Of a stretch of 64,000 bases of DNA, positions 1 through 64,000 are shown piece by piece. The notes under the pieces are model-generated. The model did not search any database. It was not told where the DNA came from and saw only the letters and a program-made list of their open reading frames with translations. The position numbers were made by a program, and so were the translations under genes. Numbering within the stretch: the first letter of the stretch is position 1; each line of letters opens with the position of its first letter. Origin of the DNA: Bifidobacterium minimum (lineage in GTDB: Bacteria; Actinomycetota; Actinomycetes; Actinomycetales; Bifidobacteriaceae); the NCBI RefSeq assembly GCF_000741645.1, contig NZ_JGZD01000009.1, positions 434,001 to 498,000 on the forward strand, read 5' to 3'.

Positions 1-852
1 AAGGGTGTCCGAGGGGCCGGAGAACAATCCGTCCACCGTGATGGAGGCTTTCGACGTGATGGCGAGGGCCTCGTCCAGAGTGTAGGTGGGATCGCCGGCG
101 GTCACGTTGTCGGTGGCCAGAAGGATCGATGCCTGCCTGCCCGTCGTCTCGGATGAGCCGGAGCCCGTGGACTGCGAGGAGGCGCTTCCGTAGACGACGC
201 CCGGAAGCATCGAGGCGCATCCCACCAGTCCGTCGCCTATCAGCGACGTGGAGTCCTTACGGTTCTGCGTTCCGTCGAGCCAATCCGAGATCTTCTGATA
301 GTCCTCGTCGCTCATATGGTCGATGTCGCTCTGCGATTGGACGTCCTTGAGCGTGGAGCTCGCCTCCGACAGCTCCTTCTCGACGAGATCGTAGTCGTCG
401 GTCAGGGGGAAGACCGTACGGGACGTGGAGTTGAAGATGCTCAGACCTATGCGTTCCCCGGAGGCGTTCCTCGCCACCTCGAGGTAGGTGTCGATGACCT
501 GGCGGTCGTAGGGCAGGGTCGATCCGGACACGTCGAGACACAGGATGATGTCACGGTTCGACGAATGGTGGATCCCCGTGCTCACCTGGGAGGGGCGGGC
601 CAGGAGGACCACCGACAGCGCGACGACGATGGCCAGCATGGTGACGGCGAGTCGGTTGAGCCGTCTCCACCGGGTGAGGATCGCCGATCCGCGTTCGCTC
701 TCCCAGGCTTCGGACAGATCGAACACCTGCGGATCATGCTCCGGGGGATGACGGCGGTCGGATCGGCGGTCCATGAGGCGGGCCGCCACGATGACGGCCA
801 GCGAGAGGATGGCGGCGGCAAGGCCGACGAAGGGCCATTGGAAGGTGATCAT
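1..852 (-). CDS. VWA-domain membrane protein (3' end outside window)
   Basis: The 5' 284 codons are visible and the gene runs off the left edge. Two hydrophobic segments (about residues 8-25 and 68-85) are followed by a von Willebrand factor A domain whose metal-ion-dependent adhesion site reads DVSGS at about residues 107-111 (DxSxS). The layout of two N-terminal membrane segments followed by a VWA domain is the BatA/BatB-like arrangement that follows MoxR-DUF58 genes in many bacteria. The domain should lie outside the membrane, but its partner is unknown. The ATG at 852 overlaps the end of the upstream gene (stop 849-851), so translation is probably coupled. Function beyond membership of the MoxR-associated module is inference. 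Confidence 0.85.
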   Translation of the reverse strand, partial: MITFQWPFVGLAAAILSLAVIVAARLMDRRSDRRHPPEHDPQVFDLSEAWESERGSAILTRWRRLNRLAVTMLAIVVALSVVLLARPSQVSTGIHHSSNRDIILCLDVSGSTLPYDRQVIDTYLEVARNASGERIGLSIFNSTSRTVFPLTDDYDLVEKELSEASSTLKDVQSQSDIDHMSDEDYQKISDWLDGTQNRKDSTSLIGDGLVGCASMLPGVVYGSASSQSTGSGSSETTGRQASILLATDNVTAGDPTYTLDEALAITSKASITVDGLFSGPSDTL

Positions 853-1385
853 CGATGCCACCTGTCCACGAGGGTGAGAACCCAATCGCCCGCCCGTCTG
901 ACGGTCGTCTCGCGGGCCGTCCGATCATGGCTGCGGTCGGAGAACTCCGCGGGGTACAACGCGGCGATGGTGTGTCGGAGAAGATCGATCCCTGCGGTGT
1001 CCGATGTTTTCGTTCGCAGCTGAGCGATGTCGGACAATGTTCGCGACGTCATGCTGGAGCCCGTGTTCTCCTCGGCGAATTCCCTGGCTATCCGGGCCAG
1101 CGCGGCATAGGACTCGTCGTCGGTGAGTCCTCCCTCGGCGTTCCGATCGACGACGGTCTCGACACGGGCCCTCCATGCATCTCGCTGGGAGGATCCCCGG
1201 TGGGCTCCCCGTACGGGCGCGGATCCATGTGCGGAGCGCGGTCTGGATAGGAACACCGCCGCGCACAGAAGAAAAGCCCCCAACGATAGGGACACGATAA
1301 GCGCAAGGATGAGAGGGCCGGCGGAACCGGTCTGGACGACGGAGAGATGCGACACGTCGATGGCTGAGATCATGTGCGCCTCCAT
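849..1385 (-). CDS. Small membrane protein of the MoxR-DUF58-VWA operon (DUF4381-like position)
   Basis: 178 residues with one clear membrane segment (about residues 25-47), a polar linker and a soluble helical C-terminal domain of about 100 residues. It lies between the DUF58 gene and the VWA gene and overlaps both (about 16 nt upstream, 4 nt downstream), which points to one polycistronic, coupled unit. In other MoxR operons this slot holds a DUF4381-type protein with one N-terminal membrane helix and a helical cytoplasmic tail. The topology matches, but the sequence is too divergent for me to assign the family from motifs. Role unknown. Confidence 0.75.
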   Translation of the reverse strand: MEAHMISAIDVSHLSVVQTGSAGPLILALIVSLSLGAFLLCAAVFLSRPRSAHGSAPVRGAHRGSSQRDAWRARVETVVDRNAEGGLTDDESYAALARIAREFAEENTGSSMTSRTLSDIAQLRTKTSDTAGIDLLRHTIAALYPAEFSDRSHDRTARETTVRRAGDWVLTLVDRWHR

Positions 1386-2311
1386 GACGAGGCGTCGGCG
1401 AAGCCCGATCCGCTCCGCGAGGGCGCCAGCGCCCGGGAGACTTCATGGATGAGCCGGTCGAACATGGTCTGACTGGAATCCGCCTGCACGTGACGCGCCC
1501 CCATGTGGGTAAGCTCGCGGTCAAGCCTCGCTGACGAGTATGCCCGTCTGGCGTCGATCTCGTCGGCGGCCTCGGGATCGATCATGAACGCGGGGATTCG
1601 TCGTCCGCGGCCGTCGCTGAGCCGATACCGATGCCCGCGCAGGGGGTTCGCGGTGGAGACGCTCACCACGAGCAGCGGATGGGTGTGGGCGACGCGCGCC
1701 AGATCCTGGATGTGCTCGTCGGTTATGGCATGGGCGTCGGTGGCGATGATCACCAGCGACCGCCTGTCGGCGATGCGATTCGCGTATGACACCAGCGCGC
1801 CCACATCCCGCGGGTGGTCCCAGCCGTCCCTGAGACGCGAGTCCACGATCGCCTCGAACCGTGGAAGGGTTCCATGGAACGGCATCCGCACGATGCTGTG
1901 CGAGTCTCCGGTGACGAAGGAGATGTCGTCGAATCTGCGCAGGCTCAGAGCGGCGACGAGGCATAACGCGTTGGCCGCCACCATGAAGGCCTTCTCGCCA
2001 TCGGCGCACGTCCCCGTCATCTCCCGACCCGTGTCGAGAAGCATCCATACGCGTGACGTGGCCATCCGCTCCCGTCTGACCGCCACTGGCCTTCCCATGC
2101 GGGCGCTGGCCTTCCAGTCGATCGACCGTGCCTCGTCCTCGGTCGTGTACGGTCGGATGTCCATGAAGTCGCCGTTGCCCGGGGCTCTGCCCGAGGGGTG
2201 TTCGCCCTCGAGTATTCCCAGAGCTCGATGGACCGTGGGAAGGCTTAACGAGGATCCAAGCCGCTCGATTTTTCGACGGATGGGATCGTCGTGGCTTGTG
2301 GATGGGATCAT
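1370..2311 (-). CDS. DUF58 domain-containing protein
   Basis: 313 residues. The central region carries the DUF58 hallmarks: a segment with [10 protein letters not shown] at about residues 64-73 (the family's R-x-I-x-W-x-x-S/T-A-R core) and a VWA-like fold with the strand [10 protein letters not shown] replacing the usual DxSxS site, so metal binding there is doubtful. No membrane segment is visible, so it is probably cytoplasmic. The ATG at 2311 overlaps the MoxR stop in an ATGA arrangement, and the gene's own end overlaps the next gene. DUF58 proteins work with MoxR AAA+ ATPases, probably as substrate or adaptor. The exact role is not established. Confidence 0.88.
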
Positions 2312-3384
2312 GGAACGGGAACCGCCTCGATGATCTGGTCGATGATCTGGTCCGCCGTGACCCCGTCGGCGAGCGCCTCGAAGGTGAGAAGAAGCCGGTG
2401 CCGCATGACGTCATGGGTGAAGCGGCGCACGTCCTCGGGGATGACGTAGTCGCGTCCCGACAGCAGCGCGCTTGCCTGCGCGGTGCGTATCAGGGCGATG
2501 GAGGCTCGGGGGCTCGCGCCGAGCCTGACCTTGTTCGAAAGTCCTTTGATGGGGTTCGGTCCGCCGCCGCGCGTGGTCCACGCCAGATTCACGGCGTAGG
2601 ACATGATGGAGTCCGATACGTGGATCCGTCGGGACGTCGCCCTGATAAATGTGATGTCCTCTATGCTCAGCGGCTCGGTCCGGGACGACGAGGGGATGTC
2701 GGAGTCGTTGTCGCGCTCCGACAGCATCGACAGCATGGCCTTCTCGTCCTCCGGGCTCGGATAGGTCATCACGGTTTTCATCATGAAGCGATCCATCTGG
2801 GCTTCGGGGAGCGCGAAAGTTCCCTCCTCCTCGATGGGGTTCTGCGTGGCGATGACCATGAAGGGCGAGGGGAGGGGGATGCGTTCGCCCCCGATCGTCG
2901 TCGCGCCCTCGGCCATGGCCTCAAGCATCGCCGATTGCGTTTTGGCGTTGGCCCGGTTGATCTCGTCCAGAAGAACGATATTGGCGTGTATCGGTCCGAT
3001 CTGGGTTACGAAGCGTTGCGAGGCGAAGTCGAATATCTGGGTGCCGACCAGATCCGATGGCATGAGGTCGGGCGTGCACTGGATCCTTTTGAAGCTTCCC
3101 GACACGGATGCCGCAAGAGTGCGTGCCGCGGTCGTCTTCGCGAGTCCGGGAACGGATTCGATAAGGATGTGCCCCCCCGCGGCCATCGTCACGATCAGGG
3201 CTTCGCGAAGGGCCTCCTGGCCGACCAGCGCGGTCGAGAAGCGGGCCCGTATTCTCTCGGCAAGGGCATTGGCATACCGCACCGAGTCGGGGGACACCGT
3301 CTGCCGCTGTGGCGTGTCGGGGTCCGTCGATTGTGCGGAGGCGGCTCTCAAAGGCATATGCGGACGTGGTGGGGGAAGCGGCAT
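2308..3384 (-). CDS. MoxR-family AAA+ ATPase
   Basis: 358 residues from the ATG at 3384. Walker A appears as VPGLAKTT (the MoxR variant with Ala before Lys), Walker B as LLDEINRAN, then sensor-1 [10 protein letters not shown] and a lid domain. This ATPase is thought to act as a chaperone that inserts metal ions or remodels a VWA/DUF58 partner, and the next three genes encode exactly such partners with ATGA coupling. The same reading frame stays open upstream through the broken ung gene, so an automatic caller would report a 621-residue Ung-MoxR fusion. I place the start at 3384 because residues upstream of it in this frame are out-of-frame ung sequence with no family similarity. An alternative ATG lies at 3357. 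Confidence 0.88.
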
Positions 3385-3457
3385 TGTGGTTGGCTCTCGT
3401 GACGAAGGGTATGGGACGGACAGTATTCTAACGGTGTGTGTGACCGTGCGCTGTGAG

Positions 3458-4164
3458 CTATGAGGGGAGCTCCCAGTCAACCGGCTGCGCTCCCATGGCC
3501 GCGAGCGCCTGATTCGTCCGTGAGAAGGGACGTGATCCGAAGAATCCCCGTGAGGCCGACAGGGGGCTGGGATGTGCGGATTCGATAACCGCGGCGTTGG
3601 TGAGCAGGGGCCTGAGATTGCGAGCGTTGCGACCCCAGAGTATCGCCACCAACGGGAGGGGCCGGCCCGAGGGATCCTTTCTGGCGTTGAGGGCTTCGAT
3701 CGCCGTCTGGGTGATCTGCTCCCACCCTCTGCCTGATGGCTGTTGGGGCTTCCGACGCGGACGGTCAGGCATCTGTTCAGCAGCATGACGCCCTGACGCG
3801 TCCATGGCGTGAGGTCGCCGGTGGCCGGCTCGGGGACGTGGACGTCGTCGCATAGCTCGCGGAAGATGTTCGTAAGGCTCCGGGGAAGAGGCGAGACGTC
3901 CGGCGACACGCAGAAGCTCAGCCCCACGGGATGGCCGGGGGTGGGATACGGATCCTGCCCGACGATGAGGACCTTGATGGATCGGAAGGGGATCGTGAAG
4001 GCCCGCAGGATGTTCGGCGCCGCGGGAAGCCATGGCCTGCCCTGTGCGTTTTCGGCGCGCAGGAAGTCTCCCATGGCGTGGATCTGCGGCTCCACGGGCG
4101 ACAGGGCCTGTGCCCAATCAGGATCGATGAGTTCGCTGAGGGGTTTGATTCTCGATGGGGTCAT
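3458..4164 (-). pseudogene. ung: Uracil-DNA glycosylase, disrupted by a one-base deletion
   Basis: Family 1 uracil-DNA glycosylase removes uracil from DNA. The N-terminal frame holds the water-activating loop [10 protein letters not shown] and the LLNRCLTVR strand. The C-terminal frame holds [20 protein letters not shown] and the uracil-binding loop [12 protein letters not shown]. The two parts lie in different frames. On the coding strand the junction reads CATCAGGCAGAG near 3732-3733; restoring one G (CAGGGC) joins them into a normal 235-residue Ung. All catalytic motifs are intact on either side, so the lesion is recent or technical. The ATG at 4164 has a GGAG just upstream; a GTG at 4173 is also possible. 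The stop TAG is at 3458-3460. Confidence 0.88.
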
Positions 4165-4398
4165 GGACTCCACAGTAGTATCGTCCGATATCGTGCGATC
4201 CCGTGTCCGTGGACGCCCGCCGGGCGGAGCGGCCTATCATGAGGGGTGATGACGCCGATGAGCGGGCGTCGGCATGGGCTTTGACCGGAATCGTGCGCAT
4301 TCGCGTGTATATACGGTGCATGTCATCGTCGCGGTGATCCGGCGAGGGCGGCGAACCGGTAGACTACGACAGGTAGTCGCAGCGAAGGGAAGGCCATC

Positions 4399-5043
4399 AT
4401 GGCGCGTAAGGACCGCAATAACGGCGTAATCATCGATAGGGACGCTTTCGACGATCCCCCCCAGGGGCCTGTAGGAATCCATCGCGGCAACCGCTCCCTG
4501 GGCGTGCGTATGGCCCCCGTTCTTATCTCCATCGTCGTGGCCGCGCTTGCGGGCCTTCTTGTGTGGGGCGTCTTCTCGGGTCAGATAGCTCATGTCGGCT
4601 CGCTGTTCGGTGCGGGGTCCTCCGGCTCCACCACGGTCGCGAGCGGAACCGCGTCGACGTCGACGGCTTCGACCTCGGCCTCGGCTTCGTCGTCGTCATC
4701 GTCCAGCGCGCAGGAATCCTCGACGACGGCCCAGCCATCGGAGTCGTCGACGTCCGCCACGGCCACGCAGTCGGTCGACAAGTCCACGGCCGTCCGCGTC
4801 GTCAACGCGACGGGGATCTCGGGCTATGCGGGAACCAAGGCAGGAGTCCTCCAACAGGCGGGCTACACCAGCGTCACGGCGGCCAATCCGTCCGGATCCA
4901 CGCTTCCCGATCAGACCGTCGTCTGGTATCAGGACGAGGCGGACGAGGCCACGGCCAAGGATGTGGCGTCGTCCCTGGGCATCAGCGAGGTGCTTCAGCA
5001 GAGTGGCCTGAGTGCCCCGATAGTCGTGGTGCTGCTCGACTGA
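4399..5043 (+). CDS. LytR C-terminal domain-containing envelope protein
   Basis: 214 residues. A short cytoplasmic N-terminus is followed by one membrane segment (about residues 39-58), a Ser/Thr-rich low-complexity stretch (about 72-132) and a C-terminal LytR_C-type domain with VRVVNATGISGYAG and TVVWYQDEADEA. LytR_C domains follow LCP phosphotransferase domains in some wall-polymer ligases, but here the LCP domain is absent. It is therefore a stand-alone, membrane-anchored extracytoplasmic protein of unknown role, probably linked to the cell envelope. A good Shine-Dalgarno (GGGAAGG) precedes the ATG. It is transcribed divergently from ung. Confidence 0.85.
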   Translation: MARKDRNNGVIIDRDAFDDPPQGPVGIHRGNRSLGVRMAPVLISIVVAALAGLLVWGVFSGQIAHVGSLFGAGSSGSTTVASGTASTSTASTSASASSSSSSSAQESSTTAQPSESSTSATATQSVDKSTAVRVVNATGISGYAGTKAGVLQQAGYTSVTAANPSGSTLPDQTVVWYQDEADEATAKDVASSLGISEVLQQSGLSAPIVVVLLD

Positions 5044-5058
5044 TGGCGTGATTTACGC

Positions 5059-5101
5059 ATCTCAGAGATTCGGCATCTCAATTAATTCATCATCTCAATT
5101 A
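5059..5101 (+). repeat. CATCTCA repeats in the AT-rich leader of the cold-shock gene
   Basis: CATCTCA occurs at 5059-5065, then as CATCTCAATTA at 5074-5084 and 5091-5101, spaced 15 and 17 bases. The stretch is markedly AT-rich for this genome and lies upstream of the cold-shock gene. It could be a protein-binding array or simple duplication; nothing in the window identifies a binder. Confidence 0.5.
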
Positions 5102-5224
5102 GTGGAAATCTCGGCGTTTTATATCGAGGTGACGCTATAGTGGATTAGGCCGCGAGATGGTGAGCGCGAAATCAGTCGGACTCTTCTGTATATCTGTGCG
5201 GTGCTCTAACGAGGGATGATTGCT

Positions 5225-5428
5225 ATGGCACAAGGTACCGTTAAGTTTTTCAATGATCAGAAGGGTTATGGTTTCATTACCCCTGATGATGGCTCGGAGG
5301 ACGTGTTCGTTCACTACTCCGTCATTCAGGGTGAAGGACACAGGACGCTTCACGAGAACGACAAGGTCGAGTTCGAGTCTGAGTCGAGCCCCAAGGGTCT
5401 TCAGGCCACTTCCGTGACTCGTATCTGA
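5225..5428 (+). CDS. cspA: Cold-shock protein (CspA family)
   Basis: 67 residues, the usual size of a free-standing cold-shock domain. RNP1 is KGYGFITP and RNP2 is DVFVHYSV, both intact, so it should bind single-stranded RNA and DNA as an RNA chaperone in the cytoplasm. I chose the ATG at 5225 because GAGGGA lies a suitable distance upstream; an ATG at 5216 sits directly on that ribosome site and would add MIA. A strong hairpin terminator follows, so the gene is probably monocistronic. The leader is about 180 bases from the previous gene and AT-rich, as is common for cold-shock mRNAs. Confidence 0.95.
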
Positions 5429-5443
5429 TTGTTTTCGGACGGT

Positions 5444-5484
5444 AACGGCGGGGTCCGGTTCCATAGGAACCGGACCCCGCCGTT
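5444..5484 (+). terminator. Intrinsic terminator after the cold-shock gene
   Basis: A perfect 19-bp stem (5444-5462 pairing with 5466-5484) with a 3-base loop lies 15 bases after the stop codon. The following bases are only moderately T-rich. It separates cspA from the groEL control region. Confidence 0.85.
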
Positions 5485-5524
5485 CGTGTTGTTCAAGCCG
5501 TAAGCGCAATCGCCAAAGCGCCGG

Positions 5525-5551
5525 TTGGCACTCCGGTCGCTAGAGTGCTAA
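5525..5551 (+). promoter_or_regulatory. CIRCE operator 1 (HrcA site) upstream of groEL
   Basis: TTGGCACTC, nine bases, then GAGTGCTAA matches the CIRCE consensus TTAGCACTC-N9-GAGTGCTAA with one mismatch. HrcA bound here represses groEL under non-stress conditions. The site is about 110 bases before the groEL start. Confidence 0.88.
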
Positions 5552-5559
5552 TCTCCGAG

Positions 5560-5586
5560 TTAGCACTCGAGACAGGTGAGTGATAA
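5560..5586 (+). promoter_or_regulatory. CIRCE operator 2 (HrcA site) upstream of groEL
   Basis: TTAGCACTC, nine bases, then GAGTGATAA matches CIRCE with one mismatch, in the right arm. It starts eight bases after the first CIRCE ends. The right arm of site 1 and the left arm of site 2 also form a close inverted pair. Two tandem operators suggest cooperative HrcA repression. Confidence 0.82.
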
Positions 5587-5598
5587 GCCGGCAGCTGA

Positions 5599-7287
<1,689 letters not shown>

Positions 7288-7318
7288 TAGGTAGCACCTG
7301 ATAGGTAGCAGACCATAA

Positions 7319-7357
7319 CGGATGATTCCATCCACGGAAGTGGGATGGAATCGTCCG
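7319..7357 (+). terminator. First hairpin after groEL
   Basis: A 15-bp imperfect stem (7319-7333 with 7343-7357, including a G-T pair) lies about 30 bases after the groEL stop. It precedes a stronger hairpin and may be an accessory terminator or an mRNA-stabilising structure. Confidence 0.5.
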
Positions 7358-7373
7358 GAGGTTCGTGTTGTCG

Positions 7374-7417
7374 AAAGGGTCCGTTGACCACGATGAATCG
7401 TGGTCAACGGACCCTTT
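7374..7417. terminator. Bidirectional terminator between groEL and the WXG100 gene
   Basis: A 21-bp stem (from 7374 with 7397-7417) has an AAA start and a TTTT run on the plus strand, so it can act in both directions. It sits between two convergent genes. Confidence 0.88.
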
Positions 7418-7560
7418 TCCTCTTATTCTCGGGCATGCGTCCCGCTCTTTCGTCGATCCGTCCTCCGTTCCTGTCCTTCGTCGATGTACGTGCCCATGAG
7501 ATGCGCGTCCATCGACGAAGAGCGGAGAGCCGCGCCGGTCCGGCGGAGGCTGCTCTGGCG

Positions 7561-7854
7561 TCAGGACTGCGAGAACAGCTGCGATGCCTGCGTCTCGGCG
7601 TGTGAATAGACGTCGGATGCCTGGACGAGCGCCTGCTGTATGGATTCCAGAGACCGTTCCATATGCTGCTGCGCGCTGCGCCATTGTTCGACGACCGCCG
7701 TGAATTGGGTAGCCGCGCCTCCACGCCATACGCTCTGCAGATCGGCGAGATTGGCGTACATCCCGTTGACGGCGTCTCGGATGGAGCTGATCGAGGAGTT
7801 CACGGCGGCGCTTGATGAGAGGATGTGCTCGGAATCGACTTGGTATTGTGCCAT
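7561..7854 (-). CDS. WXG100-family protein (EsxA-like)
   Basis: 97 residues with the central W-x-G turn (SVWRGG, about residues 41-46) between two amphipathic helices, the usual size and layout of WXG100 proteins. These form helical hairpin dimers and are normally exported by type VII (ESX/Yuk) machinery. I start at the ATG at 7854 after GAAAGGA; the frame is open further upstream but those residues are unlike the family. No EccC/EssC ATPase or other secretion gene is in the window, so export cannot be judged. It diverges from the TPM gene with 63 bases between them. Confidence 0.88.
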   Translation of the reverse strand: MAQYQVDSEHILSSSAAVNSSISSIRDAVNGMYANLADLQSVWRGGAATQFTAVVEQWRSAQQHMERSLESIQQALVQASDVYSHAETQASQLFSQS

Positions 7855-7887
7855 GATGGGGTCCTTTCGGGTCGGATGTTCGGTGTC

Positions 7888-7904
7888 GCGGCCGTACGGG
7901 CCGC
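7888..7904. promoter_or_regulatory. Inverted repeat between the divergent WXG100 and TPM genes
   Basis: GCGGCC, five bases, then GGCCGC is a perfect 6-5-6 palindrome in the 63-base divergent spacer. It could be an operator shared by both genes. GC-rich palindromes arise easily by chance in this genome, so the call is weak. Confidence 0.35.
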
Positions 7905-7917
7905 TAAGGTGGACGAT

Positions 7918-8912
7918 ATGGTCAATAGCTCTCGGGCGCGTGCCCATGGCGTCGATGTGGTCGCACGCCGCAGAGATGGGGGAATCGCCGGGCTGCGCGT
8001 CATCGCGCTGATGGCGATTGCCGTGATCGTGATTATGGCGTTGGGCGTGTTGTGCATGACGGAGCGGGCGATGGCCGATGAGTCGACGCCTTCGCGGTCC
8101 TCCGATTCGTCGTCGGGTTCCGCGTCGTCGTCTGCTTCGTCGTCGTCCGATTCCGCGTCCGCATCCTTGAATGATTCGATAACCGATACGGAGAATCTTC
8201 TGGGGTCGGACTTCTCCCGGGTCAGCGATGCCATCACCGAGACGCGCAAGACCACGGGCGTCAGCGTCCGGCTGCTGTATGTCGCGCATTTCCCCGAGGG
8301 GAAGAAGACCGCCAGTTGGGCGGCCAATCTTCTTAACTCGCTGGAGCCGCCATCCAATACGGTGATGCTGGCGGTGGGTTCGGATGACGGCAGTCTGGTG
8401 GTCGCGGTGTCCTCGAATTCCGATTCATGCTGCGCAGCCAGAGCAGCGTGGACGCGTTGTCGGATGCGGCCGCCAAGCCTCTGATGTCCGAGAACGGTCG
8501 GGACTGGGCGGCGTCGGCGCTGGCTCTGATGTCTCAGATCTCCACGCTGAAGCATTCCTCCACGTCGTCCACGGCCTCGTGGATCGGAGTGGGAATCCTC
8601 ATAGCCGGACTCGCCGTGCTGATCCTGGTCGCGGTGGTCGTCACGAAACGTCGTCGTCGGCGTCATGCCGCGCCGCGGCGGGCGGTCCGGGCGCGCGGAG
8701 CCGGTGGCACGAAGCGCCGGCGTTCCCGCAGTGCAGGGCGTTCCCGCAGCACAGGGCGCTCTCATGGACGGACTCCGCGACATGGACGCGCGCGCGGCCT
8801 CCATGACGACGATACCAATCCACGGAACATCGAGGTCACGGAACATCCAGAACGCATTCAGGAAACTTCCAGCGATGGGGGTGATTCTGAGAAGCATGAG
8901 CAAAACGATTGA
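7918..8912 (+). pseudogene. TPM-domain membrane protein, disrupted by a one-base deletion
   Basis: The first frame gives an N-terminal hydrophobic segment (about residues 24-45), a Ser-rich stretch and most of a TPM domain (PF04536-like) with VRLLYVAHFP and NTVMLAVGSDDGS. After about 8429 the rest of the domain continues in another frame (RSQSSVDALSDAA, then DWAASALALMSQI), followed by a membrane segment and an Arg/Ser-rich basic tail. Restoring one G at TCATGCTGC (TCATGGCTGC) rejoins them as SWLRSQ and yields 331 residues. TPM domains are extracytoplasmic and of uncertain activity. The ATG at 7918 has AAGGTGGA upstream. The end overlaps the response regulator start by 17 bases, implying one operon. 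Confidence 0.82.
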
Positions 8913-9639
8913 GGCATCCATCGTGGTGGTCGACGACGAGCCGTCGATCCGTGAACTTCTTGTCGCATCCCTGCATTTCTCTGGCTTTGAGGTCAACGCC
9001 GCAGGTTCGGGGTCCGAGGCCATCAAAGTCATCGAGTCCACCCATCCCGACCTCATCGTGATGGACGTCATGCTTCCCGACATCGACGGGTTCACCGTCA
9101 CCAGACGTATCCGGCAGGGGGGTGTGAACGCTCCCGTTCTTTTCCTCACCGCGCGGGATGACACGCAGGACAAGGTCATGGGCCTTACCGTGGGCGGGGA
9201 TGACTACGTGACCAAGCCCTTCAGCCTCGAGGAGGTCGTCGCCAGAATAAGGGCGATACTTCGCAGGACGCAGGGGCAGGACGAGGACGACCCCATCATC
9301 CGTGTCGGCGATCTTGAGATCAACGAGGATTCGCATGACGTCTCGCGTGCGGGACAGCCCATCGACCTGAGTCCCACGGAGTACAAGCTTCTCCGATATC
9401 TGATGGACAACGAAGGCAGGGTCCTTTCCAAGGCTCAGATACTCGATCACGTATGGCAGTATGACTGGGGAGGGGACGCGGCCATAGTCGAGTCCTACAT
9501 CTCCTATCTGCGCAAGAAGGTCGACGGCATCGTCGTCACGCATGAGGACGGCACCACGTCCCGCGTCGACCCTCTGATCGAGACCAAAAGGGGAATCGGC
9601 TATATGATCCGGGCGCCGAGGAGAAGCTCCGTTCAGTGA
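8896..9639 (+). CDS. OmpR-family response regulator
   Basis: 247 residues: a receiver domain with the acidic pair in VVDDEPS, phospho-acceptor Asp in VMDVMLPD (about residue 58), Thr in TARDD and Lys in VTKPFS, then a winged-helix DNA-binding domain ending KRGIGYMI. It starts at the ATG at 8896, inside the end of the TPM gene, with GAGAAG upstream. The next gene is its sensor kinase. The arrangement resembles actinobacterial TcrA/PrrA/MprA-type systems; the regulon cannot be deduced here. Confidence 0.94.
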   Translation: MSKTIEASIVVVDDEPSIRELLVASLHFSGFEVNAAGSGSEAIKVIESTHPDLIVMDVMLPDIDGFTVTRRIRQGGVNAPVLFLTARDDTQDKVMGLTVGGDDYVTKPFSLEEVVARIRAILRRTQGQDEDDPIIRVGDLEINEDSHDVSRAGQPIDLSPTEYKLLRYLMDNEGRVLSKAQILDHVWQYDWGGDAAIVESYISYLRKKVDGIVVTHEDGTTSRVDPLIETKRGIGYMIRAPRRSSVQ

Positions 9640-9650
9640 GGGAGTCCACC

Positions 9651-11597
9651 ATGTCCGATCGTGACGTCGATCGTGACGCGCACGATTCGGGAAAAGGCGG
9701 GCGCGTGAAGAAGAACCGCGTGAAGCGGTTCGTGCTGCGCCATCTTGATGGCGTGCCCCTTGGCGTCAAGCTCGTGGCGGTCACAACGGTTCTGCTGATC
9801 ATCGGGACGGCGAGCGTGTCCCTTTCCATCCGCCAGTTGGTGGGCAACTATCTCATCAACAAAACCGACACCCAGCTCGTGCAGCAGGCGGAGCTGGTCT
9901 ACAACAACGTGGGTCTTCTGCGCAGCCGGGACAGCAGCCAATCGACGGCCGGTCCCACCGACTACTTCCTGCAGATGCGCAATACGTCGAACGTCATCAT
10001 CGCGACGCCGCTGGTTCCCGTCCTCAAAGGCTCGGTGGTGTCCGTCCCCTCGCTTCCCCCGGACGGCAGCATGGGCACGGCCGAGCTCGGCAAGCCCTTC
10101 ACCACCGCCGCGAAGGTGACGACGCCGCGCTCCACGCAGGCGGACCATGAGACGCTCCAGGCCGCCCGCGCTCCGTGGCGGGTGCTTGCGCTGCAATGGG
10201 TCGACAAGGACCAGAATGGAGACAGCAACGTCGGAGGGGTCGTCTATATAGGGCTCTCGCTAAGCGATCAGATAGACACCGTCAACACGCTCACCCGATA
10301 CACCATGATGGTGGGGGCAGCCATCATCATATTGAGCGTCATCATCGCCACCGTTCTGATACAGCGCACATTGGCGCCACTCAAACGCATTGAGAAGACG
10401 GCGGCCAAAATCGCCGCGGGGGATCTGAGCGAGCGTATCCCCAGCGCGCCCGAGAACACCGAGGTGGGATCCCTCGCCGCGTCCCTGAACACCATGCTGG
10501 CCCGCATCGAGCAGAGCTTCCAAGAGCAGACCAGGACGACCGAGAAGATGAAGCGCTTCGTCTCCGACGCGAGCCACGAGCTGCGCACTCCTCTGGCCGC
10601 GATACACGGCTATGCCGAGTTGTACACGATGCAGCGCGAGCTTCCTGGTGCGTTGGAGCGGGCGGATTCCTCGATCCGTCACATCGAGGACTCCAGCACG
10701 CGGATGACGGTTCTGGTCGAGGATCTTCTGTCCCTGGCCCGCCTTGACGAGGGGCGCGGAATCGACATGACCAGCACGGTCGACCTCACGTCGGTCCTTC
10801 ACGACGCCTCGGACGATCTGCACGCCCTCGACCCCGAACGCACCATCCGGACCGGCGTCATCAAGGTCGGCGCCGACGCCGCGGGGACGGTCGCGTTGGC
10901 CTTCGAGCAGGGTGGCTTTCCGGCGATATCCCTTCCGGGTGATCCTTCGCGCCTGAGACAGGTGATCACCAACATCGTGGGGAACATTCATCGATACACG
11001 CCCGCCGATTCGGATGTGGAGATCGGTCTGGGGGATCTTCCCGCCGCGATATCGCCCGACAGCTTCAGCTCGATGCCGCTGGAGGAGCGTTCCCTGAGGC
11101 GCTTCCTTGACGCCGTCGAGGTCGGGGGATCGATGCGGATCGGAACCCATTACGCCGTCATGCGCTTCATCGATCATGGCCCGGGCGTTCCTCCGGAGTC
11201 CCGGTCCCAGATATTCGAACGCTTCTATACCGCTGATCCCTCACGCGCGCGAGAGAAGGGCGGGACCGGTCTCGGGATGGCGATCGTCCTTTCGGTCGTC
11301 AAAGCCCATAGGGGCTTCATCGTGGCCACGGAATCGCCGAACGGAGGACTGACCATAACGGTTATTCTTCCCATCGCACCCGTCGCGGACGTGGGCCAGG
11401 CGGAGCGCGTCGATGATGCGACGACGCATGGCGCTGGTTCCCCGCGGAAGGATGCGGAGCCCCGGCGACGCCAGAAGCCCCATGTCCATGGCGTGAAGGA
11501 TCTGGGCGGGGGAGGCGCCCCCGTGGACCGGCGTGAACGCGAGGCCGCGGATGAAGGCGGTTCCTCCAACCGGGCTCAGCCCCTTGGCCCACAGTGA
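9651..11597 (+). CDS. Membrane sensor histidine kinase
   Basis: 648 residues. The membrane segments (about 38-60 and 218-237) flank a sensor domain of about 155 residues outside the membrane. A HAMP linker, a HisKA domain with the H-box SDASHELRTPL (His about residue 308) and a HATPase domain with the N, G1 (HGPGVP), F (FERFYTADPS) and G2 (GGTGLGMAI) boxes follow. The last 60 residues are a disordered, charged tail. I chose the ATG at 9651, six bases after AGGGAG; a GTG at 9636 overlaps the regulator stop. It forms a two-component pair with the preceding regulator. The signal is unknown. Confidence 0.93.
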   Translation: MSDRDVDRDAHDSGKGGRVKKNRVKRFVLRHLDGVPLGVKLVAVTTVLLIIGTASVSLSIRQLVGNYLINKTDTQLVQQAELVYNNVGLLRSRDSSQSTAGPTDYFLQMRNTSNVIIATPLVPVLKGSVVSVPSLPPDGSMGTAELGKPFTTAAKVTTPRSTQADHETLQAARAPWRVLALQWVDKDQNGDSNVGGVVYIGLSLSDQIDTVNTLTRYTMMVGAAIIILSVIIATVLIQRTLAPLKRIEKTAAKIAAGDLSERIPSAPENTEVGSLAASLNTMLARIEQSFQEQTRTTEKMKRFVSDASHELRTPLAAIHGYAELYTMQRELPGALERADSSIRHIEDSSTRMTVLVEDLLSLARLDEGRGIDMTSTVDLTSVLHDASDDLHALDPERTIRTGVIKVGADAAGTVALAFEQGGFPAISLPGDPSRLRQVITNIVGNIHRYTPADSDVEIGLGDLPAAISPDSFSSMPLEERSLRRFLDAVEVGGSMRIGTHYAVMRFIDHGPGVPPESRSQIFERFYTADPSRAREKGGTGLGMAIVLSVVKAHRGFIVATESPNGGLTITVILPIAPVADVGQAERVDDATTHGAGSPRKDAEPRRRQKPHVHGVKDLGGGGAPVDRREREAADEGGSSNRAQPLGPQ

Positions 11598-11698
11598 TTT
11601 CCTCCGCCGGGAGGGGGGCATGGAGTAGACTTGTTCCTCGGCAGGAGAATGGCCGGACGCATGGTCCGGATGCGTGGTGTGGAACGAGGTGTGTGAGG

Positions 11699-12088
11699 AT
11701 GCCGAGTGGACGGGTTCGTTGGTATGACGCGGGCAAAGGTTACGGATTCATCGTGGATGAGTCGGGGCATGACGTGTTCATGCCTGCCGCGTCGCTGATC
11801 GACGCCACCGTTTCTCCGCGAAAGGGATCGCGGGTGGAGTTCTCGGTCGTCGATGGGCGCAAGGGGCCGCAGGCCCTTGACGTGCGCGTTCTCGGGGCGC
11901 GTCCCTCTCTGGTCAAGGCGACGCGGCCCAAGCCCGACGACATGGTCGCCATCGTCGAGGACCTTATCAAGCTTCTGGACGACGCGGGCTCCGGACTGAG
12001 ACGCCATCATTATCCCGCTGCTGCTGAAAGCCGGAAGCTGGCGTCGTTGCTGCGTGCGGTCGCCGATAGTTTCGATGTGGAGGACTGA
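11699..12088 (+). CDS. Cold-shock-domain protein with C-terminal extension
   Basis: 129 residues. The first 65 or so form a cold-shock domain: RNP1 is present (KGYGFIVD) but RNP2 reads DVFMPAAS instead of DVFVHFS, losing the usual His/aromatic pair. The remaining 60 residues form a predicted helical extension not found in CspA. The start ATG at 11699 has GAGGTGTGAGG upstream. The stop is followed two bases later by the GTG start of the DUF3027 gene, so the two are probably co-translated. This pairing of a CSD protein with DUF3027 recurs in actinobacteria. Nucleic-acid binding is likely but may differ from CspA. Confidence 0.88.
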   Translation: MPSGRVRWYDAGKGYGFIVDESGHDVFMPAASLIDATVSPRKGSRVEFSVVDGRKGPQALDVRVLGARPSLVKATRPKPDDMVAIVEDLIKLLDDAGSGLRRHHYPAAAESRKLASLLRAVADSFDVED

Positions 12089-12089
12089 C

Positions 12090-13199
12090 GTGATTTCTGA
12101 GGATGCGCCCATGGACCCCCGTGCCCTCGCATTGTCGACGGCCGTGGCCGTGGCGGAGGATCCGGCGCGCGTCGGGGATTTCGTCGATGTCCATTCCATG
12201 GATGATGGGGTCAGCGACTATCGCTTTGTTTGCCTGATGCCCGGATACGAGGGATGGCAATGGTCCGTGACGCTGTTCCACGATGCCGATCGTGGCGTCT
12301 GGACGGTTGACGAGTCCTCGTTGGTCCCGACGGACAAGGCCATCCTGTCCCCGGAGTGGACGCCATGGAAGGATCGCCTCAGGCCTTCCGACCTTTCCGT
12401 TACCGATGTGATGGGGACTCTCGCGGACGATCCGCGGCTGGAACCCGGCGTCCGGCAGGATGGTCCGGACGTTGATCGGGATCGGATCGAGGCCGCCTCG
12501 GTCGGGTCGACGCCGGAAGTCTCCGGTCATTCCGTGGAGGTCTCCGACGGCGGATCCATTCCCGGCTCGTCGGCGACCGTATCCGCGGACGAGGGGGATG
12601 GGATCGTCTCGGTTCCCGTAGGCACCGCATCCGCCGCTGATCAGGAGTCCGATGACGGCATGGACGATCATGCTTCGTTGACGACGGAGGATGACGCGGA
12701 GGACGATCTCGCGGAGGCGATCGACCGTTTCTCGCTGGCGCGCAACCGTGTGCTGAGTCCCCAGGGGCGTTCGCAAACGGCCGACCGGTGGTATCACGGT
12801 CCGCATGGCCCCAAGTCGATGTCAACGCGAATCGCGTCGGGTAATCCCTGTTCGACCTGCGGATTCCTTGTGCACATCCAGGGTGATCTGGGGCTTCAGT
12901 TCGGGGTGTGCGCCAATATGTGGAGTCCGGACGACGGCAGGGTCGTGTCGCTTGACCATGGATGCGGCGAGCATTCGCAGATCGAGCCCCCCGAGTCTCC
13001 GCACCTCTGGGTCCAATCGAAACCCGCATACGATGACATCCGCATCGACGTCATAGACCAGCGCCCACGTGAGGAATCGGCGCAGGTGGAGATGCTGGAG
13101 CAGATGGAGGACGGCGACGCGCAGGAGCCGTCGACTGAGGAATCCGCATCTCAGGAATCACTGCCGCAGGAATCCGCGTCCGACGACGGGCGGGAGTGA
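12090..13199 (+). CDS. DUF3027 domain-containing protein
   Basis: 369 residues from the GTG at 12090, chosen because GGAGG lies seven bases upstream; an ATG at 12111 is an alternative. The N-terminal part holds the DUF3027 core (FVCLMPGYEGWQWSV, then LSPEWTPWKDRLRPSDL). An acidic linker of about 90 residues separates it from a conserved C-terminal segment containing CSTCGFLVHI and a later CGEH. The four cysteines and histidines there could bind a metal (inference). A short Glu/Gln/Ser-rich tail ends the protein. Function unknown; it is coupled to the CSD gene upstream. Confidence 0.85.
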   Translation: MISEDAPMDPRALALSTAVAVAEDPARVGDFVDVHSMDDGVSDYRFVCLMPGYEGWQWSVTLFHDADRGVWTVDESSLVPTDKAILSPEWTPWKDRLRPSDLSVTDVMGTLADDPRLEPGVRQDGPDVDRDRIEAASVGSTPEVSGHSVEVSDGGSIPGSSATVSADEGDGIVSVPVGTASAADQESDDGMDDHASLTTEDDAEDDLAEAIDRFSLARNRVLSPQGRSQTADRWYHGPHGPKSMSTRIASGNPCSTCGFLVHIQGDLGLQFGVCANMWSPDDGRVVSLDHGCGEHSQIEPPESPHLWVQSKPAYDDIRIDVIDQRPREESAQVEMLEQMEDGDAQEPSTEESASQESLPQESASDDGRE

Positions 13200-13210
13200 G
13201 ACGACGGGCA

Positions 13211-13239
13211 CGTGATCCGCGTGATCCGCGTGATCCGCG
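13211..13239 (+). repeat. Three tandem copies of a 9-base unit after the DUF3027 gene
   Basis: GTGATCCGC is repeated three times without gaps (13212-13238). It lies between two convergent genes. I see no clear terminator hairpin in the 179-base spacer. Confidence 0.75.
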
Positions 13240-13378
13240 GGTGTGATTCCCCACACCTCCCCCTCAGCTCCCGATTCCATGTCCCCGCTCCGTTCCATGT
13301 TCTTCTTCCGCTACCGGCTCGTCCGTTGTTATGGATTGTTGCTGGTTGTTAGGGGCTTGTGGAATCGCCAGTCGGGGA

Positions 13379-14416
13379 TCAATGGACGATCGTCGCCGAG
13401 CATTCGGAGAGGTCGACGATCCGTCGTGACACCGATCCCAGGAAATGCGCGTTGATGCCATTGAGCCCACGCGTGCCCACGACGATGTGGGATGCGTAGC
13501 GGGACGCGTCGATCAATCCCTGCGCCGCGGGGATGTGGAAGGCGTACGCCTGCACGTCGCAGTCCCGCGCGGCGTGCGCATGCGTGGCGATCTCATCGAC
13601 CTTCCCCTGAACGTACCGTTGGGCCTCGTCCAGTGGCGCGACGGCCCGCTCGTATCCGGGGATCGTTCCCAGATCACGCAGTTGCCAGCACATCATGATT
13701 CGCAATGGACGATGGTGAGTCGCGGCCATGTCGGACGCGAAGTCCAGGGCTCGCAATGATGTCGTTGATCCGTCGACCCCCACCACGATCGGTTTCGAGG
13801 GGTCCGTGTCTGCCGTATCGATACCGGTGCCGGAGTCCGGGGATCCGTCTCCGGGATTTGCGGGAATGCCGTCCGGTTTCCGGGAGACCGAGGAGGTCCG
13901 CAGGGTGCGCGCGATCATCGCCCGCACGGAGGAGGTCTCATCCGATGGGGTTTTCACGATGGTGACGGGCACCTGGGCCTCCTCGGCGAGCGAGGACGAC
14001 AGGGAGCCCGTAAGCCACCGCGCCACGGGGCCCAGGCTTCTTCTGCCGACGACTATCTGCTGCGCGTTGGATCCCAGCTCCAACAGCGCCGATGTTCCTG
14101 AGGCGTGCACCGAGGTGAGCGTCAGAGAGTCGCGGCTGGACTTCAGCCCTTGGGATGCGGTGTCGGCCCATTGACGCAACTGTGCGGAGATCTGCGCTCG
14201 GGCCTTGGCCCATCCGGCGTCGTCATGCGGTTCGGGCCCCATCTGCCACGAGCGTGTCCACCCGTACACGGCGTTGACCCGCCGGGACGTGAGGGAGGCC
14301 TCGCGCAAGGCCCATCGCAGCGCTGCGAATGATTCCTGCGACCCATCGACCCCCACGACGATGTCCCTATCCGGGTCCGTCCACGGATGCGCATCCGACG
14401 TCTTGCCACCATTCAT
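13379..14416 (-). CDS. Universal stress protein with two Usp domains
   Basis: 345 residues comprising two Usp domains (about 19-165 and 205-345), each with the DIVVGVDGS-type strand 1. The ATP-binding motif G-2x-G-9x-G-S/T is complete in the second domain (GTRGLNGINAHFLGS), while the first has Ser for the second Gly (GRRSLGP...TGS), so its nucleotide binding may be weaker. A cytoplasmic stress-response protein. AAGGAGG precedes the ATG by seven bases. It diverges from clpC, and the 138-base spacer holds a palindrome. Confidence 0.92.
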   Translation of the reverse strand: MNGGKTSDAHPWTDPDRDIVVGVDGSQESFAALRWALREASLTSRRVNAVYGWTRSWQMGPEPHDDAGWAKARAQISAQLRQWADTASQGLKSSRDSLTLTSVHASGTSALLELGSNAQQIVVGRRSLGPVARWLTGSLSSSLAEEAQVPVTIVKTPSDETSSVRAMIARTLRTSSVSRKPDGIPANPGDGSPDSGTGIDTADTDPSKPIVVGVDGSTTSLRALDFASDMAATHHRPLRIMMCWQLRDLGTIPGYERAVAPLDEAQRYVQGKVDEIATHAHAARDCDVQAYAFHIPAAQGLIDASRYASHIVVGTRGLNGINAHFLGSVSRRIVDLSECSATIVH

Positions 14417-14462
14417 CGCGTTTCCTCCTTGACGTTCCGATTGGTTTCAGCATATCCCGTCT

Positions 14463-14479
14463 TTGCGCAGTGAGCGCAA
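14463..14479. promoter_or_regulatory. Palindromic operator candidate upstream of clpC (ClgR-like core)
   Basis: TTGCGC, five bases, then GCGCAA is a perfect 6-5-6 inverted repeat 75 bases before clpC. ClgR, the actinobacterial activator of clp genes, binds sites with CGC and GCG arms separated by five bases. This spacing and core fit, but the flanking positions match only in part. Confidence 0.45.
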
Positions 14480-14554
14480 TAGGGGATGCACCGGAAATAA
14501 AGGTCACAACGAATCGGTAGAGTGGGATGGACTGACAAGAGTGGAGGAACAAGC

Positions 14555-17230
<2,676 letters not shown>

Positions 17231-17234
17231 AACT

Positions 17235-17279
17235 CCGCGGGGCGTCCTCCGATCGTGAGACCGAGAGGGCGCCCCGCGG
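17235..17279 (+). terminator. Hairpin immediately after clpC
   Basis: A 10-bp GC stem (17235-17244 with 17270-17279) starts five bases after the clpC stop. It has a long loop and no T-run, so it may be an mRNA-end structure rather than an efficient terminator. Confidence 0.45.
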
Positions 17280-17436
17280 CGCGCGGAGGGACGCCAACCA
17301 CTGCGTTCAATCGCTTTCGGGGGAGAGATGGGCGCGTGGGAGAGATGAGCGGGGTCTCAAGGATTCACGGTGTACGCGACTTCCGATGCCTGTGTCCCCG
17401 TGGTTGTGCAATGACACCATACCCATAACACCATGA

Positions 17437-17474
17437 CGATGGCGGTGGGGGATATCCGTCCCCCACCGCCATCG
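17437..17474. terminator. Terminator between clpC and the convergent DUF349 gene
   Basis: A 15-16-bp stem (17437-17452 with 17459-17474) with a short loop lies in the 281-base spacer between convergent genes and could serve both. The rest of the spacer shows no gene. Confidence 0.8.
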
Positions 17475-17511
17475 CCCTACTATCTTTGATGCGCCGATCG
17501 TCTGCCGCGTC

Positions 17512-18957
17512 CTACCTCACCGCGTTGAGCCACTGCTCCTTGGTGGCCTTCTCGGCCTCGAGCTTGGCTTTGACGGCAGGATCCGACTCGTTCGTGATGG
17601 CCGCCTCGAGCTCGGTGAGCCTATCCCGCAGCTGCTGCTCGAAGCTGGATTTGCGAGCATCGGCCTCGGGATCGGCGCTTTTCCACGCTGCCTCCTCCAC
17701 GGCCTTGATCTGCCGGTCCACGGCATCGAGGCGCCCCTCGATGCGGCGGATGTCCTCGCGGGGAACGTATCCTATCTCATCCCACTTCTCCTGAATGTCC
17801 GCCAGGGACTTGCGGGCCTTCTTGGCGGCGGCCTCGTCGGCCACGGGGACAAGCGCCTCGGCCTGGGCCAGAAGTGCCTCTTTCTTGGCCAGATTCTCAT
17901 GCTCCGATGAGGACGTCTGCTCCCTGTCGCTCTGGCGGGCATTGAAGAAGGTATCGGCCGCCTCGCGGAACCTGGCCCATAGGGCGTCATCCTCGGTGCG
18001 TCCGGCGCGACCGGCCTTCTTCCACCGGTCCATCAGCTCATTGAATCGACGCGAGGTCTCCCCCCACTGTGTGGAATCCTTGAGCGACTCGGCTTCGGCG
18101 ATGATCTGCTCCTTGGCGGCTTTGGCCCGGGAGCGTTCCGCGTCACGTTCCTGAGCCCATTTCCTCCGGCCCTGGTTGAACGTCGTCCGAGCTGATGAGA
18201 AACGCTTCCACAGCGCGTCGGCGTCCGTCTTGTCGATGCGAACGGAGGTGCGCTGATGCTGCTGCCATTCCTCGAACAGCTCGCGGAATTTGTCCGCCGT
18301 CTGCCGCCAGTTTGTGGACGATCCCAGTGATTGCGCGAGTTGCTCGGCTCTCTCCACTATGGCCGTGCGCTCAGCGATCGCCTTGGCCATCGCCTCCTTG
18401 CGCGCGGCGGCCATCTCGTCCTTCCGCTCCTTCGCGCGCGTGGTGAGATGGTCGTATTGCTCTCTCAGCGCCGTGAGATTCCCCACGACGGCAGGCTCGC
18501 GAACCTCCTCGCCAAGCAGCGTGGTCGACTCGTCGATCTCATGCGGCTTGATCGCGGTGGTCTCGAGTCGGGTGGCGAATAGGTCGAGCTTCGCCTTGAG
18601 ATCGAGGAATCGACGCGCATACAGGGAAAGCGCCTCCTGGGGCGTTTCGGCATCGGGGAACTGCCCGACGGGTCGTTCGGCGTCACCGTCCTTGACGTAT
18701 ACGGTCCCATCGTCGGCGACACGCCCGAACTTCTCCGCCTCGGATATCTGGTCGTCCGAGTAGTCGGCCGACGGCGAGGCCGTCGACGGGGACTTCGTCG
18801 ACAACGACGCCGGGGAGGGGATGTGGTGATGGCCCTTGCCGGCCAGGGCCGCGGGTGATGGCACGGAGGTCGCCGAAGGATGCTTCTGCGCCGTCGCAGG
18901 CTCCTTCTTGTCGGGGACGTCGGCTGTTGATTCGGGGGTGACGGGTTCGTCGGCCAT
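17512..18957 (-). CDS. DUF349 repeat protein
   Basis: 481 residues. A Pro/Ser/Ala-rich N-terminus (about 1-85) precedes three to four DUF349 repeats, recognisable by W-x-x-x-x-x-x-x-R-E/D-L-x-x-x-W patterns such as FRELFEEWQQ, FNELMDRWKKAGR and WARFREAADTFF, then a coiled-coil end. It is highly charged and almost entirely helical. DUF349 proteins are widespread in actinobacteria with no settled function. The start ATG at 18957 has AAGGAG nine bases upstream; the longer in-frame start at 19059 would overlap hisS and is rejected. It diverges from hisS. Confidence 0.88.
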   Translation of the reverse strand: MADEPVTPESTADVPDKKEPATAQKHPSATSVPSPAALAGKGHHHIPSPASLSTKSPSTASPSADYSDDQISEAEKFGRVADDGTVYVKDGDAERPVGQFPDAETPQEALSLYARRFLDLKAKLDLFATRLETTAIKPHEIDESTTLLGEEVREPAVVGNLTALREQYDHLTTRAKERKDEMAAARKEAMAKAIAERTAIVERAEQLAQSLGSSTNWRQTADKFRELFEEWQQHQRTSVRIDKTDADALWKRFSSARTTFNQGRRKWAQERDAERSRAKAAKEQIIAEAESLKDSTQWGETSRRFNELMDRWKKAGRAGRTEDDALWARFREAADTFFNARQSDREQTSSSEHENLAKKEALLAQAEALVPVADEAAAKKARKSLADIQEKWDEIGYVPREDIRRIEGRLDAVDRQIKAVEEAAWKSADPEADARKSSFEQQLRDRLTELEAAITNESDPAVKAKLEAEKATKEQWLNAVR

Positions 18958-19026
18958 GACCAGCTCCTTACAAGCGTGTGCGATGAAGGTCGCGGGACGC
19001 CGGGGCGCCATTTCCGCAACCTCACC

Positions 19027-19033
19027 TATTATA
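19027..19033. promoter_or_regulatory. Symmetric -10 element shared by hisS and the DUF349 gene
   Basis: The plus strand reads TATTAT at 19027-19032, and the minus strand reads TATAAT at 19033-19028. One near-palindromic hexamer region can thus serve as -10 in both directions. On the plus strand transcription would start within a base or two of the hisS GTG at 19041. No convincing -35 is visible on either side. Confidence 0.5.
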
Positions 19034-19040
19034 AGGAACC

Positions 19041-20435
19041 GTGGCAAAAGGCGCATCAATATCAGGATTTCCCGAGTGGCTCCCCTCCGAGCGGGTCGTC
19101 GAGCAGAAGGTCATCGACACCGTGCGGGAGGTTTTCGAGCTCAACGGGTTCATAGGAATCGAGACGCGTGCGGTGGAAACCGGCGCGAGTCTGCTGAAGA
19201 AAGGCGAGACGAGCAAGGAGATATACCTTCTTTCCCGGCTGCAGGAGGTGGGGGCCGAGAACGACACACCGGTGGCGGATCGGCTTGGACTGCATTTCGA
19301 TCTGACGGTCCCGCTGAGCCGGTACGTCGTGGAGAACTCCGGATCGTTGACGTTCCCCTTCAAACGATGGCAGATCCAGAAGGTCTGGCGCGGCGAGCGC
19401 CCGCAGGAGGGGCGGTTCCGCGAATTCGTCCAGGCCGACATCGACGTGGTGGGCAATGGCGACCTGCCCGCGCATTACGAGGTCGAGCTTCCCCTGGTGA
19501 TGGTCTCCGCTCTGGAGAGGCTCCGGCCTCTGGGACTTCCCCAGGCCACGGTCCACGCCAATAACCGCAGGCTGTCGGAGGGTTTCTACCGGGCTTTGGG
19601 ACTAACCGACGTGGAGGGCGTCCTTCGGGAGATCGACAAGCTGGACAAGATCGGCGCGGCGGAGGTCTTGGCGTTGCTCGTCGCGGAGTGCGGGGCCACT
19701 GAGGACCAGGCGCGTGGCTGCCTGGATCTGGCCTCGCTCACGGCCACCGATGGCGATGGTCTGAGAAGCGGGTTCGAGGCGTTGTGCGCACGCTATGGCA
19801 TCGAATCGGGAACGGCGGAGCATGGCATGGCCCTGGAGGGTCTTGACGCCCTGGCGATGGTCGTCGACGGCGCCGCGCGTATCCGCCCGGGATCGGTTGT
19901 GGCCGACCTGAAGATCGCCCGTGGTCTGGATTACTACACCGGATCGGTGTACGAGACCTTCCTTGATGGCGCGGAGCAGCTGGGATCCATTTGCTCCGGC
20001 GGACGGTACGACAACCTCGCCTCCCAGGGCGCGAGGAGATACCCCGGCGTGGGGCTGTCCATCGGATTGTCGCGTCTCGTCTCGTACATGCTGCACACGG
20101 CCGGAGCCCATGCGTCGCGCATCTCGCCGGCAGCGGTGATGGTCGCCGTGTGGGACGAGTCCTCGCGCGACGCGTCCAACGCGATAGCCCAGACGCTGAG
20201 ATCGCGCGGCATCGCGGCGGATGTGTCGCCCAAGGCCTCCAAGCTGGGCAAGCAGATCCATTATGCGGACAGGCTCGGCATACCCTACGTGTGGTTTCCC
20301 GCCGCCGCCGCCGCGGATGGCGGAGACCGGGACGAGGTCCGCGACATCGTCACGGGGGACCAGCGGGAGGCCGACGTCACGTCGTGGTGCCCGGATACTG
20401 TGGTGGCCCGGCAAACCATCACGCTGGAACGGTGA
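19041..20435 (+). CDS. hisS: Histidine-tRNA ligase
   Basis: 464 residues of class II aminoacyl-tRNA synthetase: motif 2 region with FDLTVPLSRYV and RWQIQKVWRGERPQ, the HisRS-specific GLDYYTGSVYE, motif 3 in GVGLSIGLSRL, and a C-terminal anticodon-binding domain. The start is the GTG at 19041; AAGGAA overlaps the presumed -10/transcription start region, so the mRNA may be nearly leaderless. The AspRS gene follows after 105 bases. HisRS-AspRS pairing is common in bacteria. Confidence 0.96.
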   Translation: MAKGASISGFPEWLPSERVVEQKVIDTVREVFELNGFIGIETRAVETGASLLKKGETSKEIYLLSRLQEVGAENDTPVADRLGLHFDLTVPLSRYVVENSGSLTFPFKRWQIQKVWRGERPQEGRFREFVQADIDVVGNGDLPAHYEVELPLVMVSALERLRPLGLPQATVHANNRRLSEGFYRALGLTDVEGVLREIDKLDKIGAAEVLALLVAECGATEDQARGCLDLASLTATDGDGLRSGFEALCARYGIESGTAEHGMALEGLDALAMVVDGAARIRPGSVVADLKIARGLDYYTGSVYETFLDGAEQLGSICSGGRYDNLASQGARRYPGVGLSIGLSRLVSYMLHTAGAHASRISPAAVMVAVWDESSRDASNAIAQTLRSRGIAADVSPKASKLGKQIHYADRLGIPYVWFPAAAAADGGDRDEVRDIVTGDQREADVTSWCPDTVVARQTITLER

Positions 20436-20540
20436 GAACACCGTCACGGAGCGGTTCGGCCGCCCCGCGCGGATGACAGCAAGCGCACGGAACGTTGACG
20501 TGGCCGAGTGCCCGTCACAAGGAGCAGAGGAAGCAAGGCA

Positions 20541-22340
20541 ATGGGCCAGACGGCATACAGAACACACCATGCCACCGAGGTGACCGAGGAGCTTATCGGC
20601 CGGAAGGTGACGCTCGCGGGTTGGGTCGACAGGCGTCGCGACCATGGTGGCGTCGCGTTCATCGATCTGCGTGACTCCAGCGGTCTGGTGCAGATCGTGA
20701 TCTACGACGAGGAGGTCGCGCGTCCGCTGCGCAGCGAGTTCGTCATCCAGGTCGTCGGCGAGGTGCGCGCCCGTCCGGATGGCAATGAGAACGACCATCT
20801 CGCCACGGGGAGGATTGAGGTCGTCGTAGAGAACCTCACCGTTCTCGCCAAGGCCGACGCGCTGCCGTTCCAGGTCTCCACCGCCTTGGAGAACGAGTCC
20901 GAGAACCGCCTTCCCGGTGAGGACGTCCGCCTGCGGTACCGCTATCTGGATCTGCGTCGACCCTCCATGCAGCGCAACCTCAAACTCCGGTCCGATATGA
21001 CGAAGGCCGCCCGGCACGCTTTGGAAGACATGGACTTCACCGAGGTCGAGACGCCGACGTTCATCAAATCCACGCCGGAGGGCGCGCGTGATTTCGTCGT
21101 TCCCGCTCGTCTTGTGCCGGGCTCCTGGTATGCGCTTCCGCAGTCCCCCCAGCTTCTCAAGCAGCTGCTCATGGTCGGCGGCGTGGAGCGCTACTATCAG
21201 CTGGCGCGCTGCTATCGCGACGAGGATTTCCGGGCCGATCGCCAGCCCGAGTTCACGCAGCTCGACATGGAGATGAGCTACGTGGGGCAGGAGGACGTCA
21301 TCGCGATGGCCGAGAAGGTCATCGCCTCGATCTGGGCCTCTCGTGGATATGAGGTGACGCTTCCGATCCCCCGGATCACCTGGCAGGATGCGATGGATCT
21401 GTACGGGTCGGACAAACCGGATCTGCGGTTCGGCAATCCTCTGGTGGAACTGACCGAATATTTCCATGACACGCCGTTCCGCGTGTTTCAGGCGCCCTAC
21501 GTCGGGGCGGTCGTCTTCAAGGGAGGGGCCGCGACGCCGCGGCGCCAATTCGACGCCTGGCAGGACTGGGCGCGGCAGCGTGGGGCCAAGGGGCTGGCAT
21601 ATGTCATCTTCGCCGAGGATGGCGAGCTCAAGGGACCGGTGGCCAAGAACCTTTCGCAGGAGGAACGCGACGGACTGCGCGAGGCGGTCCATGCCGAGCC
21701 CGGTGACGCGGTGTTCTTCGCCGCCGGAGCGCGCGAATCCTCGCAGCTGCTGCTCGGTGCGGTCCGTGTGGAGCTGGCCCGTCGCGCCGGACTGCTGCGT
21801 CCCGACGACTTCGCCTTCACCTGGGTCGTCGATTTCCCGTTGTTCAAGCGGACGGACGATCCGGATGACGACGACGTGGCGGTGGGGCATTCGCAGTGGA
21901 CGTCCATGCACCATCCCTTCACCATGCCATCCGCCGAGTGGATAGACTCCTTCGACAGGGATCCGGAGCATGCGATGAGCGACTCGTACGACATCGTCTG
22001 CAACGGCGAGGAGATGGGCGGAGGATCCGTCCGTATCCATCGCGACGACATCCAGGACCGTGTGCTCGACGTTCTGGGGATCGACAGGGCGGAGGCCCAG
22101 GAGAAGTTCGGTTTCCTGCTGGAGGCCTTCAAATACGGCGCTCCGCCGCATGCGGGTATCGCCCTCGGATGGGACCGCACCGTCTCCATCCTCGCCGGCG
22201 CCGATTCCATCCGTGACGTCATAGCCTTCCCCAAGGCCGGAGGCGGTCGTGATCCCCTCACCGGGGCCCCGGCGCCGATTTCCGATCAGCAGCGCGCCGA
22301 GACCGGCGTCGACTACGATCCCGATGAGGACGAGGACTGA
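20541..22340 (+). CDS. aspS: Aspartate-tRNA ligase
   Basis: 599 residues: an N-terminal OB-fold anticodon domain ([18 protein letters not shown]), class II motif 2 ([19 protein letters not shown]), the bacterial GAD insertion domain (about 300-420) and motif 3 ([10 protein letters not shown]). It charges tRNA-Asp; whether it also charges tRNA-Asn cannot be settled by reading alone. The start ATG at 20541 follows GAGGAAGCAAGG. It is downstream of hisS and is followed within nine bases by the PPK2 gene, suggesting co-transcription. Confidence 0.96.
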
Positions 22341-22348
22341 CGAAGGGC

Positions 22349-23356
22349 ATGCCCATGATTCCGCTCGATTCCGGTGACGGACAATCGGACAAGGATGTTC
22401 GCCGACGCGTGAACGCGGCTCTTGACGGCGCGGGCAGGGCCATCGAGCGAGCCTCCGATGGCACGGGCGTCGCCGAGCGTCTCGCGCTTGCCGTCAAATC
22501 CTCGGAGCTGCTCAGCTCCGTGTGGACGTTGCCGCCGGCGCAGCGTGTGATGTTCCACCCCGGTGACCGTCTCGTCGACATCCCCGCGGACGGTACTCCC
22601 GGCTTTCCCGCGGGCAAGGCCGAGGGACAGCGGTTCATCGATCTGAGTTCCGGGGAGATATCGCGGTTCATGGGACTGATGTACGCCAATGGCGTCAGGG
22701 GATCCCATAGGCGGCTTCTGATCATCCTTCAGGGAATGGACGCGTCGGGCAAGGGCGGGATCGTGCGTCATATCTTCCGTCAGGGCGATCCCATGGGCAT
22801 CCATTACCATGGTTTTGGCGCCCCCAGCGAGGAGGAGCTCCGTCATGACTTTCTGTGGCGGATCAAACGCGAGCTGCCTCGTGATGGGTGGGTCGCGGTG
22901 TTCGACCGCTCGCACTACGAGGACATCATCATGCCGCGCGTGTACGGAACGCAGCCTGAAAGTGTCTGGCGCGAACGGTACGACATCGTCAACGATTTCG
23001 AGAGATCCCTGGTGGCGGACGGCTGCTCCGTGATCAAGATATTCCTCACCATCAACCGCGATTTCCAGAAGGGCCGTTTCCTCGACAGGCTGGATGACCC
23101 GACGAAACGCTGGAAGTTCGACGTCAGCGACCTGGATGCCCGCGAAAGGTGGGACGATTACATGCAGGCGTGGCAGGAGGTGTTCGAAAGGACGAGCACA
23201 TCCTTCGCGCCGTGGTACATCGTTCCCGCCAACAAGCGCTGGTACTCGCGTGCCGTGGTGTCGGAGCTGTTGAGAACGACCTTCACCACGATGAATCTGA
23301 CATGGCCTGCGCTGTCCTGCGACGAGGACGAGGCGCGGGCCAGGCTGTCGCTGTAG
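22349..23356 (+). CDS. PPK2-family polyphosphate:nucleotide phosphotransferase
   Basis: 335 residues. A P-loop kinase core contains Walker A GMDASGKGG (about 129-137), Walker B in VAVFDRSHYED and the lid YGTQPESVWRERY. These are PPK2 signatures; the enzymes transfer phosphate from polyphosphate to nucleotides (or the reverse). The extra N-terminal region of about 100 residues fits a one-domain PPK2 with an extension. AMP-, ADP- or GDP-specificity cannot be read off reliably. The ATG at 22349 follows GAAGG; an ATG at 22355 is also possible. Confidence 0.9.
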   Translation: MPMIPLDSGDGQSDKDVRRRVNAALDGAGRAIERASDGTGVAERLALAVKSSELLSSVWTLPPAQRVMFHPGDRLVDIPADGTPGFPAGKAEGQRFIDLSSGEISRFMGLMYANGVRGSHRRLLIILQGMDASGKGGIVRHIFRQGDPMGIHYHGFGAPSEEELRHDFLWRIKRELPRDGWVAVFDRSHYEDIIMPRVYGTQPESVWRERYDIVNDFERSLVADGCSVIKIFLTINRDFQKGRFLDRLDDPTKRWKFDVSDLDARERWDDYMQAWQEVFERTSTSFAPWYIVPANKRWYSRAVVSELLRTTFTTMNLTWPALSCDEDEARARLSL

Positions 23357-23357
23357 C

Positions 23358-25970
23358 ATGCGGCCTTCGCCGAGGATGGGAGAACCGGTGTCGAATCCAG
23401 AGGCGTCCACATCACAGGGGCTTGACGCGAGGATACCCCGACGCGGCGAGAGCGAGGGGCCGCTCGACGCCGATGGGATCTACGAACGGTTCTTCGAATG
23501 GGTACGGGACACGAAGGGCGTCGATCCCTGGCCGCATCAGGAGGAGGCGATTCTTGACATCCTCGCGGGCGACCACGTCATCCTGGGCACGCCCACGGGG
23601 TCCGGGAAGTCGCTTGTCGCCCTGGGCATGCATTTCGCGGCGATGTGCACCGGGCGGCGGTCGTACTATACGGCGCCGATCAAGGCGTTGGTGTCGGAGA
23701 AGTTCTTCGATCTGGTGGGGGTCTTCGGACGCGACAACGTCGGGATGATCACGGGCGACACGCATATCAACGTCGATGCGCCGATCATCTGCTGCACCGC
23801 GGAGATCCTAGCCAATCAGGCTCTGCGGGAGGGGGAGTCCGCCGACGTCGGCTGCGTGGCCATGGATGAGTTCCATTACTACGGCGACCCGGATCGTGGA
23901 TGGGCGTGGCAGGTTCCCCTTCTGACATTGCCGCGGACGCAGTTCCTTCTCATGAGCGCCACGCTGGGGAACGTCGACGCCATCGCCGATGCTCTCGAGG
24001 ACTCCACGGGCGTCGACGTCGACGTCATCGACGATGCGCCGCGCCCCGTTCCTCTCGGCTACGAGTACACGGACAAACCTCTGGCGGCCACCATCGAGCT
24101 TGTGGTGGGCAGGGGTCAGACGCCGGTGTACATCGTGCATTTCTCCCAGGATGCCGCGCTGGAGACCGCGCAGGCGCTGTCCGGCAGCGGGGTGTCCAGC
24201 AGGGAGCAGCGCGACGCGATCACCGAGGCCATGCGCGCGGTGCGGTTCACCACGGGTTTCGGGAAGACGCTCCAGCGTCTTCTGCGCACGGGGGTGGGCA
24301 TCCACCATGCCGGAATGCTTCCCCGGTATCGCCGTCTGGTCGAGCAGCTTGCCCAGCGCGGCCTGCTTCCGGTGATCTGCGGCACGGATACCCTGGGGGT
24401 GGGCATCAACGTGCCGATCCACACCGTCGTTCTCACGGCTCTGACGAAGTTCGACGGCACCCGCATGCGCAGGCTTCGCTCGCGTGAGTTTCACCAGATC
24501 GCAGGGCGGGCGGGGCGGATGGGATTCGACACCGAAGGTCTCGTCATCGCCGAGGCGCCGGAGTATGAGATCGAGAACGCGAGGGCCGTGGCCAAGGCCG
24601 GCGACGATCCCAGGAAGCTTCGCCGGATCAAGCGCAAGAAGCCCCAGGAGGGTTTCGTCACGTGGAACAAGGACACGTTGGACAGGCTGGTGTCGGCTCC
24701 ACCCGAGACCCTGACCCCGCATATGATCGTCACCCATGCTATGGTCCTCAACGAGGTCGCCCAGGGTGGGGATGCCGAGGGGCGTCTCGACGATCTCATC
24801 GACAGGGCGTGCCCGACGCCCGATCGCCGGGCGCGTCTGCGTGACCGTGCCCGGGAGATATTCTCGACCCTGGCCGATTCCGGGTTCATCGAACGGCATG
24901 ACGGCGGGGGAGGCGCTCCGCAGTGGGAGCTCTCGGTGGACGTCCCCGACAACTTCGCCCTTGACCAGCCGCTGTCGCCGTTCCTCGTCGCCGGCCTGGA
25001 GCTGCTGGACCCCGAGTCCCCCACCTATGCCTTGGATGTCGTGTCCATGGCCGAGGCCACGCTGGAGGACCCTCGGCCGGTGCTCCGCGCCCAGGAGAGG
25101 CAGGCCCGTGACCAGGCGATGGCCTCGATGAAGGCCGAGGGGATCGATTACGACGAGCGGATGGAGCGTCTTCAGGAGATCACCTATCCGCGGCCGCTGA
25201 CAGACCTGCTCGATCAGGCGTTCGCCATGTACACGGCGGATGTTCCCTGGGCCGCCGACTACGAGCTCAGGCCCAAATCCGTGGTGCGCGACATGGTCGA
25301 GACGGCGTCCGACTTCAACGGATATGTATCCCGCTACGGGATCGCGCGATCCGAAGGGACGGTCCTTCGGTATCTCTCCGACGCCTATCGCGCTCTGGCG
25401 CGCACCGTTCCCGAGGAGAAGTACGATGACAGGCTGCGGGACATCGTGTCCTGGCTGCGGGTTGTGGTGAGGTCCGTTGATTCGAGTCTTGTGGACGAGT
25501 GGGAGGGGGCCGGGTCGGTCTCCGACGGCGCGGGCGTCAAGGCGCCCGATGGACGTCAGGAGGTCGTCCATGATCGGCGTGGCGTGATCGTCCTCGTTCG
25601 CAACGCGTTGTTCTCGCGCGTCCAGCTGATGGATCTCGACCGCCCCGACGAGCTCGGGGAACTCGATGGGCCATGGGGATACGGACCCAAGAGGTGGGAG
25701 AGGGTTCTGGACGCATACTACGACGAGCATGAGTACGTCAACACCGACGCGAAGGCGCGTGGAGGATCCCTGTTCATCCTTGACGATTCGTCGGAGGCTC
25801 GGGATCATCGATGGCGTGTCCGTCAGGTGATCGACGACTCGGACGGCGACCGCGACTGGGCGATCACGGCGAGCGTGGATCTCGATGCCACCCAGGAGCG
25901 CGGCGAGGCGGTTTTCGTGGACTATTCCGTCGGCAATGACATCGAACAGACGTTCGACGCGTCCGACTAG
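23358..25970 (+). CDS. DEAD/DEAH-box helicase with DUF3516 C-terminal region
   Basis: 870 residues. Superfamily 2 helicase motifs run in order: Q-like PHQEEA, I TPTGSGKS (near 78), Ia YTAPIKALVSEKF, II as MDEFH (near 168; the DEVH-like box of Ski2/Mtr4 helicases), III SATLG, IV-V GTDTLGVGINVP and VI QIAGRAGRMG (near 380). The C-terminal 400 residues match actinobacterial DUF3516. It is probably an RNA helicase, but its target is unknown. The frame opens one base after the PPK2 stop; the ATG at 23358 or 23376 could be used, and the latter has a GAGG close upstream. Confidence 0.92.
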   Translation: MRPSPRMGEPVSNPEASTSQGLDARIPRRGESEGPLDADGIYERFFEWVRDTKGVDPWPHQEEAILDILAGDHVILGTPTGSGKSLVALGMHFAAMCTGRRSYYTAPIKALVSEKFFDLVGVFGRDNVGMITGDTHINVDAPIICCTAEILANQALREGESADVGCVAMDEFHYYGDPDRGWAWQVPLLTLPRTQFLLMSATLGNVDAIADALEDSTGVDVDVIDDAPRPVPLGYEYTDKPLAATIELVVGRGQTPVYIVHFSQDAALETAQALSGSGVSSREQRDAITEAMRAVRFTTGFGKTLQRLLRTGVGIHHAGMLPRYRRLVEQLAQRGLLPVICGTDTLGVGINVPIHTVVLTALTKFDGTRMRRLRSREFHQIAGRAGRMGFDTEGLVIAEAPEYEIENARAVAKAGDDPRKLRRIKRKKPQEGFVTWNKDTLDRLVSAPPETLTPHMIVTHAMVLNEVAQGGDAEGRLDDLIDRACPTPDRRARLRDRAREIFSTLADSGFIERHDGGGGAPQWELSVDVPDNFALDQPLSPFLVAGLELLDPESPTYALDVVSMAEATLEDPRPVLRAQERQARDQAMASMKAEGIDYDERMERLQEITYPRPLTDLLDQAFAMYTADVPWAADYELRPKSVVRDMVETASDFNGYVSRYGIARSEGTVLRYLSDAYRALARTVPEEKYDDRLRDIVSWLRVVVRSVDSSLVDEWEGAGSVSDGAGVKAPDGRQEVVHDRRGVIVLVRNALFSRVQLMDLDRPDELGELDGPWGYGPKRWERVLDAYYDEHEYVNTDAKARGGSLFILDDSSEARDHRWRVRQVIDDSDGDRDWAITASVDLDATQERGEAVFVDYSVGNDIEQTFDASD

Positions 25971-25980
25971 ACTGGGTGCC

Positions 25981-27423
25981 ATGACCGAGGATCTGTTCTC
26001 CGCGAGCGGCGTGGACGATGAGGTGACCAGACCGCTGGCCGTGCGCATGCGTCCCCGCACCCTTGATGAGGTCGTGGGGCAGGATCGTGCTCTGGCGCAG
26101 GGATCCCCATTGCGCGGGCTGGCCGACCCGGCGTCGGCCGGATCTCTGACGTCCCCGACGTCCGTTCTGCTGTATGGCCCCCCGGGCGTGGGAAAGACCA
26201 CGCTGGCGAATATCGTCGCGCGTCAGTCGGGCCGCGTCTTCGAGGAGCTGTCGGCGGTGACGTCGGGGGTCAGGGATGTCCGCTCGGTGCTGCAGCGCGC
26301 CCATGAGCGTCTGGTCACCAGCGGGCGTGAGACGGTGCTGTTCATCGACGAGGTCCATCGGTTCTCGAAATCACAGCAGGACGCCCTTCTGCCCAGCGTG
26401 GAGAACCGTGACGTCACCTTCATCGGGGCGACGACGGAGAATCCCAGCTTCTCGGTTATCGCGGCGCTTCTGAGCAGGTCGGTGGTCGTGCGGCTGGACT
26501 CGCTGGGTGCCGACGATCTGCGTTCGCTTGTCCTGCGGGCGGTCGTCGACGAGCGGGGTCTCGACTCGAAGGTGTCCGTCGACGACGATGCCGTCGATGA
26601 GATCGTGCGCATGTCGTCCGGGGATGCGCGGAAGGCGCTGACGATTCTCGAGGCGGCCGCCAATGGGGTGGACCCCGACAAGCCCGTGATCGACGTCGGC
26701 GTGGTGGGACGCGTCATGGACGTCGCCACGGTGAGGTACGACCGCGACGGCGACGATCACTACGATGTGGCGTCGGCCTTCATCAAATCCATGAGGGGAT
26801 CGGACGTGGACGCGTCGCTGCATTATCTGGCGCGCATGCTGCGGGCGGGGGAGGACCCGAGGTTCATCGCCCGAAGGATTATGATCGCCTCCGCGGAGGA
26901 GGTCGGCATGGCCGCACCGCAGATTCTTCAGGTCACCGTGGCCGCGGCGCAGGCGGTCGCTCTGGTCGGCATGCCGGAGGCGCGGATCATCCTCTCCGAG
27001 GCGGTGATCGCCGTGGCCACGGCGCCCAAGTCCAATGCGAGCTACGAGGCCATCAACAAGGCGCTGGCGGATGTCGACTCCGGTCGCATCGGTCCCGTTC
27101 CACGGCATCTGCGCAATGCGCCGACGGCCCTGATGGCGAGTTGGGGAAACCATCAGGGCTATGTCTACGCGCATGACGCGCCCGACGCCGTGGCCGCACA
27201 GCAGTATATGCCCGACGATCTGGTGGGGACCGAATACTATCACCCCAACAACCGCGGATACGAACGCGAGGTGGGACCGCGATTGGACGCCATACGGGCC
27301 ATTCTGGCGTCGGCGCCTCGATCCGGGACGGCGCCTCGATCCGGGACGGTACCGGAGCCGCGGGCCGACGGATCCGCGCAGTCCAGCCGGGATGGGGACG
27401 GGACCGACCCGGAATCCGACTAG
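25981..27423 (+). CDS. rarA: Replication-associated recombination protein RarA/MgsA (AAA+)
   Basis: 480 residues. AAA+ motifs include Walker A GPPGVGKTT (near 66), Walker B LFIDEVHRF, sensor 1 GATTENPSF and sensor 2 SGDARKAL, followed by the MgsA tetramerisation region with HYDVASAFIKSMRGSD and NKALADV. It acts at stalled replication forks. I begin at the ATG at 25981 because MTEDLF is the normal RarA start. The C-terminal tail contains an 18-base tandem duplication (27313-27330 and 27331-27348) giving APRSGT twice. The stop overlaps the stop of the convergent ECF gene. Confidence 0.94.
   Translation: MTEDLFSASGVDDEVTRPLAVRMRPRTLDEVVGQDRALAQGSPLRGLADPASAGSLTSPTSVLLYGPPGVGKTTLANIVARQSGRVFEELSAVTSGVRDVRSVLQRAHERLVTSGRETVLFIDEVHRFSKSQQDALLPSVENRDVTFIGATTENPSFSVIAALLSRSVVVRLDSLGADDLRSLVLRAVVDERGLDSKVSVDDDAVDEIVRMSSGDARKALTILEAAANGVDPDKPVIDVGVVGRVMDVATVRYDRDGDDHYDVASAFIKSMRGSDVDASLHYLARMLRAGEDPRFIARRIMIASAEEVGMAAPQILQVTVAAAQAVALVGMPEARIILSEAVIAVATAPKSNASYEAINKALADVDSGRIGPVPRHLRNAPTALMASWGNHQGYVYAHDAPDAVAAQQYMPDDLVGTEYYHPNNRGYEREVGPRLDAIRAILASAPRSGTAPRSGTVPEPRADGSAQSSRDGDGTDPESD
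27313..27348 (+). repeat. 18-base tandem duplication in the rarA tail
   Basis: Two exact, adjacent copies of GCGCCTCGATCCGGGACG. In frame, it adds six residues to a disordered tail, so it should be neutral for function. Confidence 0.85.
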
Positions 27424-29825
27424 AAGGCGACTCCCAGAACGATCAGCGCGATCACGTACAGGACGCTGACGATAATCGCCACGACGTCCATGGCCCCGAT
27501 GGACATCGCCCGCCAATGGGTGCGTTTCCCATCGGCCTCGTAGCAGCGTGCGTCAAGCGCCAGACTGAGGTTGTCGGCATGCCGTAGGGTCCCGGCGAAA
27601 ACGGGTATCGTGATGGCGACGAGCGCCCGGATGCGCCGGCCCGGGCTTCCGGATCCCACATCCCCGCCGCGCGCGGACTGGGCGTCGATGATCGAACGCG
27701 TTTCCTCGCCCAGCGTGGGTAGAAAACGCAATGCGAGACTGAGAACCAGGGCCAGGGCGTCCGTATGGATGCCGAGGCGTTTCCAAGGCGACAGCAGGGA
27801 TCCCACAGCGTCGGTGATGCGCGTGGGCGTGGTCGTCAGAAGGACAAGGGCCCCGATCACGATCACCAGCGCGAAACGGCATGAGTACAGGACCGCCGTG
27901 CGCAATCCCTCATCCGTGACGACAAGCGGTCCCCATGCCAGCAGCGTCGTCCCCGTCCTGATCACAAGCACATTGAGCAGTCCGGTGACCGCAAACAGGA
28001 CGAGAAAAGCGCGGATCGAACGACCCAGCCGGCGCGCCGGAACACCCGACAGGGTGACGAGCAGAGCGGTCAGCACGGTCGTCAGCGCCAGCTGCATGGG
28101 GTTGGTGATGGAGAATGCGGTGAACATCAGGGGCAACGCGCTGAGAAGCTTGACCCGGGAATCCATGCGTTCCAATGGTGCCGGACGGTTATGCGAGGGG
28201 TTCCGGCCGCTCCCGCCGGTGGCTCCCTCGTTGCCGGGGAGGGTCACGACGCGGGACGCCTTGCGGATCTGGCTTCTCTCGTGGGTGATGAGGATGACCG
28301 CTACGCCGTTTTCCGACATCATGTCCAGAAGATTCTCCACGCGGGCGACGGCGATGCGGTCCAGCCCGGCGGTGGGCTCGTCCAACACCAGGACCCGGGG
28401 CCGGGATGCGATGATGCCGGCGATGGCGACCAGACGCTGCTGTCCGCCGGACAACGCGAATGGCGAACGGTCCGCCAGGGATGACACGCCCATCATTGCG
28501 AGCGCCTCGTCGACGCGGTCGGCGACCTCAGCCGGGGGAAGGCCCTGATTGCGCGGACCGTACGCCACGTCGTCCCGGACGGTGTCGGCGAACAGCTGGC
28601 GTTCCGGATGCTGCATGACGAATCCCACGTCCCGGCGCAGCGAACGGCTTCGTCGTGATCTCTTTCGGGTCATGTCATGACCGGTCACCATCAGCGTTCC
28701 CGAGCTCGCAGCGCGGCCGAAGCCGCAGATCAGCCGTGCCAGAGTCGTCTTGCCCGAGCCGTTGGGGCCGGTCACGGCGACGCGCTCGCCGGCGTGGACG
28801 TCCAGATCAACATCGTGGAGGACCACCCGGCCGGTGTCCCTGTATCTCAGGCACAGATGGCGGGCGAAGACAAGCGGCTCGTCATCATGCGTCCCGGTGT
28901 CTGATGTTCCGGTGTCTGATGTCCTGGTGTCAGGCGTTCCGGCGCCGTGCCCCGCGTCTTTCGCCTGGACGTCTTTTGCCTGGGTCCCGCCGCATGAACG
29001 CCCGCCGCATGAACAGGAATGAATGCGCGTCTTCGGAGCGCATCCAACGTCGCCGGCTTCTCCGGCTTCTCCAACGTCTCCAACGTCTCCAACGTCACTG
29101 GTGTCGCCGGCGGCGTTCCGGTCGTCCTCGCCGGGTGGCGAATCGGACACGATGCGGCCGTGCTCCATGCGTATGACGCGATCGGCATGGCGGGTCTCAT
29201 CGTGATGGTGGGTGACGTGGATGATGGTCGTCCCGCGCTTCTGGAGGGAATCGAGGATGCGGAGGACCGATCGGCGTGAATCGACGTCAAGCATGGCCGT
29301 GGGCTCGTCGAACACGATCATGTCGGGGCCCATCGACAGGGTTCCCGCGATGGCCACGCGCTGCTGCTGGCCTCCGCTCATGCGGGTGGGATCCGACGCC
29401 TCATGCCCGGACAGCCCCACTGCGGCAAGTGCGGAGTCTACCCTCGTTCCCATGACGGAACGAGGCATGGCCAGATTCTCCGGGCCGAAGGCCACGTCAT
29501 CGGCGACGACCGTCGTGACGATCTGATCCTCCGGATTCTGGAAAACCGCGCCAATGGAGCGGCGCGCCCGCCGATAGCGTTCAGGATGGACGCCGTCATG
29601 ATCACGGACCGTCAGCCCCAGAAGCGTGACCACGCCTTCGTCGGGGGCCGCCAGCCCGGACATGATCCGGGCCAGCGTGGACTTCCCCGACCCGTTGGGC
29701 CCCACCAGACAGATCCTCTGTCCACGGGTGATGGACAGATCGACGCCATCGACGGCCCAGGTCCGTCCCGCATCATAGCTGAGACGGACTCGGGCGAGGG
29801 TCAGTGCGTTCTCAGCGTTGGACAA
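27420..29825 (-). CDS. ECF transporter energising module, EcfA-EcfA-EcfT fusion
   Basis: 801 residues in one chain. ATPase 1: Walker A VGPNGSGKST (41-50), Q-loop FQNPEDQIV, signature MSGGQQQRV and Walker B VFDEP. A linker of about 90 residues contains GDVGDVGEAGEAG repeats and Cys pairs. ATPase 2: Walker A GPNGSGKTT near 354, signature LSGGQQRLV near 462 and LVLDEP. The EcfT membrane domain (about 552-801) has several membrane helices and Ala-Arg-Gly-like coupling motifs (AQSARGGD, LDARCYEADG). It powers vitamin uptake with the upstream RibU. It begins at TTG 29825, overlapping the ribU end by 14 bases, so translation is likely coupled. Confidence 0.9.
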   Translation of the reverse strand: MSNAENALTLARVRLSYDAGRTWAVDGVDLSITRGQRICLVGPNGSGKSTLARIMSGLAAPDEGVVTLLGLTVRDHDGVHPERYRRARRSIGAVFQNPEDQIVTTVVADDVAFGPENLAMPRSVMGTRVDSALAAVGLSGHEASDPTRMSGGQQQRVAIAGTLSMGPDMIVFDEPTAMLDVDSRRSVLRILDSLQKRGTTIIHVTHHHDETRHADRVIRMEHGRIVSDSPPGEDDRNAAGDTSDVGDVGDVGEAGEAGDVGCAPKTRIHSCSCGGRSCGGTQAKDVQAKDAGHGAGTPDTRTSDTGTSDTGTHDDEPLVFARHLCLRYRDTGRVVLHDVDLDVHAGERVAVTGPNGSGKTTLARLICGFGRAASSGTLMVTGHDMTRKRSRRSRSLRRDVGFVMQHPERQLFADTVRDDVAYGPRNQGLPPAEVADRVDEALAMMGVSSLADRSPFALSGGQQRLVAIAGIIASRPRVLVLDEPTAGLDRIAVARVENLLDMMSENGVAVILITHERSQIRKASRVVTLPGNEGATGGSGRNPSHNRPAPLERMDSRVKLLSALPLMFTAFSITNPMQLALTTVLTALLVTLSGVPARRLGRSIRAFLVLFAVTGLLNVLVIRTGTTLLAWGPLVVTDEGLRTAVLYSCRFALVIVIGALVLLTTTPTRITDAVGSLLSPWKRLGIHTDALALVLSLALRFLPTLGEETRSIIDAQSARGGDVGSGSPGRRIRALVAITIPVFAGTLRHADNLSLALDARCYEADGKRTHWRAMSIGAMDVVAIIVSVLYVIALIVLGVAF

Positions 29826-30427
29826 GATTCGACACCGGTTTGTATATCAGGAACGTCACCACGCTATGCAGGGCGAATTTGAGGACATTGAAGGGAAGAA
29901 GTACCGGAACGATCATCGCGGCGACCGCGGCGACGCTCATCTTGGCATAGATGGGAGTGATCAGCAGATTGCCGAGGATGGCCACGGCGAGCGCGGCGAC
30001 GGATCCGACGACAAGCGCCAGAGCCGCGCCCTTGCGCGTGTGCATCCGGCGGTAGATAAGTGATGCCGGGACGCTCAGGGCCAGAGCCACGGCGACCGCC
30101 ATCACCGTACCCCACGGATTGGTGAGGAGATGGGGTGCGAATCCCAGAACGCTTACGATGGCCGCCGCCGAAGGGCCGAAGATGAATCCGGCGATGAGGC
30201 AGACGATGCCGGAGGGGTCGTATTTGAGCCATGGTGCCGCGGGCATGAGGGGGAACTCGACGAAGGCTGAGTGCCATGGCCAAGGCGACGAAAAGCGCGT
30301 ATACGGCGATGAGACGCGTGGACCAGCGTCCCGAATCCGAAACGCCCGTCCCGTGGGGGGATTCGGTCCCGTCCGTTGAGTGGCTGCTGGAATGCGTCGT
30401 GTTGGAGGCATGATTGAATGTGCTCAT
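29812..30427 (-). pseudogene. ribU: Riboflavin ECF S component RibU, disrupted by a one-base insertion
   Basis: The first frame encodes a Ser/Thr-rich N-terminus and the first membrane helix (LIAVYALFVALAMALS). From about 30265 the protein continues in the next frame with FVEFPLMPAAPWLKYDPSG, the RibU signature of helix 1-2, then LIAGFIFGPSA and four more helices. Removing one C from AGCCTTCGTC on the coding strand restores a 204-residue S component. An FMN riboswitch lies directly upstream, which fixes the substrate as riboflavin or FMN precursors. The 616-base length is one over a multiple of three, as expected for a single insertion. Confidence 0.88.
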
Positions 30428-30437
30428 GGAAGAGCCT

Positions 30438-30580
30438 CGTTTCTTTCATCCGGACTGTAACCGTTGGCTCCGGACTTCGACCGGGATCAACCGTCCTTCG
30501 ACGGGTCGCGGGCTTCGCAGGGAATCGACATCATCGAATATGCGCCACCGCCAGTAAGGATTTTCACCTTCCCTGAAACT
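30438..30580 (-). ncRNA. FMN riboswitch (RFN element)
   Basis: On the minus strand the conserved RFN blocks appear in order: TTTCAGGGAAGGTG, ATCCTTACTGGCGGT, AAGCCCGCGA, a variable arm, then GGTCGAAGTCCGGAGCC, CAACGGTTACAGTCCGGATG and GAAAGAAAC. The outer stem P1 pairs GTTTC (30579-30575) with GAAAC (30443-30439). It ends about 11 bases before the ribU ATG, so the switch overlaps the ribosome site and probably represses translation initiation when FMN is bound. Confidence 0.95.
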
Positions 30581-30728
30581 TGCAGGATCATCTATACACC
30601 CAACGGCGATGGCCCGCAAGGCCGTTCCCAGAAGGCGCCCGATGCCGGAGAGTTCGGTGGTGCGGCGGCGGGACTCGGCGGCGGATGGGCTCATTCCCGT
30701 CTGTCCCAGCCGGTGCGACAATGGACGT

Positions 30729-31772
30729 ATGAGCTCTGATACCGATATGGCCAACCCACGCGAATCGGCCACCAAGGATGCCCCTATCGAACGGCTGGCG
30801 ATGGTGGTCGTCACCTATAAGCGGCAGGAGCTTCTGTCCACGTTGCTGGACTCGATCGAGCGGCTGACGGTTCCCGTATGGAGGATCGTCATCGTCGACA
30901 ACGAGAACAGCCCCGAGACGGAACGCATGGTAGATGCGTTCCGGGAGCGGGTGGCGCAGCTGTGGGGTGACGCCGATGCCGATGCCAGTGGAGCGCACGG
31001 CCGTGTCGTGTACGCCCCGCAGTCCGAGAACCGAGGCGGCGCGGGGGGATTCTCGGCGGGCGTCGGTCTGGCCTACGGTCTTGGCGCCGAATGGTTCTGG
31101 GTTATGGACGACGACGTGGCCGTCCTGCCCGACGCCATCGAGAGACTGGCTCCATGGACCCGATCCCACGACGTCATCCAGGGAAGCCGGTACGACTATG
31201 ACGGAGGGCCGTTCTACTGGCAGTATGACTTCCTCGTTCCCCTGGGAATCCCCAATCCCATAGCCCCGTCGGCCTTCGGCCCCGCCGGATACCGCGTGAT
31301 GGACACGCTGTGCTTCGAAGGGGGGCTGTTCCGCCGACGCGTCGTCTCACGGATCGGACTGCCCGATCCCCGGTTCTTCATCTATTGGGATGACACGGTC
31401 TATGGCTATCTGGCCAGCAAGGTCGCCACGCCCATCATCATCCCCGACATGATCCTCCGGCGCACCCGTGAGATCGGCAACTGGGACATCGCGGGCGTCC
31501 GTCAGCTCAATTCCACGTCGGATATGAACAGGTACCACATCATGCGCAATCGTGGCTACATGGCCCGATACTTCATGGTTCACGGTGATTTCCGGCCGTT
31601 CCTGTTCGCCGTCGGCACCGTAGCCACCTTCGCCAAGGAGCTCATCCGTCTGGTGGCCGTCGACCGTTCTCACGTATGGACGGGGATCGGACGTCTTCTC
31701 GCCGGATGGCGGGACTCGCGATCGATTCTGCGCGACGGTTCCTGGAGTCCGATGCCTCCCCTTGGCGATTGA
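30729..31772 (+). CDS. Family 2 glycosyltransferase
   Basis: 347 residues with a GT-A fold: an N-terminal nucleotide-sugar region (MVVVTYKRQELL), SENRGGAGGFSAG, the metal-binding WVMDDDVAV and the acceptor-side FIYWDDTVYGY. Family 2 members with N-R-G-G-A-G-G-F are found among galactofuranosyl- and rhamnosyl-type transferases, so a role in cell-wall or surface glycan synthesis is likely; the sugar is not determined. I use the ATG at 30729, the first that starts with family-like residues. It faces away from the FMN riboswitch. Confidence 0.87.
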   Translation: MSSDTDMANPRESATKDAPIERLAMVVVTYKRQELLSTLLDSIERLTVPVWRIVIVDNENSPETERMVDAFRERVAQLWGDADADASGAHGRVVYAPQSENRGGAGGFSAGVGLAYGLGAEWFWVMDDDVAVLPDAIERLAPWTRSHDVIQGSRYDYDGGPFYWQYDFLVPLGIPNPIAPSAFGPAGYRVMDTLCFEGGLFRRRVVSRIGLPDPRFFIYWDDTVYGYLASKVATPIIIPDMILRRTREIGNWDIAGVRQLNSTSDMNRYHIMRNRGYMARYFMVHGDFRPFLFAVGTVATFAKELIRLVAVDRSHVWTGIGRLLAGWRDSRSILRDGSWSPMPPLGD

Positions 31773-31883
31773 CCCGTGCCACGGTCCGTGACGGCGGGAT
31801 GACGCGCGCGCCATCCGCGTTACAATGTCACGGTACCGTCTGACGGCATGGGTACGACACGCAAACATCTCGGGGAAAGGTCG

Positions 31884-32654
31884 ATGATGATTGAGACAGC
31901 ACAGGCGTTCGGCGTCGATATTGGGGGTTCCGGGATCAAGGCCGCTCCGGTCGATCTCGGCAAGGGGGAGTTCGCGCAGCCGCGTCTGAAGATCGCCACT
32001 CCGGAGGAGTCGACGCCCGAGGCCGTGGCGCAGATCGTCCGGCAGCAGCTTGAGCATTTCGAGGTTCCGGCCGAGACTCCCGTGGGAATCGCTTTCCCGG
32101 CTCCCATCAAGCCCGGGAAACCGTTGAATTTCATGGCCAATCTGGATAAATCGTGGATCGGCGTCGACGTGACGGCGGTTTTCTCGGAGGCGTGCGGAAG
32201 ACCGGTGACGGTGGTGAACGACGCGGACGCCGCGGGAATAGCGGAGCAGCAGTTCGGCGCGGCGAAGGGGCAGAAGGGGCTGGTCGTCGCCACGACGCAG
32301 GGGACGGGCATCGGGACGGCGCTGATCTACAACGGAGTGCTCATTCCGAACACCGAGCTCGGCCATATCGAGCTTCCCGACGGCAAGGGGGACGCCGAGA
32401 AGTACGCGGCCTCCTCGGTGCGCGACAGGGAGGGCATGAGCTACAAGAAGTGGGCCAAGCGCCTGACGAAGTACTACGGTCTTCTGGAGAAGTATCTCAA
32501 TCCCGATCTTTTCGTCGTTGGCGGCGGAGTCAGCCGGGTCAGCGAGAAGTTCCTTCCGTATGTGGACATCGCGACGCCGATAGTCGCGGCCACTCTGCAT
32601 AACGACGCCGGCATCATCGGAGCCGCCTACTACGCCACGACGAAGGCGCACTGA
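31884..32654 (+). CDS. ppgK: Polyphosphate glucokinase
   Basis: 256 residues of the ROK/hexokinase fold: phosphate-1 loop GVDIGGSGIKAA, catalytic NDADAAG, phosphate-2 loop TTQGTGIGTAL and the adenosine region VVGGGVSR. The SWIGVD segment is found in polyphosphate-using glucokinases. It phosphorylates glucose with polyphosphate or ATP. The phosphate-2 loop has Gln where most family members have Leu (TLGTGIGT). The ATG at 31884 follows GAAAGG; a second ATG follows at 31887. A -10-like TACAAT lies at 31821-31826. Confidence 0.92.
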   Translation: MMIETAQAFGVDIGGSGIKAAPVDLGKGEFAQPRLKIATPEESTPEAVAQIVRQQLEHFEVPAETPVGIAFPAPIKPGKPLNFMANLDKSWIGVDVTAVFSEACGRPVTVVNDADAAGIAEQQFGAAKGQKGLVVATTQGTGIGTALIYNGVLIPNTELGHIELPDGKGDAEKYAASSVRDREGMSYKKWAKRLTKYYGLLEKYLNPDLFVVGGGVSRVSEKFLPYVDIATPIVAATLHNDAGIIGAAYYATTKAH

Positions 32655-32659
32655 ATTCC

Positions 32660-33853
32660 ATGGACTCGTCGGTCTCCCGCCCCATCACCTTCTCCTCGCG
32701 GATGGGACGGGACACCCCCAACGCCATCGCGCGCGCCGAGAGGCGGGCGCGCGCGGGGGGACGTGTTCTTCGCAGTCTGAACGATTCCAATCCGACGCGG
32801 CATGGTCTGGCCCCCGATGTTCTTCCGGGCGTCTATGAGGCCGATCCCCGTGGTCCCCGGCCCGCCAGGGAGGCCGTGGCGTCCCTGCTGTCCCGACGTC
32901 AGGGCGGGCACCGCGTCGATGCGGATCATGTGTACCTCATGGATTCCACGTCCCAGGCGTATGCATGGCTGTTCATGCTGCTGTGCGATCGGAACGACGC
33001 CATTCTGGCTCCCCGTCCGGGCTATCCCCTCATCGAATCCCTTGCCACCCTCACGGGAGTGCGGGTCGAGCCCTATCACCTTCGATACGACGGCTCGTGG
33101 ACCGTGGACATCGGGGACGTCGAGAGACGGCTAAGCGGACCCGAGGGCCATCGCATACGCGCGATCGTCATGATCAATCCCAACAATCCCACCGGATCGT
33201 TCATCCATGAGCCCGAACGCGACGCCGTGGTCGCGCTGTGCCGTCGCCATGGCGTGGCGCTGATCGCGGATGAGGTGTTCTATCCCTATCCTCTTGAGCC
33301 GCTTCCGGGCCGATGCCGTCTGGCGGGATGCGGGGAGGTGCTGACCTTCGCGCTTGATGGACTGTCCAAGAGTCTGGCGGCGCCGCATGCCAAGGTCGGA
33401 TGGATCGAGGTGTCCGGTCCGCGCGGGGATGTGGACGACGCCATGCGGCTGCTGGATCGCATCGCCGATGACTTCCTTCCGATGGGATCGTGCGTGGCGG
33501 GCAGGGTTCCGCAATTGGTGGAGTCGATTCCCGAGCAGGTCGGGAGGGTCTCCCTCAGAACAAAAGCGAATCTTGAGGCGTTGAAGCGGACGCTTGCTGA
33601 GACTCCGGGCTGTCTTCTGTCGCTGCTCAGGCCCGAGGGAGGATGGAACGTCCTGCTGAGGATGCCCGCGACTGTCGATGAGGACGACGTCGTGCTCACT
33701 CTTATCCGCGACCATGGCCTGACGGGGCAGCCGGGATACTTCTTTGACATGCCGGGGAACGGCTATCTGGCCCTGTCGCTGCTGCCGGAGCCGGACGTCT
33801 TCCTCGACGGGGTCAGGGCGGTGACTGGCGTCGTCAACGACCTGACGTCATAG
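32660..33853 (+). CDS. Class I/II PLP-dependent aminotransferase
   Basis: 397 residues. The fold-type I pattern is clear: the NPNNPTGS motif, IADEVFYPYPL with the PLP Asp, and the Schiff-base Lys in DGLSKSLAAPHAKVGW, followed by the C-terminal Arg region. It starts five bases after ppgK and is likely co-transcribed. Substrate preference (alanine/valine- or aromatic-type) cannot be fixed from these motifs. The stop codon lies inside a 17-base tandem duplication. Confidence 0.88.
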   Translation: MDSSVSRPITFSSRMGRDTPNAIARAERRARAGGRVLRSLNDSNPTRHGLAPDVLPGVYEADPRGPRPAREAVASLLSRRQGGHRVDADHVYLMDSTSQAYAWLFMLLCDRNDAILAPRPGYPLIESLATLTGVRVEPYHLRYDGSWTVDIGDVERRLSGPEGHRIRAIVMINPNNPTGSFIHEPERDAVVALCRRHGVALIADEVFYPYPLEPLPGRCRLAGCGEVLTFALDGLSKSLAAPHAKVGWIEVSGPRGDVDDAMRLLDRIADDFLPMGSCVAGRVPQLVESIPEQVGRVSLRTKANLEALKRTLAETPGCLLSLLRPEGGWNVLLRMPATVDEDDVVLTLIRDHGLTGQPGYFFDMPGNGYLALSLLPEPDVFLDGVRAVTGVVNDLTS

Positions 33854-33936
33854 GCGACCTGACGTCATAGGGTCATGGGTCTGACGACAACCGACTCGGA
33901 ATCATGCAATCCGGAATCATGCAATCCGGAATCATG
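33838..33936 (+). repeat. Two short tandem repeats after the aminotransferase gene
   Basis: A 17-base unit, CGACCTGACGTCATAGG, occurs twice (33838-33854 and 33855-33871), the first copy carrying the stop codon. Further on, GGAATCATGCAATCC occurs at 33898-33912 and 33913-33927 with a partial third copy to 33936. The 106-base spacer holds no gene. Confidence 0.8.
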
Positions 33937-33959
33937 ACCCGTCCCCTGTGCACGGCCGT

Positions 33960-34766
33960 TCAGCGTGCGCGGCCGTTCAGCGCCGCGTCGATCAGGGCGT
34001 CGTACCGACGCACTCCTTCGGACAGGGGGCATTGGGCGGCCAGAGCGCCGCGGTCAAGCACCAGCGCCTCGAACGTGGGATGGCCGTCGGCCATAAGGGT
34101 GGCGAACGTCATGTCATGGGTCGAGAGGACGATCTGCGCCCCGCAGCGCAGCAGGACATCCGCGACCTCCCTCACCTGCGGCCCCTCCAGGCCCCGGGTC
34201 GGTTCGTCGGCCACGATGAGCCACGGATCGTGTGCCAGCGCCGTCGCGAGTGACAGCAGATGCGAGTGCAGGGAGTCCAGGGACGATACGGCCGCCGCTC
34301 CGTGGCCGCTCAGATGGCAGACGGCCAGCAGGTCGGCCGTTCTCGCGAGCGTGTTCGAGCCTTTGCCGTGACCGTCGCGGACGGACGCCGATACCGTGTC
34401 CGCCACGGTCGGATCACGACGGGCAGGGATCGTGATGGTCCTCGTCGATGAGACGATGGAGTCCGGAACGCGCCTGTTCCGTTTTCCCGAGGTCGACCAT
34501 GAATGCGATCCATCGGCCGTGGTGACGGTGAGCGTTCCCCGTGTGGGGGAGAGTTCACCCGCGATAAGCCGCAGAAGCGTGGTCTTCCCCGATCCGTTCA
34601 GACCCACGACGACGGTGACCGGGGAGGATATGTCGCAGGAGGGCATCGTCAGGGCATGGGTGCCGTCGGGATAGGAGTAGTCGACGTCGCGTAGGCCGAT
34701 GGTCAGCGCCTGACGGGAGCGTGGGACGTCTCCGCGCCGGAGGAAGGGAAACCGAGGAACACGCAT
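33960..34766 (-). CDS. ABC-type ATPase with degenerate signature motif
   Basis: 268 residues. Walker A is GLNGSGKTT and Walker B is LIVADEPTRGLE with an H-loop STHDMTFA, so the fold is certain. However, the usual LSGGQ is replaced by a stretch reading LDSLHSHLLSLA, and no clear Q-loop glutamine appears. A 65-residue Ser/Thr-rich segment separates Walker A from it. No permease gene adjoins it with matching features. It may be an import ATPase-derived or partner-dependent subunit. Starts at 34766, 34814 and 34820 are all possible; the ribosome site is poor for each. Confidence 0.75.
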   Translation of the reverse strand: MRVPRFPFLRRGDVPRSRQALTIGLRDVDYSYPDGTHALTMPSCDISSPVTVVVGLNGSGKTTLLRLIAGELSPTRGTLTVTTADGSHSWSTSGKRNRRVPDSIVSSTRTITIPARRDPTVADTVSASVRDGHGKGSNTLARTADLLAVCHLSGHGAAAVSSLDSLHSHLLSLATALAHDPWLIVADEPTRGLEGPQVREVADVLLRCGAQIVLSTHDMTFATLMADGHPTFEALVLDRGALAAQCPLSEGVRRYDALIDAALNGRAR

Positions 34767-34881
34767 GGCTCCATAGTATGCGGTCCCTCTGGATCCATGG
34801 CCGCGACGGGTCATGGTCACGACGGGTCATGTCCATGACGGTTCACATCCGGGTCGGGATCACATCCGGGCCGCGGACGGG

Positions 34882-37092
34882 TCACAGCCACGGCAGGAAC
34901 CATGACTGCACCGTGTGGAACAGCATGGGATCCGAACGTATCAGCGCGTTGTCGCGTCCGATCACCAGCATCGAGGACACCGCCGCCAGAATGGTCCAGA
35001 AGAGCACCATGAGCAGTACCGTCCGCATCGTGATGGTCAGGATCCGTCGTGTGATCGACCGCCCCGTCTTGTCCGGCGCCGGCAGGCTGGATGGTGGCGG
35101 CGCCGGAAGCAGCCATGCGAGCACGCATACGGCCGGGATGGAGAGGATCCATCCGAAGTCGGACATGTACCGCCATCCCAGACCGCCCTTGATCGTGTCG
35201 AGCGTCATCATCATCAGGCCCAGCGCCGTGCATGACGCGAGAACGGGCCACATTCCCGTCCCTCGCCATCGGCGGCGCATCAGGGGAGCGGCCAGGGACA
35301 GCGCGACGAGCGGACAGGACACGAACAGGCCCATCGTCAATGGTTCGGTATAGCTCCAGTGCGTCAGAGGGGTGGGGGATGTGGCCAGCCAGGGGAACGA
35401 GTCGATCGTATGGAAGGGAAGCGCGAGGTAGTAGCCCATCATGGGAAGGATGTTCGCCGCAGGAGTGCTGTAAGCGGTCATGTCCACGACGGTGATCTGA
35501 TAGTCCACTCCGAAGTCGAAGAGGGAACCGAATCGTATCCGGTTGTACCAGAGCAGGGGTGCTACAACAATCGCCGCGGGAAGGATGCTCACGCCGGCCG
35601 CGGTCAGCAGTCCGCGAACGGCGTGCCCGGCATGAGGCCGTATGGTCGTGGCGATGATCTGGGACAACTGGCGATGGAAGATGGGAATCGCCAGCAGTGA
35701 CAGCATGATGAACGAGGGTCGACTCCCCAGATTGGCGGCCATAAGCAGGGATCCGGCCGCGATCCGAGGAATGCTGACACCTGGTGCGGTGCCCCAGCGC
35801 GCCACCCATCGGCCCGTTCCGTCGGTTTCCGCCGTCAGCCACAGGATGAGGCCAGCCGCGCTCAGAGCGAGGGAGAATACCACGGGAACGGAATAGAAGT
35901 CGCGCTGGTACGCCAGATAGGCCGCGCCGGCCCCGAGAACGCTGACGGTGACGGCCATGGAGGCGATGGCCAGCGAGACGTGCGGCCGTATGCGGCGGAT
36001 GAGAAGGAGAACGAGGGCGCTGTCGAGGATGACGAAAACCGTGAGAAGGAGGGCCACCGCACATGATGGTGGCATCGTCGCCCCGCCGGACACCCACAGA
36101 CGGGAGACGAGATGGTAGGGGAGGAAGAGGGCCACGGCCGGAAGGACTCCGAAATAGGAATACCACCGGCCGTCATGGAAGGCATAGTCCCAGTAGATCG
36201 GCGTCACCCCTTCCCTCAGCAGGCGCTCGCGCTCTATCGGGTCATAGGGGTTCGCGCTCGAGGCGAGCTCCTGCGGAACGGGAAGATCGAGCCATGTGTG
36301 GCCCTGCGACAGGGCTTCGGCGACATGGCCGTACTGGTTGAAGTCATAGGTGTAGTTCCCCGGCGCGTGGAACGAGAGAGATCCCGGCGAGATCAGCTGG
36401 GGGATGACGTACGCGGCGCATCCCACGCCAAGCGCCATCCACGACCCCACGAGAACCGCCCGCTGACGGCGGCGGCTCAGATCGAGCTCGATCGTCCACC
36501 ACGACGATCCCGGCCTCCACGCGATGAGCAGCAGCCCCAGCGCGGTCATGGCCAGAACACGCGTGACGCTTATCTGGAAGGGAACGTGGACGTTCGCTCT
36601 CAGCGCCGATACCGGCAGCAGCGTCCCCTTGGGTTCCTGCACCCAGAGGCGGATGGTCGCGGTCGCCGTGGTGCGCAGATAGAGGGAGCGGGGAACGTCC
36701 ACGTCGATCGACCGTGTCCGGCCGGCGTGTCCGTCGGAGTCGAGACGGACATGAACGGTGGACGGCACCGGACGCATCCGGCGTTCCGAGACGGACCGTC
36801 CGGTCGCCGACGTTGATGAGACGGGGTCGATCCGGGCATAGGATGACGAGCCGTCGGCGGAGACGTCCATCCATGCGGTAGTCGGGTCGGTCACCTGAAG
36901 CAGTCCCGAATCCAGCCGCGACAACCCCGGCCCCAGCGTGTTCGCGGCGGAGGTGCTGTCCGTGCTCGCCGACAGGGTGCTCCAGAAGGGGAGGTTGAAC
37001 ACGCCGATCTCCAGAACCAGTATGGACGCCGCCACAAGGGCGACGGCCATCATGGTTCCGCGCCGTCGGATCCGGCTGTTGGGGGAGGTCAT
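34882..37092 (-). CDS. Large polytopic membrane protein of unknown function
   Basis: About 736 residues. After an N-terminal membrane segment (about 15-36) there is an extracytoplasmic domain of about 150 residues, then about ten further hydrophobic segments with loops such as YTYDFNQYGHVAEAL and TPIYWDYAFHDGRWYSYFG. The loop after the first helix pair and the tryptophan/tyrosine-rich motifs recall GT-C-fold glycosyltransferases, but no catalytic signature can be confirmed. The ATG at 37092 (or the adjacent GTG at 37095) lies about 7-10 bases after a minus-strand -10, so the mRNA is probably leaderless. It diverges from the TPR gene. Confidence 0.82.
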   Translation of the reverse strand: MTSPNSRIRRRGTMMAVALVAASILVLEIGVFNLPFWSTLSASTDSTSAANTLGPGLSRLDSGLLQVTDPTTAWMDVSADGSSSYARIDPVSSTSATGRSVSERRMRPVPSTVHVRLDSDGHAGRTRSIDVDVPRSLYLRTTATATIRLWVQEPKGTLLPVSALRANVHVPFQISVTRVLAMTALGLLLIAWRPGSSWWTIELDLSRRRQRAVLVGSWMALGVGCAAYVIPQLISPGSLSFHAPGNYTYDFNQYGHVAEALSQGHTWLDLPVPQELASSANPYDPIERERLLREGVTPIYWDYAFHDGRWYSYFGVLPAVALFLPYHLVSRLWVSGGATMPPSCAVALLLTVFVILDSALVLLLIRRIRPHVSLAIASMAVTVSVLGAGAAYLAYQRDFYSVPVVFSLALSAAGLILWLTAETDGTGRWVARWGTAPGVSIPRIAAGSLLMAANLGSRPSFIMLSLLAIPIFHRQLSQIIATTIRPHAGHAVRGLLTAAGVSILPAAIVVAPLLWYNRIRFGSLFDFGVDYQITVVDMTAYSTPAANILPMMGYYLALPFHTIDSFPWLATSPTPLTHWSYTEPLTMGLFVSCPLVALSLAAPLMRRRWRGTGMWPVLASCTALGLMMMTLDTIKGGLGWRYMSDFGWILSIPAVCVLAWLLPAPPPSSLPAPDKTGRSITRRILTITMRTVLLMVLFWTILAAVSSMLVIGRDNALIRSDPMLFHTVQSWFLPWL

Positions 37093-37100
37093 CACACCGT

Positions 37101-37107
37101 TATTCTA
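37101..37107. promoter_or_regulatory. Symmetric -10 element shared by the membrane protein and TPR genes
   Basis: Plus strand TATTCT at 37101-37106 and minus strand TAGAAT at 37107-37102 overlap almost completely. The minus start would fall on the GTG/ATG at 37095-37092 (leaderless), and the plus start about 30 bases before the TPR ATG at 37146. No good -35 is seen on either side. Confidence 0.5.
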
Positions 37108-37145
37108 TAAGCGTTATGTCTCAGAGCCTTGGAAGGATGATTGCC

Positions 37146-43381
<6,236 letters not shown>

Positions 43382-43411
43382 GATTTTGTCGTCATGGATT
43401 TTGTCGTCATG
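43382..43411 (+). repeat. 15-base tandem duplication after ligA
   Basis: GATTTTGTCGTCATG is present twice in tandem, beginning one base after the ligA stop. It lies in the short spacer before mrp and might lie in its leader. Confidence 0.8.
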
Positions 43412-43475
43412 GACTCTGGCATGCCGCGTGCCCGCACGATAGTGTGATCGGGTACGCACAAGGAGGCGGGGACGG

Positions 43476-44603
43476 ATGACGGATGCAGATGAAAGGACCC
43501 GGGCGATCGAGGGGGATGTCCTCGACAGGCTCGCCAGGGTCATCGATCCGGAACTTGGACGGTCGGTCACGGATCTGGGCATGATCACCGGAGTGAAGGC
43601 GCGTCCTTCGAAGGATCATCCGGATGAGGTCGATCTGACGGTCCACGTGGAGCTCACCATCGCCGGATGCCCATTGTCAAGGACCATCACCGATCAGATC
43701 ACCGGTGCCGTGGCGTCCTATCCGGGCGCCCATCTGACGCCCCATATCGAGGTGTCCACGATGAGCGCGGACAAGCTAGCCGATCTCGTGGCATCGCTGA
43801 AGGCGGAGCGCCGTCGCAACCCCTTCACGAAGGACACGTCCCGGACCCGGATCTTCGCCATCGCGTCCGGCAAGGGAGGGGTGGGAAAGTCCTCGGTGAC
43901 CGCCAATCTCGCGGCCACCTTAGCCGCGCTGGGCTACAACACGGCGGTTATCGACGCCGACATATACGGCTTCTCGCAGCCTACGCTTTTCGGCGTGCAC
44001 CAGCAGCCCACGAACGTCGACGGCATGCTGATGCCGGTGGTCGCCTGGGGCGTCAAACTCATATCGATAGGGATGTTCGCGGGATCCGAAAGGGCGATTC
44101 TGTGGAGGGGCCCTCGGCTCCAGCGTTCCCTTGACCAGTTCCTCTCCGACGTGTGGTGGGGGGAGCCCGACGTCCTTCTTCTGGATATGGCCCCCGGCAC
44201 GGGGGATATGGCGATATCGGTGGCGCAGGCGCTTCCCAACGCCGAGCTCGTCATCGTCACGACCCCGCAGATCGGCGCTTCGCAGGTCGCGGTGCGGGCC
44301 GGGCTTGTGGCTCTTCAGGTCCCTATGAGGGTATGCGGCGTGGTCGAGAACATGAGCTGGTTCGAGCATCGCGGCGAGCGGCTGCGTATCTTCGGCGAGG
44401 GAGGCGGCAGACGGGTCAGTGAGCAGCTCACCACGGCGTTGGGCGTCGACGTGCCGCTGCTGGCCCAGTTGCCTCTGGAAACCGACATCCGCGAGATTGG
44501 CGAATCAGGGCGGCCCGTGGTGCTCGATCAGTCCGGTGCGCTCGCCGACACGCCGCTCGCCTCGGAATTCGCGTCGCTCGCCCGTCGGCTTATGGGGTGC
44601 TAG
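43476..44603 (+). CDS. mrp: Mrp/ApbC-family iron-sulfur carrier ATPase
   Basis: 375 residues. An N-terminal MIP18/DUF59 domain (about 1-100) is followed by a MinD-like ATPase: SGKGGVGKSS (P-loop with both deviant Lys, about 129-138), a switch region and LLLDMAPGTGD. Mrp proteins assemble or carry Fe-S clusters. The usual C-terminal Cys-x-x-Cys is not evident here; the region contains single cysteines only. The start ATG at 43476 follows AAGGAGGCGGGG. It is downstream of ligA with a 94-base gap. Confidence 0.92.
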   Translation: MTDADERTRAIEGDVLDRLARVIDPELGRSVTDLGMITGVKARPSKDHPDEVDLTVHVELTIAGCPLSRTITDQITGAVASYPGAHLTPHIEVSTMSADKLADLVASLKAERRRNPFTKDTSRTRIFAIASGKGGVGKSSVTANLAATLAALGYNTAVIDADIYGFSQPTLFGVHQQPTNVDGMLMPVVAWGVKLISIGMFAGSERAILWRGPRLQRSLDQFLSDVWWGEPDVLLLDMAPGTGDMAISVAQALPNAELVIVTTPQIGASQVAVRAGLVALQVPMRVCGVVENMSWFEHRGERLRIFGEGGGRRVSEQLTTALGVDVPLLAQLPLETDIREIGESGRPVVLDQSGALADTPLASEFASLARRLMGC

Positions 44604-45008
44604 CATGGTGCCCGCAATCATCCTCGATATGCCAGAGGGTGCCGTGGCGAACAAAGGGGACGGAGCCTTGCGCAGCCGATAGACGACGAATGCATGATGA
44701 CGCGATGCGCGGCGGAGATGCCATGCGCGGGAATGCCATATGACCGTATCGTCGCGCACTGTCCGCGCATCCGCGGCGGTTCCCCGTCGAACGGTTCCCC
44801 CTCGCGATCATCATGCGTTCATCGTCAATGGACGGAATCGGGAATGCTGCATGTCTTCCGCCGCGAACCGTATGACGCGCAGAGAACCATATGGATGGTC
44901 ACGCCCGTGCCGCGTTGAACGCCTCTTTTCCGATTCCGGACCGTGGATTTCGTCCGTTTGCCATGCGCCGTTGCCGGCCATGAGCCATTGTCGTAATCGG
45001 AGTGTTCA
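44604..45008 (+). other. 405-base gap before the ABC-F gene, no supported gene
   Basis: No reading frame here looks coding by start, ribosome site and composition together. A 25-codon frame from 44605 to 44682 begins two bases after the mrp stop but lacks a convincing ribosome site. No tRNA fold, riboswitch block or terminator is recognisable. Because ABC-F genes are often controlled by leader-peptide attenuation, a regulatory leader is possible, but I see no clear stem-loop pair. Confidence 0.4.
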
Positions 45009-46931
45009 ATGTCTCAACCTTTTCAACCCTTTCAACGATCGACCATCCAATGTTCGTCGCTGTCGTTCAGTTATCCCCAGTCCGCCGCGCCTTTGTTCTC
45101 GGACATCACGTTCACGCTGTCGAAAGGCTGGACCGCCGTACTTGGGGACAACGGCATCGGCAAAACCACGCTGATGCGCGTCGTCACGGGCGATCTGCAT
45201 CCGAGTGCGGGATCGGTCGCGCCAGACCCGGCCGATGTGGTGTCGTACTATTGCGAGCAGCGCATCGACATGCCGCCGCTCGGCATCGACGCCTTCTGCG
45301 ACGATTGGTCGCCCGAGACCCTCAGCATCAGACGCCTGCTGGGCATCGGCGACGACTGGCCATACCGGTATGGCACGCTGTCCGGAGGAGAGGCGAAGCG
45401 GCTGCAGATAGCCTGCGCGTTGAGCGGTCGTCCTGATCTTCTGGTCCTCGACGAGCCAACCAACCATGTCGACGAGCCGACGCGCCATGCCATTGTGACG
45501 GCGCTGCGCGGATATCGCGGCATCGGCGTCATCGTCAGTCACGATCCCGGACTGATCGACGCCGTATGCGGGCAGTGTCTGTGGCTTCGCAGACGTCATA
45601 TCGGTGGAGTGAACGTCACGGTGGCAGAGACGTATCCCGGCAACTACACGTACAGCGCCGAGCGGATCAGGAATGCGGACAGCCATGACGACCGTGAGAT
45701 GGAGCGGGCCAGGGCCGATCGCATGCGGCTGAGCGCGGCGCGCGACCAGCGTTTCCGGGCCGTGCAGCATGCGGAGGCGATCAAGCGGAAGGCGGGATTC
45801 CGTATCGACCCCCACGACCATGATGCGTTGGACAGGCGCAAGGGGGCCAAGGCGACAAGCGTGGACGGCCACAGTACGCGGTCGTACGCCGGCATGGAAG
45901 GCCGGCTGAATCGTGCGCGTCGGCGGGTCGAGACGATGAGTACGGCTGCTCAGCGCTATGACGGCGATATCTGGTTTCTCAATTCCGTCAGCGGACACGG
46001 CGAGCTCATGCGTCTGGAGCCGGGAACCATCATGTTCGGAGAGGATCATGCCGGAACGGGCGATGCGAATCCCGACGCTCGGGCGCTCTCCGCCGCGGGT
46101 GCCGCCGCAGTCAACGCCACGACGGGCACGGACACAAGTACGGACACAGGTACAGATACAGATACAGATACAGATACAGGCACAGACACACGCACAGACA
46201 CACGCACAGACACAGGCACAGACACAGGCACAGGCGATGATCGGCCGGATGATTGCGGCGAGTACGCGCGGTTGATCATCGACGGACAGCGGAGCGAGGA
46301 AAGGCGACATGACGGTCAACCGGGAGATGGCCAAGGTGGTGCGGGAGACGGCCGTGGTGGTGACGCGACGACGCCACCCGGTGGAGTTAATGGCGATGGA
46401 GTCAATGGGGCCGATGGGCGTCACCCCATCGGGCTGCGGACTCCGATGCTGAGCGTCGGGCCGCATGACCACATCGGCGTCAGCGGGCCGAACGGACTGG
46501 GAAAGACGACGCTGATCAACCGTCTGCTGCAGTCGGCCGCGGACGTTCCGAAGCTCGTCATCGACCAGACGCTGCCGCCCGATTCGGGTGGGCGGACGCT
46601 GGCCCGATTGCGTGGGCTGCGTCCCGAATCGCGCTCGCGCGTGATGAACGCCTATGCCCAGCTCAACTCGGATCCGGATCGGTTGCTGGATGGTCAGGGG
46701 AATGGGGAACCGTCTCCCGGTGAGCTGCGCAAGCTGCTGCTATGTCTGGGCATCGTCGACGAGCCGCAGCTCATCGTTATGGACGAACCGACCAATCATC
46801 TTGATCTGGGATCGAAAAAAGCGCTGGCCGCGGCCTTGCGTGATTTCACCGGAGCCGTCATCCTGGTCAGTCATGAGGGGTGGTTTCTTGACGCCGCGAC
46901 GGATATCCGATGGACCATCGACCGTCCATAG
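45009..46931 (+). CDS. ABC-F subfamily ATPase with expanded linker
   Basis: 640 residues, two ABC domains and no membrane helices. Domain 1: GDNGIGKTT (about 46-54), LSGGEAKRL, LLVLDEPTNHVDE. Domain 2: GPNGLGKTT near 494, a degenerate signature SPGELRK near 566 and IVMDEPTNHLDL. ABC-F proteins act on the ribosome (translation factors or antibiotic-resistance proteins). The linker is about 270 residues rather than about 80 and contains TDTGTDT-type repeats encoded by a hexanucleotide run. The ATG at 45009 follows CGGAG. The gene seems isolated, between a 405-base gap and a terminator. Confidence 0.88.
   Translation: MSQPFQPFQRSTIQCSSLSFSYPQSAAPLFSDITFTLSKGWTAVLGDNGIGKTTLMRVVTGDLHPSAGSVAPDPADVVSYYCEQRIDMPPLGIDAFCDDWSPETLSIRRLLGIGDDWPYRYGTLSGGEAKRLQIACALSGRPDLLVLDEPTNHVDEPTRHAIVTALRGYRGIGVIVSHDPGLIDAVCGQCLWLRRRHIGGVNVTVAETYPGNYTYSAERIRNADSHDDREMERARADRMRLSAARDQRFRAVQHAEAIKRKAGFRIDPHDHDALDRRKGAKATSVDGHSTRSYAGMEGRLNRARRRVETMSTAAQRYDGDIWFLNSVSGHGELMRLEPGTIMFGEDHAGTGDANPDARALSAAGAAAVNATTGTDTSTDTGTDTDTDTDTGTDTRTDTRTDTGTDTGTGDDRPDDCGEYARLIIDGQRSEERRHDGQPGDGQGGAGDGRGGDATTPPGGVNGDGVNGADGRHPIGLRTPMLSVGPHDHIGVSGPNGLGKTTLINRLLQSAADVPKLVIDQTLPPDSGGRTLARLRGLRPESRSRVMNAYAQLNSDPDRLLDGQGNGEPSPGELRKLLLCLGIVDEPQLIVMDEPTNHLDLGSKKALAAALRDFTGAVILVSHEGWFLDAATDIRWTIDRP
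46126..46233 (+). repeat. ACAGAY/ACGGAC hexanucleotide repeat inside the ABC-F gene
   Basis: About 17 near-copies of a six-base unit (ACAGAC, ACAGAT, ACAGGC) encode alternating Thr and Asp/Gly/Arg residues. The unit keeps frame. Such tracts change length by replication slippage. Confidence 0.85.
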
Positions 46932-47003
46932 CAGTGTCCATGCCCATGGTCGTCCGGCATGGAAAGGCGAGCCGACGCGGAAAGACGAGACTCGTCGCGA
47001 ATA

Positions 47004-47047
47004 CGATAGCGTCCGCACCGAGCTTATTCTCGGTGCGGACGCTATCG
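47004..47047. terminator. Bidirectional terminator between the ABC-F and glnA genes
   Basis: A perfect 19-bp stem (47004-47022 with 47029-47047) with a six-base loop lies between two convergent genes. It contains no long T-run but is the strongest hairpin in the spacer. Confidence 0.8.
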
Positions 47048-47085
47048 TTCGGAATCGTCCGATGCTCAGATCAATCCGCGAGACT

Positions 47086-48522
47086 TCAGATGTTGAAGTA
47101 CAGCTCGTACTCCAAGGGGGTCGGAGCCAGACGCGCCTGATCCACCTCGCCGCGCTTGAGGTCGAGCCACGTCTCGATGAGATCCTCGGTGAACACGTCA
47201 CCGGCCGACAGGAAGTCGTGATCCTCCTCGAGCGCGTTCAGGGCCTCGGAGAGGGATCCGGGAACCTGCTTGATTCCCGCATGCTCCTCGGGAGGAAGCT
47301 CATACAGATCCTTGTCCACGGGAGCCGGTGGCTCGATGTGGTTGAGTATTCCGTCCAGACCGGCCATCAGCTGCGCGGAGAAGGCCAGGAAGGGGTTGGA
47401 GGACGGGTCGGGGGCGCGGAACTCGATGCGCTTGGCGGCGGGGCTTGTCCCGGCGAGCGGGATACGGATGGCCGCCGAGCGGTTGCGGGCCGAGTAGACC
47501 AAGTTGACGGGCGCCTCGAAGCCGGGAACCAGACGGTGGTAGGAGTTCAGCGAAGGGTTCGTGAAGGCCAGCACGGAGGACGCATGCTTGATGAGGCCGC
47601 CGACGTACCACCGGGCGATGTCCGACAGACCGCCGTAACCCTTCTCGTCGTAGAACAGGGGCTTGCCGTCACGCCACAGCGACTGGTGGCAGTGCATTCC
47701 GGTGCCGTTGTCGCCCGCGATGGGCTTGGGCATGAAGGTGACGGCCTTGCCCGCCAGAGCCGCCGTCTCGTGGACGATGTACTTGTACTTCATCAGATCG
47801 TCGCCGGCATGCTGCAGGGTGTTGAAGCGGTAGTTGATCTCCTGCTGGCCCGCTCCGGCGACCTCATGGTGGGAGCGCTCGAGGACGAGGCCGACCTTCT
47901 GGAGATTCGCGACCATGTCGTCGCGGAGATCCTGGTTGTGGTCGATGGGCGGAACGGGGAAGTATCCTCGCTTGACGCGGTTCTTGAAGCCGATGTTGGG
48001 CGTGCCGTCTTCCTCGGTGTCCACGCCGGAGTTCCATGGGGCCTCGATCGAGTCGACCTCGTAGAAGGACCTGCGCATGCTGTTCTCGTAGCGGACCTTG
48101 TCGAAGATGAAGAACTCGGCCTCGGGAGCAAAGGACGCGGTGTCCGCGATCCCCGTCGACTTGAGATACGCCTCGGCCTTGCCCGCCACCTGACGGGGGT
48201 CGCGCGAATAGGGTTCGTCGGTGATGGGATCGACGATCGAGAACGCGACGTCAAGAGTCTTGTGCTTGCGGAACGGATCGATGAACGCCGTCGACACATC
48301 AGGCACGAGCTTCATATCGGACTCGTTGATGGCCTGGAATCCTTGGACGGAGGAACCGTCGAACGGCATTCCCTCATCGAAGGCGTCCTTGAGGAATTCG
48401 CTTGCGGGCACAGTGAAGTGCTGCTGGACGCCGATCAGATCCGTGAAGCGCACGGAGACGTACTCCACGCCCTCCTGATTGATCAGAGCCTCGGCATCCG
48501 CCTTGGTTTCGAGTGCAGTCAA
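47086..48522 (-). CDS. glnA: Type I glutamine synthetase
   Basis: 478 residues. The signature DGSSVQGF loop, the ATP-binding Gly/Lys regions ([16 protein letters not shown]) and the catalytic NRSAAIRIP are present. The adenylylation site Tyr is conserved in [11 protein letters not shown] (about residue 407), so GlnE control of activity is expected. The start codon is TTG at 48522, with AAAGGAG seven bases upstream. A seven-codon frame (ATG 48539 to TGA 48519) overlaps the ribosome site, and its stop overlaps the TTG start. It assimilates ammonia into glutamine. Confidence 0.95.
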
Positions 48523-48539
48523 TGGACCGCTCCTTTCAT
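48519..48539 (-). other. Seven-codon upstream frame overlapping the glnA start
   Basis: ATG-AAA-GGA-GCG-GTC-CAT-TGA runs through the glnA ribosome site, and its TGA overlaps the glnA TTG by two bases (TTGA). It has an AGG a few bases upstream. Whether it is translated is unknown; it could couple or compete with glnA initiation. Confidence 0.35.
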
Positions 48540-48595
48540 AAGAACCTACGCCTCACCAGTCTAAAAGGGTGGTCCGCACTGACTCGCCCTGCTGG

Positions 48596-48622
48596 GTTAC
48601 GAGCATGTTTCGTTCGTGTCAG
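48596..48622 (-). promoter_or_regulatory. GlnR-type operator candidate upstream of glnA
   Basis: Reading the minus strand, CTGAC-N6-GAAAC-N6-GTAAC shows three half-sites at 11-base spacing, as in actinobacterial GlnR boxes (GTnAC-n6-GAAAC-n6). Two half-sites are exact and one has a single mismatch. A -10-like TAGACT follows 33 bases downstream at 48563-48558. It overlaps the end of the DUF4191 gene. Confidence 0.4.
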
Positions 48623-49404
48623 CGCCCACGCATGGATCGGCGGCTCATTCGCGGAGGGTGCAGCGGGTCGATGCCCTTGGGGACGCCGTATCCCTTGGCC
48701 AGCTGCAGCGTCCTGAGACGGTCGTTCAGCGTGGCCAGCTCCGGTTTGGTGAGGATGAAGCGCCTCCGCGGGTGGATCCGTGCAAGCAGCCCGTTCGTGT
48801 GGCCGGACGGTTCGTAGCTTTTGCACCGCAGAACCGTGCGCCGCAGGTCCTTGAGCTTGACGTCGTGCGGCCCGGTGCCCACGATGATCCGGTAGACCGG
48901 AATCGAGGATCCTGCGGTCACGCCATGGATGGCCCGCTCCTGACGGTCCATGGCCTTGATGAGGCGATCGCCGTTCCCCTCGCCGAGCAGGTACACGCCG
49001 TTGTATCCGGTGCCCCGCCATATCGCGTCCTTCGTCCGGGGGTCGATCCAGACGGGTTCCTGCGGGAAGGAGAATCCCGCCTTGCTGATGTTGCCGAGGA
49101 TGCCGATCGCGGCACCAGGCTTGCCTTCGAGCTGGGCGTAGCCCACTCGATCCGCCCTGTTGGTGAGAACCATGGTGAAGAGCAGCATGCCGAGCATCAC
49201 CGCGGTGATGACCACGAATATCCAGGTGATGACGGACCAGCGGAATATGAGGCCGATGACGACGGCGGCCACGACCGGGGCGACGAAAGCGGTCCACACG
49301 AGCCAGGGCATGGTTTTGTCGCCGGCATACGTGTATCGGTAAATCTGTATGAGCTGCTTAACCATTCCCGGTTTCTTGCCGGGACGGTCCTTGGTCGCTG
49401 CCAT
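48619..49404 (-). CDS. DUF4191 integral membrane protein
   Basis: 261 residues from the ATG at 49404, which follows GAGGAG; an in-frame start at 49416 would add MRRF. Two membrane helices (about 33-55 and 58-82) are followed by a soluble domain with GAAIGILGNI, RGTGYNGVYLLGEG and YRIIVGTGPHDVKLKDLRR, a typical actinobacterial DUF4191 layout. It stands next to glnA, as in mycobacteria. Function unknown. Confidence 0.88.
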   Translation of the reverse strand: MAATKDRPGKKPGMVKQLIQIYRYTYAGDKTMPWLVWTAFVAPVVAAVVIGLIFRWSVITWIFVVITAVMLGMLLFTMVLTNRADRVGYAQLEGKPGAAIGILGNISKAGFSFPQEPVWIDPRTKDAIWRGTGYNGVYLLGEGNGDRLIKAMDRQERAIHGVTAGSSIPVYRIIVGTGPHDVKLKDLRRTVLRCKSYEPSGHTNGLLARIHPRRRFILTKPELATLNDRLRTLQLAKGYGVPKGIDPLHPPRMSRRSMRGR

Positions 49405-49612
49405 GAATCTCCTCACCTTGGCGAACGTCTCACCCTCGCGGGCCTTCTACGAACACTGCGCTACTTTACCAGTCGGGGACAACGCGTCATGCCCCTCCAG
49501 CACGTCGCGGCACGGAGTACCAGTACGTCGTGACGCGGGGTATTCGCGTCTTGGGGGGTTCGCGTCCATGGACGGATGCCGCGCGACGATCGGGACCGAT
49601 GGCCCATCGACC

Positions 49613-51121
49613 TCATCGCGTGTGCAGGGGACGCCCATCCGCTTTGAGAAGCGCCTCGCCCAGGGTCTCGCTCATCGTGGGATGCGGATGGATCAGAGCC
49701 GACGCCCGATGGAGCGGACTATGCTGTCCGACGAGCTGCTGGGCCTCCGCGATGAGGTCGCCCGCCAGCGGGGATGCCATATGCACTCCCAGAACGATCC
49801 GCTCGGAGGATTCCTGCGGCCGGATCCCGCTGACGATGGACAGCGACCCGGCCGATCCCGACATCAGCATCCTGGCATTGGCCATCATCGGATAGATGCT
49901 CTCCTCGACGTCGGTGACGTCGTCACGGCGTCGCGCGGCCTCCGCGGTCATCCCCACGCTTGCGGCCTCGGGCGAGGAGAAGACCACGCTGGGGACGGCG
50001 TCGTCGTCCACGGGGTCGGGCGATAGTCCCGCGATGGATTCGGCGGCCACGATGCCCTGGGCGAAAGCCCTGTGGGCCAGGGCGGGTCCGGGGGTGATGT
50101 CCCCGACGGCACGGATTCCCGGAACCGATGTGCGTCCCCAGCCGTCGGTGGGGACGCATCCGGCCTCGTCGCGGGCGATGCCCAGATCGTCCAGCCACGG
50201 CATGTCCGTCGCGGGATCCCTGCCGATGGCGGCCAGCGCGTATTCCCCGTAGGCGCTTTTCCGCTCTTCGGACCCTTCCACCGTGTAGTGGACGGTGGCT
50301 CCGAGATTGACGCCGGTGTCGACCGTGACGACGCGGGAATGCGCGACGACGTCGACCCCCTGACGTCGCAGTTCCCGCGTGATCGTGGAGGAGGTCCGGC
50401 GATCCCAGGAGGACAGCACCCTGTCGTGTCTCATGAGCAGGGTGACGGAGCATCCGGCCTCGTTCCACATCGAGGCGAATTCGACCGCGATCGCTCCGGA
50501 CCCCACGATGACGACGCTTGAGGGGAACCGATCGAGGGAGAGGGCATGGGTCGAGTCGATCAGCGCTCCCGAGAACGGGATCCCCGGAAGGGGACGTGGG
50601 GACGATCCCATCGCCAGAACTATGGATCCGGCGTGGACATCCATCGATCCACCCGCATCCTCGGGCACGCCGGCCCGCTCCGTGCACTCGACGGCATCCC
50701 TTCCGGGGGAGGGGGATACGCGGACGCGTCCCGGCTGGGTGACCATGGCCTCGCCGTGGAAGACCGGTACGTGACGGTGTGCGAGAAGGCCCGAAAGCCC
50801 CTTGGTCATGGTGTCGATGATGCCGAGGCGATAGGAGCGCAGACGCCCGAAATCGATGCCGTCGACGGAGGCGTTGATGCCCAGCTCCCGGGCATGCCGG
50901 ATCGTCCCGATGGCATGGGTGGCGGTTATCAGAGCCTTCGAGGGAATGCACCCCCGGTTGAGGCATGTGCCTCCGACGACCGCGTCCCTGTCTATCAGCG
51001 CGACCGACAGCCCCAGCTCGGCGGCCCGCAGCGCGGTCGAGTATCCGGCTGGGCCGGCCCCGATGATCGCGATGTCATAGTCCCGCCTCTGGTCCTGCTC
51101 CTGAGTCACGTCCTGGGTCAC
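49613..51121 (-). CDS. lpdA: Dihydrolipoamide dehydrogenase-like flavoprotein
   Basis: 502 residues from GTG 51121, chosen because AAGGGAG lies six bases upstream (GTG 51136 overlaps that site). The FAD site GAGPAGYS (about 21-28), the redox disulfide GGTCLNRGC (Cys 53 and 58), the NAD site VGSGAIAVEF and the C-terminal His-Pro-His-Pro (HPHPTMSE) are all intact. It is a dimeric flavoprotein disulfide reductase. No pyruvate dehydrogenase E1/E2 or glycine-cleavage gene is in the window, so its lipoyl partner is not evident. It may act on another lipoamide or serve a diaphorase role. Confidence 0.9.
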   Translation of the reverse strand: MTQDVTQEQDQRRDYDIAIIGAGPAGYSTALRAAELGLSVALIDRDAVVGGTCLNRGCIPSKALITATHAIGTIRHARELGINASVDGIDFGRLRSYRLGIIDTMTKGLSGLLAHRHVPVFHGEAMVTQPGRVRVSPSPGRDAVECTERAGVPEDAGGSMDVHAGSIVLAMGSSPRPLPGIPFSGALIDSTHALSLDRFPSSVVIVGSGAIAVEFASMWNEAGCSVTLLMRHDRVLSSWDRRTSSTITRELRRQGVDVVAHSRVVTVDTGVNLGATVHYTVEGSEERKSAYGEYALAAIGRDPATDMPWLDDLGIARDEAGCVPTDGWGRTSVPGIRAVGDITPGPALAHRAFAQGIVAAESIAGLSPDPVDDDAVPSVVFSSPEAASVGMTAEAARRRDDVTDVEESIYPMMANARMLMSGSAGSLSIVSGIRPQESSERIVLGVHMASPLAGDLIAEAQQLVGQHSPLHRASALIHPHPTMSETLGEALLKADGRPLHTR

Positions 51122-51209
51122 GGATGCTCCCTTCACAATCGACGGGTGTCATGCCGGCGCCCGTCCATGGGCGACGGCCGAGAAGACATGTTTCCGGCTC
51201 CCGGACCCG

Positions 51210-51833
51210 TCATTCGGGCCAGTGGCCGCGTTTGTCGTGAGTGGGCTTGGGAAGCCTCCAACGGCGTATCTGCAGGCAGCGCGACCAGGCGTAGGTCGCC
51301 GACCGGGATCCCTTCGCCACCGCGCGGTCGCCGAACTTCGCGACCAACAGCTTCCTGAGCCGGCGCCACATGATGACCACGTCGATGATGGCGGCGAAGA
51401 GATACACGTACATAAGCAGAAGGATGATGGTGGTGAGCCCCGGCGAGATGGAGGTCAGAACCATGGCCACGATGATGATGGCGAAGGCCACCGGCATGAA
51501 GAACTCGGCCACGTTGAAGCGGGCGTCCACATAATCGCGGATGTAGATGCGCCAGGGCAGTCTTTCCGATGCGGGCATGTGCGCGAGATCGCCGGATCTC
51601 ATGGCATCGTACTGGGCGTTCTCGCGCTCCTTGATGCGCTTGCGCGCGGCTTTGGCGCTGGCCTTGCGGTTGGCGGGAACCATGGGACGGAGCCTCTCCT
51701 GCTCGGCCTCGCGGCGTTTGGGCGTCGGCCTTCCCTTGCCGTTCCGCTCGTCCTCGCCGGTGGGGTTCCGGCGCTCGTCGGCGTCATTGTTCCCCTGCCC
51801 GTCTTCGGGCTTCCTTCCGAACTTCCATGTCAT
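51210..51833 (-). CDS. DUF3043 membrane protein
   Basis: 207 residues. A charged N-terminus of about 100 residues (RRNPTGEDERNGKGRPTPKR region) leads to two membrane helices (about 113-131 and 136-156) and a basic C-terminal tail (FGDRAVAKGSRSATYAWSR). This is the DUF3043 pattern found in actinobacteria. It lies upstream of lpdA with an 88-base spacer. Function unknown. Confidence 0.88.
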   Translation of the reverse strand: MTWKFGRKPEDGQGNNDADERRNPTGEDERNGKGRPTPKRREAEQERLRPMVPANRKASAKAARKRIKERENAQYDAMRSGDLAHMPASERLPWRIYIRDYVDARFNVAEFFMPVAFAIIIVAMVLTSISPGLTTIILLLMYVYLFAAIIDVVIMWRRLRKLLVAKFGDRAVAKGSRSATYAWSRCLQIRRWRLPKPTHDKRGHWPE

Positions 51834-51937
51834 GTTTGCAGGCTACGGTGACGCCTAGACTCCGCGCGACCATGCAGGCCGTGCGAGATTGACGGGCCGG
51901 CACCACGGCCACACCGCATCATGAGGAGGGCACGCAT

Positions 51938-53308
51938 ATGTCTTACCACTCTCCGGAGGAGCTCCGGACCAGAGTCGCCGAGGGATTCACGGATGTCATC
52001 GCCATGCTCGAACGCAAGATCGCCCTGCGTTCCGTATCCTCCGAGGGCATCGACGGGGAGCACATGCGCCGATCCGCGCAGTTCGTGGCCGACCGTCTGC
52101 GCGATGTCGGCGTCGAGGCCCGGGTCGTCCGATCCACCGGCGCCTCGGTCGGCGCATGGGAGGTCGTGGGCTCGCGGATCGTCGATCCCCACGCGCCGAC
52201 GGTTCTGTTGTACGCCCATCATGACGTGCAGCCGGTTCCGGATGCGGGGGAATGGGACACCGATCCCTTCGTCGCCGCGATCCATGGCGATAGGATGTAC
52301 GGTCGCGGATCCGCGGACGACGGCGGCGGAATCGCCATGCACTATGGCGCGCTGCGGGCTCTGGGGAGCGATCTCGGCGTGAACGTCAGGGTTTTCATCG
52401 AGGGTGAGGAGGAGATGGGATCGCCCAGCTTCATCCCCTTCATCGAGGCGCATCCACAGGAGTTCGAAGCCGATGTGATCGTCGTCGCCGATTCGGGGAA
52501 CTGGTCGGCCGGGATTCCCAGCCTGACCACCAGCCTGAGGGGAAACACCTGCGTCGACGTCACGGTCACCGTGCTGGATCATCCGGTTCATTCGGGGCAG
52601 TTCGGGGGGGCCATTCTCGACGCCGTGACGCTGTCGTCCATGGTGATCGCCTCCATGTATGACGAGAACGGCGATCTGGCGGTTCCCGGCGTGACGTCGC
52701 AGGAGCCCGTCGGAGGGCTGCAGCGTGATCTGGATGAGGGCACGGTCCGGACCGATGCCGGCGTCGTCCCCGGCTACCGCATGGCGGGAACGGGAAGTCT
52801 GGCATCGAGGATGTGGACCAAGCCCAGCGCCACCGTCATCGGATTCGATGCCCATCCCGTGGAGGGATCGTTCAACGTCATCGCGCCTCAGGCGCGGTTC
52901 AGGATATCCCTGCGCACCGCACCCGATCAGGATCCCGCCGAGGCGCAGAGGGCTCTGTCGGACTTCCTCGTCGCGCATGCTCCCTGGGGATGCCGCGTCG
53001 AGGTGACTCCTCTGGAGAATGGTCGCGGATGGGCCATGGATCCGGATGCGCGCGCGACGGAGGACGCCCTGGACTCGATGAGGACCGCCTTCGGTACGGA
53101 TCCGGTCAACAAGGGCGAAGGCGGGTCGATACCGTTCATCCCCGAGCTCCAACGCCTGTTCCCGAACGCGCAGGTCCTTGTGACGGGGCCGGAGGACCCC
53201 CAGTCCAATGCCCACAGCCCCAACGAGTCGATTTCGATATCGGGGCTCCGCAAGAACATCCTCGCCGAGGCGCTGCTGCTCGACGCGCTGGCGTCGTCCG
53301 TGCGGTAG
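51938..53308 (+). CDS. M20-family metallodipeptidase
   Basis: 456 residues. Metal ligands are in YAHHDVQP, YGRGSADDGGG and EGEEEMGS (the general base Glu-Glu pair), VVADSGN and the late HSPNESI. It is a two-zinc M20 peptidase, near the Xaa-His/PepV-like cluster with a lid domain. It should hydrolyse dipeptides in the cytoplasm. GAGGAGGG precedes the ATG. It is followed by the TPP riboswitch. Confidence 0.93.
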   Translation: MSYHSPEELRTRVAEGFTDVIAMLERKIALRSVSSEGIDGEHMRRSAQFVADRLRDVGVEARVVRSTGASVGAWEVVGSRIVDPHAPTVLLYAHHDVQPVPDAGEWDTDPFVAAIHGDRMYGRGSADDGGGIAMHYGALRALGSDLGVNVRVFIEGEEEMGSPSFIPFIEAHPQEFEADVIVVADSGNWSAGIPSLTTSLRGNTCVDVTVTVLDHPVHSGQFGGAILDAVTLSSMVIASMYDENGDLAVPGVTSQEPVGGLQRDLDEGTVRTDAGVVPGYRMAGTGSLASRMWTKPSATVIGFDAHPVEGSFNVIAPQARFRISLRTAPDQDPAEAQRALSDFLVAHAPWGCRVEVTPLENGRGWAMDPDARATEDALDSMRTAFGTDPVNKGEGGSIPFIPELQRLFPNAQVLVTGPEDPQSNAHSPNESISISGLRKNILAEALLLDALASSVR

Positions 53309-53427
53309 ATCGGCGCGGGACGCGGCATGGACCGAATCATTCCCGTGAATCGTGAATCATACGAATCACCCGCGTGTCCTGTGATCCGCTCCATCTGACC
53401 GGGCCTGCCTCTAGACTCGGCAATCGA

Positions 53428-53532
53428 CACGGGGGCTGTGCATGAACGCATGGCTGAGATGAGGCCGGACGGCCTCGACCGCATGAACGTGAATCCGGGT
53501 AATGCCGGCGCACGGACGTCGCGAATCCCGTG
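53428..53532 (+). ncRNA. TPP riboswitch (THI element)
   Basis: Conserved blocks: CACGGGGGCTGTGC, GGCTGAGATGAGGCC, GACCGCATGAACGTGA, ATCCGGGTAATGCCGGCG and the closing CCCGTG, which pairs with CACGGG. This is the THI-box consensus. It controls the ykoE-ykoDC operon. An 18-base hairpin (53541-53558, GATGCTCC with GGAGCATC) between it and the ribosome site is the likely expression platform. Confidence 0.95.
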
Positions 53533-53540
53533 CCTTACGA

Positions 53541-53558
53541 GATGCTCCATGGAGCATC
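53541..53558 (+). promoter_or_regulatory. Expression-platform hairpin of the TPP riboswitch
   Basis: GATGCTCC-AT-GGAGCATC forms a tight 8-bp stem with a two-base loop eight bases after the aptamer. The ykoE ribosome site (GAAAGG) follows. A role in switching between ribosome-site open and closed states is inferred. Confidence 0.55.
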
Positions 53559-53579
53559 GGATGAAGAAAGGCACAGAAA

Positions 53580-54215
53580 ATGTCACAGGACAACAGCAGA
53601 ACGGATGCGGAGACTTCATCGGCGTCTATGCGGTGGCGCGTGGTGGACATCGCCGTCGCCTCGGTGATCGCCGTGGCCAGCGCGTTGATATATTGGGGCG
53701 TCGCCATCGCCACCTATGCGCCGTGGAGCGCGTTGGAGGCCATCGTTCCGGGACTCGCCGGAATCTTCAATGGATTATGGCTTTTCGCGGGGCCCCTTGC
53801 CGCGATCATCGTGCGCAAGCCCGGTGCGGCCGTCTACGCCGAGGTCGTGGCGGCCGTGCTCGAGGCGTTGATGGGCAACGTCTGGGGCGGCGTGGCCACG
53901 GTCCTCATCGGACTGGTTCAGGGGTTGCTCGCCGAAGCGGCTTTTCTGGCGTTCGCCTACCGCAGATGGACGCTTCCCGTGGCCGCGCTGTCGGGCGCGC
54001 TGTCCGGGATCGGATGCTGGGGATACTCCTTCTTCACGCACCTCCAGGCCATAAGCGCCACGGGCAGCTACGGAATCATGTATTTCGTCACCACCACGTT
54101 GTCGGGCGCCGTCATCGCGGGAGTGCTGATGTGGTATCTCTATATCGCCATCGCCAGGACCGGGGCGCTTGATGCGTTCGTGTCGGGACGTCAGATCCGC
54201 GGAACGCAGGACTAG
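53580..54215 (+). CDS. ykoE: Thiamine/HMP ECF S component
   Basis: 211 residues with five or six membrane helices. Loops such as TYAPWSALEAIVPG, FNGLWLFAGPLAAI, GAAVYAEVVAAVLEAL and GNVWGG match YkoE-type substrate-binding components, and a TPP riboswitch is directly upstream, so thiamine or its hydroxymethylpyrimidine precursor is the likely substrate. It should bind and release substrate while toppling in the membrane. The start ATG at 53580 follows GAAAGG. The fused A-A-T engine follows after 13 bases. Confidence 0.93.
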   Translation: MSQDNSRTDAETSSASMRWRVVDIAVASVIAVASALIYWGVAIATYAPWSALEAIVPGLAGIFNGLWLFAGPLAAIIVRKPGAAVYAEVVAAVLEALMGNVWGGVATVLIGLVQGLLAEAAFLAFAYRRWTLPVAALSGALSGIGCWGYSFFTHLQAISATGSYGIMYFVTTTLSGAVIAGVLMWYLYIAIARTGALDAFVSGRQIRGTQD

Positions 54216-54228
54216 AGGCAGCAACCAT

Positions 54229-56889
54229 ATGTCGACAAGCAGCGAACGCGTCCGTTCCTCCGACGCGGTGGATCCGTCGTGCACCCGGGATTCCGTCTCG
54301 AAGGGCGCGGGCGGCGCTTCCCCCGAGGCTTCCGGGCGCGGGCGAGGCGCTTCGCTGCGGTTCGTCGATTGGGGGTTCCGCCACGCGTCTCGACGGCGGT
54401 TCGCCGTGCGCGGACTCAACCTCGACATTCCCGCCGGGCAGCGGGTTCTTCTTCTGGGCGCTTCGGGAATCGGCAAATCGACCATTCTCGAGGGATGCGC
54501 GGGGATTCTCGGCGTCGATGCCGGCGAGTCCCCGGAATCCCGGGCAGTGGAATCCCGGTCAGCGCGGACGCAGACAACGCAGACGCAGACAACGCAGACA
54601 GCGCAGACGCGGCGTGTGGAGGATTCCGATGGGGGAGTGAGCGAGGGGCGGGTCCTCGTCGACGGGGTCCCCGTCGCGCGCGCGCGTGGACGGGTCGGAC
54701 TCGTTCTGCAGGATCCTGAGTCCCAAACCGTCTTCCATCGCGTGGGGGACAATACGGCCTTCGGCCCTGAGAACCTTGGGATCCCCCGCGAGGAGATATG
54801 GCGGCGCGTGGAGGACGGCCTCGCGCAGGTCGGTCTTTCCGGCATCCAGCTGCACCATTCCACCGCGCATCTCAGCGGCGGGCAGACGCAGCGTCTGGCG
54901 TTGGCCGGGGTCCTGTCCATGAAGCCCGGTGCGATCCTTCTGGATGAGCCGACCGCCAATCTGGATCCGGACGGAGTCGATCAGATCGTCGCCGCGGTGG
55001 GAAGCGTCCTTGAATCGACTCATGCGACGATGCTTCTGGTCGAGCATCGCGCGCAGCCATGGATGGACATCATCGACAGAGTCGTCGTTCTCGGCGTTGC
55101 GGGGAATGGGGATGACCGTGAAACGGTTGTCGTCGCGGATGGGACTCCCGATAAGGTGTTCGGGAATCCGACGATCGACTTCGATCGGCTGGGGATATGG
55201 GTGCCGCGGCGATACCGGCATGACGGTGGCCGCATCGGCGTGGTCCATGTTGACGGGGAGCCCGCGTATGGCGCGAAGGAGGGAACGGGGGACCCTCTTC
55301 TGGTTGCGACCGGACTGTCCATCGGTCGTTCGGGACGGGCGTTGGCCGGGAACATCGACCTCGCGTTTCGCACGGGTCAGATAACGGCGTTGGTCGGTGC
55401 GAACGGAGCCGGCAAATCCACGCTGTCGCTGACCCTTGCGGGATTGCTGAAACCGGTCGCGGGGGAGGTCCGTGCATGCGGTGATCTGGCTCGTGGCGTC
55501 GACGACCCCCATCCGCTGTCGTGGAGTTCACGGGAGCTGGCCGCCAGAATCTCCTACGTGTTCCAGAATCCCGAGCATCAATTCGCACGAGGGACCGTTC
55601 TCGACGAGGTCATGCTGGGGCCCCTGCGCACGGGCATGGACGAGGAGAAGGCCAGGGCGCGCGCCGAGGATCTGCTTGCCCGATTCAATCTCGGACGGTA
55701 CGCAAGGGCCAATCCCTACACGCTTTCGGGCGGGGAGAAGCGCCGTCTCACGGTCGCCGCCGCGTTGGCGGCCGCCCCCCGGGTCCTGATTCTCGACGAG
55801 CCGACCTTCGGACAGGACCGGCGCACCTGGATGCAGATCGTCAGACTGATCCGCGGACTGCGCGGGGATGGCGTCAGCGTGATCGTGGTCACCCATGACA
55901 GGGAGCTGGTCTCGGCCCTGGACGCTCGAGTCGTCGAACTCGTCCCCTCGGGTGCTGACGGTGAATGGGTGGCTAAGGAGAGCCCGGTCACATCGTCCGC
56001 GCCGTCCGAGCCGTCCACGTCGGTCGGAGCGGTCGGAGCGACGACGGATCAGGATGACGGACGTCACTCATCCATCAGGATCGCCGTCAGCCCGGTCAGC
56101 CATCGGTCCGAGGACGAGAAGCCGTCAAGCAGATCCCCCGTGCTGGCGTCCCTGAACCCCTCCATCCGACTTATCGGGGCTTTTCTGGTGTCGCTTCCCC
56201 TTCTTTTTAGTCTGGACGTCGTGTCGGCCGGCGTCGCGTTGGGATTGGAGATGGTTCTGCTGGCGGTGATCGGGTATGCCCCATGGCATGTGGCGCGTTC
56301 GTGCTGGCCGATAATCGTCGGCGCTCCGGGATCGGCCCTGGCCGTTCTTCTCTATGGGAAGACGGGAGGGGATGTCTGGTGGAGCTGGGCGATGATCGTC
56401 GTCAGCGATAAGTCCGCGACCCTTGCCGTGGCCACCGCGGTGCGCATACTGGCGGTCGGCATCCCCGCCATCGTGATGGTTCTGGGCGTCGATGCCACGG
56501 ATCTGGCGGATTCCTTCAGCCAGATCCTGCATCTTCCGGATCGGTTCGTGTACGGGGGGCTGGCCGGGATGAGGCTGTTCTCCGTGCTGCGCGACGACTG
56601 GTCCGCCCTGGCCGCCTCGCGCAGGTCTCGTGGCCTGGGCGACGACAGCGCGGTGAGGTCCTTCATGCCGCAGGCCTTCGCCCTGCTGGTCCTGTCCATA
56701 CGACGGTCGACGTCTCTGGCCGTGGCCATGGAGGCGCGGGGCTTCGGCGGCGACATGGCGCGAACCCATGCCCGGATCAGCGCCGTCCACGTCCGTGACG
56801 CGGTGTTCCTCGCGGTGTGTCTGGCGGTTCCTCTCGTCGCCCTGTTCACGGCGTGGTGGTGCGGAACGTTCGCTTTCCTTGGAGGCTGA
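54229..56889 (+). CDS. ECF energising module YkoD-YkoC fusion (A-A-T)
   Basis: 886 residues. ATPase 1: GASGIGKST near 78, signature LSGGQTQRL near 214, LLDEPTANLD; its N-terminal half carries a Gln/Thr-rich insertion of about 15 residues (about 113-127). ATPase 2: GANGAGKST near 389, FQNPEHQFA, LSGGEKRRL near 502, LILDEPTFGQD. A Ser/Thr-rich linker (about 590-640) leads to an EcfT domain with four to five helices and ARRSRGLG-like coupling motifs. In YkoEDCF systems YkoD and YkoC are usually separate; here both ATPases and the T subunit are one protein. No YkoF is adjacent. Confidence 0.92.
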   Translation: MSTSSERVRSSDAVDPSCTRDSVSKGAGGASPEASGRGRGASLRFVDWGFRHASRRRFAVRGLNLDIPAGQRVLLLGASGIGKSTILEGCAGILGVDAGESPESRAVESRSARTQTTQTQTTQTAQTRRVEDSDGGVSEGRVLVDGVPVARARGRVGLVLQDPESQTVFHRVGDNTAFGPENLGIPREEIWRRVEDGLAQVGLSGIQLHHSTAHLSGGQTQRLALAGVLSMKPGAILLDEPTANLDPDGVDQIVAAVGSVLESTHATMLLVEHRAQPWMDIIDRVVVLGVAGNGDDRETVVVADGTPDKVFGNPTIDFDRLGIWVPRRYRHDGGRIGVVHVDGEPAYGAKEGTGDPLLVATGLSIGRSGRALAGNIDLAFRTGQITALVGANGAGKSTLSLTLAGLLKPVAGEVRACGDLARGVDDPHPLSWSSRELAARISYVFQNPEHQFARGTVLDEVMLGPLRTGMDEEKARARAEDLLARFNLGRYARANPYTLSGGEKRRLTVAAALAAAPRVLILDEPTFGQDRRTWMQIVRLIRGLRGDGVSVIVVTHDRELVSALDARVVELVPSGADGEWVAKESPVTSSAPSEPSTSVGAVGATTDQDDGRHSSIRIAVSPVSHRSEDEKPSSRSPVLASLNPSIRLIGAFLVSLPLLFSLDVVSAGVALGLEMVLLAVIGYAPWHVARSCWPIIVGAPGSALAVLLYGKTGGDVWWSWAMIVVSDKSATLAVATAVRILAVGIPAIVMVLGVDATDLADSFSQILHLPDRFVYGGLAGMRLFSVLRDDWSALAASRRSRGLGDDSAVRSFMPQAFALLVLSIRRSTSLAVAMEARGFGGDMARTHARISAVHVRDAVFLAVCLAVPLVALFTAWWCGTFAFLGG

Positions 56890-56948
56890 GGCCTCGTTGC
56901 GGATCGTTCCGTACCACTCGTTCTCTCGCTGCCCTCTCGCCGTTCTCT

Positions 56949-56973
56949 CGCCGCCACGCCCCGGGTGGCGGCG
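56949..56973. terminator. Terminator candidate between convergent ECF and ABC genes
   Basis: A 9-bp GC stem (56949-56957 with 56965-56973) lies in the 103-base spacer. It is followed by a 13-base direct repeat containing ATTCCGGCTAGCG. No T-run. Confidence 0.55.
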
Positions 56974-56992
56974 TTCCGGCTAGCGATTCCGG

Positions 56993-59570
<2,578 letters not shown>

Positions 59571-59804
59571 AGGAGTCCTTGTGATGGATGGCCAGTGTGT
59601 GGCGCCGCCGGTGGGGCGGCATGGAACCGTAAGACACCCGGCGCATTGCCATGACCTGCATCGGGCATGGACGTGGTGTGTGGAATGGATGAATGGTTGC
59701 TGTGAATAGACGTGGACGATTCTGAGAACGGTGATCGTCGCATGACCAATGCCGAGCGGCGACGGCGCGCGTGACCGGGCGAACGCCGGGCGTACAGTGG
59801 GACC

Positions 59805-60707
59805 ATGCCCGTGGATTCCATAGTGACAGACAACCCGCGTTCGGGACGAATACGCAAGGCCGCGGATCTGGCCGACGCGCGGTGCCGAAAACGCTTCGGA
59901 CGGTTCCTGGTCGAAGGCCCCCAGTCCGTTCGCGAGGCGGTGTCGTGCGCGCCCGGGACGCTCCGTGACCTTTTCGTCGACAAGGACCTCATGGCCGCCC
60001 CGGGGGATGCCGCCGGGACGGAACGCTCGGGTGGCGCGCGGATCGCGGCCATAGTCGGTCAGGCCGTGGACGCCGGAGTGTACGTGCATCCGGTCACCTC
60101 CACGGTTATGCGCCATCTGGCCCCCGAGGCGCAGGGAATCGTGGGAGTGGCGGACATGCCCTCCCCGGACGGCGCCGTTGCGGGGGATGTCTCCGGGGGG
60201 CTGGTCGCGGCGTTCTGGCAGATACGCGATCCCGGCAATGCGGGTGCGGTGATTCGCGTGTGCGACGCCGCGGGATGCTCGCGGGTGGTGTTCGTGGATG
60301 AATGCGTCGATCCCTATTCGCCCAAGGTCGTGCGTTCGACGGCCGGGTCGATGTTCCATCTTCCCATAGCCCGCATGGGAACGGAGGAGTTCCTCGATTG
60401 GGCCCATCGCCGCGCGGGGGACGTGATGGCGGCCGATGTCCACGGGTCGCCGGAGCGTCCTCCCGAATCCCTGCCGGATGTGGCGGCCGCCATGCCGTCC
60501 GTCCGCGGGGTCAGCGTGCTTTTCGGCAACGAGGCCCGCGGCCTTCCCGATGGCATCCTCTCGCGGGTGGAGCGCGTCGTGTCCATCCCCATGTATGGTC
60601 GTGCCGAGTCGATGAACCTCGCCACCAGCGCCGCCGTGATGCTGTTCACCATGGCGATGGCGGACCGTGGTATGTCGAGTCGTGTTGGGAGAATCGTGCG
60701 TCGATGA
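59805..60707 (+). CDS. TrmH/SpoU-family RNA 2'-O-methyltransferase
   Basis: 300 residues. The SPOUT knot motifs are present: RDPGNAGAVIRVCDAAG (motif 1), LFGNEARGLP (motif 2) and SMNLATSAAVMLF (motif 3). An N-terminal substrate-binding domain with FGRFLVEGPQSVREA is typical of rRNA methyltransferases of the TrmH/TsnR group. It methylates a ribose 2'-OH, probably in rRNA. The ATG at 59805 follows GTGGGA. It is upstream of pheS, with the small gap usual for this cluster. Confidence 0.9.
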   Translation: MPVDSIVTDNPRSGRIRKAADLADARCRKRFGRFLVEGPQSVREAVSCAPGTLRDLFVDKDLMAAPGDAAGTERSGGARIAAIVGQAVDAGVYVHPVTSTVMRHLAPEAQGIVGVADMPSPDGAVAGDVSGGLVAAFWQIRDPGNAGAVIRVCDAAGCSRVVFVDECVDPYSPKVVRSTAGSMFHLPIARMGTEEFLDWAHRRAGDVMAADVHGSPERPPESLPDVAAAMPSVRGVSVLFGNEARGLPDGILSRVERVVSIPMYGRAESMNLATSAAVMLFTMAMADRGMSSRVGRIVRR

Positions 60708-60771
60708 ATGGCCTGTCGGCTCACCGGGGGAAGCGTTCCCCTCAGGGCCGGTCGATGCGGAAAGGGAACTT

Positions 60772-61839
60772 GTGTCACAGGATGCGGTGTTCGATGCGCA
60801 GGCGGTGACCGATGCGGTCAACGCGGGCGTCGATGAGATAGCTCAGGCCTCCAGCTCCGAGGAGCTCGCCTCCATCAGAACTCGTTACGCGGGCCCTCAG
60901 TCCGTGCTTACTCTCGCCGGTCGGTCCCTGGGATCGCTTCCCGCGGATCGCCGCAAGGATGCCGGGAAGCTTGTCGGCAGGCTCAAGGCCGAATTCGGGC
61001 GCGCTCTGGCCGCCCGTCAGGCTGACGTGAGCCGGGAGGAGGAGGAGCGCGTTCTGGCCTCCCAGAAGGTGGATATGACGCTTCCGGTGCGCAGGAAGCC
61101 GTTGGGCTCGCGCCACCCGCTTGCGAAGCTTATGGAGGACGTCGAGGATCTCTTCGTGTCCATGGGATGGCAGATATCCCAGGGACCCGAGGTGGAAAGC
61201 GAGTGGTACGACTTCGACGCGTTGAACTTCGGCCCCGACCATCCTGCGAGGCAGATGCAGGACACCTTCTACGTCAAGGGAAATCAGGCCCGGGACGCCG
61301 CGGGATTCGTGGGATCCAACATGGTTCTGAGGACCCAGACGTCATCCGATCAGGTCCGCGCGCTGCTCACTCGCGGCGTTCCCCTGTACATCGCGTGCCC
61401 CGGACGGGTGTTCCGCACCGATGAGCTGGATGCCACGCACACGCCCGTCTTCCATCAGTGCGAGGCGCTCGCCGTCGACAGGAATCTGACGATGGCCGAT
61501 CTCAAGGGTGTTCTCGACAAGCTGGCCGTCGCGATGTTCGGACCGGAGGCGAAAAGCCGACTGCGTCCAAGCTACTTCCCCTTTACCGAGCCCAGCGCCG
61601 AACTCGACCTCTGGTTCCCCGACAAGAAGGGGGGCCCCGGATGGATCGAATGGGGCGGCTGCGGGATGGTCAACCCCAATGTGCTGAAGTCGGCCGGGCT
61701 CGATCCGGATAAGTACACCGGTTTCGCCTTCGGCGTGGGTATGGAGCGCACTCTGCTCCTGCGTCATGACATCAACGACATGCACGATCTGGTCGAGGGT
61801 GACGTGCGTTTCAGCAAGCAATTCGTGATGGGGGAGTGA
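60772..61839 (+). CDS. pheS: Phenylalanine-tRNA ligase alpha subunit
   Basis: 355 residues. An N-terminal coiled-coil precedes the class II core: HPLAKLMEDVEDLF, motif 2 region RTQTSSDQVRAL, FHQCEALAVD and motif 3 GFAFGVGMERTLLLRHDI. Together with PheT it forms the heterotetrameric enzyme that charges tRNA-Phe. I use the GTG at 60772 because AAAGGGA lies seven bases upstream; an ATG at 60667 overlaps the methyltransferase gene. PheT follows seven bases after the stop. Confidence 0.95.
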   Translation: MSQDAVFDAQAVTDAVNAGVDEIAQASSSEELASIRTRYAGPQSVLTLAGRSLGSLPADRRKDAGKLVGRLKAEFGRALAARQADVSREEEERVLASQKVDMTLPVRRKPLGSRHPLAKLMEDVEDLFVSMGWQISQGPEVESEWYDFDALNFGPDHPARQMQDTFYVKGNQARDAAGFVGSNMVLRTQTSSDQVRALLTRGVPLYIACPGRVFRTDELDATHTPVFHQCEALAVDRNLTMADLKGVLDKLAVAMFGPEAKSRLRPSYFPFTEPSAELDLWFPDKKGGPGWIEWGGCGMVNPNVLKSAGLDPDKYTGFAFGVGMERTLLLRHDINDMHDLVEGDVRFSKQFVMGE

Positions 61840-61846
61840 ACGGCAC

Positions 61847-64000
61847 ATGCCTATGGTGGACATTGATTGGCTCAAGGAGCATGTGGAGGTTCCCGAAGAC
61901 CTCACATACGAGCGTCTCGCGGCGGATCTCGTCAGGGTCGGCCTTGAGGAGGAGGAGATTCATCCCTCTCAGGTGACGGGGCCCATCGTGGTGGGGTACG
62001 TGGTGGATGCCACCCCCGAGCCCCAGAAGAACGGCAAAACCATCAACTGGTGCCATGTCGATGTGGGTGACCGATACAACGCCGTCGATGAATCCGGGCG
62101 CAAGGTGCCACGAGGAATCGTGTGCGGGGCGCCCAACATGGCCGCCGGCGAGAAGGTCGTCGTCACGCTTCCCGGTGCCGTCCTGCCGGGGGATTTCCGA
62201 ATCGAGCCGCGCAGGACCTATGGCCACGTCTCGGACGGCATGTGCGCGTCCGAGCGTGAGCTGGGACTGGGCGACAACCACGACGGCATCATTCTGCTCG
62301 ATCACTACGGGCTGCCTTCGCATGAGGCGGAGTCGCTCAAACCGGGCGATGACGTGATGGGGCTTCTCCATCTCGACCAGCCGATCCTCGAGATCAACAT
62401 CACGCCCGACCGTGGGTACGCCTTCTCCTACCGCGGCGTATGCAGGGAATACCATCATTCGACGGGAGCCGCGTTCTCCGATCCCGTCGATCGGCTCAAC
62501 AAAAGCGTTCCGCAGGCGGCGGATCCGGCGACGGCCGAGGTCGAGGTCGAGATCGAGGACGGCAACCCCATCCACGGCGTCGCAGGCTGCAGCCGCTACT
62601 ACGCGAGGACGGTCAGAGGATTCGACCCCGGGGCGTCCACGCCCCAGTGGATGCGGCGCAGGCTCATCCGCGCGGGGATCCGTCCGATCTCGCTGGCCGT
62701 GGACGTGACGAACTACGTGATGATGGACCTGGGCCAGCCGATGCACGCCTACGACCTCGACAAGGTCGAGGGTCCCATCGTGGTTCGCCGCGCCCTTGAG
62801 GGCGAGAGCCTGACGACCCTTGACGGCAAAACCCATGAGCTGAGCGTCGAGGATCTTCTCATCACCGACTCGCCCCAGGGAAACCGTGGATTGCGAATCC
62901 TCGGACTCGCCGGGGTGATGGGCGGTCTCTACGGGGAGGTGACCGCGGATACCCGCAACGTGCTTCTTGAGGCTGCGTGCTTTGACCAGGTGTCGGTGGC
63001 CCGTTCCGCCAGAAGGCATAAGACCCCATCCGAGGCATCGCGACGCTTCGAGCGGGGCGTGGATCCGCGGATCCAGCCGGCCGCCGCGCAGATGGCCGCG
63101 GAGCTTCTGTCGAGGTATGGGGAGGGCAATCCTTCGGAGCATCCCACCGATGTGGACCATACGACCCGGCGTCGTCCCATCGCCTTCCGCGCGTCCGAGG
63201 TGTCTCGCCTGACGGGTCTCGACACCGATGTCAATCGCATCAGCGACATCCTCACGGATATCGGATGCACCGTGGCCGGCGGCGGAAACGGGGAGTTCTC
63301 CGTGTCCGCCCCCAGCTGGAGGCCGGACCTCAACGAGGCGTGCGATCTCGTCGAGGAGGTCGCGAGGCTCGTCGGCTACGACGAGATTCCGGTGACGGTT
63401 CCCCCGGCGCCCGTCCATGGAGCCGTCGGACTCACGTCGGACCAGCGTCGGCGGCGCGAGGTCGCCGATGAGCTGGCGCAGTTCTCCATGACGGAATCCC
63501 TGAGCTATCCGTTCGTTGGCCCCGAGGATTTCTCCGCGTTCCGGTGGAGCGTGGATGAGCTGGGACCCGTCAGCGTCGAGATCGCGAATCCCCTGGCGGG
63601 GGATCGTCCCTATCTGCGGCGGATGATCCTTCCCACGCTGGCCCAGACCGTGCAGCGGAATCGTCGGCGTGGCATCGACGACGTGGCGTTGTATGAGGTC
63701 GGTCACGTGTACCTGTGGGATCCGCAGGCGCCCGCCATCCCCGCGCTCCCCGGCGGAACGAGGCCCAGCGACGAGCAGCTCGCGGCGCTGGACGCCGGTC
63801 TTCCCGACCAGCCGATGCATGTGTCCGGCATATTCACCGGCATGGCCGTCGACTCGGGGTGGCTGGGCGACAAGCGTCCCGTGGATTGGACCGATGCAGT
63901 GGAGGCCGTCCAGCGCGTGTGCGCGCGTCTCGGCGCCGGAGCGCGTCTTGACCAGCCTCGGTATGGCGACGTTCCCGCGCAGTGGCATCCCGGTCGGTTC
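61847..64000 (+). CDS. pheT: Phenylalanine-tRNA ligase beta subunit (3' end outside window)
   Basis: 718 codons are visible. I checked the frame by translation, and it is open to the window end. The EMAP/tRNA-binding domain (about 40-150), B3/B4 editing domain with GLAGVMGG, B5 domain (RPIAFRASEVSRL) and the start of the class II-like catalytic core (NPLAGDRPYLRRMILPTL) are seen; the C-terminal FDX-ACB domain lies outside. It starts at ATG 61847 after GGGGGAG. Partner of PheS. Confidence 0.96.
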   Translation, partial: MPMVDIDWLKEHVEVPEDLTYERLAADLVRVGLEEEEIHPSQVTGPIVVGYVVDATPEPQKNGKTINWCHVDVGDRYNAVDESGRKVPRGIVCGAPNMAAGEKVVVTLPGAVLPGDFRIEPRRTYGHVSDGMCASERELGLGDNHDGIILLDHYGLPSHEAESLKPGDDVMGLLHLDQPILEINITPDRGYAFSYRGVCREYHHSTGAAFSDPVDRLNKSVPQAADPATAEVEVEIEDGNPIHGVAGCSRYYARTVRGFDPGASTPQWMRRRLIRAGIRPISLAVDVTNYVMMDLGQPMHAYDLDKVEGPIVVRRALEGESLTTLDGKTHELSVEDLLITDSPQGNRGLRILGLAGVMGGLYGEVTADTRNVLLEAACFDQVSVARSARRHKTPSEASRRFERGVDPRIQPAAAQMAAELLSRYGEGNPSEHPTDVDHTTRRRPIAFRASEVSRLTGLDTDVNRISDILTDIGCTVAGGGNGEFSVSAPSWRPDLNEACDLVEEVARLVGYDEIPVTVPPAPVHGAVGLTSDQRRRREVADELAQFSMTESLSYPFVGPEDFSAFRWSVDELGPVSVEIANPLAGDRPYLRRMILPTLAQTVQRNRRRGIDDVALYEVGHVYLWDPQAPAIPALPGGTRPSDEQLAALDAGLPDQPMHVSGIFTGMAVDSGWLGDKRPVDWTDAVEAVQRVCARLGAGARLDQPRYGDVPAQWHPGRF

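Follow-up and report, generated by a model that had tools for sequence, protein, structure and literature searches.

We identified a locus in Bifidobacterium minimum that joins a TPP riboswitch, the S subunit gene ykoE and an A-A-T motor encoded in a single frame. It probably specifies a group I ECF importer for thiamine or HMP, of the YkoEDC type and repressed by TPP, in which YkoD and YkoC were fused independently of the riboflavin motor found in the same window (the whole stretch of DNA analysed, 64,000 nucleotides). In the proposed mechanism, YkoE would capture its substrate on the outer side of the membrane, either thiamine or HMP (the pyrimidine half of thiamine), then dock on the A-A-T polypeptide (YkoD, a flexible linker and YkoC) and topple, with the polypeptide acting as the ATP-driven motor. 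When TPP is abundant, the aptamer would favour a helix that makes the ribosome-binding site of ykoE inaccessible, and synthesis of YkoE and the motor would fall together. The fusion may keep the motor parts in step.

Riboswitch, S subunit and motor at one locus

The features of the locus and of the comparator module are as follows, in window coordinates.

53419..53534, + strand: TPP riboswitch aptamer (THI element); RF00059, 53.6 bits, E 7.9e-10
53530..53536, + strand: GTGCCTT, 5' arm of a putative RBS-hiding helix; minimum-energy fold, function inferred
53568..53574, + strand: AAGGCAC, 3' arm of the putative RBS-hiding helix; fold and motif recurrence, function inferred
53580..54215, + strand: YkoE, substrate-binding S subunit, 211 aa; PF09819, 7.5e-36; 5edl, E 6.7e-23
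54229..56889, + strand: fused A-A-T motor (YkoD plus YkoC), 886 aa; two ABC_tran and one CbiQ, single frame
54364..55092, + strand: A1 ATPase domain with a Thr/Gln-rich insert; domain scan
55309..55941, + strand: A2 ATPase domain; domain scan, best PF00005 stretch
55942..56136, + strand: A2-T linker joining YkoD to YkoC, about 65-66 residues; domain scan
56137..56823, + strand: T domain (YkoC/CbiQ type); domain scan, PF02361, tree placement
27420..29825, - strand: comparator, A-A-T motor of the riboflavin (RibU-type) system; domain scan, trees
29812..30411, - strand: comparator, RibU-type ECF/riboflavin S subunit; PF12822, 52.8 bits; PF07155, 28.4 bits
30434..30584, - strand: comparator, FMN riboswitch; RF00050, 80 bits

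Profile matches confirmed the arrangement described in the sequence-only reading, namely a TPP riboswitch, YkoE and a single-frame A-A-T protein at one locus. The riboflavin module 24 kb away (27420-30584) proved to be a real comparator, sharing the A-A-T order in one polypeptide, a riboswitch ahead and an adjoining S subunit. It differs in riboswitch and S subunit family, and the low likeness and differing linkers reported earlier were borne out: an alignment of 880 columns shows 28% identity between the two A-A-T proteins, and with the domain borders that we set the thiamine and riboflavin motors have A1-A2 linkers of 73 vs 102 residues and A2-T linkers of 66 vs 19.

The motor reading frame starts at an ATG (54229) and stops at 56889; the longest frame opens at a TTG (54169). 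Two stretches of the protein match ABC_tran (4.2e-51) and one matches CbiQ (5.1e-16), and the whole is 45-67% identical to 15 fused relatives. Its predicted structure has a mean pLDDT of 81.4 and a pTM of 0.79, with pLDDT below 50 in the A1 insert (residues 113-125) and the A2-T linker (residues 582-613). A PDB fold search with the whole motor model returned no ECF-named chain among the 50 matches listed. A1 and A2 cluster with domains from unfused, YkoE-linked loci in the order (supports of 96 and 95, respectively; all supports given here are SH-aLRT values from quick trees, and all but the 82 and 94 below belong to starred branches), and in two T trees the T domain falls within the YkoE-linked, YkoC-type group.

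The Bacillus subtilis study (PMC5037267) describes the same components: YkoE as S subunit, YkoD with two fused ATPases, YkoC as T subunit and THI-box control. Since the A-A join is already ordinary in B. subtilis YkoD, the derived state is confined to the attachment of T; YkoC is separate there, whereas B. minimum makes YkoD and YkoC as a single polypeptide. B. minimum also differs in having two replaced thiazole contacts, a second, orphan YkoE and no YkoF. The lack of YkoF had been remarked on from the sequence, and no match was found in the B. minimum genome assembly (88% complete). We ruled it out as a peculiarity of this organism, because 149 of the 151 family genomes have no match either (YkoF matched in 2/151 family and 28/198 order genomes).

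Proposed riboswitch control and probable substrate of YkoE

The RF00059 match, from a search of 451 bases, spans the full model (1-105) with a mean accuracy of 0.94. It falls 0.7 bits short of the Rfam gathering score (54.3) and so is absent at that threshold; the other two TPP sites in the genome score 55.1 and 51.8 bits, the latter also below the gathering score. In an alignment, the invariant core columns are common to nine other aptamers. A model built on the B. minimum aptamer and nine others (R1) found aptamers in 69/73 family stretches, four of which had contributed sequences to it, and in 46/49 order stretches.

Within 53419-53600, GTGCCTT and AAGGCAC pair with each other in the minimum-energy fold (z -2.68). 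The first arm overlaps the final bases of the aptamer match and the second the presumed Shine-Dalgarno site of ykoE, and a motif pair of this type is seen again in relatives. This helix would hide the ribosome site of ykoE, suggesting translational control. No intrinsic terminator was predicted after the aptamer (53534-53580); the five predicted sites lie inside or past the motor gene.

B. subtilis YkoE (5edl, E 6.7e-23) was the only solved chain matched by the S subunit up to E 1. In our YkoE alignment, restricted to non-identical sequences of at least 140 residues, B. minimum retains W49, E77 and Q95 (B. subtilis numbering), the residues with which the B. subtilis protein holds the pyrimidine ring (PMC5037267). 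Y46 and D131, both thiazole contacts in B. subtilis, are replaced by N and S. Because both thiazole contacts are replaced, HMP may be imported in place of thiamine. ThiC is encoded in the genome, which also has a partial match to ThiE and matches to hydroxyethylthiazole kinase, ThiS and ThiF, and the need for import is therefore less evident. Loss of ThiC as a reason for YkoE is unsupported, ThiC being present in B. minimum and, by simple counts, in 61/151 family genomes (one of the 61 by a weak partial match only).

The S subunit might instead import another pyrimidine, with the TPP switch reflecting mere co-regulation, as the lost thiazole contacts would allow. We consider this improbable: all three pyrimidine contacts are kept, the TPP switch recurs in nearly all of the family and order stretches, and B. 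subtilis YkoE binds thiamine with a Kd of about 4.5 nM (PMC5037267).

Origin of the A-A-T fusion

Both A-A-T forms, thiamine and riboflavin, are widespread in Bifidobacteriaceae. Not every ECF system of the clade is fused, since 15 of the YkoE-linked family loci examined consist of A-A plus a separate T; the fusion is common, not universal, in the family. Five loci (L031, L083, L196, L199 and L200) turned out to have fused motors once longer stretches were examined; their label "U" in the YkoE alignment, shared with the short loci there, denotes a stretch ending within the motor gene. Beyond the family, YkoE-linked A-A-T frames occur in Nesterenkonia (2), Arthrobacter sp. AQ5-05, Alicyclobacillus suci and one Actinomycetaceae bin. 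YkoC-type T is present in 20/20 selected YkoE-bearing family genomes, and a strong match occurs in just 1/23 YkoE-less ones.

The sequence-only reading had proposed that the fusion either arose twice or was duplicated long ago, and pointed to phylogenies of T, A1 and A2 as the check. In all three trees the two motors stand apart. The T tree (97 rows) unites 35 bifidobacterial YkoC-type rows (100), dividing them into ten unfused (98) and 25 fused (82, or 94 minus the long-branched L037, L134 and L135), and places 15 RibU-type fused rows (99) elsewhere. The A1 and A2 trees were built from domains of at least 150 residues, without those three long branches or the near copies L087, L090, L091, L094, L108 and L121. 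A minimum of three fused/unfused changes is needed on each of the T, A1 and A2 trees. A wider T tree comprised T pieces of at least 180 residues from YkoE-bearing loci plus L212 and L260, with part of the family rows left out, as was L214 (which shares a contig with L139); it needs at least six changes, at least five of them forced by starred branches. Because of these counts, the trees indicate that the A-A-T fusion originated several times rather than by an ancient duplication. The YkoD-YkoC join probably arose inside Bifidobacteriaceae, independently of the join in the riboflavin module.

A single ancient A-A-T fusion, whose duplicates became the thiamine and riboflavin motors, could account for an identical domain order within one genome at 28% identity, and for the wide occurrence of both forms in the family. 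It is nonetheless highly improbable. Forcing all 41 fused T rows into one clade, after the three long branches were dropped, was rejected (lnL 189 lower, p-AU 2e-82), a single origin would cost 12 independent fissions on the rooted T tree, and A1 and A2 call for three changes each. The first half of the earlier proposal is therefore the one supported by the trees; the second was rejected by the T tree and finds no support in A1 or A2.

A later fission is a more serious alternative, if still rather unlikely: the bifidobacterial YkoDC group would have been fused from its base, with the fusion undone in the lineage that has separate YkoD and YkoC. It is possible because the fused/unfused split within the family lacks resolution in the wider T tree, where a fork without clear branching order holds seven unfused bifidobacterial rows (99) next to several fused groups. 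The longest A-A and T frames also overlap by 59 bases in L110 and L245. Against it, fused and unfused rows form two groups in the first T tree and again in the YkoE tree (29 rows each; 95 and 97), and the A1 tree does not nest unfused rows inside fused ones. The domains disagree within the family: T and A2 unite fused and unfused bifidobacterial YkoDC (100 and 99), but in the A1 tree a 37-row set made up of fused rows and other families excludes the seven unfused rows (96).

Orphan YkoE paralogues and a possibly shared motor

The B. minimum genome has one YkoC-type motor and two YkoE. The second YkoE lies 185 kb away at contig C9:302574, with no riboswitch or motor nearby, and such orphan paralogues, which were unexpected, occur in the bifidobacterial genomes examined. 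In genomes G038 and G069, both of the genus, neither YkoE gene adjoins the sole YkoC-type motor: each is either separated from it by 53-298 kb or sits on a different contig. G075 has a YkoE (L033) with its own unfused motor (L320), and its unlinked copies are two others. Because G038 and G069 have no YkoE beside their sole motor, a group I motor may work in trans and be shared. From these gene positions we give evenly balanced credence to the idea that one A-A-T polypeptide energises at least two YkoE paralogues in trans, including the riboswitch-less orphan class.

Group II ECF transporters have a shared EcfA-EcfA'-EcfT module that serves several S subunits. The YkoE paralogues far from the sole YkoC-type motor resemble this arrangement in suggesting that the motor is used in trans, possibly by two or more S subunits. 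They differ in that the S subunits all belong to one family, YkoE, the motor is of the YkoDC line and exchange is only hypothetical. A literature search, with subscription papers outside its scope, found no statement of the A-A-T fusion or of YkoE sharing in the text it reached.

Because the A-A-T order has been reached more than once, the joining of motor subunits looks easy and repeated in ECF evolution. A shared group I motor, if real, would blur the divide between groups I and II, and would show that sharing can start when same-family S subunits are duplicated around a motor that is already fused. G038 and G069 make it possible to test, in naturally occurring genomes, whether group I modules are truly dedicated, and the orphan YkoE classes are importer candidates in bifidobacteria, gut symbionts whose exchange of vitamin B1 is of interest.

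Parts and predicted control of the YkoE locus

The B. minimum locus comprises a riboswitch, an S subunit gene and one long motor frame, with two complementary segments between aptamer and ykoE:

53419-56889, + strand: TPP riboswitch, then YkoE, then one long frame encoding a pair of ABC ATPase domains and, after them, a CbiQ/T domain
53530-53536: GTGCCTT, directly 3' of the aptamer, able to pair with AAGGCAC
53568-53574: AAGGCAC, covering the presumed ykoE ribosome site, able to pair with GTGCCTT

The riboswitch scored 53.6 bits (E 7.9e-10) in a local search, 0.7 bits short of the Rfam curated cut-off, and two further TPP sites in this genome (88% complete) scored 55.1 and 51.8 bits. YkoE matched PF09819 at 7.5e-36 and B. 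subtilis YkoE (5edl) at 6.7e-23, and the motor gene starts at ATG 54229, 13 bases 3' of the ykoE stop. Judged by eye from the translation, both ATPase domains apparently retain intact signature, Walker and His motifs. The motor's structure, modelled from 16 sequences, had a mean pLDDT of 81.4 and a pTM of 0.79; its segments of at least three residues with pLDDT below 50 were the N-terminus (1-37), a stretch of A1 (113-125) and the A2-T linker (582-613), in the model the expected look of folded units joined by a loose linker. The best solved matches to this model were paired-ATPase chains, which added nothing on the T part. The T domain is 79% identical to that of an uncultured Bifidobacterium (locus L211). 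YkoEDC systems under a TPP switch are a known kind, of which this locus is a derived version with a fused motor.

The two segments were paired in the predicted fold, and the resulting helix would hide the ykoE ribosome site, so that the switch would act through translation. In 13 of 15 relatives our script found comparable complementary arms of 6-8 bases, with the left arm further downstream in L080, and found none in L081 and L116; on the window itself it ranked another hairpin first. The helix shows no covariation because its sequence is conserved. Since it would cover the ribosome site, and no terminator-like site was found between aptamer and ykoE, control of translation is the likeliest mode.

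Distribution and origin of the fused motor

The sequence-only reading had placed a riboflavin system of the same domain order nearby, and that system is genuine, with an FMN switch (80 bits), a RibU-type S subunit and an A-A-T motor. The low likeness reported between the motors also held: they are 28% identical, whereas the window's YkoDC shares 45-67% identity with 15 fused relatives. Among 14 fetched RibU-type loci (L120-L133), 13 carried an FMN switch above cut-off, L122 alone having none.

Fusion is not general to the ECF systems of the clade. Among author-chosen, non-random and hand-counted loci of Bifidobacteriaceae, excluding named records from the genome scan, the YkoDC motor was fused beside YkoE in 33 genomes (G026 with ykoE in two broken frames, G073 with a motor frame reaching the end of the stretch), and fused without adjoining YkoE in four; at 15 loci YkoE adjoins an unfused motor (L084 and L085 with a T frame truncated where the stretch ends). 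Elsewhere in the order, A-A and T were separate at 19 of 20 fetched YkoE loci (L136-L155), the sole exception being L139 from Nesterenkonia; one additional locus, L175, retrieved on account of its T domain, likewise has YkoE next to A-A and T in separate frames. YkoE matches occurred in 128 of 151 family and 146 of 198 order genomes, and YkoF matches in 2 and 28, respectively, adjoining the YkoE match in some order genomes (e.g. G248 and G261).

Two origins had been proposed for the shared order: fusion arising twice, or an old duplication of one fused motor. Every T, A1 and A2 domain was scored as unfused or as fused, the latter meaning A-A-T in one frame; the trees are all quick ones, with SH-aLRT support only. 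In the T tree (97 rows), the YkoE-linked domains grouped together (56 rows, support 90), including 35 bifidobacterial rows (100, starred) that split into 10 unfused (98, starred) and 25 fused (82). RibU-type fused rows, 15 in all, formed a separate group (99, starred), adjoining two unfused rows from small genomes of genera g11 and g13 (87). Placing all 41 fused T rows in one clade, with three long rows left out, cost 189 log-likelihood units (p-AU 2e-82), and a single fusion origin required 12 losses on the rooted T tree, which speaks against the duplication. At least three fused/unfused changes were needed in each of T, A1 and A2. The genome scan gave more YkoE-linked A-A-T frames among named records (two Nesterenkonia, Arthrobacter sp. 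AQ5-05, Alicyclobacillus suci and an Actinomycetaceae bin), and a wider T tree including these needed six changes, at least five forced by starred branches; it contains the long rows L244, L256 and L266, two of them fused. Within the family the A1 tree conflicts with T and A2: in it, fused bifidobacterial rows and other families form a set of 37 rows (96, starred) that excludes the seven unfused bifidobacterial ones. This conflict leaves the count of three changes unaltered and makes the history of fusion inside the family ambiguous. Repeated fusion is well supported, and on present evidence the YkoDC and riboflavin motor fusions arose separately.

YkoE copies and possible motor sharing

By hand count, 93 of the 128 YkoE-bearing family genomes had at least two YkoE matches, a count in which a broken gene can score twice (e.g. 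G026). In the YkoE tree (135 rows), four groups took 77 of the 80 family rows. Group i (29 rows; 95, starred) always had an adjoining motor, fused at every wholly fetched locus. Group ii (29 rows; 97, starred) held 21 with an adjoining motor, unfused where wholly fetched, four orphans and four undecided. Group iii comprised nine orphans with a TPP switch (92), and group iv ten orphans (100, starred) with neither TPP hit nor motor in the fetched 4-13 kb. B. minimum carries a second YkoE of class iv, a class also represented in other genomes of its genus:

L035:5299-6141 (contig C9:302299-303141), + strand: second YkoE of B. minimum

No TPP hit in 13 kb and no motor accompanied this gene, which is flanked by an aldehyde dehydrogenase-like frame and an L31 leader/release factor region (names by eye, except the leader).

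Motors likewise occur without an adjoining YkoE:

L111:6414-9077: fused YkoDC motor of G075 (Gardnerella piotii), own TPP switch in front
L105:574-3369: fused YkoDC motor of G069, own TPP switch in front
L312:3282-5894: fused YkoDC motor of G134, own TPP switch in front
L311:662-3157: only YkoC-type motor found in G038, with no YkoE and no TPP hit in the fetched stretch

G075 and G134 carry an unfused YkoE-linked set too. In G038 and G069 the only YkoC-type motor adjoins neither of the two YkoE genes that each genome carries: in G038 the genes lie ~225 and ~298 kb from it on one contig, and in G069 one lies ~53 kb away and the other on a different contig. Motor and S subunit must therefore meet in trans in these genomes, if the system works at all. 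A YkoC-type T domain was present in 20 of 20 author-chosen YkoE-bearing genomes. Any such match occurred in 4 of the 23 family genomes without YkoE. Only G040, a genome 76% complete, had a strong one, which scored 248 bits and lay 610 bases from the start of a contig; the three remaining matches were weak (25-31 bits), at long frames with far better CbiQ scores that are probably RibU-type. By analogy only, the two S subunits of B. minimum may share one motor. An orphan YkoE might instead work alone, as uptake activity in the absence of a motor has been reported for group I S subunits such as BioY (PMC3246461), or a class iv YkoE might dock on the riboflavin motor. Motor sharing is a testable idea.

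Several further arrangements were observed. Tandem YkoE-YkoE pairs precede one motor at L076, L115 and L117 (genera g13 and g11) and L141 (family f6). What looks like a decayed ECF module, two ATPase pieces and a T fragment of only 138 aa, lies on B. minimum contig C9 (L036:7521-9097). Contig C14 holds another ECF-like set (L037:4400-8843), made up of a two-domain ATPase (502 aa), a protein of ABC exporter type and a membrane protein that matches Trep_Strep and, weakly, CbiQ. At L111:4367-5728, two similar S-like membrane proteins, one with a TrpP family match, precede a separate A-A plus T module and a UbiA-family prenyltransferase. G033 has a second, divergent YkoE with A-A and T (L208:1-2460), a set that has a very long branch close to YkoE of B. 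subtilis and was perhaps acquired from outside.

Probable substrate and role in thiamine supply

In B. subtilis YkoE, according to PMC5037267, Trp49, Glu77 and Gln95 hold the pyrimidine ring, and Asp131 and Tyr46 the thiazole. The window's YkoE shares the three pyrimidine contacts (W, E, Q), whereas both thiazole contacts are replaced (S at 131, N at 46); judging from these residues, it probably recognises the pyrimidine half and the thiazole half less so. All ten class iv rows have W, E and Q; in this class position 46 is H, and position 131 is L or V. In a further copy, L329, Q replaces E77. In a survey of gut genomes (PMC6593275), YkoEDC appears under HMP and a YkoEDC2 under thiamine. ThiC is present in B. 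minimum, and TPP switches are also found at a hydroxyethylthiazole kinase/ThiE pair (ThiE cut by the locus end) and at a ThiS/ThiF pair, which gives the importer the look of a salvage route in a cell able to make at least parts of thiamine.
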